Shown: in pieces, positions 1 through 36,377 of the stretch
How positions within the stretch are numbered: position 1 is the first letter of the stretch
How the letters are laid out: each line of letters begins with the position of its first letter
NCBI GenBank assembly: GCA_021811275.1
Contig: JAJZPI010000017.1
Location: 1-36,377, forward strand
DNA from: Deltaproteobacteria bacterium
Lineage (GTDB): Bacteria > Desulfobacterota > Desulfarculia > Desulfarculales > Desulfarculaceae
Length of the DNA: 36,377 bases
Direction of reading: 5' to 3'
The notes under the pieces: model-generated
Seen by the model: only the letters and a program-made list of their open reading frames with translations
Databases searched by the model: none
Told to the model about the DNA's origin: nothing
Translations under genes and position numbers: made by a program

Positions 1-532
1 CGGGAACCAGCCCGTGGGTGGAGATGAAGCGAAAGGCCCTGAGCACCCGCAGGGGGTCGTCCTCCAGGACGCCCGGTCCGGCCGGTCGCAAGCGGCGGGC
101 GGCCAGATCGGCCCGCCCGCCGGTGGGGTCCAGAGTGCGCTGGCGTCCCTTCAGGAGAGCACCCAGTTCCAGGGCCAGGGCGTTGACTGTGAAATCGCGC
201 GCCCGCAGGTCGTCCTCTATGGTGGGGGCGCGCAGACCGACCAGGTCCAGGTATCCCCCGCCCGGTTCCCCTGTTATGACCACCCGGCAGGTGGCCATCT
301 CCTCCTTGAGCGGCACGAAGCGCGCCCCGACCTCCTGGGCCAGGGCTTGGCCCAGGGCCAGGGCGTCGCCGCTGGCGGCAAGGTCCAGGTCCGGGGCCTT
401 CAAACCCAGAAGCAGGTCGCGCACAGTGCCGCCCACCAGCCAGACGCGCTGACCTCGCCCTCGGGCCAGGGCGTGCAAGGTTTTCAGGACCGGATTGATT
501 TGCAGCGCAGACCAGGGGACCCGAGCGGTCAA
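1..532 (-). CDS. tRNA nucleotidyltransferase / poly(A) polymerase, N-terminal part (cut by window edge)
   Basis: This is a class II nucleotidyltransferase that adds CCA (or poly-A) to RNA 3' ends in the cytoplasm. The leftward frame is open from a TTG at 532 to the window edge, so the C-terminal part is missing. It contains the family signatures in order: LVGGTVRDLLLG (about residues 32-43), the metal-binding DLD (48-50), ARDFTVNALAL, and DDPLRVLRAFRF near the edge. The TTG start overlaps the stop codon of the upstream LysM gene (TTGA), which implies translational coupling; no ATG or GTG is available at this position. Whether it is a CCA-adding enzyme or PcnB cannot be decided without the C-terminal half. 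Confidence 0.85.
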   Translation of the reverse strand, partial: MTARVPWSALQINPVLKTLHALARGRGQRVWLVGGTVRDLLLGLKAPDLDLAASGDALALGQALAQEVGARFVPLKEEMATCRVVITGEPGGGYLDLVGLRAPTIEDDLRARDFTVNALALELGALLKGRQRTLDPTGGRADLAARRLRPAGPGVLEDDPLRVLRAFRFISTHGLVP

Positions 533-1602
533 GAATTGCCGCCCGGAATGATGACTATAGTTTCGCCGATGAGCAATTGACGGCGATCGCCCAACTGGGT
601 GGCGTTCCAGCGCACGATGTCGTCCATGTTCACCTTGTACTTGCGGGCCAGGCCCAGCATGGTTTCGCCAGGCTTGACCTTGTGGCTCACCTTGCGGTGA
701 TCTGGCTGAGGCTTGGAGGGAGCCGGCCGAGGCGCCACTTTGGGCTGGCGTTTGGCCTCGGAATCAGAGGCTTCGGCGGCGGCACGGGGAGCCGGCGTTG
801 GGGACGCTGCCGGGGTATTGGCCTGGGCCTTGGCCACCTGGGCCATCCCTTGCTCGAGTTTGGCCAGGCGCTGCTCCAGGCTGGAGATATTGGCGGCCGG
901 AGCCGGGGCTGGGGCCTTGGCCACCTGGGCCATACCCTGCTCAAGCTTGGCCAAGCGCTGCTCGAGGTTGGAGAGCTCGGCGGCGGGAGCTGGGGCCGCT
1001 GGCACCGGGGAGGTGGCCTGGAGGCGGGCTTGGACCTGCTCCAGGCGTTCCAGACGGGCCAGAATTTTGGGGTCGGCCGCGGGCGCGGAGACGGTCTTGC
1101 TTCCCTGGGACTTGGCCGCCTGCTCCTTCTCCAGATGCTCGATACGCCCGGCCAATGCCTTCAAGTCCTGGGCCAAGGCGGCCAGGGGCTTGTCTTCCTT
1201 CTTATGGGAAACCAATGTCTTGACCTGCTTCTCCAGGTCGTCCAGGCGGCGGTCCAGGCCATCGGAGTGGGGGGCGGGCTGCCCTGGGGAGGCCGAGGCC
1301 CGGCGGGCGCGGAGCTCCTCGATGTCCTTGCGCATGGACCCCAGATCGTTGACCAGGGAGGAAAGCTGGGCTTGGGCCTTTTCGCTGGCCACCAGGGCTT
1401 TTTCCATCAGGGGAGCCGGGGCGGCGGGGGCGACGGCCTCGGGCTCCGGCGCGAAGGCGTTGCCCACCCACATGCTGACCAGATAGATCACCCCCAGCAC
1501 GATGAGCGCCACGATGAGCATCTCCAAGCCGGAGAGCTTGAAGTTGCGCCGGTTGGCCGCAGGCACGAAACGCGGTTTTTCGCTTTTTTCGGGGGTAGCC
1601 AT
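529..1602 (-). CDS. LysM-domain membrane protein with coiled coil
   Basis: This is a 357-residue protein of unknown role, probably anchored in the inner membrane and reaching the peptidoglycan. A short basic N-terminus is followed by one membrane segment (about 28-46), an Ala/Pro-rich coiled-coil region with a 29-residue tandem repeat (QRLAKLEQGMAQVAKA in both copies), and a C-terminal LysM domain (about 307-357, starting HKVKPGETMLGLARKYKV) expected to bind glycan. I chose the ATG at 1602 because GAGG lies just upstream and the membrane segment then sits near the N-terminus; the frame remains open to 1671. Its stop overlaps the start of the nucleotidyltransferase gene. The LysM assignment is firm; the function is not known. 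Confidence 0.85.
   Translation of the reverse strand: MATPEKSEKPRFVPAANRRNFKLSGLEMLIVALIVLGVIYLVSMWVGNAFAPEPEAVAPAAPAPLMEKALVASEKAQAQLSSLVNDLGSMRKDIEELRARRASASPGQPAPHSDGLDRRLDDLEKQVKTLVSHKKEDKPLAALAQDLKALAGRIEHLEKEQAAKSQGSKTVSAPAADPKILARLERLEQVQARLQATSPVPAAPAPAAELSNLEQRLAKLEQGMAQVAKAPAPAPAANISSLEQRLAKLEQGMAQVAKAQANTPAASPTPAPRAAAEASDSEAKRQPKVAPRPAPSKPQPDHRKVSHKVKPGETMLGLARKYKVNMDDIVRWNATQLGDRRQLLIGETIVIIPGGNS
829..1002. repeat. 87-bp imperfect tandem repeat inside the LysM gene
   Basis: Two copies (829-915 and 916-1002) begin with cttggccacctgggcc. The period is 29 codons, so the reading frame is kept. The repeat encodes the duplicated coiled-coil unit, which looks like a simple duplication at the protein level. 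Confidence 0.7.
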
Positions 1603-1788
1603 TTGACCTCTACGTGCTCTGGCCAACAACCTAGCAGAGGGCGCCAGGCCGGTCAAGCAGCGCTGGCCCATGGGGTGCGCCTTGACGGCGGCGCTCGGGC
1701 CGGCATATGTTTAGCCCACCCGCGCGGCTAGTATATCAGCCCGGCGGTCCGGCCGCGAACCCCGGACGCATGGGCTTGGGGAGAGGAA

Positions 1789-2583
1789 ATGACCCAGTAC
1801 CAGACCCTGCTCGCCGAAGACCGCGGCCCCGTCCGCCTGCTCACCCTGAACCAACCCGCCATCTTCAACCCCCTGGACGAGGTCAGCGGGCCCGAGCTGG
1901 TGGCGGCCCTGGAGGAGGCCGACCGCGACACGGCGGTGCGGGCCCTGGTTCTCACCGGAGCGGGCAAGGCCTTTTCCGCCGGCGGCAACGTGCGCCTAAT
2001 GGGCGAGCAGTTGGCCAAGGGGCAAGCCACCAAACCCTTCTTCGCCCAGATCGCAGGGGTGCTCAACCGCAGCATCCTGGCCCTGCGTCAACTCAAGAAA
2101 CCCGTGGTCTGCGCCCTGAACGGCGTGGCCGCCGGGGGTGGCCTGGGCTGGTGCCTGGCCTGCGACCTGGTGGTGGCCGCCAGGAGCGCCCGCCTCGACC
2201 CGGGCTACATCCGCATCGCCTTGAGCCCCGACGGCGGGGCCACGGCGCTCATCACCCGCCTGATCGGCCACAAACGGGCCACCGAGTTCTTCCTCCTGGG
2301 CCAGGCCCTGGAGACCGAGACCGCCCTGGCCTGGGGCCTGATCAACCGGGTGGTGGATGACGGGGTGGTGCTGGAAGAGGCGCTCAAGCTGGCCGGCCTG
2401 TTGGCCCAGGGGCCCCGCCACGCCCTGGCCGCCACCAAGGCCCTGCTCGGCCGGGCCGCCCTGGGCGACTTGGCCGGCCTGGTGGAAGACGAACGATCCA
2501 TGCTTCTGGAACTGGCCGACGAGCCGGACTTCGTGGAAGGCATCAAGGCCTTCTTCGAGCGGCGCAAGCCCGACTTCAGCTGA
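1789..2583 (+). CDS. enoyl-CoA hydratase/isomerase family protein
   Basis: This is a 264-residue crotonase-fold enzyme acting on an acyl-CoA thioester in the cytoplasm. The two oxyanion-hole segments are visible (AFSAGGNV, 61-68; NGVAAGGGLG, 111-120). The catalytic loop reads SPDGG (146-150). The second catalytic position is therefore Asp148 rather than the Glu of classical hydratases, as in PaaG-like isomerases, so the exact reaction is open (hydration, isomerisation or ring chemistry). A good ribosome site (GGAGAGGAA) directly precedes the ATG. It stands alone between a divergent LysM gene and a convergent [4Fe-4S] gene. The other acyl-CoA genes of this window (icmF, etfBA) are distant but suggest active fatty or branched-chain acid metabolism. 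Confidence 0.85.
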   Translation: MTQYQTLLAEDRGPVRLLTLNQPAIFNPLDEVSGPELVAALEEADRDTAVRALVLTGAGKAFSAGGNVRLMGEQLAKGQATKPFFAQIAGVLNRSILALRQLKKPVVCALNGVAAGGGLGWCLACDLVVAARSARLDPGYIRIALSPDGGATALITRLIGHKRATEFFLLGQALETETALAWGLINRVVDDGVVLEEALKLAGLLAQGPRHALAATKALLGRAALGDLAGLVEDERSMLLELADEPDFVEGIKAFFERRKPDFS

Positions 2584-2600
2584 CCGCCAACCTCGCGCGG

Positions 2601-2629
2601 CCCCTGCCTCAACCCTCCTGGGGCAGGGG
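2601..2629 (+). terminator. possible terminator hairpin between convergent genes
   Basis: CCCCTGCC (2601-2608) pairs with GGCAGGGG (2622-2629), an 8-bp perfect stem. It lies just after the enoyl-CoA hydratase gene and overlaps the 3' end of the convergent gene. No T-run follows, so Rho-independent termination is uncertain. Confidence 0.35.
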
Positions 2630-3475
2630 TATGCGCGAGGCGCAGGGCACCCCCACCTGGCAAAGACCGCAGCCCTCGATCTTCAGTCCATAGGTCTTTT
2701 GGTTGTACTCCTCGGCCCGGACCATGACATGCTCCCGGCAGAGGACCTTGTCGTGGCCCTTCTCGGAGAGAGCCCCCACCGGACAGCGTGTAATGCACTT
2801 GCCGCAGATCCCGTGACTGTAGAACAGGCACCAGGCCCGGTGATCGGCGTAAGGCCGGGGAGTGGGGGGCAGCTCGGCCCGCACCACCACCGAGCCCACC
2901 CGCACCGCCTTGCCCTTGGGGGTGATAAGGCCGTCACAGAGGCCGAAGGTGCCCAGGCCGGAAATGTGGGCGGCATGGCGCTCGGACCAGTTGGAGGCCC
3001 AGACGTGGCGCTCGGACTTCTGGAAGGACCACTGGGGCGCCATTTGGGGCGAAACCGCGGGCAAGCCCTGCTGGCACAGGACCTCGGCCACCTTGGCCCT
3101 GAGCAGGCGGTTGAACTGCTCGCCGTAGAGGCGGGAGCGCGCCCAGCGCTCGGAGGCGAAGGTTTTTTGGGCGGCGTTCTCTTTTCGGGTCGCCTGGGTC
3201 TGGGGCAGAATCCAGCAGACCACAGCGAGTTCGGAGGCCTTGGCCGGATTCTCCGGGAAGGTCAGGTTGAATATCTCCTCCGGCAGCCAGAAGAACTCCC
3301 CGATGTGGTCCTTGCACTGGCGGTAGAGGGGATCGTCCCCCCGCGAGAAGCCCACCAGGGGTTCCTCCCAAGCCTTCTCGCCGGATTCGTTCCGCAGGGA
3401 ATTATCGGGGGATTTATCAATGAAATCCTTAATATAATTTTCCAACCACTGGGCCAAGCGGGCGGGGTCGCTCAT
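2609..3475 (-). CDS. epoxyqueuosine-reductase-like 2x[4Fe-4S] protein
   Basis: This is a 288-residue cytoplasmic iron-sulfur protein. The C-terminal part has a ferredoxin-type CGKCITRCP motif (C224, C227, C231) and a second Cys group, CGLCQVGVPC (C269, C272, C278). This arrangement is seen in proteins related to epoxyqueuosine reductase and reductive-dehalogenase-like ferredoxin proteins. The N-terminal 200 residues show no cobalamin motif that I recognise, so a QueG role in tRNA modification is not supported. I chose the ATG at 3475 (SD GGAG 8 nt upstream); the frame is open to 3565. It is convergent with the hydratase and divergent from rubrerythrin, possibly linking it to redox stress. The substrate is unknown. 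Confidence 0.75.
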   Translation of the reverse strand: MSDPARLAQWLENYIKDFIDKSPDNSLRNESGEKAWEEPLVGFSRGDDPLYRQCKDHIGEFFWLPEEIFNLTFPENPAKASELAVVCWILPQTQATRKENAAQKTFASERWARSRLYGEQFNRLLRAKVAEVLCQQGLPAVSPQMAPQWSFQKSERHVWASNWSERHAAHISGLGTFGLCDGLITPKGKAVRVGSVVVRAELPPTPRPYADHRAWCLFYSHGICGKCITRCPVGALSEKGHDKVLCREHVMVRAEEYNQKTYGLKIEGCGLCQVGVPCASRIPLPQEG

Positions 3476-3572
3476 GTTATTTGCTCCACTTTTGGCGGCC
3501 AAGGCTTTATCCTTAAATATACCACCATATTTGATCGGGCCGGACAACCCTGGATGGCGGAGCATTTTGCCC

Positions 3573-3619
3573 TTGCTTGGCCCACCGTCTGCTGGTAACT
3601 TAATTAGTAATCGTTACTA
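3573..3619 (+). promoter_or_regulatory. rubrerythrin promoter with palindromic operator (PerR/Fur-like)
   Basis: A possible -35 TTGCTT (3573-3578) and -10 TAACTT (3596-3601), 17 bp apart, are followed by a perfect inverted repeat TAGTAA-TCG-TTACTA (3605-3619). As a 15-mer this has the 7-1-7 symmetry typical of Fur/PerR-family sites. Rubrerythrin is a known PerR target in anaerobes, so a peroxide-responsive repressor site is a reasonable inference. The palindrome is seen directly; the regulator is not in the window. Confidence 0.5.
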
Positions 3620-3674
3620 CGACAGTTTTTACAGCGGGCCCGCCAAAGCCCAATAACCAAGAGGAGGGGACCCC

Positions 3675-4172
3675 ATGTCCAAAGCCGAAAGCATGCTCAA
3701 GGAAGCCTTCGCCGGCGAGTCGCAGGCCAACCGCAAATATCTGGCCTTTGCCAAGAAGGCCGACGACGAGGGCCTGCATCAGGCCGCCCGCATGTTCCGC
3801 GCCGCCGCCGAGGCCGAGACCGTTCACGCCCACAACCACCTGCGCGCGCTCAAGGGCATCGGCTCCACCGCCGACAACCTCAAAGCCGCCGTGGCCGGCG
3901 AGACCCACGAGTTCACCCACATGTATCCGGAAATGATCGAGGCGGCCAAGGCGGAGGGCCACAAAGAGGCCGAGCGCTCCTTCAACTACGCCAACGAGGT
4001 GGAGAAGGTCCACGCCGCGCTCTACCAGAAGCTCCTGGACAAGGGCGGTAAGTCCGACGAGGACTACCCCTACTATGTCTGCCCGGTCTGCGGCTACACT
4101 CACGAAAAGGAACACCCCGAACGCTGCCCGGTTTGCAACGCCAAGGGCGACCGCTTCATCCGCGTCGACTAG
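3675..4172 (+). CDS. rbr: rubrerythrin
   Basis: This is a non-heme diiron peroxidase that detoxifies hydrogen peroxide in anaerobes in the cytoplasm. Its 165 residues comprise a four-helix diiron domain with FAGESQANRKY near residue 12 and an ExxH ligand pair (E48-T-V-H51), a second Glu/His helix pair (about 100-115), and a C-terminal rubredoxin-like [Fe(SCys)4] knuckle pair, CPVCGY and CPVCNAKG. The length fits the short rubrerythrin class. A strong AGGAGGGG ribosome site precedes the ATG, and a palindromic candidate operator sits in its promoter. A clear intrinsic terminator follows, so the gene is probably monocistronic. Confidence 0.95.
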   Translation: MSKAESMLKEAFAGESQANRKYLAFAKKADDEGLHQAARMFRAAAEAETVHAHNHLRALKGIGSTADNLKAAVAGETHEFTHMYPEMIEAAKAEGHKEAERSFNYANEVEKVHAALYQKLLDKGGKSDEDYPYYVCPVCGYTHEKEHPERCPVCNAKGDRFIRVD

Positions 4173-4266
4173 CCGGGTTCCCCCGGCGGGCGTCGCGAGA
4201 CGGGGAAGCTGTTTCCCCATCGGACCTCGCGCGCTCCCGGTGAGGATCGGATTGGCAAGATAAAGA

Positions 4267-4298
4267 GGGCGGGGATAATCCCCGCCCTTCCTTTCCCA
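4267..4298 (+). terminator. intrinsic terminator of rubrerythrin
   Basis: GGGCGGGG (4267-4274) pairs with CCCCGCCC (4280-4287) around ATAAT, followed by TTCCTTTCC. It lies about 95 bp after the rubrerythrin stop and before the convergent MBL gene. Confidence 0.75.
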
Positions 4299-4350
4299 CA
4301 ATTGGCGCGCGCGGTTCCTTCCTGGAGAAGCGTCGGTTGCGCCCGCCGTT

Positions 4351-5259
4351 TCAGCCTTCCAAGCTGCGGCGCACCAGGATCCGGCAGCAGTTCACTATCC
4401 CCTCGGCGGAGTAGAGGGTCATCTCGCCGTGATAGTGGCGCTGGAACATGCCGCGCACCAGGTCCTCATTTGCGACACCCGCGGCGTGGTCCCTCCGCAC
4501 GCCCTTCCGTTCGGAGGCCAGGTACTCGGCCAGGTGGGCGAGGTAGCGGTCCACGTCCGGGCCCTCAAAACAAACCTGGTGTCCCAGGCCCAGGAAGGTG
4601 GGCGACAGGGCGGCTATCTCATCCAGGTTTTTCAGATAGCCCGTATAGGATACGAAGTACAGCGGGAATATCTGGCCCTGGTGGTTGGCGAAGCCGGCCG
4701 AGTCGGCGGCCAGCACCGCCCCCTCCTGGGGAATGTGAGCGATCAGGCCGCCGGGGGCGTGGCCCTGATCGGCCAGGAACCTGAGCGACACCCCTCCCAA
4801 GTCCAACTCCTCTGCCGGGTCGAGGACGCGCCAGGGCGAGGGAAGCAGGGGGGACAAGGCTGGCCAGGGGCCGAAGGGGGTCAGGCCGTCGCGCTCGGCC
4901 ACCGCGGCGGAGGTGAAGCCGTCCTCGTACGCGTAATGCTCCAGGGTCTTGGGCCGGGCCAGGAAATCGGCGCTGGCCTGGGTGAGCAGCAGGGTGGCGC
5001 GGGGCAGGCCGGCCATCAGCCCGGCCTGACCGGTGGCGTGGTCGGCATGGGCGTGGGAGATGATCAGGTGCCGGACCTCCTCGCGCGCCACGCCCAGGGC
5101 GTCGATCTGGCTCAGCACCAGGGGTGCGGTGGCGGAAATGCCGGCCTCGAATATGGCGCTGGCCTCGGCTCCGCGCACCAGGTAGGCTGCGGCGTGGCAG
5201 GAACCCAGCCGCCAGAAACTTTGGCCCAACCGCCGGACCTGGCTCACCCTACTATCCAA
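4351..5259 (-). CDS. MBL-fold metallo-hydrolase
   Basis: This is a 302-residue metallo-beta-lactamase-fold hydrolase, presumably a cytoplasmic zinc or iron enzyme. The signature HAHADH is at 69-74, followed by GQAGLM, with further ligands expected in DQGHAPGGL and AADSAG and a late LGLGHQV. The substrate is not evident; thioester and lactone hydrolases share the motif. The start is TTG at 5259, with GGAGAGG placed 7 nt upstream. A GTG at 5247 that overlaps the stop of the upstream stress-protein gene is an alternative. The 16-bp overlap with that gene implies a coupled two-gene unit. Confidence 0.85.
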   Translation of the reverse strand: MDSRVSQVRRLGQSFWRLGSCHAAAYLVRGAEASAIFEAGISATAPLVLSQIDALGVAREEVRHLIISHAHADHATGQAGLMAGLPRATLLLTQASADFLARPKTLEHYAYEDGFTSAAVAERDGLTPFGPWPALSPLLPSPWRVLDPAEELDLGGVSLRFLADQGHAPGGLIAHIPQEGAVLAADSAGFANHQGQIFPLYFVSYTGYLKNLDEIAALSPTFLGLGHQVCFEGPDVDRYLAHLAEYLASERKGVRRDHAAGVANEDLVRGMFQRHYHGEMTLYSAEGIVNCCRILVRRSLEG

Positions 5260-6179
5260 ACCGCCACCTCTCCACCCTTGTTCAGCACCCGATCGCTGAC
5301 ATGGCCTAAAAAGGAAGACCCGCCCTCGCCCCGGCGGCCCAGAACCACCGTGCCGTAGCCGCCGGCGCGAACCTCTTCCAGAATCGCTCCCACCACTCCT
5401 GGGCGGCCGGGCCGCTCCAGCACCTCGATCTGGTCCTCCTCCAGGCCGCCTTCCTTGAGAAGCCGCAGGGCCTGGCGATAGAAGTCGGGCGTGCAGGGTT
5501 CCGGGCCGCTATCCAACACTGCCGTGGGCCCCTCCTTGTCGGGCCGCGTGAAGTCCACCGGGCAATAGTCCGCGAATATCGCGCCCACGTGCAGGAGGTC
5601 TACCTTGCATTCGGGGTTGCCCCCCAGCATGAAGGCCAGGTGGTCCACGGCCTTCAGGGAGCCTTCCGAGCCGTCTACCGCGCAGAGCACCTTCAGGCTG
5701 GCCACCCGGCCGCCCACCACCCAGACCGGCAGGCGGTCGGCATGCTGCGCCACCTGATTGGTCACGCTGCCCAGGAACAGCTCCTGGGCCTTGCTCAGGC
5801 CCCGGCGGCCCAACACCACCGCGTCGTAGAGGCCCTGCTCGGCCTCGAAAAGGATGTCGCGGGCAATGTCGGCGGTGCGGGGGTGGGCCTTGCTGTCGAT
5901 CTGTTCTCCCTCAAGACCGTGACGCAGAAGCAGATGGTGGGCCTTTTCCAGAGCCTGCCGGGCCTGTCCCTGATAGCGCTCGCGCAGTTCCGCCAACCGG
6001 CGGAAGGCCACGGGGTCGCCCTCGGCCTGACGGACCATATCCGGAGGCAGGGAGCCCATGACGTTGAAGAGCGCCACCTTGAGCTCCCGGATCATGGCCC
6101 CTTCCATGAGCCCCACATAATCCACCGCCAGCTCGGCCGAGCGAGATCCGTCGATGGCGATGAGAATCTTCTTCTCCAT
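5244..6179 (-). CDS. universal stress protein, two tandem UspA domains
   Basis: This is a 311-residue protein made of two UspA folds in one chain. The first begins EKKILIAIDGS (residue 2) and ends near residue 155; the second begins SLKVLCAVDGS (about 160). Each carries the nucleotide-binding segment, VVLGRRGLS in the first and VVLGRRGEGGSSFLGHVSDRV in the second. The second matches the G-2x-G-9x-G(S/T) ATP-binding pattern best. It is likely a cytoplasmic ATP-binding stress or dormancy protein. It is transcribed leftward and overlaps the downstream MBL gene; a small coiled-coil gene lies 10 bp downstream of its start on the same strand. Confidence 0.92.
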   Translation of the reverse strand: MEKKILIAIDGSRSAELAVDYVGLMEGAMIRELKVALFNVMGSLPPDMVRQAEGDPVAFRRLAELRERYQGQARQALEKAHHLLLRHGLEGEQIDSKAHPRTADIARDILFEAEQGLYDAVVLGRRGLSKAQELFLGSVTNQVAQHADRLPVWVVGGRVASLKVLCAVDGSEGSLKAVDHLAFMLGGNPECKVDLLHVGAIFADYCPVDFTRPDKEGPTAVLDSGPEPCTPDFYRQALRLLKEGGLEEDQIEVLERPGRPGVVGAILEEVRAGGYGTVVLGRRGEGGSSFLGHVSDRVLNKGGEVAVWIVG

Positions 6180-6189
6180 GCCGGCCGGC

Positions 6190-6471
6190 CTAGGCCCCGC
6201 TTCCCCAAAGCAGGTGATTGATCCGTACCTTGCAGTGCTGAATCTGGGTGGCCAGCATCATCTTGCGCTGCTTCATGGTGAATATCTCGGAGGCGAAAGG
6301 GCCTTCACCGGCCAGCTCCCGGCCTTGCAGTTCGCGGGACTGCTTGTCGCAGTCCTGCATCTGCTGGTGCAGGCCCGCTATCTCCTCCTCCAGGGCCTTG
6401 ATCCGGGCCTGGTCCTCCGGTGGAGGCGGCGCAAAGGCGGGGCGCGGGGCTTGTTTGCTCTGCTCGCTCAT
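6190..6471 (-). CDS. small coiled-coil protein of unknown function
   Basis: This is a 93-residue hydrophilic protein with a Pro-rich N-terminus (PRPAFAPPPPED), then a predicted coiled coil (RIKALEEEIAGLHQQMQDCDKQ) and a basic C-terminus. It has no signal peptide and no family that I recognise. The ATG at 6471 has AAGGAG 12 nt upstream, a rather long spacing; a TTG at 6525 is an alternative start. It lies 10 bp ahead of the universal stress protein on the same strand, so the two and the MBL gene probably form one operon. Confidence 0.6.
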   Translation of the reverse strand: MSEQSKQAPRPAFAPPPPEDQARIKALEEEIAGLHQQMQDCDKQSRELQGRELAGEGPFASEIFTMKQRKMMLATQIQHCKVRINHLLWGSGA

Positions 6472-6637
6472 GCCTGCGTTTTTCTCCTTGGGGATGATAC
6501 TAGTGCCCAGGCCGGCTTCCTGCAATCTCCCGGCGGGCGCCCTTTTAAAATAATTTTTACCATGGGGATTTGTTTGGCGAAACCCCCGAAAGATGTTATT
6601 CTTTACCAGACTCAGGAAAAGAAAAGGACTGGTTTCG

Positions 6638-6883
6638 ATGAATATCTATGTCGGCAATCTTCCCTACAGCACGGGTGACAACGATCTTAAGGACCTCTTC
6701 AGCCAGGTGGGCAACGTGATCTCGGCCCGGGTAATCACCGACCGGGAGACCAACCGCTCGCGCGGCTTCGGTTTCGTGGAGATGGGCTCCTCCGAGGAGG
6801 GCCAGCAGGCCATCTCCCGCTTCCACGGCTATGCCATGGACGGCCGCAACCTGACCGTCAACGAGGCCAAGCCCCGCAGGTAA
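6638..6883 (+). CDS. RRM-domain RNA-binding protein
   Basis: This is an 81-residue single RNA-recognition-motif protein of the bacterial glycine-poor type. RNP2 is IYVGNL (3-8) and RNP1 is RGFGFVEM (42-49), with the aromatic residues needed for base stacking present. It likely binds single-stranded RNA, perhaps as a chaperone under stress. The ATG at 6638 has AAGGA upstream; the longer frame from 6593 lacks support. It is monocistronic, with an intrinsic terminator about 70 bp downstream. Confidence 0.93.
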   Translation: MNIYVGNLPYSTGDNDLKDLFSQVGNVISARVITDRETNRSRGFGFVEMGSSEEGQQAISRFHGYAMDGRNLTVNEAKPRR

Positions 6884-6952
6884 GGCCACGGCCCCGCCGC
6901 GGGCCGCAAACAGTTTCGTCTCTTCCAAATTTGCTTTGATACCTGGGTCGCT

Positions 6953-6985
6953 GGGGGCCGGAGACAATCCGGTCCCCTTCCTTTT
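6953..6985 (+). terminator. intrinsic terminator of the RRM gene
   Basis: A 10-bp stem with one G-T pair (6953-6962 with 6968-6977) and loop GACAA is followed by TTCCTTTT. The T-tract is on the + strand side, so it serves the RRM gene and not the convergent peptidase gene. Confidence 0.75.
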
Positions 6986-6989
6986 GATG

Positions 6990-8165
6990 CTATCCCGCCT
7001 CGTTCAATCCACGGCCCGGGCCGGTCAGCAGCCGCGCGCCCCCGGCCTCAAGGTGCACCGTGTCCTCAAGCTTGACGAACAGCCCCTCCGGGCCGTTCAG
7101 GTGCAGCTCCAAGGCCAAGGTCATGCCCGCTGCCAGGCGGGTGGGGTTCCTGGTGGAGATCACCGGCGGCTCGTTCAGCTCCAAGCCCACCCCATGGCCG
7201 ATGTAGTGGGCCTTGGCCCCGCCGGGGAAGCGCTGGAAATTCCCGCCCAGGCCAGCGGCGCGGGCCAGCTCGTCGGCCAGGGCGCAGGCCTGGACGCAGG
7301 TCATGCCCGGCCTGAGCGCGGCCATGAGGGCATCGCTCAACTCCCGTAGCCCGCCGCACATCTCCCACGCCGCCGCCGGAGCCGAGGCCAGGGCGTACAT
7401 GCGGGTCTGGTCGGCGTGGTAGCCCTCCACGCAGGCCGGGATGTCGGTCAGAGCCAGCTCGCCGGGGGCCAGGGCGCGCCGCGAGGGGCCGGCCGGCAGC
7501 GAGGGGTGCAGGCCCACCCCGGTGGCGGTGAAGACGGTGCCGGTCATGCGGGCGACGTCCGGCCCCGAGGCCACTGGCCCGTTGGCCATGAGCACGTCGG
7601 TCTGGCGGAAGAAGTAGACCCCTTGGTGGCCGGCCAGGCGCTGGGCGTGCTCGATGGCCGCGGCCAGCTCCAGTTCGGTCAACCCGGGGCGCAAGGCGGC
7701 CAGGGCGGCGCGGTGCCCGGCGGCCGTGGCCGCGCAGGCCGCCTCCACCGCCGCCACCTCCCCGGGCTCCTTAACCATGCGCTGGGCCAGCACCAGAGGG
7801 GTCAGGTCGGACAGCTCCCGCCCGCCCAGGGCCCTTTGCAGGGCCGCAGCCTCGCCCAGGTTCAGGATGTCCAGCTCAGCGCCGATCTTTTCGCCCGCCC
7901 CCGCGCCGGGAAACATCGCCGCGCAGGCGCGGGTCAGCCTGGACTCCTCGCGCAGGCAGGCCGGGTCCAGGCCGCAGGCAGCCCTTGCGTGCTCCGCGCC
8001 CCGGCGCAGGAAGAGCCGGTAATCATCGGGCCGCGCCATTAGCCACGCCGGGGTGGCCACGCCGGTGTAGTAGTAGACGTCGCGGGACCAGGAGAGCACC
8101 GCGCCGGCCAAGCCGGCATCGGACAGAGACCCTTGCAACTCGGCTACTTGCTTGTCGTAATCCAT
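6990..8165 (-). CDS. M24 family metallopeptidase (Xaa-Pro aminopeptidase-like)
   Basis: This is a 391-residue protein with a creatinase-like N-terminal domain and a C-terminal pita-bread domain. The five metal ligands of the M24 family can be placed: D241 and D252 (LTDIPACVEGYHADQTR), H324 (GHGVGLELNEPP), E353 (ALELHL) and E367 (KLEDTV). Expected activity is hydrolysis of Xaa-Pro bonds by a dinuclear metal centre in the cytoplasm, though creatinase-type homologues have other substrates. No good ribosome site precedes the ATG at 8165. It follows icmF after 73 bp containing a long hairpin, so read-through from the icmF operon is possible but unproven. Confidence 0.9.
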   Translation of the reverse strand: MDYDKQVAELQGSLSDAGLAGAVLSWSRDVYYYTGVATPAWLMARPDDYRLFLRRGAEHARAACGLDPACLREESRLTRACAAMFPGAGAGEKIGAELDILNLGEAAALQRALGGRELSDLTPLVLAQRMVKEPGEVAAVEAACAATAAGHRAALAALRPGLTELELAAAIEHAQRLAGHQGVYFFRQTDVLMANGPVASGPDVARMTGTVFTATGVGLHPSLPAGPSRRALAPGELALTDIPACVEGYHADQTRMYALASAPAAAWEMCGGLRELSDALMAALRPGMTCVQACALADELARAAGLGGNFQRFPGGAKAHYIGHGVGLELNEPPVISTRNPTRLAAGMTLALELHLNGPEGLFVKLEDTVHLEAGGARLLTGPGRGLNEAG

Positions 8166-8193
8166 GACCGTCTGATTTTTCTAAGGAGGGGAG

Positions 8194-8231
8194 CCGGGCA
8201 AACCCTATTGTTCGCAACAGGGTTCACCCGG
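8194..8231 (-). terminator. long hairpin between icmF and the M24 peptidase gene
   Basis: On the minus strand 13 consecutive pairs form, including two G-U pairs (arms 8219-8231 and 8194-8206, 12-nt loop). On the plus strand the same two positions would be A-C mismatches, so the structure is designed for minus-strand RNA. No U-run follows; it may be a weak terminator, an mRNA stabiliser or a processing site after icmF. Confidence 0.5.
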
Positions 8232-8238
8232 AACTTTC

Positions 8239-11200
8239 CTACATGCCTCTTCTGTACTGACCACCGACCGAGTAGAGAGCCTTGGTGATCTGTCCCAGGG
8301 AGCAGACGCGCACGGTGTTCATCAGCTCGGCGAAGACGTTGCCGCCGGTCAGGGCCATCTGCTGCAGGCGCTTCAGGGCGGCCGGCGCCTCGTCGGCGTG
8401 GCGAGCCTGGAAGTCGCGCAGGCGGGAAAGCTGGCTCTGCTTCTCCTCCTCGCTGGCCCGGGCCAGCTCGATCTTGCACTCCTGGGCCAGCTCGTCGGCC
8501 CGGGGATTCAGGAAGGAGTTGACGCCGATGATGGGCAGCTCGCCGGTATGCTTCAAGGTTTCGTAGTAGATGGACTCCTCCTGGATCTTGCTGCGCTGGT
8601 AGCCGGTCTCCATGGCACCCAGCACCCCGCCCCGGGCGGTGATGCGGCAGAACTCGTCCAGCACCGCCTCCTCCACCAGCCGGGTCAGCTCCTCGACGAT
8701 GAAGGCCCCCTGCAGGGGGTTCTCGTTCTTGGTCAGCCCCCACTCGCGGTTGATGATGAGTTGGATGGCCAAGGCCCGGCGCACGCTCTCCTCGGTGGGG
8801 GTGGTGATGGCCTCGTCGTAGGCGTTGGTGTGCAGGCTGTTGCAGTTGTCGTAGACCGCGCACAGCGCCTGCAGGGTGGTGCGCGCGTCGTTGAACTGGA
8901 TCTCCTGCGAATGCAGGGAGCGACCCGAGGTCTGGATGTGGTACTTGAGCATCTGGCTGCGGGCGGCGGCCCCGTATTTTTCGCGCATGGCCACGGCCCA
9001 GATGCGCCGGGCCACCCGGCCGATGACCGTGAACTCCGGGTCCATGCCGTTACTGAAGAAGAAGCTCAAGTTGGGTGCGAACTCGTTTATGTCCATGCCC
9101 CGGCTAAGGTAGTACTCCACATAGGTGAAGCCGTTGGCCAGGGTGAAGGCCAACTGGCTGATGGGGTTGGCCCCGGCCTCGGCGATGTGGTAGCCGCTGA
9201 TGGACACGCTGTAGAAATTCTTGATCTCCTTCTCGATGAAATACTGCTGGATGTCGCCCATCATGCGCAGGGCGAAGTCGATGGAGAAGATGCAGGTGTT
9301 CTGGCCCTGATCCTCCTTCAAGATGTCGGCCTGCACCGTGCCGCGCACGTTCTTGAGCACCATGGCCTTCAGGCGGGCCTGCTCCTCGCGGTCGGGTTCC
9401 CGCTTGTTCTCCTCGCGGAAGCGCTCCAGTTGCTGATCGATGGCGGTGTTCAAGAAGAAGGCCAGCATGATCGGCGCGGGACCGTTGATGGTCATGGAGA
9501 CGCTGGTGTTGGGCGAACAAAGGTCGAAGCCGCCGTAGAGCACCTTCATGTCCTCGAGGGTGCAGATGGAAACCCCTGAGTTGCCCACCTTGCCGTAGAT
9601 GTCCGGGCGTTCGTCCGGGTCCCAGCCGTAGAGGGTCACCGAGTCGAAGGCCGTGCTTAGCCTGGCGGCCTTGGCGTCGGCCGAGAGCAGCTTGAAGCGA
9701 CGGTTGGTGCGGAAGGGGTCGCCCTCGCCGGCGAACATGCGTGTGGGGTCCTCGTCGGTGCGCTTGAAGGGAAAGACCCCGGCGGTGTAGGGGAAGCGTC
9801 CGGGCACGTTTTCCGAGCGCATCCAGGCGTAGATGTCCCCGGGGTCGCTATAGCGCGGCAGCACCACCTTGGGTATCTCCATGCCGGCCAGGGAACGCAC
9901 GGTCAAGGGCGCCCGAAACTCGCGGCCGCGCACCTTGTAGACGTACTCGCTGCCGGAATAGGATTTGCACATTTCCGGCCACTCGGCCAGGAGTTGGTGA
10001 GTCTCCTCGGTGTAGCCTCCTTCCAGCTTGTGCACCTCCGAACGGAGGCGGTCCAGGGCCGGAGTTAGCCCGGCTTCGCCCCGCCAGGACTCGGCCATGG
10101 CGTCGTGCACCTGCTTCATCTGATGCACGCGGCGCACCAGATCGGCCTGCTTGGCCGTCTCGGAGTGGTAGGCGCGCACGGTGTCGGCGATCTCCGCCAG
10201 ATAGCGGGTGCGCTCGGCCGGCACGATGATGGTCTTGTCCGAGGAGTGCTTGAGCTTGGGCCGGGGGCGCGGGCTCATAAACTCCACCCCGGTCTTTTCC
10301 CTGATGGTGTCCAGGATGGTTAGGTAGAGGGCGGTGACTCCGTCATCGTTGAACTTGCTGGCGATGGTGCCGTAGGCCGGCATATGCTCTGGCTGGGTGT
10401 GCCAGGCGTCGCGGTTGCGCTGGAGCTGTTTGCGCACGTCGCGCAGGGCGTCGTCGGCGCCCCGGCGGTCGAACTTGTTGATGGCCACCAGATCGGCGAA
10501 GTCGAGCATGTCGATCTTCTCCAGCTGGCTGGCCGCGCCGAAGTCGGATGTCATGACGTAAAGGCTGACGTCCACCAGGTCCACCACCGCGGCGTCGCCT
10601 TGGCCGATGCCGGCTGTCTCCACGATGACCAGGTCGTAGCCCGCGGCCTGGACCACGGGTATCACGTCGCCCAGGCCCTGGCTGATCTCCATGCCGCTGC
10701 CCCGGGTGGCCAGGGAGCGCAGGTAGAGCCGGGACGACTCCAGGCTGTTCATGCGGATGCGGTCGCCCAACAACGCCCCTCCGCTGCGGCGGCGGGTGGG
10801 GTCCACGCTCAGGATGGCCACCCGCTTCTCGGGGAAGTCATGAAGGAAGCGCAGCAGTATCTCGTCGGTGAGGCTGGACTTGCCCGCCCCGCCGGTGCCG
10901 GTGATGCCCACCACAGGCACCTTGCGTCCGCCCGCGCGGGCGGTCAGGGCCTCGCGCCAGGCCGGCAGACCCGGGCTAGAGGCCAGGGCCGCCCGCTCCA
11001 CGCAGGTGATGACCCGGGCCACCACCTCCGGCCGGGAATGGTCCAGGCCCTCCACCAGACCAGGATCCGCGCCTTCCCACTGGGGGAGGTCGACCGAGCG
11101 CACCAGGTGGTTGATGATGCCCTGCAAGCCCAGCTTGCGCCCATCCTCCGGCGAGTAGATCTTGGCCACCCCGTAGTCTTCGAGCTCGCGGATCTCCTCG

Positions 11201-11523
11201 GGCACGATCACCCCGCCGCCCCCGCCGAAGACCTTGATGTGGCCGCAGTCGGCCTCGCGCAGAAGATCCACGGCGTACTTGAAGAACTCCATGTGCCCGC
11301 CCTGGTAGCAGCTGACGGCGATGCACTGGGCGTCCTCCTGGATGGCCGCCTCCACGATCTCGGCCACGGCCCGGTTGTGCCCCAGGTGGATGACCTCCAC
11401 GCCCGTGGCCTGCAGGATGCGGCGGATGATGTTGATGGCCGCGTCGTGGCCGTCGAAGAGGCTGGCGGCGGTGACGGCGCGCACGGGGTGCTTGGGCGCA
11501 TAGGGGGTGGTCTCGAAGGTCAT
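8239..11523 (-). CDS. icmF: fused isobutyryl-CoA mutase IcmF
   Basis: This is a 1094-residue adenosylcobalamin mutase fused to its own G-protein chaperone; it interconverts isobutyryl-CoA and n-butyryl-CoA (or related branched acyl-CoAs). Domain order: a B12-binding domain (1-140, cobalt-ligand His26 in FDGHDAA), a MeaB-like GTPase (P-loop GTGGAGKS, 209-216), and the mutase barrel (about 540-1094). Two specificity positions identify it: F597 (RMFAGEG), where methylmalonyl-CoA mutases have Tyr, and Q741 (GQNTCIF), where they have the carboxylate-binding Arg. It is therefore not a methylmalonyl-CoA mutase. The start at 11523 has GGAG 9 nt upstream; the frame is open further to 11745. It lies 128 bp after the tetR gene in an operon with a palindromic operator. 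Confidence 0.95.
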
Positions 11524-11651
11524 GGCGGTTCTCCGCGGGGTTGCTGGTTGTTGCCTGCGGGCTTCGCGCCCCCCGCCGGGCCGGGTGTGGCCAAGGGGAG
11601 GAGCGGGCGGCTTGGGCCCCGTGGTGTCGGGACCCAAGGCCGACAATCGTT

Positions 11652-12323
11652 TCAGGTCAGCTCCCCCAGGATCAGGGAGCGCTGCAATTCGGTGTACTGC
11701 TCCAAGGTGAAGCGCGGGGCCAAGGCCCAGCGCCGGAAGGTCCACATGTGGCCCAGCACGGCGATGTTGTGGGCCATGAGCTCGATCTGGGCGCGGTCCA
11801 GGGGCTTCAGGGAGTAGTCGGCCACGCCGCGGCCCAAAAGGTCGGCGAAGATGGCCGTAATGCGCTCCTCGTGGGCCAGCACGAAGCGCATGGACTCCTT
11901 GGGCAGGCTCTTGGTCTCTTGGTAGATGAGCAGGATGTGGTCGCTCATCTGGTCGCAGACCTCGAAGAAGACCTCGATGGCCGCCGAGAGCGCCGCCGCG
12001 CCGGTGCCCGCGAACTTCAGCCGCTCCTTGAGGCGTTGCTCCATCTCCAGGTGGATTGCCTGGCAGACCAGATAGAGCACATCCTCCTTGCTGGCCACGT
12101 ACTCATAAAGGGTCCCGATGGAAAAGCCGGCGGCTTTGGCCATCTCGCGGGTGGTGGTCTTGTGGAAGCCCTTTTGGATGAACAGTTGCACCGCCGCGTC
12201 GACGATCTGACGGCGGCGCTTGGCCACCAGGCCGGCGTCCTTGACCTCGGTGGGGATGTCCCGGGCCGGCTCCTGGGTCTCGGTCTCCGGGGCCGGAGCG
12301 GGGCTGGGCTGCAGGGGCTTCAT
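11652..12323 (-). CDS. TetR family regulator of the icmF operon
   Basis: This is a 223-residue repressor with a Pro-rich tail before the helix-turn-helix (about 35-85: [19 protein letters not shown], then [29 protein letters not shown]). The C-terminal domain would bind a ligand, plausibly an acyl-CoA given the neighbour icmF. The ATG at 12323 overlaps the stop codon of the upstream gene (ATGA), so translation is coupled. I infer that it binds the 18-bp palindrome found in its own operon promoter and in the promoter of the MBL gene at 12903-13814. Confidence 0.9.
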
Positions 12324-12820
12324 GCCGGCTCCGTGGTGCGGGCGCGCGGGACCACGCCCACCTTTAGGGTCACCTGGCCGTACCCGCCGCACTCCACGCC
12401 CACGTCCGGACAGCGCACCAGGCGGGTGAAGTGAAATTGGTTGGGGTCCAGCCCCTCGCTCAGGCGTTCATTGATCAGGGCCACCGGCAGGACCAATTGG
12501 GCCGCCAGGTAGACGCACAAGCGCTTGGGGCAGAGCTTGGCGATGAAGTTGCCGTCCAGGTCCAAGACAAGGCGGTCGCCGACCTGGTAGCCGGTGTTGC
12601 AGTGGCGGGCCTCGATCACCTCCGCCTGGATGGAATAGAGGGGGGCGGCCTGGCTCAGGCGGGATATGTGGCGGGCGCGAGGGTCGCCAGGGGCCAAACG
12701 GGCCGCTTCATCTTCGCTGTAGCCCACGCGGCGGGCGTAGCGGTTGAGAATCTCGTTTTGGGGCACGGCGGGCTTCTCCAAATGAGGGAAGGCGGCGGCC
12801 TCGAGGGAGAACCATTGCAT
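12320..12820 (-). CDS. small conserved-looking protein, TIGR04076-like
   Basis: This is a 166-residue protein, first gene of the tetR-icmF operon. The C-terminal half (AEVIEARHCNTGYQVGDRLV, then KLCPKRLCVYLAAQ, then CPDVGVECGGYGQV) has the Cys spacing and beta-rich look of the TIGR04076 family; no function is established for that family. Cys residues could bind metal. I chose the ATG at 12820: a TTG at 12871 is the -35 box of the promoter, and an ATG at 12841 would lie at the predicted transcript start. No strong ribosome site precedes 12820. Its stop overlaps the tetR start. Confidence 0.7.
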   Translation of the reverse strand: MQWFSLEAAAFPHLEKPAVPQNEILNRYARRVGYSEDEAARLAPGDPRARHISRLSQAAPLYSIQAEVIEARHCNTGYQVGDRLVLDLDGNFIAKLCPKRLCVYLAAQLVLPVALINERLSEGLDPNQFHFTRLVRCPDVGVECGGYGQVTLKVGVVPRARTTEPA

Positions 12821-12871
12821 GACTGAGCGCTCGCTCACCATAACGCTATAGCTATTGGGTGGGAGTGTCAA
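12819..12871 (-). promoter_or_regulatory. promoter and TetR operator of the icmF operon
   Basis: Reading leftward, a perfect -35 TTGACA (12866-12871) is followed by a -10 of TATAGC (12845-12850, 15 bp) or TAGCGT (12843-12848, 17 bp). Just downstream sits ATGACTGAGCGCTCGCTC (+ strand, 12819-12836), a palindrome TGA-N2-GAGCGCTC-N2-TCA with TCA extending to 12837. The identical 18-mer occurs at 13843-13860. Placement across the transcription start fits repression. Confidence 0.75.
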
Positions 12872-12902
12872 GGCAATTTTAGGGGTCTTCGACCGGAGCA
12901 GC

Positions 12903-13814
12903 CTAAACCGCCAGGAAGCCTCGCTCTCCGGACCGCACCAGCCCGCGCTCCATCAATTCGGCCAGGTGCTTGTCGGCCATTTGGCCCTCCCAGTAGCGTA
13001 ACAGCCTGGGGATACGGGGAAATCCTCCGTAGATCAGACTGGCCTCCACGATCTGCTCGCGGCTGCGCGGCTCACGCAGATAATTCAACAGCCTGGCCTC
13101 ACGCCGCTCGAACACGGCCAGAAAGGCGTCCAGGGCCTCGTCTATGCCATGATCCAGGGGGGGGCGGTGAGAGGATACCAGCAGGCGGGGCTTCAAGGCC
13201 TTGACCAGGGCGATGGAGCGGCGGAACTCCGCCAAGTCGGACTCGCGGTGGCCATACCAGGGGCCGAAGGAGGTCAGATCAATATCCGCGCTGAGCAGGA
13301 TGCCCTGCTCGGGCAGGAAGAAGCAGCAGTGATCGGCGGTGTGGCCGGGGGTGGCGATTACTTGCAACCGCACCCCGCCGGCCTTGATCTCCTGGCCGTC
13401 GGCAAAGCTGCCCGTGGGGGGCTGGTCCTCGAAGCCCATGTCGCGGGTCACGAACTCCTTCCAATATTCGGCCAGGGAGCCCGGCTCGGCCAAGCGCACG
13501 GATAGCGCATCCTTGCGCCCGGCGCTGGCCAGGCCAGCCTCGGGCACCAGTATCTCGCGGCCGGCGAAGAGAAAGTTGCCGGCGGCGTGGTCGGGGTGGG
13601 TGTGGGTGTTCAGCACCAGGTCCACCCTTCCCTCTCGGGCCAGGGGCCGCAGCAGATCGATGCCCGCGCCGGTGTCGATGAGCACGGTTTCCGGTCCCTC
13701 GACGAGCACGGAGTGGGCGTTGGGGAAGTTGCCCCGGTGCATGGCCACAAGCAGGCTGACCCTCGGGGCCAAGGGGATGAGATCGCCGGGATGGGGGCCG
13801 GAAGATAAGGGCAT
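12903..13814 (-). CDS. MBL-fold metallo-hydrolase in the icmF regulon
   Basis: This is a 303-residue metallo-beta-lactamase-fold enzyme with HTHPDH (71-76), ATPGHTADHCCFF (about 160-172), an Asp ligand in SADIDLTSFGPWYG and SSHRPP. The C-terminal 70 residues resemble the winged-helix tail of LACTB2-like or acyl-CoA thioesterase-like MBL proteins. The substrate is unknown; shared control with icmF suggests an acyl-CoA or thioester. The ATG at 13814 has AGGAG 6 nt upstream; the frame is open to 14153 but that part overlaps the divergent promoter region. The operator is about 30 bp upstream of the start. Confidence 0.85.
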   Translation of the reverse strand: MPLSSGPHPGDLIPLAPRVSLLVAMHRGNFPNAHSVLVEGPETVLIDTGAGIDLLRPLAREGRVDLVLNTHTHPDHAAGNFLFAGREILVPEAGLASAGRKDALSVRLAEPGSLAEYWKEFVTRDMGFEDQPPTGSFADGQEIKAGGVRLQVIATPGHTADHCCFFLPEQGILLSADIDLTSFGPWYGHRESDLAEFRRSIALVKALKPRLLVSSHRPPLDHGIDEALDAFLAVFERREARLLNYLREPRSREQIVEASLIYGGFPRIPRLLRYWEGQMADKHLAELMERGLVRSGERGFLAV

Positions 13815-13842
13815 GGGCGGCTCCTGCTCAAGCTGGGGCAAT

Positions 13843-13895
13843 ATGACTGAGCGCTCGCTCGATTTAAATCTACTACAGTCCCCTAATTTGGTCAA
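13843..13895 (-). promoter_or_regulatory. promoter and TetR operator of the MBL gene
   Basis: Reading leftward, -35 TTGACC (13890-13895), a 17-bp spacer and -10 TAGATT (13867-13872) are followed by the 18-bp operator ATGACTGAGCGCTCGCTC (+ strand, 13843-13860). It is identical to that at 12819-12836 and in the same place relative to the -10 box. Confidence 0.75.
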
Positions 13896-13904
13896 GCCTG
13901 GCGC

Positions 13905-13933
13905 TTGCATGGGGGGAACGCGCTCGCTAGACT
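13905..13933 (+). promoter_or_regulatory. probable ahbD promoter
   Basis: TTGCAT (13905-13910) and TAGACT (13928-13933) are 17 bp apart. The spacer contains GCGCTCGCT, a 9-bp match to part of the neighbouring TetR operator, so weak cross-regulation is possible. Confidence 0.45.
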
Positions 13934-13960
13934 CAAGTAACGCCACGCCAAGGAGCCCAC

Positions 13961-15073
13961 ATGAGCGATCGTCCCCACCCCCACGGCCACCCCGGCGGCC
14001 ATCCCCACGCCCCCGCCCTCGGCGAGCCCCCTGCCCTGCGCTTGGTCGCCTGGGAAACCACCCGCCGCTGCAACCTCTCCTGCGTGCACTGCCGGGCCGG
14101 GGCCCTGGACGAGCACTACCCCAATGAGCTGACAACCACCGAGGGCGAGGCATTGCTCACCGACCTGCGCGGCCTGGGCCAGCCGGTAATCATCATGACC
14201 GGCGGCGAACCCCTGCTGCGCGAGGACATATTTCACCTGGCCCGCTTCGGCACCGACCTGGGCCTGCGCATGGTCATGGCGGTCAACGGGACGCTACTGA
14301 CCCCGGAGATCGCCCATAAGCTGAAAAACGCCGGCATACAGCGCCTCTCCATTTCCATCGACGGCCCGGACGCGGCCAGCCACGACACCTTCCGCGGCCA
14401 GCCGGGGGCCTTCGAGGGAGCCCTGGCCGGCATGGCCGCAGCTCGCGCCGCCGGCCTGCCCTTCCAGATCAACACCACCATCACCCGCACCAACCTGCCC
14501 TGGATAGAACGCATCTACCATCTGGCCCAGAACTTAAGCGCGGTGGCGCACCACATCTTCCTGCTGGTGCCCACGGGCCGGGGCCGGGCCCTGACCGGCG
14601 AGATCATCAGCGCCCGGGAATACGAGGACGTGCTGCACTGGTTCGCGGGCGAGAAGTTCGCCGGCCCGCCCATCGAGCTCAAGGCCACCTGCGCCCCGCA
14701 CTTTTACCGCATCCTGCGCCAGGAGGCCAAGGAGCGCGGGGTAAAGCTCTCCTTTGAAACCCACGGCCTGGACGCGGTGACCAAAGGCTGCCTGGGCGGC
14801 CAGGGCTTCGCCTTCGTCAGCCACGTGGGCCAAGTCCAACCCTGCGGCTACCTGGAGCTGGCCGCCGGCAACGTCAAGGAGAGGACCTTCAGCGCCATCT
14901 GGCGCGACTCCGAGCTGTTCAAACGCCTGCGCGACGCCGACCTGCTGAAGGGCAAGTGCGGGGTCTGCGAATACCGCCGGGTCTGCGGTGGCTGTCGGGC
15001 CCGCGCCTACGAGGTCAGCGGCGACGAGATGGCCGAGGAACCCCTATGCCTGTACGCTCCGGCCGGGCAATAG
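13961..15073 (+). CDS. ahbD: radical SAM heme b synthase AhbD (siroheme-dependent pathway)
   Basis: This is a 370-residue radical SAM enzyme expected to decarboxylate the two propionates of iron-coproporphyrin III to form heme b, the last step of the alternative pathway in sulfate reducers and archaea. The N-terminus is rich in His, Gly and Pro (HPHGHPGGHPHAP), a feature I associate with deltaproteobacterial AhbD. The SAM cluster motif is C37-x3-C41-x2-C44. The SPASM-like C-terminus has CLGGQGFAFVSHVGQVQPCGYL and CGVCEYRRVCGGCRARAYE for auxiliary clusters. HIFLLVPTGRG and LKATCAPHFYRILRQ are typical of AhbD rather than AhbC. AAGGAG precedes the ATG. Confidence 0.85.
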   Translation: MSDRPHPHGHPGGHPHAPALGEPPALRLVAWETTRRCNLSCVHCRAGALDEHYPNELTTTEGEALLTDLRGLGQPVIIMTGGEPLLREDIFHLARFGTDLGLRMVMAVNGTLLTPEIAHKLKNAGIQRLSISIDGPDAASHDTFRGQPGAFEGALAGMAAARAAGLPFQINTTITRTNLPWIERIYHLAQNLSAVAHHIFLLVPTGRGRALTGEIISAREYEDVLHWFAGEKFAGPPIELKATCAPHFYRILRQEAKERGVKLSFETHGLDAVTKGCLGGQGFAFVSHVGQVQPCGYLELAAGNVKERTFSAIWRDSELFKRLRDADLLKGKCGVCEYRRVCGGCRARAYEVSGDEMAEEPLCLYAPAGQ

Positions 15074-15075
15074 GC

Positions 15076-15100
15076 CCGCCCCAACGGCTTGGGCGGTTTA
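15076..15100 (+). terminator. possible terminator after ahbD
   Basis: CCGCCC (15076-15081) pairs with GGGCGG (15091-15096), followed by TTTA. The stem is short and the T-run weak. Confidence 0.4.
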
Positions 15101-15159
15101 TGCCCTGACGCCCAATTTTCTATTGCCATTTTTATCACAGCATGATTTACTGGTTCCCA

Positions 15160-15201
15160 CAACTACTTCAATCAAAAAACAACATATTTACAAAGTAGTT
15201 G
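15160..15201. repeat. inverted repeat in AT-rich leader upstream of the riboswitch
   Basis: CAACTACTT (15160-15168) and AAGTAGTTG (15193-15201) are perfect 9-bp arms 24 bp apart. They lie within an AT-rich stretch (about 15110-15260) that contrasts with the surrounding high GC. This stretch probably holds the promoter of the riboswitch transcript, and the repeat may be an operator. I see no clear -35/-10 pair. Confidence 0.45.
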
Positions 15202-15274
15202 AATCAAGATAGCCCACAAGATCACAACTAGTGAATTGATTTGGCTGTTTGATTGTCTCCGGCGCTCGACGAAC

Positions 15275-15366
15275 CGAGGAACGAAAAGGCAAACCATTCG
15301 AAAGGATGGGGCGCAAAGTCTCCGGCCTAAAGCCTCGCGGCCAAGGCAGCGGAACCGCCGAAATCT
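15275..15366 (+). promoter_or_regulatory. c-di-GMP-I riboswitch (GEMM-I)
   Basis: The aptamer core matches the GEMM-I consensus and the Vibrio Vc2 example almost base for base. GGCAAACC (15288-15295) leads into a hairpin CCATTC-GAAA-GGATGG closed by the conserved GAAA tetraloop. It continues with GGGGCGCAAAG, then TCTCCGGCCTAAAGCC as tetraloop receptor side, and a third helix region GGCAGCGGAACCGCC. The positions equivalent to Vc2 G20 and A47 are G and A, as expected for c-di-GMP rather than cGAMP. It lies about 165 nt upstream of the Sel1 and CheX genes. The expression platform is not obvious; only a GGCCC-TGCAT-GGGCC hairpin (15397-15411) without a U-run is seen. Confidence 0.88.
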
Positions 15367-15531
15367 TGGGGAGTGACCTGCCGATTTCCCACCTCCGGCC
15401 CTGCATGGGCCCGAGCCTGCACCCCGGCACCCCTTGATCTTTCACCCCCGCGCCAGCCGAGCCTTTGGGCAAAGCCAACGGTCCGCCTTCCTGCCCAGGG
15501 CGGCGGTGGCCGGCACGAGGGGTTGGGGGGA

Positions 15532-16131
15532 ATGAAGCAACAACGCCGTCCAGATGGTCCACCGGGCCCCTTGGAACAGTACCAGCGCGGCCTTGCCCAC
15601 GCCCGGGGGCTCGGCGTCCCGCTGGATTTCGCCGAGGCGGCCAGGCGCTTCCTGGCAGCGGCCGCGAGTGGCCATGCCAAATCGCAGTACAACCTGGGGG
15701 TTATGCACCTGACCGGCCTGGGGGCGAGGCAGGATCCTGACGAGGCCATGCGCTGGTTCGGCCTGGCGGCCGAGCGGGGCGAGGCCAGGGCGCAATTCAA
15801 TCTTGGCATCATGCATTTGAACGGGCACGACGGCGTGCGTGACCCCGCCAAGGCGGCGGAGTGGTTCAACCTGGCCGCCCAGGCCGGCCACGGCCTGGCC
15901 CAGCACAATCTGGGCCTCATGTACTGGCGCGGCCTGGGCTTGGAACGGGACCTCGCCCGCGCCCACATGTGGCTTAGCCTGGCCGCCGACGGAGCCGAGT
16001 GTGGCCAAACCGGCGAGTCGGCGGCGGCCCGTGACGAACTGGCGGCCATGATGACCAGCGATCAAATGGCCGAAGCCAAGGCTCTGGCCACGGACTTCCA
16101 GCCCCGAGGCGGGCCGACTGGGGACGATTGA
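15532..16131 (+). CDS. Sel1-repeat protein
   Basis: This is a 199-residue alpha-alpha repeat protein with four Sel1-like repeats. Typical segments are YQRGLAHARGLGVPLDFAEA, YNLGVMHLTGLGARQDPDEA, FNLGIMHLNGHDGVRDPAKA and HNLGLMYWRGLGLERDLARA. Such proteins act as scaffolds in signalling or envelope processes. No signal peptide is present, so it is probably cytoplasmic. I chose the ATG at 15532, preceded by a G-rich ribosome site; the frame is open upstream to 15373. It is the first gene after the c-di-GMP riboswitch and is followed 65 bp later by a CheX-like gene, which suggests a c-di-GMP-responsive motility or surface-behaviour unit. Confidence 0.85.
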   Translation: MKQQRRPDGPPGPLEQYQRGLAHARGLGVPLDFAEAARRFLAAAASGHAKSQYNLGVMHLTGLGARQDPDEAMRWFGLAAERGEARAQFNLGIMHLNGHDGVRDPAKAAEWFNLAAQAGHGLAQHNLGLMYWRGLGLERDLARAHMWLSLAADGAECGQTGESAAARDELAAMMTSDQMAEAKALATDFQPRGGPTGDD

Positions 16132-16195
16132 AACCGGGAAAGGGCCGCCGGACGGGGCCGGGGGCCCGACCGCAGTCGCCCAAGAAGGGAGGCGG

Positions 16196-16687
16196 ATGAT
16201 GGACGTGGAGTACGTCAACCCGTTCCTGCACGCGGCCGTAAAAGTTTTCAAGACCATGGCCCGCACCGAGGCCGAGGCGGGCAAGCCCTTTCTCAAAAAG
16301 GGCGACCTGGCCAAGGGCGATATCTCGGGCATCATCGGGCTGAGCAACGAAAACCTCGAGGCCTCGCTGTCGCTGTCGTTTCACGAAACCTGCATCTGCT
16401 TCATCGTCAGCAACATGCTGGGCGAGATGATCCAAAAAATAAACATGGAGGTGGTCGACGCGGTGGGCGAGATCACCAATATGATCTCCGGGGACGGCCG
16501 GCGTGAACTCTCCGAGCAGGGCATCTCCCTGAAAGCCGGCATCCCCACCGTGGTCAAGGGCAAGGGCCACAGCATCAAGCACATGACCAGGGGCCCGGTC
16601 ATCGCCATACCGTTCAAGACCAAGGCCGGGCCCTTCGTGATTGAGGTGGGACACAAGTCTTTGGGTCGCGTGGTCGCCCGCCGCTGA
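16196..16687 (+). CDS. CheX-like chemotaxis phosphatase
   Basis: This is a 163-residue protein of the CheX family, which dephosphorylates CheY-P. The catalytic ExxN pair is E92-I-T-N95 within VVDAVGEITNMISGDGRREL, and the C-terminal strand segment resembles CheX (GIPTVVKGKGHSIKH). The start may be the second ATG (16199), which gives a better 6-nt spacing to GGGAGG. It is second after the c-di-GMP riboswitch and ends at a strong terminator. The family is clear; whether it acts on a flagellar or another response regulator cannot be seen here. Confidence 0.85.
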   Translation: MMDVEYVNPFLHAAVKVFKTMARTEAEAGKPFLKKGDLAKGDISGIIGLSNENLEASLSLSFHETCICFIVSNMLGEMIQKINMEVVDAVGEITNMISGDGRRELSEQGISLKAGIPTVVKGKGHSIKHMTRGPVIAIPFKTKAGPFVIEVGHKSLGRVVARR

Positions 16688-16724
16688 CACCCGGTGGCGG
16701 CGGCTAAGAGTTGGGGGGTGTCCC

Positions 16725-16757
16725 GGCCGGGGCGATTCATCGCCCCGGCCGAGGCTT
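16725..16757 (+). terminator. intrinsic terminator after the CheX-like gene
   Basis: A perfect 11-bp GC-rich stem (16725-16735 with 16740-16750) with loop TTCA is followed by gaggcTTTT. It closes the riboswitch-Sel1-CheX transcript. Confidence 0.75.
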
Positions 16758-16761
16758 TTGG

Positions 16762-17049
16762 CTAGTTCGGGTGCGCCAGGGCCAATGTGGTGTAGAGCAA
16801 GGGATAGCTCTGCACGGCCCTGCGGTTGCTGAAGAGCATCACCGCCGCCATGCCGATGTTGGGCAGGGTCGGGCGCAGATCGCGGCGCACCCCCTTGGGC
16901 AGCCAACCGCGCGGGGTGGGCTTGTTTTCATTTTCCAGGCGGGATTCGATGAGCCTGGCCAGAAGGGTGGTGGAGGGAGCGGCCAGGGACTCTCTCTGCG
17001 GCGCCCGGCCTTGGCCCGCCTGCTCGTTGATCAGATCCACGGGGATCAT
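16762..17049 (-). CDS. small hypothetical protein
   Basis: This is a 95-residue leftward ORF with no family that I recognise. It is charged in the first half (LLARLIESRLENENKPTPRGWLPKGVRRDLRPTLP) with a hydrophobic end (GMAAVMLFSNRRAVQSYPLLY). The ATG at 17049 has AGGAG 6 nt upstream, which is the main support. It is divergent from pheS and convergent with the CheX-like gene. Plus-strand frames over the same bases look like shadows. Confidence 0.5.
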   Translation of the reverse strand: MIPVDLINEQAGQGRAPQRESLAAPSTTLLARLIESRLENENKPTPRGWLPKGVRRDLRPTLPNIGMAAVMLFSNRRAVQSYPLLYTTLALAHPN

Positions 17050-17260
17050 GTCGTGCTCCTGCTTCAAGGTCCCCCCATGCTTTAGCAAGATGGATGCCGC
17101 CCGCCCTCACTTTTAATACCCAATAATAACGCCATATTGCACGAATGGTCTTGGCCACCGGAAGTTCGCGCGGCAGAATCTGCCCGGCGTTTTGGCGCCC
17201 GTGCGGCCAATTTTTGGCGGTCGCCCGCCGGGCGGAGCCGCGCTCCGAGGCAGCATTGTC

Positions 17261-17290
17261 TTGGCAAGCCCGCGAGGGTAAGTGTATAAA
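17261..17290 (+). promoter_or_regulatory. probable pheST promoter
   Basis: TTGGCA (17261-17266) and TATAAA (17285-17290) are separated by 18 bp, giving a leader of about 55 nt. No T-box or leader-peptide attenuator is obvious. The 17100-17260 stretch upstream has no gene that I can support. Confidence 0.5.
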
Positions 17291-17352
17291 ACACCAGGAT
17301 CCGGGCCCCCGCCCGGGCGTTGCCGTGTACCTGGTCAGAGCCGGGAGGTCGC

Positions 17353-18372
17353 ATGGACCAGATCAAGGACCAACTCGCCAAGGAGCTGTCGCAGGCCGCC
17401 TCGCTGGAGGAGGTGGAAAAGATACGCATCCAGTATATGGGCAAGAAGGGCTCCATCACCAATCTGAGCAAGACCGTGAACTTCGGTGCCATGGGCCCGG
17501 AGGAGCGCAAGGACTTCGGCCGGCGCTTCAATGAGATCAAGACCTGGGCCGATCAGGCCCTGGCCCAAGCCCAGGCCAGGCTGCGCCAAGGCGGCGGGGC
17601 CGCCGGGCCCATGCCCGTGGACCTGACCCTGCCCGGCGCGCGCGGCAGCCTGGGCTCCCTGCACCCCATAACCCTGGTGCAGATGGAGCTGGAGCAGATA
17701 TTCCAGGGCATGTCCTTCATCGTGGGCCAGGGCTACCACGTCGAGAGCGAGCACTACAACTTCGACGCCCTGAACATCCCCGGCGACCACCCGGCCCGGG
17801 AGATGCAGGATACCTTCTGGCTGACCAACGGCATGCTCATGCGCACCCACACCTCGGCCAACCAGGTGCGCATGATCGAGGCCCACGGCGTGCCCCTGCG
17901 CGCCATCTTCCCCGGCCGCTGCTTCCGCTACGAGGCCGTCGACGCCAGCCACGAGAACACCTTCTACCAACTGGAAGGCCTCATGGTGGACAGGAACGTG
18001 ACCATCTCCCACCTGATCGCGGTGATGAAGGCGCTCTTGAGCCAGGTTTTCCACCGCCCGGTGACCGTGCGCTTGCGGCCCGGCTACTTCCCCTTCGTGG
18101 AGCCCGGCTTCGAGCTGGACTGCCAATGCCTGATCTGCGAGGGCGTGGGCTGCAAGACCTGCAAGCAAAGCGGCTGGATAGAGCTTCTGCCCTGCGGCAT
18201 GATCCACCCCCGGGTGCTCGAGGCCGGGGGGGTGGACCCGGACCAGTGGAGCGGCTTCGCCTTCGGCCTGGGGCTCACCCGCCTGGCCATGATGAAGTTC
18301 GGCGTGCCTGAGATACGCCTGTTCAACAGCGGGGACCTGCGCTTTTTGGAGCAGTTTCCGGCCGCGGTCTAG
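17353..18372 (+). CDS. pheS: phenylalanyl-tRNA synthetase alpha subunit
   Basis: This is the catalytic subunit of the (alpha-beta)2 PheRS, 339 residues. The N-terminal coiled coil (1-85) binds tRNA. Class II motif 2 is GRCFRYEAVDASHENTFYQLEG and motif 3 is FGLGLTRLAMMKFG near the C-terminus. An insertion DCQCLICEGVGCKTCKQSGW (C257, C259, C262, C267, C270) looks like a zinc-binding Cys cluster, which also occurs in other bacterial PheS. The ATG at 17353 has GGGAGG 4 nt upstream; the earlier frame start at 17320 is not needed. It is followed 64 bp later by pheT. Confidence 0.97.
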   Translation: MDQIKDQLAKELSQAASLEEVEKIRIQYMGKKGSITNLSKTVNFGAMGPEERKDFGRRFNEIKTWADQALAQAQARLRQGGGAAGPMPVDLTLPGARGSLGSLHPITLVQMELEQIFQGMSFIVGQGYHVESEHYNFDALNIPGDHPAREMQDTFWLTNGMLMRTHTSANQVRMIEAHGVPLRAIFPGRCFRYEAVDASHENTFYQLEGLMVDRNVTISHLIAVMKALLSQVFHRPVTVRLRPGYFPFVEPGFELDCQCLICEGVGCKTCKQSGWIELLPCGMIHPRVLEAGGVDPDQWSGFAFGLGLTRLAMMKFGVPEIRLFNSGDLRFLEQFPAAV

Positions 18373-18436
18373 CCGCGCCGGCTGTTGGACGACTGGACCC
18401 CCGAGGGACCCCAAGCCTAGCTGAAAGGCCGCCCCC

Positions 18437-20818
18437 ATGAAAATATCCCTGGAATGGCTCGGCGAGTACGTCGACCTGAGCAATTTGGACCCCCAGCGCA
18501 TCGCCCTGGAACTGACCATGAAAACCGCCGAGGTGGAGGAGGTCCACCTCGTGAACTGCCACCTGGACAAGGTTGTGGTGGGCGAGGTGCTCTCCGCCCG
18601 GCCCGTCGAGGGCCGCGAGGGCCTGACCTGGGTCGAGGTCGGCCTGGGCGGCGAGATACTGAGCACGGTTTGCGGCGCGCCCAACCTGCGCCTGGGCATG
18701 AAGGCCCCCTTCGCCCCGCCGGGGGCGGTCCTGGCCGGCGGCGCGCGGGTGGAAAAGACCGTGCTGGCCGGTCTCGAAAGCCAGGGCATGCTCTGTTCGG
18801 CTAAGGAACTGGGCCTGGGCGAGTACCACGAGGTGGTCATGGACCTGCCCGAGAGCACCCCGGCGGGCAAGGCCCTCAAGGACCTGGCCCCGGCCCGTGA
18901 CCATCTAATCGAGATCGACAACAAGAGCGTGACCCACCGGCCCGACCTCTGGGGCCACTACGGCTTCGCCCGTGAGCTGGCCGCCATTTTCGGCCGCGAG
19001 CTCAAGCCCCTGGAGCAGGTCGACTTGAAGGGCTTCGACAACCTGCCGGCCTTCCCGGTGACGGTTGACGACTTCACTCTCTGCCCTGGCTACTGCTGCC
19101 TGCTCATGGAGGGCATCCGTCCCGCGCCCTCCCCCCTCATGATGCAGTGGAGGCTGCACGCCATCGGCCTGCGCGCCATCAACCTGCTCGTGGACCTGAC
19201 CAACTATGTCATGTACGAGGTCGGCCAGCCCATGCACGCCTTCGACGCCGACTGGCTCAAGGCCGTGCGCGTGGCCCCCCTGGGCGCGCCGGGCGAGTTC
19301 ACCACCCTGGACGGCCAGGCCCGCAAGATGTTGGCCGAGGACCTGATGATCTGGAACGAGAAGGAGCCGGTGGCCCTGGCCGGGATCATGGGCGGCCTGC
19401 ATTCGGAAGTCACCCCGGCCACAACCAGGCTCCTGCTGGAGGCGGCCAACTTCCAGCCCGGCTGCATCCGCCGCAGCTCGGTGCGGCTGGGCCTGCGCAC
19501 CGACGCCAGCCAGCGCTTCGAGAAGGACCTTCCCCAGGCCTTCATGCCCTTGGCCACCGCCCGCTTCTTGCGCCTGGCCGCCCAGGCCGGGCAGGAGCCC
19601 AAGGTGAAAAGCCGCTTTAGCCACGTGGGCGACCTGGGCCTCACACGGAGGTCTTTACGCATCCCGGCCGACTACGTGCCGCGCTACATGGGACAGGAGC
19701 TTTCCCTTGCGGAGACCGCCCGCATACTGGGGGCCATCGAGTTCGGCTGCCGTCAGGACGGCGAGGAGCTGTTGGTGGACATACCGCCCCACCGCAGCCG
19801 CCGCGACATCGGGGTTCGCCAGGATATCGTGGAGGAAGTTGCCCGTTTCTACGGCTACGACAACATCGAGGCCAAGCTGCCTGCCGTGGCCATCACCGAG
19901 TACGGCTTCAACGACATCCTGCGCGCCGAGCACAAGCTGCGACGGCTCCTGGCCCAGGGCCGGGGTTATAGCGAGGTGCACGCCTATTCCTGGCACGACG
20001 ACCGTTGGCTGGCCAAGATCGGCTGGGAACCCGGCGAATCGCTGACCCTGGCCAACCCCATCGCGCCCTACAAGTCGCGGCTGCGCCAGACGCTCATGCC
20101 CAACCTGCTGGAAATGATCCCACAGAACTACGCCCAGCGCGACGAGATCAAGCTTTTTGAGGTGGGCCGGGTTTACGCCCCGGCGGGCGGGGGCTCTCGC
20201 GAGACCACCCGTCTGGGCGCAGTGGCCTTTTCCGCCGGCGGCCAGGCCGAACTGGAGCCCCTCTTCCTGGAGATGAAAGGCCTGCTCGAAGACGCGGCCC
20301 AGGTCTTGGGCTGCGGGCCCCTGGAATTGAAGCCGGGGCGGGCCGACGCCACGGCCTGGGCCCGAGCCGGAGCGCATTTGGAAATATGGCAGGGGGGGGT
20401 CCGGCGCGGCGAGTTGGGCTATCTCAGCGGCCCCATCCTGGAGGCATTCAAGAGCAATGCCCAGATGGCTTGGCTGGAGATGGAGTTGGAGGAGCTGCCG
20501 CTGTTGGCATACCCCGCCCTGGAGGTTTCCCTGCCCTCGGCCTTCCCCGGCTCCTGGCTGGACTTCTCCATCCTTTGGCCGGCGGCCAAGGGCTACGCCG
20601 CCCTGGCCACGCTGCTGGACGAGTACCAGGACGACCTGGTGCAGGAGCGCCAGTTCGTCATAGCCTACAGCGGGCGCGGCCTGGACAAAGGCGTGAAGAG
20701 CTACACCTTCCGCTATTGGATCGGCCTGGCCGACCGCACCCTGACCAAGGAGGACATCGACGGCTGCAAGGAGCGCTTCCTGGGCTTCCTGGCCGCCAGC
20801 GGTCTGCAAATTCGCTAG
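18437..20818 (+). CDS. pheT: phenylalanyl-tRNA synthetase beta subunit
   Basis: This is the 793-residue beta subunit, full length for the family. The order is the N-terminal MKISLEWLGEYVDL segment, an EMAP-like tRNA-binding domain (about 40-150, VVGEVLSARPVEG through GLESQGMLCSAKELGLG), B3/B4 editing domain (about 200-380, including GLRAINLLVDLTNYVMYEVGQPMHAFD), B5 domain (about 400-475), catalytic-like core, and the ferredoxin-fold anticodon-binding domain at the end (about 695-793). The editing domain would hydrolyse mis-charged Tyr-tRNA(Phe). The ribosome site is a modest AAAGG. It is co-transcribed with pheS. Confidence 0.97.
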   Translation: MKISLEWLGEYVDLSNLDPQRIALELTMKTAEVEEVHLVNCHLDKVVVGEVLSARPVEGREGLTWVEVGLGGEILSTVCGAPNLRLGMKAPFAPPGAVLAGGARVEKTVLAGLESQGMLCSAKELGLGEYHEVVMDLPESTPAGKALKDLAPARDHLIEIDNKSVTHRPDLWGHYGFARELAAIFGRELKPLEQVDLKGFDNLPAFPVTVDDFTLCPGYCCLLMEGIRPAPSPLMMQWRLHAIGLRAINLLVDLTNYVMYEVGQPMHAFDADWLKAVRVAPLGAPGEFTTLDGQARKMLAEDLMIWNEKEPVALAGIMGGLHSEVTPATTRLLLEAANFQPGCIRRSSVRLGLRTDASQRFEKDLPQAFMPLATARFLRLAAQAGQEPKVKSRFSHVGDLGLTRRSLRIPADYVPRYMGQELSLAETARILGAIEFGCRQDGEELLVDIPPHRSRRDIGVRQDIVEEVARFYGYDNIEAKLPAVAITEYGFNDILRAEHKLRRLLAQGRGYSEVHAYSWHDDRWLAKIGWEPGESLTLANPIAPYKSRLRQTLMPNLLEMIPQNYAQRDEIKLFEVGRVYAPAGGGSRETTRLGAVAFSAGGQAELEPLFLEMKGLLEDAAQVLGCGPLELKPGRADATAWARAGAHLEIWQGGVRRGELGYLSGPILEAFKSNAQMAWLEMELEELPLLAYPALEVSLPSAFPGSWLDFSILWPAAKGYAALATLLDEYQDDLVQERQFVIAYSGRGLDKGVKSYTFRYWIGLADRTLTKEDIDGCKERFLGFLAASGLQIR

Positions 20819-20867
20819 ACCTTGGCCCACCCGGGGCGACCGGCCCCGGACGGGCTTCCCACCCAAC

Positions 20868-20954
20868 GCCTGGGTGGTGGAACTGGTAGACACAGGGGAC
20901 TTAAAATCCCCAGACCGCAAGGTCGTGCGGGTTCGACTCCCGCCCCAGGCACCA
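20868..20954 (+). tRNA. tRNA-Leu (anticodon TAA)
   Basis: The 87-nt tRNA is complete with encoded CCA. The acceptor GCCTGGG pairs with CCCAGGC, the anticodon stem is GGGGA/TCCCC with loop CTTAAAA (anticodon TAA), the long variable arm is GACC-GCAA-GGTC, and the T arm is GCGGG/CCCGC. The long variable arm and anticodon make it Leu. It is the attachment site of the integrated element that follows, and its 3' portion is duplicated at 26269-26327. Confidence 0.96.
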
Positions 20955-20955
20955 A
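20898..20955 (+). repeat. left attachment site (within the intact tRNA-Leu)
   Basis: A 16-bp block (20898-20913, GACTTAAAATCCCCAG) and a 32-bp block (20924-20955, T arm, acceptor and CCA) are identical to the right copy. The variable arm between them differs: ACCGCAAGGT here against CCCGAACAGGG at the right end. Confidence 0.9.
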
Positions 20956-21011
20956 TAAAAACAATTAATTACACATAATGCCTGACTATCTAGTCGGGTA
21001 TTAAATGTTAT

Positions 21012-21036
21012 CGGGTAAGCACCAGGTAAGCACGGG
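21012..21036 (+). repeat. left arm-type integrase repeats
   Basis: CGGGTAAGCA (21012-21021) and CAGGTAAGCA (21023-21032) followed by CGGG match the right-end cluster at 26130-26154 in 24 of 25 bases, in the same orientation. Placement about 60 bp inside the att site fits integrase arm binding. The rest of 20956-21151 holds an 11-bp palindrome CTCTAGTAGAG (21060-21070) and no gene. Confidence 0.7.
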
Positions 21037-21151
21037 AACGATTTTCGCGCTTCGCCACCCTCTAGTAGAGCTAGTCTGACCCCCTTGCCTTTTGGTGCCC
21101 TGCCAGGGCAGAATGGGCCAACCTGCCGCTTGCTTTCTTCGGGGGGAAGCC

Positions 21152-21445
21152 ATGAAAGCAGCCGTCGCCGTCGTCTTGGTTCTCGTCTTGGCTGGGCCGA
21201 TCATGGTCTATGCCCAGGATGATGATGAGGGGACCATTTCACCTCAAGGGCTCCTGCCGCCCTATCAGCAAGACGCCTACGGGCCGGGCCACCACATGGA
21301 CGGGACAGGTAGGCCCTTCACCTACACACCTCAGAACACCAATGACAGGTTGCCGGTTATGGGTCCTGTCCAGCGGGATGCCTACGGGCTAGGGGTCCAC
21401 ATGGACCAGTATGGCCGGCCTGTGCAGGACAAGCCGGGGTGGTGA
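21152..21445 (+). CDS. small exported protein with two DAYG-GxHMD repeats (element cargo)
   Basis: This is a 97-residue protein with a clear signal peptide (MKAAVAVVLVLVLAGPIMVYAQ, cleavage after YAQ) and a mature part built of two copies of a roughly 22-residue unit: QQDAYGPGHHMDGTGRPFTYTP and QRDAYGLGVHMDQYGRPVQDKP share DAYG-x-G-x-HMD-x2-GRP. The conserved His, Asp and Tyr could bind metal or ligand, but no function is known to me. The ATG at 21152 follows GGGGGGAAGCC. It is oriented opposite to the element's other genes, together with the next lipoprotein gene. Confidence 0.75.
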   Translation: MKAAVAVVLVLVLAGPIMVYAQDDDEGTISPQGLLPPYQQDAYGPGHHMDGTGRPFTYTPQNTNDRLPVMGPVQRDAYGLGVHMDQYGRPVQDKPGW

Positions 21446-21474
21446 GCACTATCTCTGGACTGGAACATGTCAAA

Positions 21475-21780
21475 ATGAAAAAGATTGCCACCCTTTTGGT
21501 AGTAACCTTTCTGTTTGCCGGCTGCGTTGCCCACTCACCAGCAAGGGAATCGCTGACACCGCAAGTGGGCAAAGCCACATTTGAGGACCTAGTGTCTACC
21601 TATGGGCCGCCCAATGCCCAACAGGAGGCCAAAGGGATGCTAGTCTGCCGGTGGGATGATATTCATGACAAACGAACGGTGGTGAGCATTGGGTCGCCAG
21701 ACGGGGGATACCGTCCTACTCCGCTGATCGCAAGCTTTTCGCTGGGGGACCAGGTATTGCGAGGCTTCCAGTTGCCGTGA
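21475..21780 (+). CDS. small lipoprotein (element cargo)
   Basis: This is a 101-residue lipoprotein: the signal MKKIATLLVVTFLFAGC has a lipobox FAGC with the lipidated Cys at position 17. The mature part has VGKATFEDLVSTYGPPNAQQ, resembling the first repeat-like segment of SmpA/BamE-fold outer-membrane lipoproteins, followed by a beta-rich tail (LIASFSLGDQVLRGFQLP). This resemblance is weak evidence for a fold and none for a role. The ATG at 21475 lies 29 bp after the preceding stop, so the two are likely co-transcribed. Confidence 0.75.
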   Translation: MKKIATLLVVTFLFAGCVAHSPARESLTPQVGKATFEDLVSTYGPPNAQQEAKGMLVCRWDDIHDKRTVVSIGSPDGGYRPTPLIASFSLGDQVLRGFQLP

Positions 21781-21850
21781 CATAAATCCCTCGGCCTGCT
21801 AGCCAGCACCAATTTTACCAAAGGGCAGCCCCGGCAAGGGGCAGGGCAGC

Positions 21851-22075
21851 TTATTGCTTGGCTGCTGTTTGTAGGTCGTCCACCGCCCGCGCCAACTCTG
21901 GCAGCAAGACCACGTTAACGGTCAGCCCTTTCTTGGTGGGCTTGTACTGGCCGGCTGTGTTGTCATACCAGAACACCCGAAGATCGGCGTAGGTCTTGCC
22001 CTGATACTCGTAGATGCTGGCCCTCACTTGCTCCAAGGCGTTTTTGTCGAAGCTGTAGACCGTTTCTTTGTCCAT
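21851..22075 (-). CDS. PC4/p15-family ssDNA-binding protein
   Basis: This 74-residue protein matches the C-terminal PC4 domain (YSFDKNALEQVRASIYEYQGKTYADLRVFW then PTKKGLTVNV), which forms a dimer that binds single-stranded DNA. Bacterial homologues are often found in phages and mobile elements. Here it most likely assists replication or recombination of the element. GGAGG lies 5 nt before the ATG. It lies downstream of the initiator-like gene on the same strand. Confidence 0.85.
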   Translation of the reverse strand: MDKETVYSFDKNALEQVRASIYEYQGKTYADLRVFWYDNTAGQYKPTKKGLTVNVVLLPELARAVDDLQTAAKQ

Positions 22076-22155
22076 GGAACCCTCCGATATCAGAAATCAG
22101 CTTGCGCGTGTGCGCGAGTGAGTCGCCGCCCCCCTCTACACATCTAGGAAAAGGG

Positions 22156-22287
22156 TTAACCCTCCCTCACTTTATCTTTTGCGAGTGCTCTCACGATTAT
22201 TGAGATAACGTGAAGGGCCTTACGTTTTGGCAGTCCCGCTTCTTGTCTTAGATGCTTTTCAAGTTCTCTCTTTTGTTCCGGAGTCAT
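22156..22287 (-). CDS. small 43-residue basic helical protein
   Basis: This short leftward ORF was found by reading the gap between the initiator and PC4 genes. It starts ATG (22285-22287), ends TAA (22156-22158), and is preceded by GGAAGGGAAGAA, a good ribosome site. The product is 43 residues, beginning MTPEQKRELEKHLRQEAGLP and ending with KDKVREG. It is charged and helical, with a hydrophobic middle (HVISIIVRALA). No family is recognised. Its stop codon lies in a 12-bp palindrome AGGGTTAACCCT (22152-22163). It may be a regulatory protein of replication. Confidence 0.55.
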   Translation of the reverse strand: MTPEQKRELEKHLRQEAGLPKRKALHVISIIVRALAKDKVREG

Positions 22288-22381
22288 TTCTTCCCTTCCA
22301 GTCGATATCCTCCCTGTCCGGGAGGTCAGGGAGGTGTGGTTCTCTGGTTAAATGCTTTTTCAAAGACTGGTTAAGATATAG

Positions 22382-23263
22382 TTACCGTTCCCTCGTGAGC
22401 GTTCGCCGGTTCCCAGATGAGCGTTCATCGGTACACAAATGATCGTTCAGCGGTTCCCTGGTGAGCGTTCGCCTGTAACTGGCTTTATTTGCATTATTTT
22501 TTCTTTGGGCTTCCTGGGCTGCCCTGAAGGCCCTAAGTGCGTCCCCCTTGGGCGTGGCTGCTTCTGCCCGGTCCCGCTTTAGCTGCTCTATTATTCTTGG
22601 TGCGTGCGTCCCAGGGTCATGCGGTAATAGCAGGCCGGGTTCCAGGTCATCGCTAGTCAGGACCGCAAGCCCACAATGAAACAACCAGGACCGGGCTCGT
22701 CTGAAGGTAGGTCCAGTTAGGCCAGAAAGCCGGCGAAGCTCGTTTGGGTCAAAAAGCGTTGCCGGGAGAAATTGGGCTTTCACATCATCCCAGGCAGTGG
22801 GTTCATTCTCCTCGTATTCAGGGTTCCAGTCTGGTAGGGCCTTCTGACCCACCCAGGCAAGCGCTTTCATCACCAGGTAAAGTCTTCGGGCGCTCTCCGG
22901 CATTGCCGCCCATGTCCCGCCCATGACCAAAGACCGGTTTAGGCGCAGCCAATCACGCGGCTCTAGGTCGCCAGGGTAAGTCGCGTACAACATTCTCCAG
23001 GCACGCTTACCGCCGCTAAGGATTTCCGGTTTGAGCCATTTTTTTTCTTCAAGCGCTCTGAGGATCACCGGAACATCCGCTTTACGGATTCCTGCTAGCG
23101 TGGCCACACGAGCCAAGCTAGGCCAAGCAAGGCGGGTCCGGCGGTCTTCATGGGCGGCTACCACGACCAGCACTGCCAGGTTACGAGTTGACCCTTCAGC
23201 AAGTGCCCCCTCTCGAATCTGGCCGGCAAGGGGCAGCAAGATAAACCCTTCATCCCTCGACAT
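22382..23263 (-). CDS. winged-helix replication-initiator-like protein
   Basis: This 293-residue protein looks like a phage/plasmid initiator: an N-terminal helix-turn-helix region (LAVLVVVAAHEDRRTRLAWPSLARVATLAGIRKADVPVILRALEEKKWLKP, about 28-80) is followed by a second predicted winged-helix segment (DPNELRRLSGLTGPTFRRARSWLFHCGLAVL) and a basic tail. No Walker motif or HUH motif is visible, so it would act as a DNA-binding initiator rather than helicase or relaxase. The last 30 codons are the four 22-bp iterons, the same arrangement as lambda gene O carrying its own origin. It overlaps the Cys-rich gene upstream by 14 bp. The initiator role is inferred from the iterons. Confidence 0.65.
   Translation of the reverse strand: MSRDEGFILLPLAGQIREGALAEGSTRNLAVLVVVAAHEDRRTRLAWPSLARVATLAGIRKADVPVILRALEEKKWLKPEILSGGKRAWRMLYATYPGDLEPRDWLRLNRSLVMGGTWAAMPESARRLYLVMKALAWVGQKALPDWNPEYEENEPTAWDDVKAQFLPATLFDPNELRRLSGLTGPTFRRARSWLFHCGLAVLTSDDLEPGLLLPHDPGTHAPRIIEQLKRDRAEAATPKGDALRAFRAAQEAQRKNNANKASYRRTLTREPLNDHLCTDERSSGNRRTLTRER
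22385..22472. repeat. four tandem 22-bp iterons (candidate replication origin)
   Basis: Copies are 22385-22406, 22407-22428, 22429-22450 and 22451-22472, head to tail without spacers. The consensus is CGGTTCCCTGGTGAGCGTTCGC; the third copy is most divergent. The period is not a multiple of three although the DNA is coding, so selection acts on DNA. An AT-richer stretch lies beside it (22100-22380). Iterons of 20-22 bp are typical of theta-type origins. Confidence 0.8.
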
Positions 23264-23792
23264 GGGACACCATCGCGGTGTTGAGCTGGTTATCTGAAAG
23301 CACCGGCCCTACCTCCGAGCTTTCGCTACCAGGGCGGGTTTCTGATTCTGATTCTTCTCCTAGAGGCCAAGGGCCGTCTGCGGCTTGTTCCTCCGAAAAC
23401 TGGCCCACAGCGGGCCTCTGATTAGCTTGGCGGGCCTGTTTCGCCTTGGCTTTGGTCTGCCGGCGAGCCTCTGCCGTCCTGTAGACCCAGAGGGGGCAGG
23501 GGCTCCCGTCGTGATAGTCGTCGGCCCTGAGCTTGCCGTTGCAGGCCGTGACCGCTTTCGTGCTGCCCCGGTGCTCTCCCATGATGTCAGCCCCCCCTGC
23601 ACACACGAGGCAATATCTCACCATTGCCTGGGACGGGCTGAGCCCTAGCCCTTTGGTCCCGCTTCCCAGCCGAAGCGGCCATAGAGGACAATCCTTGGCT
23701 GGGCAGAGCTTGACTTCTTTGCGGGAGTTCAGGCAGCACCACAGGCACCGCTTGCGTATCGCCTGCATAGGCGTCAGGGCTGGGTACTCCAT
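23250..23792 (-). CDS. Cys-rich phage-type protein
   Basis: This is a 180-residue protein with two Cys groups, probably zinc-binding: CLWCCLNSRKEVKLCPAKDC (about 15-35) with following CPLWPLRLG, and CLVCAGG then CNGKL and CPLWVYR. The motif RKEVKLCPAKDCPLWPLR is one I associate with prophage and satellite genes of unknown role. The C-terminal third is hydrophilic and low complexity (KAKAKQARQANQRP, then acidic). It overlaps the initiator-like gene by 14 bp and follows the alpA-like gene by 8 bp, so one operon is likely. Confidence 0.7.
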   Translation of the reverse strand: MEYPALTPMQAIRKRCLWCCLNSRKEVKLCPAKDCPLWPLRLGSGTKGLGLSPSQAMVRYCLVCAGGADIMGEHRGSTKAVTACNGKLRADDYHDGSPCPLWVYRTAEARRQTKAKAKQARQANQRPAVGQFSEEQAADGPWPLGEESESETRPGSESSEVGPVLSDNQLNTAMVSHVEG

Positions 23793-23800
23793 GGCCGCAC

Positions 23801-24010
23801 CTAAGCAGCCTGGGGGCCGGGGTCGCTAGTCGACCGGCGGGCGCCGTTGTTCGCCCACTCCGTAAGATCATCCACGGCGTATCTGACAGATCGGCCCATC
23901 TTTCGGTAAATAGGCCCACGGCCATCAAGCCGCATTTTTTCGAGGGTCCGGCGGCTCAAACGAAGAAAGTGTGCTGCTTCTGTGGTAGTGACATACGAGA
24001 TTTCTGACAT
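23801..24010 (-). CDS. AlpA-like excisionase/regulator
   Basis: This is a 69-residue MerR-like helix-turn-helix protein (TTTEAAHFLRLSRRTLEKMRLDGRGPIYRKMGRSVRYAVDDLTEWA), typical of AlpA and excisionase proteins of integrated elements. In P4-like elements and phage-inducible islands such a protein controls integrase or replication genes; the same role is inferred here. The ATG at 24010 lies 10 bp from a nested inverted repeat that may be its operator. It heads the replication operon. Confidence 0.88.
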   Translation of the reverse strand: MSEISYVTTTEAAHFLRLSRRTLEKMRLDGRGPIYRKMGRSVRYAVDDLTEWANNGARRSTSDPGPQAA

Positions 24011-24020
24011 GGTTCACTCC

Positions 24021-24059
24021 AAGGCAATGCGTCCAACAGACGCGTTTTTAGTCTGCCTT
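24021..24059. promoter_or_regulatory. nested inverted repeats upstream of the alpA-like gene
   Basis: The outer arms AAGGCA (24021-24026) and TGCCTT (24054-24059) enclose GCGTC-CAACA-GACGC (24029-24043). They lie just upstream of the alpA start, on the promoter side, and may be an operator or attenuator. A T5 run follows the inner stem on the + strand, so a + strand terminator is also possible. Confidence 0.4.
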
Positions 24060-24104
24060 AGGGATACACCAGGTCAGGCCGGGGGGCAAAATGACTAGTT
24101 GGAA

Positions 24105-24129
24105 AATAAGAATAATATCAAAATATTAT
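24105..24129 (-). terminator. terminator of the unknown gene at 24148-24744
   Basis: ATAATAT (24112-24118) pairs with ATATTAT (24123-24129) around CAAA. On the minus strand it is followed by TCTTATTTT. It separates the unknown gene from the alpA operon. Confidence 0.5.
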
Positions 24130-24147
24130 GGTGGTAGAAAAGTTGCT

Positions 24148-24744
24148 CTAAGCACTTGGGCCAAAAGTAATCCGGGGAAGGGGGGAGAGGCGGTTTTCGA
24201 TAGCCTTTACCCTTCTAGCAATTTCGTGAAATGTCCCCTTGTCGATCTTGGTAGCTGATAGGACTCTGGCGGTTATATAAAACATTTCATTATGATTAGC
24301 TGTCGTGTATTCTTCCAATATTTTTAACAAGTCCCTAATAAGCATTTTTCTCCAGAATATATCTTTACCTGGCGAAGTTTCAGCACTTATGAATTTAGCA
24401 GCCGATTTTGTGTTTTCTTCTGCCAATTCTTCGGCAACGCAATTACTAATGTCCTGGTCGATCATGTAAAGATAAATGCGCCCTGCTAACCTGGCACAAA
24501 GTTCCTTGATGACTCTATCTAACTCATGGGCTTCTAGATTTACTGCTTTATATGGAGAGCTTCTTTTGTACATTTTCCACGTAAAGACAGGATGCCACCT
24601 TGAATAATGTCGAGGCCGCACAGAAGGTCGGCCTGGCACTGCTCTAATTCCCAGAAACAAGCCTCCCCGTCCTTTTTTGCCAAGGGAGGCCATGATAATT
24701 TTCGTAAACTCGAAATGCTGATTATGGTCATAGTCTGCTTTCAA
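24148..24744 (-). CDS. hypothetical protein with low GC; 5' end unclear
   Basis: This is a 198-residue leftward frame of unknown function. It is helical in the second half (RVIKELCARLAGRIYLYMIDQ, RDLLKILEEYTTANHNEMFYITARVL) and has no motif that I recognise. GC is visibly lower than the flanks, as expected of recently acquired DNA. The only start codon near the top is TTG at 24744 without a good ribosome site. Yet the frame stays open for 23 more codons upstream with protein-like sequence (KPFDAFLWEGFLKAD) and no start codon before a stop at 24811. The gene may therefore have lost its 5' end. Confidence 0.6.
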   Translation of the reverse strand: MKADYDHNQHFEFTKIIMASLGKKGRGGLFLGIRAVPGRPSVRPRHYSRWHPVFTWKMYKRSSPYKAVNLEAHELDRVIKELCARLAGRIYLYMIDQDISNCVAEELAEENTKSAAKFISAETSPGKDIFWRKMLIRDLLKILEEYTTANHNEMFYITARVLSATKIDKGTFHEIARRVKAIENRLSPLPRITFGPSA

Positions 24745-24818
24745 AAAACCCTCCCAGAGAAATGCGTCAAATGGTTTTATGCAACTCTCCCCGCTGACTC
24801 TTGGGTCCCCCTAGCGGA

Positions 24819-24850
24819 GGGGGTGGGGGGGTGGGTTCCTGGGGGTGGGG
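24819..24850 (+). other. G-rich tract with G-quadruplex potential
   Basis: Runs of 5, 7, 3, 5 and 4 G separated by single T or TTCCT occur on the + strand. They lie between the unknown gene and the integrase 3' end, with a complementary C-rich patch at 24881-24894. No gene spans 24745-24902. Confidence 0.6.
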
Positions 24851-24902
24851 TCGGCTACAAGGGCCTCGCAGCTAGCATGCAACCACCCCCACCCTGCGCG
24901 AA

Positions 24903-26111
24903 CTAGCTCCGTTTCGGCAGGGGCACCACCTTTTCCCTGGGCGGCTGGGTTAGGGCCTCGGCCACCTTTCCGGCCACAAGGTCCGCCGCCTGCTTCAAGG
25001 GGTCATCGGCCAAGTGGCTGTAGCGCTGTGTCGTGCTGGGCTCGCTGTGGCCCAGGACCGCGCCGATTAGGGGCAGGGACAGGCCCGAAGCCGCGCCCAT
25101 GCTGGCCCAGGTGTGCCGGAGGTCATGCAGTCGCACCGTTTCCAGGCCGGCGGCCTCCCGTACCCTGTGCCAGGTGGTGTTCACGTCAACCAAGTGCCGG
25201 CCCAGTCGCTCGCCGGGCAGGACATAGGGATTGCCTGCGTGGCGGGGCAGGGCTTGCAAGAGTTCCAGCGCAGCCGCGCCCAGGGGAATCATTTTGCGGC
25301 CTGTTTTGCTGTCGGAAAGGAAAATGCAGCTACGCTCCCAATCCAGGTCCGACCAGCGCAGGGTCAGTATTTCCCCGACCCTGGCCCCGGTCAGCAACAA
25401 GAGCCGGATGCAGGCAATGGCCGGCGGGAAGCCCGTCCCTTCATGCTCAGCCTTAATGAGTGAAGCCCCCAAGCGGGCCAGTTCATCCGCCGACAGGTAA
25501 CGCTCCCGCTTGTTCTCCTTGAAGCGCTCCACAAAGCGGCAGGGGTTGCCCAGGGCATCGCCCCTGAGCCCCCAGCGGACCGCCAAGGTCATCATCTTTG
25601 AAAGTACGGCTATGGTGCGGTTGGCCTGTATGGGCGTCTCCTGGCCTATCTTGTGATGCAGGCGGGCTACATCCGCACGGGTCACGGCTTCAACCTGCTT
25701 GCTGCCCAGGGCGGGCAATATAAAGCGCTCAATCAACCGCTGGTCTCTGAATATGCTGGCCGGCTTTTTCTTGGCCCTGGCGTGTTCGGCCAGGTAGCGA
25801 TTAGCCAAGTCCTTAACCGTGGGGGCTTGCCGCCCCTGGGCCTTGGCTTCGGCAGGGTCCGCACCCTTGGAAACGTCCGCCAGCATTTGGCGTGCGAGCT
25901 TGCGGGCCTCGTCTGGAGTGAGCCGGCCATAGGTCCCGACCGTGACCCTCCGACTCCTGCCCTGGGCGCGGTATTGGATACAGAAGGACTTGACCCCTGA
26001 GGGCTTCACCCTGAGCCCATACCCTGGCAGGTCATCATCCCAAAGCACCAAGTCGCCCCCGCCGGGAGCTGGCTGTAGGGAGTCAATAAGGCGCTTGGTA
26101 AGCTTGGCCAT
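24903..26111 (-). CDS. tyrosine recombinase (P4-type integrase)
   Basis: This is a 402-residue integrase of the kind that uses tRNA genes. The N-terminal arm-binding domain (DUF4102-like: GYGLRVKPSGVKSFCIQYR, about 30-100) is followed by a core-binding domain and the catalytic domain. The catalytic residues are R244 (TGARVGEI), H329 and R332 (HDLRHTW), H355 (LGHSEPSTTQRYSHL) and nucleophile Y364. All are intact. It would act on the tRNA-Leu att sites. Its promoter region overlaps the right-hand arm-type repeats, so self-repression is likely. The ATG is at 26111. Confidence 0.95.
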   Translation of the reverse strand: MAKLTKRLIDSLQPAPGGGDLVLWDDDLPGYGLRVKPSGVKSFCIQYRAQGRSRRVTVGTYGRLTPDEARKLARQMLADVSKGADPAEAKAQGRQAPTVKDLANRYLAEHARAKKKPASIFRDQRLIERFILPALGSKQVEAVTRADVARLHHKIGQETPIQANRTIAVLSKMMTLAVRWGLRGDALGNPCRFVERFKENKRERYLSADELARLGASLIKAEHEGTGFPPAIACIRLLLLTGARVGEILTLRWSDLDWERSCIFLSDSKTGRKMIPLGAAALELLQALPRHAGNPYVLPGERLGRHLVDVNTTWHRVREAAGLETVRLHDLRHTWASMGAASGLSLPLIGAVLGHSEPSTTQRYSHLADDPLKQAADLVAGKVAEALTQPPREKVVPLPKRS

Positions 26112-26129
26112 GAAAAGTCCCCCGAGTTT

Positions 26130-26160
26130 CGGGTAAGCATCAGGTAAGCACGGGTAAGCG
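26130..26160 (+). repeat. right arm-type integrase repeats
   Basis: CGGGTAAGCA (26130-26139), CAGGTAAGCA (26141-26150) and CGGGTAAGCG (26151-26160) are direct repeats just upstream of the integrase start. They match the left-end cluster. Confidence 0.7.
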
Positions 26161-26192
26161 TAACTAGTGTGATTTTAGCGTAACTGGTGTGA
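26157..26192 (+). repeat. 20-bp-period direct repeat near attR
   Basis: AGCGTAACTAGTGTGA (26157-26172) and AGCGTAACTGGTGTGA (26177-26192) differ at one base. They lie between the integrase promoter and attR and may bind integrase or an excisionase. Confidence 0.55.
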
Positions 26193-26248
26193 CTGTTTCA
26201 AGCTTTATTTATGCGATGAAAAGAAGGCTAGCGCAAAATGGAGTACAT

Positions 26249-26258
26249 CGGGTAAGCA
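26249..26258 (+). repeat. arm-type repeat close to attR
   Basis: CGGGTAAGCA, preceded by AT as at the left end, occurs 10 bp before the right att core. It is the sixth copy of the integrase-associated motif. Confidence 0.6.
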
Positions 26259-26268
26259 TGACTTCTGA

Positions 26269-26327
26269 GACTTAAAATCCCCAGCCCGAACAGGGCGTGC
26301 GGGTTCGACTCCCGCCCCAGGCACCAA
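26269..26327 (+). repeat. right attachment site, tRNA-Leu 3' fragment
   Basis: It repeats the anticodon-loop to variable-arm block (26269-26284) and T arm to CCA block (26296-26327) of tRNA-Leu. It has no 5' half, so it is not a functional tRNA. Its variable arm reads GCCC-GAACA-GGGC, still able to pair. Confidence 0.92.
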
Positions 26328-26393
26328 GAATACCCGCTCGTCACATGTTGCTGCGGCAACCATATGGAATCTGGCTTGTCTGCGGTGAGGGCA

Positions 26394-26423
26394 TAAAAGA
26401 ACTGGCCCCCTTGCGGGGGCCAG
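26394..26423 (-). terminator. terminator of the GSDYEN-repeat gene
   Basis: CTGGCCCCC (26402-26410) and GGGGGCCAG (26415-26423) form a perfect 9-bp stem with a 4-nt loop. On the minus strand it is followed by TTCTTTTA. Confidence 0.75.
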
Positions 26424-26448
26424 TCGGTGTTCTACCAGGTAAGCTTGG

Positions 26449-26766
26449 TTACCTGCCGTTTTCGTAGTCAGAGCCGATCACCGGCCCCAGGCGCTCGCCA
26501 CGGTCGGCAAGGCTCTGCTCAACCAGGAGCCGCCCGCCCTTGGCGCCCTCGGGCAGGACTATGGTGTGGTTTTCAAAGTCGGAGCCATTGGCCACGGCCT
26601 GAAGATGGAAGCCCGCGGGCAGCCTCACCCCGATGGCGGCCTCGGGGATCACGCCGTTCTCATAATCGCTGCCGTTCCACTCACGAGCCATACCCATGGT
26701 GCCCAGGGCCAAGGTCAGGGCCAGGGCCAAGGTGAGCCCGCTTAATATTCTTGCAGTGGCGTTCAT
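26449..26766 (-). CDS. small exported protein with GSD(Y/F)EN repeats
   Basis: This is a 105-residue protein with a signal peptide (MNATARILSGLTLALALTLA, cleavage probably after GMA near residue 27). The mature part has three copies of GSD(Y/F)EN: WNGSDYENG right after the signal, NGSDFENHTI in the middle and IGSDYENGR at the C-terminus. No function is known to me; acidic plus aromatic motifs could bind Ca2+ or a partner. I chose the ATG at 26766, which starts the signal peptide; the frame is open to 26838. It lies just outside attR and ends at a strong terminator. Confidence 0.75.
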   Translation of the reverse strand: MNATARILSGLTLALALTLALGTMGMAREWNGSDYENGVIPEAAIGVRLPAGFHLQAVANGSDFENHTIVLPEGAKGGRLLVEQSLADRGERLGPVIGSDYENGR

Positions 26767-26839
26767 GATGTCCCATCCTCTCTGCTTTATATCAAAGCTG
26801 AACCGCTTGTCGTTCGTTTGCATACTCTTGTGAATCATC

Positions 26840-27440
26840 CATGTTGCGCCCTAAGCATCAGCAATAATGCTGCCAATAAATATTTATTACATTTTTTCAA
26901 TTGGTTACTCAGCTTGGCCTGAGCAGGGGGGCCCGCACCAAGCCAGCAATCAGCCTAAAATAGGACCTCCTACTCCAAAATGGAGCCCAACGCCGGAATC
27001 AATTTTTATATAGTATTTTAGTAGGCCTTGCTGGCGAAGACGCCCCTCTTTGATATTTCTGAATTCCATTCCGGAAGATTGATACCAATTAGCGTTCCAA
27101 TAAGTAGTTTGAACGTTTATTGGCATGCGGGCCATGGATCCGCACCCAGCCAACAAGTTGGCTGGGGACCCCGGGGGATGGCCCGCCGAGCGCGCAAGCG
27201 CTCGCGAGGTAGGACAAAACCGGGGGGCTCCGCAAAGCTTGCTTTGTGGGGTCGAACCACGCTTTGGCCCTGCCGATGGGCGATCAAAGCCATGGATGGC
27301 TTTGATCGCATATTTGGTACGAGGCCCCGCCGTCGCGACTCCGGCTGGCAAAAGATGGAGCCAAGGCCGCCGCGGCGGGCAACAAGGCGGCCGGAGCCCC
27401 GCTTGAGGCTTGCCGCGCCTTATCCGGCTGGCATACCATT
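26840..27440. other. long intergenic region with a cluster of four hairpins
   Basis: No convincing gene lies between 26767 and 27581. The first part (26840-27120) is AT-rich and has small palindromes (e.g. CCAATAA/TTATTGG). 27145-27308 has four stems: 10 bp (27145-27154 with 27157-27166), 7 bp with a GCAA loop (27187-27204), 8 bp (27231-27248) and a perfect 12 bp (CGATCAAAGCCA, 27281-27292, with 27297-27308). A weak promoter (TTGCCG 27410-27415, TACCAT 27434-27439) may serve the kinase. The hairpin cluster could be a dispersed repeat or a structured RNA. Confidence 0.55.
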
Positions 27441-27581
27441 AGGATGAACGAATCAACGCTGGACGCAGTCCTAGTCATCAGGGAGGCAGACACGTGCCCA
27501 CTGCGGCCACCCTGGCCGGCCCCCGAACCGCAACCCTGCCGCCGCTCCCCCCGCCAGCCGCGCGCCCGGAGGACGCAGCTC

Positions 27582-30500
27582 ATGTTCCGCAGCATTAAGC
27601 ACCGCTTCGCCCTGGTGGTGGCCATCATGCTGATCCTGTCGGTGGTCAGCTATCTGGAGGTAGCCTACTTCGTGGGCCGCCTCTCCGACACCATCGACCA
27701 CGCCGAGCGCTCCGAGCAACTGGGGGTTCGAATCCACACCTTGGGTCGGCTGCTCTGGGAGGCCCGCTTCTGGCAAAACGAGGTCACCCGCGACCCCAAC
27801 CAGGAGGGCGAGGTACGCTTCCGGGAGCTGCTGGCCAGGATGGAGACCGACACCACCGCAGCCGCCGACGACGCCGAGGTACTCAGCCCGGTACTGCCCG
27901 AACCCGCCAAACAGGTGGGCAACATCCTCGCCATGCTGGAGAGCTACCGCCTGGGTTTCGACTACCTCCACCGGCTGCACAACCGCCAGCAAGTCTTTCA
28001 GGCCAACCTGGTCTTCAATTTCTGGGATCTATCCCGCCAAATCCAACGCCAGGGTTCGCTGGATCTGCTGCGGCTGGTCATGGAGATCGATCAGACCCGC
28101 AGGTCCTACCTGGAGCTTCACGCCGAACACCAGTATCTCGCCCTGAAGGCCGATCTGGCCCGCCTAGAGAGGGACTGGCAAGCACTGGGGACTCTCTCGC
28201 CGGAGATGAATATCCGCCTGGCCAATCTGCGTTCGAATCTGGACGGGGAGCGCGGCCTGAACCTGGAGATCAAGCTGGTAGGCAAACGCTTCGAGGAGAT
28301 CACCGCCCAGCTCACTTCCACCATCGAGGACCTCACCTCCAAGGCCCACCGCCTTTCCGGAATCCAGCACCGCGAGGCCGGGGCCTTGCAGGAAAGCCTG
28401 CCGCGGGTCTTCCTGATATCGGGCCTGGCTGGGGTGGCCGTTCTGCTCATCCTCATGGCCTATCTGGCCAACAACATCATCAAGCCCGTGGGAGAGCTTT
28501 CCCGGGTGGCCCGGCTGGTGGAATCCGGGCAGCGCGAGACCCGGGCCTCCAGCAGGGGGCAGGACGAGATGGCCGGCCTTATCCAGTCATTCAACGCCAT
28601 GCTGGACACCATCGACGACAACAACCAAAGGCTGATCGCCTACCAGAGCGGGCTGGAAAGCCTTGTGGCCGAACGCACCCGCGAGTTGGCCGCATCGGAG
28701 GGGAGGCTGCGCGGGCTGGTGGAGAGCGCCCGCGACGGCTTGCTCATGATAGACGGCCAGGAACGTCTGGACCCTCTCAATCCGGTCTGCGCCCTTCTGA
28801 CCGGCTACCAGCCGGGGCAGGCTGGGCGGCTGCTATTGAGCGACATCGTCCACCCCGAGGATTGGCCGGTGGTTCAGGACCACCTCCGCAGAATGAGGCC
28901 TTCGCCCCAGCCCGGTCTGGCCGCCGCCCCGCCGCTGGAGTTCCGCCTCAAGCGGGCCGACGGCTCCTGGCTGGAGATGGAGGCTACCTTCAGCCCCCTG
29001 GGACTCGCCTCGGACAAAGGCGAGTTCCTGGCCGTGCTGCGCGACATCAGCTGGCGCAAGCGGGCCGAAAAGGTGCTGCGCGACAGCGAGGAGCGCTACC
29101 GCTGGCTGATCGAACAGGCTGGGGTCGGCCATTTCGTGGCCGACGGCCAGAGCCTGCGCCTGGTCTTCCTGAACCGCGCCTTCTGCGAGATGTTCGGAGT
29201 CAGCCTTGAGCACGGATTGGGCCTCTCCCTGCCTCAGCTCCTGGCCCCCGAGGAGCAGGAGCGGGTACGGCACGACATGGAGCAGAGGGCCAAGGGGGAG
29301 AAGCTCCCGGACCTGGTGCGCTACCGGGTCCAGCGTGTCGACGGCAGCTCCTTCCTGGCCGAGATCATGGTCAACCTGGTGGACTTTCACGGCCGGCCCG
29401 CGCTGCAAGGCGTGCTGCGCGACGTCACCGAGCAGACCCGCCGCGAACAGCAGCGCACCCGCCTGGGCAAGCTGGAGGCCATCGGCACCCTGGCCGGCGG
29501 CATAGCCCACGACTTCAACAACTTCCTCGCCGGCATCCTGGGCAACCTGAACTTGGCCCGCCTCTTGAGCGAGCGCGGCCAGGACTGGCGGCGGGCCCTG
29601 GCCGCCGCCGAGACCACCACCGAGCGCGCCGCCCAGATGACCAGCCAGCTACTGACCTTCGCCAAGGGGGGCCAGCCCGCCCTGGAGCCGGTGGACATCG
29701 CGCGCCTGGTCAACGAAGCGGTGGACATCGCCCTGGGCAAGGATCCCCAGGTCTCCTGCCGCCGCAGGTTCTCCCCGGACCTCCTGGCGGCCCGCGCCGA
29801 CCGCGCCCAGATCATGCAGGTGCTCACCAACCTGCTCATCAACGCCCGCCAAGCCATGTCCCGGGGGGGCGAGATCGTCATCGGGGCGGAAAATGTCAGC
29901 CTCGGCCAGGCCAACGCGGTCGGACTGCTGCCGGCCGGGGACTACCTCCGGCTCACGGTGGCCGACCAGGGTCCGGGCATCGCCGCCGAGGACCTGGAGC
30001 GCATCTTCGATCCCTTCTACACCACCAAGAGCGGAGGAACCGGCCTTGGCCTGGCAATTACCCACTCGGTTATCACCCGCCACGGCGGCCATGTCGAGGT
30101 GGCCTCCGAGCCCGGCCGAGGCGCGATCTTCACGATCTACCTGCCGGCCACGGACGAGTGGCCCCCACAGACCAAGCTGAACCGCCAGGAGCTGACCACG
30201 GGCCAGGGCCGGGTGCTCATGGTGGATGACGAGGAGGCCATCCGCACCTTCACCGCCGAAGTTCTGAAGGTGGCCGGCTACCAGGCCGCGACCTATCCCA
30301 GCTTCCGTGAGGGGCTCGAGGCCCTGCGCCGGGCCAGGGACGAGGGCCGGCCCTTCGAACTGGTCATCTTCGACCTGTCGGTGCCCGGCGACATCAACGG
30401 AGCCGAGGCGATCAGGCGGGCGCGAGAAATCGACCCGCGCATCAAGGCCGTGGTGGCCAGCGGCTACAGCGACCTGGACCTTCTGGCCGACCCCGCCAAG

Positions 30501-30632
30501 TACGGCTTCGACGCCGCCTTGCGCAAACCCTTCACCCTGACCCACCTGACCCAGGTCCTGGCCGAGGTCAGCGAAGGGCTGGCCGTCCCCGGCCTGGCCG
30601 GCTCGGGCGGCGCGCCGGGCGTATCGGCCTAG
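27582..30632 (+). CDS. hybrid sensor histidine kinase with two PAS domains and a receiver
   Basis: This is a 1016-residue membrane sensor kinase. TM1 (about 9-30) and TM2 (about 277-300) bracket a long helical extracytoplasmic domain. It is followed by HAMP (KPVGELSRVARLVESG), PAS1 (from about 370, RGLVESARDGLLMID), PAS2 (from about 500, RYRWLIEQAGVGHFVAD), the phospho-acceptor His643 (GGIAHDFNNFLAGILGNL), an ATPase domain (NLLINARQAM, DQGPGIAAEDLERIFDPFYTTK, GTGLGLAI) and a C-terminal receiver with phospho-Asp931 (VIFDLSVPG). It lacks its own output domain, so a separate regulator is expected elsewhere. The ATG at 27582 has GGAGG 9 nt upstream; the frame is open from 27444. Confidence 0.93.
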   Translation: MFRSIKHRFALVVAIMLILSVVSYLEVAYFVGRLSDTIDHAERSEQLGVRIHTLGRLLWEARFWQNEVTRDPNQEGEVRFRELLARMETDTTAAADDAEVLSPVLPEPAKQVGNILAMLESYRLGFDYLHRLHNRQQVFQANLVFNFWDLSRQIQRQGSLDLLRLVMEIDQTRRSYLELHAEHQYLALKADLARLERDWQALGTLSPEMNIRLANLRSNLDGERGLNLEIKLVGKRFEEITAQLTSTIEDLTSKAHRLSGIQHREAGALQESLPRVFLISGLAGVAVLLILMAYLANNIIKPVGELSRVARLVESGQRETRASSRGQDEMAGLIQSFNAMLDTIDDNNQRLIAYQSGLESLVAERTRELAASEGRLRGLVESARDGLLMIDGQERLDPLNPVCALLTGYQPGQAGRLLLSDIVHPEDWPVVQDHLRRMRPSPQPGLAAAPPLEFRLKRADGSWLEMEATFSPLGLASDKGEFLAVLRDISWRKRAEKVLRDSEERYRWLIEQAGVGHFVADGQSLRLVFLNRAFCEMFGVSLEHGLGLSLPQLLAPEEQERVRHDMEQRAKGEKLPDLVRYRVQRVDGSSFLAEIMVNLVDFHGRPALQGVLRDVTEQTRREQQRTRLGKLEAIGTLAGGIAHDFNNFLAGILGNLNLARLLSERGQDWRRALAAAETTTERAAQMTSQLLTFAKGGQPALEPVDIARLVNEAVDIALGKDPQVSCRRRFSPDLLAARADRAQIMQVLTNLLINARQAMSRGGEIVIGAENVSLGQANAVGLLPAGDYLRLTVADQGPGIAAEDLERIFDPFYTTKSGGTGLGLAITHSVITRHGGHVEVASEPGRGAIFTIYLPATDEWPPQTKLNRQELTTGQGRVLMVDDEEAIRTFTAEVLKVAGYQAATYPSFREGLEALRRARDEGRPFELVIFDLSVPGDINGAEAIRRAREIDPRIKAVVASGYSDLDLLADPAKYGFDAALRKPFTLTHLTQVLAEVSEGLAVPGLAGSGGAPGVSA

Positions 30633-30680
30633 GTTTCCGAGAGGATCATCGCCATCTGGTGGGGAGGTGGGCCCGGAAGG

Positions 30681-32363
30681 TCATTTGAACGCCCAGGACA
30701 GGCGCTTGTGGAAAAGCCGCGTGGCCCCCTCTGTGTCGGCCACGTGGTCATCTTCCGTGTACATTGCTTGGGTGAGCTCCGGATCACCGGTGAAGTCGTG
30801 GAAGCCGGCGCCCTGCTTTTCCAGGTACTCCCGCAGCCGCTGGACATAGCGGACCAGACGCGAGTCCTGGGGGGGCGGGCCATCCGGCCCGGGCCGGCGC
30901 TGAATGCGCACGAAGACCAGCCTGATCTGGTTCTCGCGGGCCAATTCGAGCATGGGCGGTAAAAAGGAGGTCGCCACCGCCTTGTCAAAGTCCAAGTATT
31001 GATCGTAATCGAAGTCTGCGTCCCAGCGGTCCGGCGTCACCATCGCGGCCGAGCTGACCGGGGCTCGCAGCCGTTCCAGACCGAACCTGGCGTTGGCGTG
31101 TTTGCGGATCTTTTCCTCCCGTCCCGTTCCGCCCGACCACCCCGCCAGGTTGGCCAGGTACTGCGCCAGGTTCGGGATCAGCTCCCGCGCCTTCTCCCGA
31201 TAGGCCCTGACCCCGAATACCTCCTCCAGCCCTTGGCGGATATTTTCCCGGAAAGGCCGATCGCCGAAGACCAACTTGTTGACCAGGGGATCCTCCCGTT
31301 CAGGACAGAGGCTCTCGAATGCCTCGGGAAAAACCATCAAATGAGGGTTGGTCAGGGAATTGTCGCTGGTGAAAATGAAGGTGGTCCTGGGCTTTACTCC
31401 AGAGGCCACCAGGACATTCTTGAACATCAGATAGTGAATGGTGGTTTCGGACCCATTGTAGATGAGCTTCTCGACCTTTCCTCCCGTCAACCGGCCCAGC
31501 AGATCGCTGTCGATCATGGCGTTGGCATAGGAGTTCCCGATCACCACGTAATCTGGCCGTTCGGCGCGCAGTCTGCTTATCTGCGGCCCACCGATGAAGG
31601 GGTTCCGGCCGGACGGGCCGGGGATGGCCAGGGCGGGCGCCAGGACGATAAGCACTGAGGCGGCCAGTGATCGCCAACCGCCGGCCAGGGCCAGGGGCAA
31701 CAACACCAGCAGGAGGCTGGCCGCATAGGCTAAGCCCATCATGGTGAAGGCGTTTTGGGTGAGCGCGGCCATGGCCCACCAGGTTTCCATCTTGGCCGGA
31801 GAGGGCCCCAGCAGCCCGCCCTCGGCCAACAAGTCACCAGCCGCGGTGCCCGGGCCCAATATCTCCAAAGTGCAGGAGCCGTCCCTGGGCGCGATCGGTT
31901 GCAGAGAAATGCGCAGAAAATGCGGCCCCGCCTCCAGGTCCGCCTTGGCCTGGCCGCCCGAATCTCCCTCCAGGGCCAACAACCTGTTACCGTCAAGGGC
32001 CAGTTCGCCCGTTCCGCGCACATAGAGATTGAAGGCGTACCGGCCGGCGGCGGGGGCGAACCAAAGGCCGTAGGCTTTCAGGTCGACCCCGCGGTCGGTG
32101 GTTAGCTTTCGGCCTGGCGGTACTATACCCGGACCGTCACCGGCCTCGGGGATGGCTTCATTATGGACGTAGTGAGTTGACCAGCCTTGGCGGTCCGGGG
32201 AGGCCGCCGGCGCGATCACGCCTTTGATGATCAGGGGAAGCGTAAATTGGTGCGCCGCCCCGATCAAGGCCAGCACCGCCAGCCAGAGGCCCCAGCGCGG
32301 GCGGAACCGATGCGGCGTGGTCTCTTTCCGGCTGTCGACACGCATGGTGGCCGCCAATCTCAT
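30681..32363 (-). CDS. membrane-anchored SGNH-like protein
   Basis: This is a 560-residue envelope protein. An N-terminal membrane anchor (about 26-48) is followed by a beta-rich region like a PA14 or jelly-roll domain (LKAYGLWFAPAAGRYAFNLYVRG, about 95-170), two more membrane segments (about 205-255), and a C-terminal domain with SGNH-hydrolase features. These are VVIGNSYANAM (possible nucleophile Ser278) and, near the end, a DDH triad-like motif (about 538-540, MYTEDDHVADTEG). It resembles DltD or AlgX-type acyltransferase/esterase domains, so it may modify an envelope polymer. That function is inferred. The start may also be the ATG at 32345; neither has a good ribosome site. Confidence 0.65.
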   Translation of the reverse strand: MRLAATMRVDSRKETTPHRFRPRWGLWLAVLALIGAAHQFTLPLIIKGVIAPAASPDRQGWSTHYVHNEAIPEAGDGPGIVPPGRKLTTDRGVDLKAYGLWFAPAAGRYAFNLYVRGTGELALDGNRLLALEGDSGGQAKADLEAGPHFLRISLQPIAPRDGSCTLEILGPGTAAGDLLAEGGLLGPSPAKMETWWAMAALTQNAFTMMGLAYAASLLLVLLPLALAGGWRSLAASVLIVLAPALAIPGPSGRNPFIGGPQISRLRAERPDYVVIGNSYANAMIDSDLLGRLTGGKVEKLIYNGSETTIHYLMFKNVLVASGVKPRTTFIFTSDNSLTNPHLMVFPEAFESLCPEREDPLVNKLVFGDRPFRENIRQGLEEVFGVRAYREKARELIPNLAQYLANLAGWSGGTGREEKIRKHANARFGLERLRAPVSSAAMVTPDRWDADFDYDQYLDFDKAVATSFLPPMLELARENQIRLVFVRIQRRPGPDGPPPQDSRLVRYVQRLREYLEKQGAGFHDFTGDPELTQAMYTEDDHVADTEGATRLFHKRLSWAFK

Positions 32364-32490
32364 GGGCCGATGGCTGGAAAAGCGAGGGGGGCTCCTGGCG
32401 CATTATCCGGATTAGCCCGCTTCCGGAACAAAAATACCTTGAATCGCCCGGCGATGCCAGGGCTCCTGGACGGCCCGAGCCGAACCGCGC

Positions 32491-32526
32491 AAAAAAGCCG
32501 CCCGGGCGTCGATGCCCGGGCGGCTT
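32491..32526 (-). terminator. strong terminator of the etf operon
   Basis: GCCGCCCGGGC (32497-32507) pairs with GCCCGGGCGGC (32514-32524). On the minus strand it is followed by TTTTTT (32491-32496). Confidence 0.9.
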
Positions 32527-32552
32527 GCGGCCCGATACGGTCGGCTCGGGGC

Positions 32553-33518
32553 TTAGCCCAGCTTCGTGACCTCTTCGCTCAAGGCCGGCACGACCTCGAA
32601 CAGGTCGCCGACCACGCAAAAATCGGCCTTTTGGTGGATGGGGGCATCGGGGTCCTTATTGATGGCCACGATGACCTTGGACGAACCCATGCCCGCCAGG
32701 TGCTGGATGGCCCCGCTGATGCCGCAGGCGATGTAGAGGTTGGGGGTGACGACCTTGCCGGTCTGGCCTACCTGATCGGTGTGATGCCGCCAGCCGGCGT
32801 CCACCGCCGAACGGGAGGCGCCCACGGTGCCGCCCAGCTTGTCGGCCAGCTCCTCCAGGATGCTGAAGTTGGCGGCTTCCTTCATGCCACGGCCACCGCT
32901 GACGATGATCGTGGCCTCGGTCAGGTCGACCTTGCCGCCGGCCAGCTGCTGAACCTCGACCACCTTGGTCTTGAGCGCGCCCAGGGCCGGGGAGACCTTC
33001 TCCACCGCCGCCTCGCCGCCCGACTCGACCATGTCGAATACGTTGGGGCGCAGGGTGGCGATCTGGGGCGAGCCGGTCACCAGGACATCGGCGTAGACTT
33101 TGCCGGCGTAGATCGGGCGGGTGGCCACCAGCTTGCCGTCCTCGACCTTGAGGGCGGTGCAGTCCACGGCCGCGCTGGTGTCCAGCTTGGCCGCCAGGCG
33201 GCCGGCCAGATCCTTGCCCTGCATGGACGCGCCCAAGAGCACCACGTCGGGGGAGCCGCCCTTTATCAGCTCGGCCAAGGCCTGGCTGTAGGCGTCGGTG
33301 GTGTAGGTGGCGTAAGCCGCGTCATCGGCATAGAGGACCTTCTTCGCGCCGTACTTGCCCAGGTCCTTGCAGGCGGCTTCCATGCCCGAGCCCAGGACCA
33401 CCGCGGTGACATCCGTACCCATGGCGTCGGCGACCTTCTTAGCCGCGCTGGCCGCCTCGAAAGATATTTTGCGCAGAGCGCCATCACGCTGCTCGGCGAT
33501 TACCCAAACACCTGCCAT
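32553..33518 (-). CDS. etfA: electron transfer flavoprotein alpha subunit
   Basis: This is a 321-residue FAD-binding subunit of ETF, which passes electrons between acyl-CoA dehydrogenases and the membrane in beta-oxidation. The C-terminal FAD-binding segment is intact ([45 protein letters not shown]). AAGGAG precedes the ATG, 42 bp downstream of etfB. A strong terminator closes the operon. Confidence 0.96.
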
Positions 33519-33560
33519 CGTTATGTACTCCTTTCGGGGGAAAGGCCTTTGCCCTTTTGG

Positions 33561-34331
33561 TTAGATGACCTTGGCCTCGTCGCGCAGGCAACGGGCCAGG
33601 TTGGCGGCCAGCTCCTGCGGGGTCTCGCCGCTGATGGTCTTGCCGGCGGCGCGGCTGGGCGGAGGAGTCAGGGCCTTGATCTCGGCCTTGCCCGCCGCCG
33701 TCAGACCCAGGTCGGCCAGGGTCTTGGTCTCAAGGGGCTTCTTCTTGGCCTTCATGATGCCCGGCAGGGAGGCGTAGCGCGGCTCGTTCAACCCTTTCTG
33801 GGCGGTGACGATGGCCGGCAGGGAGGACTCGATGACCAGGGTCTGGCCCTCGACCGGGCGCAGCACCTTCACCGTACCCTCGCCCAGCTCGACCTTGGTG
33901 ACCACCGACAGGTTGGGCATGTCCAGGAACTCGGCCAGGGCCGAACCCACCAGACCGGCATCGTCGTCGACGGCCCGCTGACCCAGGAAAACCAGGTCGG
34001 GGTTGATGGGCTTGACCACCGCGGCCAGTATCTTGGCGATGGCCATGGGGTCGGCGCCGTAGATGCCGTCGTCCTCGACCAGCACGGCCTTGTCCGCGCC
34101 CATGGCCAAGGCGGTGCGCAGGCTCTCGGTCACGCGCTTGGGGCCCACGCCCACCACGGTGACCTCTCCGCCCTTGTCCTTTTGGATACGCAGCGCCTCT
34201 TCCACGCCGAACTCGTCATAGGGGTTCATCACCCACTTGATGTCGTCGGTGGCGATGGACTTCCCGTCACCCGCGATTTTGATCTGGGTTTCGGTATCCG
34301 GTACCTGCTTGATGCAAACCACTATATTCAC
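33561..34331 (-). CDS. etfB: electron transfer flavoprotein beta subunit
   Basis: This is a 256-residue ETF beta subunit with the family start NIVVCIKQVPDTETQIKI, the loop VGPKRVTESLRTALAMGADKAVLV and GLNEPRYASLPGIMKAKKKPLE, which contacts dehydrogenases. The start codon is GTG at 34331, preceded by AAGGAGG 10 nt upstream. It is 55 bp downstream of the tetR gene, so all three genes may be co-transcribed. Whether it is a housekeeping or a bifurcating ETF cannot be told from what I see. Confidence 0.95.
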   Translation of the reverse strand: MNIVVCIKQVPDTETQIKIAGDGKSIATDDIKWVMNPYDEFGVEEALRIQKDKGGEVTVVGVGPKRVTESLRTALAMGADKAVLVEDDGIYGADPMAIAKILAAVVKPINPDLVFLGQRAVDDDAGLVGSALAEFLDMPNLSVVTKVELGEGTVKVLRPVEGQTLVIESSLPAIVTAQKGLNEPRYASLPGIMKAKKKPLETKTLADLGLTAAGKAEIKALTPPPSRAAGKTISGETPQELAANLARCLRDEAKVI

Positions 34332-34386
34332 TGCAAAACCCCTCCTTTCCTACTCCCTGGGAGGACCTGCCGGTCCCCTTGATGAT

Positions 34387-35058
34387 TTAAAGTTGCCGCC
34401 GGCCGCGATCCGTGAGCATGCCTTGGAGGAAGAAAGAGCTTATCTCCTTGGCCGCGGTGGTGATCGAATATTTCTTGACTGGGGAGAGTACCCAGTAACG
34501 GCTCATTTCATCCAAGGCGCCGAAAAAGGCGCGTTTGGCGATGCCCGGCTTGACCTCGGGATTGAAAAGGCCTTGCGCCTGGCCTTCCTTGATGATGTCA
34601 CTTATTATGTTGAGATACCTGGCGAACTTCACGTTGTCATAGCCGCGCATGAACTTGGAGGACTGGCGGATCTCCACCTGGATGATCTCCGAGACCTCCT
34701 GGTTTTCTTCCACCAGGCTTAGATGGGCGTGGGCGAAGCGCTCCAATTTGACCACGGGATTGGTCTCCTTGGAGATGGCCGCTTCCACCCGGTCGAGCAC
34801 GCCTTGCATCACTTCCTCGAACAAAGAAATGAGGATGTCATCCTTGTTTTGGAAGTAAAGGTAGATGGTGCCATCGGCCACCTGCGCGGCGCGGGCGATC
34901 TCGCTCACCTTGGAGTTATAAAAGCCGTTTTTGGCGAAGACCTTGATGGCGGCCTCGATGATGCGACGGTGCTTGTCGGAGTTTTTCTTGTTTTCCGCAG
35001 TCAAGGCGTAATGGCTCTCGGGTAGAAAGGGACTCGATATGAATGATGCTTCATTCAA
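34387..35058 (-). CDS. TetR family regulator of etfBA
   Basis: This 223-residue repressor resembles FadR/PaaR-type regulators of fatty-acid degradation: its helix-turn-helix region reads HRRIIEAAIKVFAKNGFYNSKVSEIARAAQVADGTIYLYFQNKDDILISLFEEV, which is typical. The ligand is probably an acyl-CoA. The start at 35058 is TTG and lies inside a perfect palindrome; a TTG at 35004 (205 residues) is an equally good alternative and leaves the palindrome in the 5' untranslated region. It is upstream of etfB. Confidence 0.88.
   Translation of the reverse strand: MNEASFISSPFLPESHYALTAENKKNSDKHRRIIEAAIKVFAKNGFYNSKVSEIARAAQVADGTIYLYFQNKDDILISLFEEVMQGVLDRVEAAISKETNPVVKLERFAHAHLSLVEENQEVSEIIQVEIRQSSKFMRGYDNVKFARYLNIISDIIKEGQAQGLFNPEVKPGIAKRAFFGALDEMSRYWVLSPVKKYSITTAAKEISSFFLQGMLTDRGRRQL
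35040..35057. promoter_or_regulatory. palindromic operator at the tetR-etfBA 5' end
   Basis: TGAATGA-TGCT-TCATTCA is a perfect 18-bp palindrome, typical of FadR-like TetR operators. It covers the 5' end of the tetR-etfBA operon, so autoregulation is likely. Confidence 0.7.
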
Positions 35059-35283
35059 CTGGTATCACGCCTTCAATAGCCTGTCAACGGCTTTTTTGCG
35101 TCCTGACTGGTGGGCAATGGGGAGGACTATACCAGAAGACCGGTTGATTGAACAGGATTCACCGCCGCCGCCGTTTCAGAAAGCGCCGCCCTTTCTCCGA
35201 ACCCCCGCGCCGTGCTGTCATGCCCGCCGAGAGAGGCAAACGTCACGCCAGACGGCGCGCATACGCTAACAAGAAGCCGCGGC

Positions 35284-35700
35284 ATGAAGCAGGGAAACGG
35301 GACCGGGCTGCTGGTGGGGCTGCGCTGGACCAGCGACGCCACCCTGGAGCGCTGAATCCTCTGCCGGGGCATGAAGGACAAGGGGTGCTTTTTCTTCCCC
35401 GGCCCCGGCCAGACGCCGGTGGAGGGCATGCCTGAACCGCCCCTGGACCCTCGCTGCAAGCGCCGCGCGGTGCCCATCCATGCCTATGAGGCGGCGATCA
35501 AGATCGGCCTGAACCCGGCCAGCGAAGCCGCCAGGCTGGCCCGGACCTGGGCAACCCTCGCATCAGACCGTATTTGTACAAGGGCGCCCAGTATGTATTC
35601 GGCGTATCTTGGCACCAGGACGGGCGCAGGCTGGCTGGGCCGCCGCCCGCGCCAGGCCCGCCGGCCAACGCCACCGCCACGGAGTTACAACCATGGCTGA
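35284..35700 (+). pseudogene. decayed frame with in-frame stop, possibly phage-derived
   Basis: A frame starting at the ATG at 35284 reads MKQGNGTGLLVGLRWTSDAT and ends at TGA (35353). The same frame then continues with protein-like sequence (GCFFFPGPGQTPVEG, AYEAAIKIGLNPASEAARLA) to the stop at 35700. Later a different frame looks more coding (LYKGAQYVFGVSWHQDGRRLAG from about 35574), suggesting a frameshift as well. I do not recognise the family. The region 35059-35283 has no gene that I can support. Confidence 0.4.
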
Positions 35701-36119
35701 CCACCTCAATGAACTGGCTGCCTTCCTGGCCCGGGGAGCGGCGGAACGCGAGCGGGCCGAGGCGGGGGGCGGCGTGCTGATGGAAATGATCCGCCTGGAA
35801 GGGAAGTCCCTCCTGGAATCGCGACCGTGGGCGGCTTGGCCGGAGACCCTGCGCCGGCCTTCCAGCTTGCGCTTGGCAGCGAGGCCGCGGTTAGAGCCAT
35901 GAGCGGAGCCGCCGCTTTGCTTGAGGCGGCTCATCGCAGCCGCCTCTGGTTCTCAAGCCGGCCAAGGAGGGCGAGGCTCTCACCCCTGCGCTCCTGGAGG
36001 AGTTGGGCGGGCAATGGCGAAACCGCCTCGCGGCTATCACCGTGACCACCCTGCACGCCGTGGCCACTCGCCTGCGCAAGGCCGTCTGCGCCGCTTTGGC
36101 CAGGCCTGTGGCGGCGTGA
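35693..36119 (+). pseudogene. frameshifted small gene, possibly phage-derived
   Basis: It starts ATG (35693, GGAG 8 nt upstream) and reads MADHLNELAAFLARGAAERE, then jumps frame near 35820 (VGGLAGDPAPAFQLALGSEA), and again near 35940 (LVLKPAKEGEALTPALLEEL), ending TGA at 36117-36119. The three pieces in frames 2, 1 and 3 join into one plausible protein of about 140 residues. Two frameshifts or two sequencing errors explain this. The start overlaps the preceding frame's stop, as in phage operons. Function unknown. Confidence 0.45.
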
Positions 36120-36377
36120 GCCGCTGGCTTGCCAGCTTCGCGCCTGTTACGGGCAAAGGCAAATCAACCCCCCGCTCCAGCATGGCGATATGCCCTCTCC
36201 CCGGGACCCAAGGAGCCCGAGAACCGCGGGACCCACGCAGGGGTCCCGCGGCCTCCGTCCTGCCCTTGAACTCCATCATAGTCTGGGTAGGCCCAGCAGC
36301 CGACACCAAAGGCCTGGACCGTCCGCCGGCTCTGGCGGGCAAGCTCGCTCCAACTCATCCAAATCGCGCCGCGCATC
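36120..36377. other. right-edge region with an 11-bp perfect hairpin
   Basis: No gene is supported. CCGCGGGACCC (36224-36234) pairs with GGGTCCCGCGG (36241-36251) around ACGCAG, with no T-run on either side. A leftward frame (36164-36358, starting MSWSELARQSRRTVQAFG) might be the edge of another remnant. Confidence 0.4.

Follow-up and report, generated by a model that had tools for sequence, protein, structure and literature searches.

The principal result of this analysis is a c-di-GMP-I (GEMM-I) riboswitch that probably forms part of the 5' leader of a transcription unit made up of sel1 and cheX and acts on both genes in cis. In the 36,377-nucleotide stretch of DNA analyzed here (the window), a complete canonical aptamer is followed by two genes on the same strand, with no intrinsic terminator intervening between the aptamer and the genes.

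A cmscan search recovered the Rfam family RF01051 (c-di-GMP-I) at positions 15278-15362 of the forward strand, with 70.6 bits (E 4.4e-12) against a gathering score of 35 bits and an alignment spanning the entire model (1-87/87), which upholds the class assignment made in an earlier note on this DNA. It is the only RF01051 copy (E 1.1e-13) detected in a search of the whole genome (3.95 Mb, 98% complete, Desulfarculaceae). In keeping with this family, the CheX genes in genomes of its genus and family are identical to those of records named Desulfarculus and Desulfocarbo. The elements which that note had named are all in place, namely the GAAA loop (15300-15303), the GCGCAAAG core (15311-15318) and the loop-receptor strands CCTAAA and AAGG (about 15326-15346), and the aptamer accordingly displays the GNRA tetraloop and receptor by which type 1 is defined (PMC11218506). 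When aligned to the model, G15288, A15315 and C15358 correspond to the pocket bases G20, A47 and C92 of Vc2 (numbering after PMC9262584 and PMC6274999), indicating that the c-di-GMP pocket is preserved. A possible P1 helix is weakly suggested by the complementarity, seen by reading, of CCGAGG (15274-15279, +) and TCTTGG (15364-15369, +), with the pairs CG, CG, GU, AU, GC and GU, i.e. including two G-U pairs. The aptamer and this helix together cover almost exactly the interval originally proposed (15275-15366). The segment 15278-15362 is thus confirmed at the sequence level as a canonical type-1 GEMM-I riboswitch, which in itself is ordinary.

The first downstream gene (15532-16131, +) encodes a 199-residue Sel1-repeat protein (PF08238, 114.4 bits, three repeats), in which no obvious signal peptide was apparent on reading. 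Its start was placed at an in-frame ATG, 9 nt downstream of a G-rich candidate ribosome-binding site (GAGGGG; 15517-15531, +), in preference to the GTG at 15373, which lies only 11 nt after the aptamer and whose first 53 residues match no family. The second gene follows on the same strand after a gap of about 64 nt, is preceded by GGAGG, and codes for a 163-residue CheX-type CheY-P phosphatase (16196-16687, +; PF13690, 71.6 bits, cut-off 27 bits), so that both members of the predicted Sel1-CheX gene pair are recovered by their domains. This protein matches CheX homologues of solved structure (E 1.6e-38), and its catalytic E92 and N95 are invariant in 18 relatives; in light of the domain score and the intact E..N pair, it is a CheX phosphatase of predicted activity. 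After cheX we noted by reading an 11-bp hairpin and short T-run (16725-16758, +; GGCCGGGGCGA-TTCA-TCGCCCCGGCC then GAGGCTTTT). It falls below the criteria of the terminator scan and probably marks the end of the transcription unit.

Directly upstream of the leader lies a gene for the AhbD heme b synthase (13961-15073, +; 536 bits, above the NCBIfam cut-off), and no evident link of ahbD to the riboswitch unit was found. An AT-rich stretch upstream of the aptamer contains a perfect 9-bp inverted repeat, CAACTACTT (15160-15168) and AAGTAGTTG (15193-15201), a possible operator. Elsewhere in the window (8239-11745, -) a single 1168-residue protein combines B12-binding, MeaB-type GTPase and methylmalonyl-CoA-mutase domains in an IcmF-like fusion.

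A second instance of the association is seen in a member of the same family but another genus (G007), where a canonical RF01051 RNA (60.9 bits) is situated about 60 nt upstream of a CheX gene without an intervening Sel1. The CheX protein of that locus is 54% identical to the window CheX. In the tree it groups with a paralogue from genome G006 (support 100/100), and the window CheX groups with the ordinary CheX genes of the family; the two riboswitch-linked genes therefore fall in different parts of the tree and are not sisters, though the data remain compatible with a single clade (AU test, p 0.11). Given this separation, the pairing of riboswitch and cheX does not clearly go back to an old conserved operon, a reading that we set aside while noting that the AU test allows a single clade; parsimony favors two gains. 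The longest branch of the tree belongs to a third, fast-evolving CheX paralogue of G007 (L052, G007:C1:3577599-3578045), which also has an unusual composition. No other strong GEMM-I match was detected near CheX in a covariance search of 100 loci, nearly all of them CheX loci, and the phylum-wide positions of GEMM-I and CheX were compared by eye among the matches listed. The link of CheX to GEMM-I is hence rare but seen twice, the two linked cases contrasting with some 100 CheX loci devoid of a nearby GEMM-I, in agreement with the prior description of the pair as a less usual output. On the assumption of roughly three CheX genes in every 3,500 genes, with two downstream positions counted, the chance probability of a second linked case comes to about 0.02 when the family's ten other GEMM-I copies are considered and to about 0.07 for the 45 copies of all relatives searched. 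This estimate is suggestive rather than strong; nevertheless, a separate second case in a neighboring genus makes a chance pairing less likely.

The same comparisons bear on the alternative that the riboswitch is real but has Sel1 as its physiological target, CheX being a distal passenger that is expressed independently. In favor of this, Sel1 heads the unit, cheX has its own GGAGG, and Sel1 adjoins CheX in none of roughly 100 other CheX loci. We rejected a conserved Sel1-CheX pair on the basis that no other CheX locus among the 104 loci searched shows this adjacency; the pairing is therefore probably recent. Against a Sel1 target stands the G007 locus, in which the same class of riboswitch directly precedes cheX without Sel1, and we regard this alternative as appreciably less probable than joint control of both genes, albeit the strongest of the competing explanations.

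Other GEMM-I RNAs of the order provide a broader context. The canonical versions in two further genomes (G010 and G020) occur upstream of HDOD signaling proteins. The GEMM-I RNAs of the sister species (G001-G003) and of G006 resemble one another, and those scanned in G002 and G003 best match the c-di-GMP-I-GGC variant (RF03167). Downstream of seven of the eight GEMM-I RNAs of these genomes, the seven that were checked, are genes for PEP-CTERM or thioester-domain proteins, and several of the RNAs have evident terminators. The loci with GGC-type switches (RF03167 where scanned) before such exported proteins (L007, L008, L010, L020, L021, L022 and L027) often form tandem switch-plus-gene arrays. 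In this small set, canonical RF01051 RNAs precede genes for cytoplasmic signaling proteins (CheX, HDOD) and GGC-type RNAs precede those for exported proteins.

The expression platform of the window riboswitch has to be sought in a leader of 170 nt. A terminator scan found no plus-strand intrinsic terminator from the aptamer to the genes, in accord with the earlier statement that the platform is not a classic terminator, and an intrinsic terminator was rejected as the platform. The promoter scan found no promoter, and the full leader is predicted to fold no more stably than its shuffled versions (z +0.9). In constrained folds, which took an AUG 2 nt downstream of 15532, the openness of the ribosome-binding site was 0.13 both with and without the bound aptamer and P1, and did not differ from that in shuffled leaders; the suggested comparison of folds with a ligand-stabilized P1 thus yielded no change in accessibility, and sequestration of this site switched by P1 is unsupported. 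The 78 nt directly 3' of the aptamer (15377-15454, +) are C-rich and G-poor, with a C-G bias of 0.31 that exceeds that of 99.9% of all segments of this length taken from the two strands of the window. This composition fits a candidate Rho-loading (rut-like) region and points to Rho-dependent control as a possibility. No relative was found with the same leader in which the platform could be tested. Taken together, the platform most likely works through Rho-dependent termination, through control of translation or through a combination of the two, and the switch may be of the ON or the OFF type. An intact but decoupled aptamer, a relic of transposition or deletion that controls nothing, would account for a solitary copy in the genome, for the lack of a recognizable platform and for the 170-nt leader; yet the high score and the retention of every pocket base are unlikely for a relic, and the coding regions are intact, making this explanation very improbable.

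With respect to the ligand, the aptamer has G15288 at the position which, on alignment to the model, is equivalent to G20 of Vc2 and is A14 in the cGAMP riboswitch (PMC6274999). The A that characterizes cGAMP-selective GEMM-Ib RNAs is hence not found here, and c-di-GMP is for this reason the likelier ligand, even if the position is a selectivity factor and not a hard filter (PMC9262584). The host genome has 15 strong GGDEF matches, and of the 14 with a readable motif 13 display the Asp typical of diguanylate cyclases. The remaining one is a GAF-GGDEF protein, as judged by reading (L177, G000:C110, 23-1027), with the Hypr signature, i.e. Ser at the selectivity position together with a GGDEF motif (PMC6456294). 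This protein is a candidate cGAMP synthase encoded in the same genome as the aptamer, and the host may produce some cGAMP. That the actual ligand in the cell is 3',3'-cGAMP nonetheless appears very unlikely, as this single protein has to be set against the G at the A14/G20 position and the 13 GGDEF domains with the c-di-GMP-type Asp.

We accordingly return to c-di-GMP-dependent control of both genes. The ligand would bind the nascent leader and alter the expression of sel1 and cheX in cis; the abundance of CheX would then follow the level of c-di-GMP and set the lifetime of phosphorylated CheY-like regulators, which would place chemotaxis under riboswitch control. The proposal that the unit ties c-di-GMP directly to chemotaxis is in keeping with the catalytic residues of CheX and with the chemotaxis and flagellin genes of the host (15 CheW-domain and four flagellin_N matches). 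However, the direct tie is something we infer, and in addition to this CheX the host encodes two others with the same domain, one at 66% identity. Known links between c-di-GMP and chemotaxis chiefly involve PilZ-type proteins and chemoreceptors. It is conceivable, though on balance doubtful, that in Desulfarculaceae c-di-GMP riboswitches were, on at least two occasions, coupled to different CheX paralogues, with c-di-GMP setting CheY-P lifetime via phosphatase abundance, here by a terminator-less and possibly Rho-dependent leader. If true, this would represent an RNA-level link from c-di-GMP to the termination of the chemotactic signal, and a CheY-P phosphatase directly controlled by a riboswitch would allow a slow, abundance-based retuning of swimming bias with lifestyle.

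The presence of c-di-GMP riboswitches upstream of motility and chemotaxis genes is established (PMC6366702). The view that the gene pair is an unusual, chemotactic output consequently holds for CheX, which is rare as a target, but not for chemotaxis genes at large, given that mcpE is already known under the c-di-GMP-I riboswitch Bc1 (PMC11218506). A full-text search of open-licence papers returned articles whose titles and abstracts do not deal with a riboswitch upstream of cheX, and CheX is apparently an unreported target gene for this class. Like the type 1 (RF01051) riboswitches Vc2 and Cd1, the window RNA is full-length, with the GAAA loop, receptor and pocket G, A and C; unlike them, it has Sel1-CheX as its target, and no terminator-type platform was seen. 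It shares clan, overall fold and genus with the RF03167 riboswitches of the sister species, which differ in a P2 base and loop, in their intrinsic terminators and in the PEP-CTERM exported proteins downstream. The window CheX shows whole-length homology to the CheX CheY-P phosphatases of solved structure 1xko, 1squ, 3hzh, 3h4y and 3hm4 and has the E..N catalytic pair; its activity is a prediction, and it does not reach the cut-off that NCBIfam sets for Thermotogales CheX. A further parallel is the Bc1-mcpE system of Bacillus thuringiensis, in which a c-di-GMP-I riboswitch with a long expression platform likewise precedes a chemotaxis gene (PMC11218506). The Bc1 leader has two intrinsic terminators, whereas that of the window has none, and Bc1 acts on a chemoreceptor gene where the target in the window is a phosphatase.
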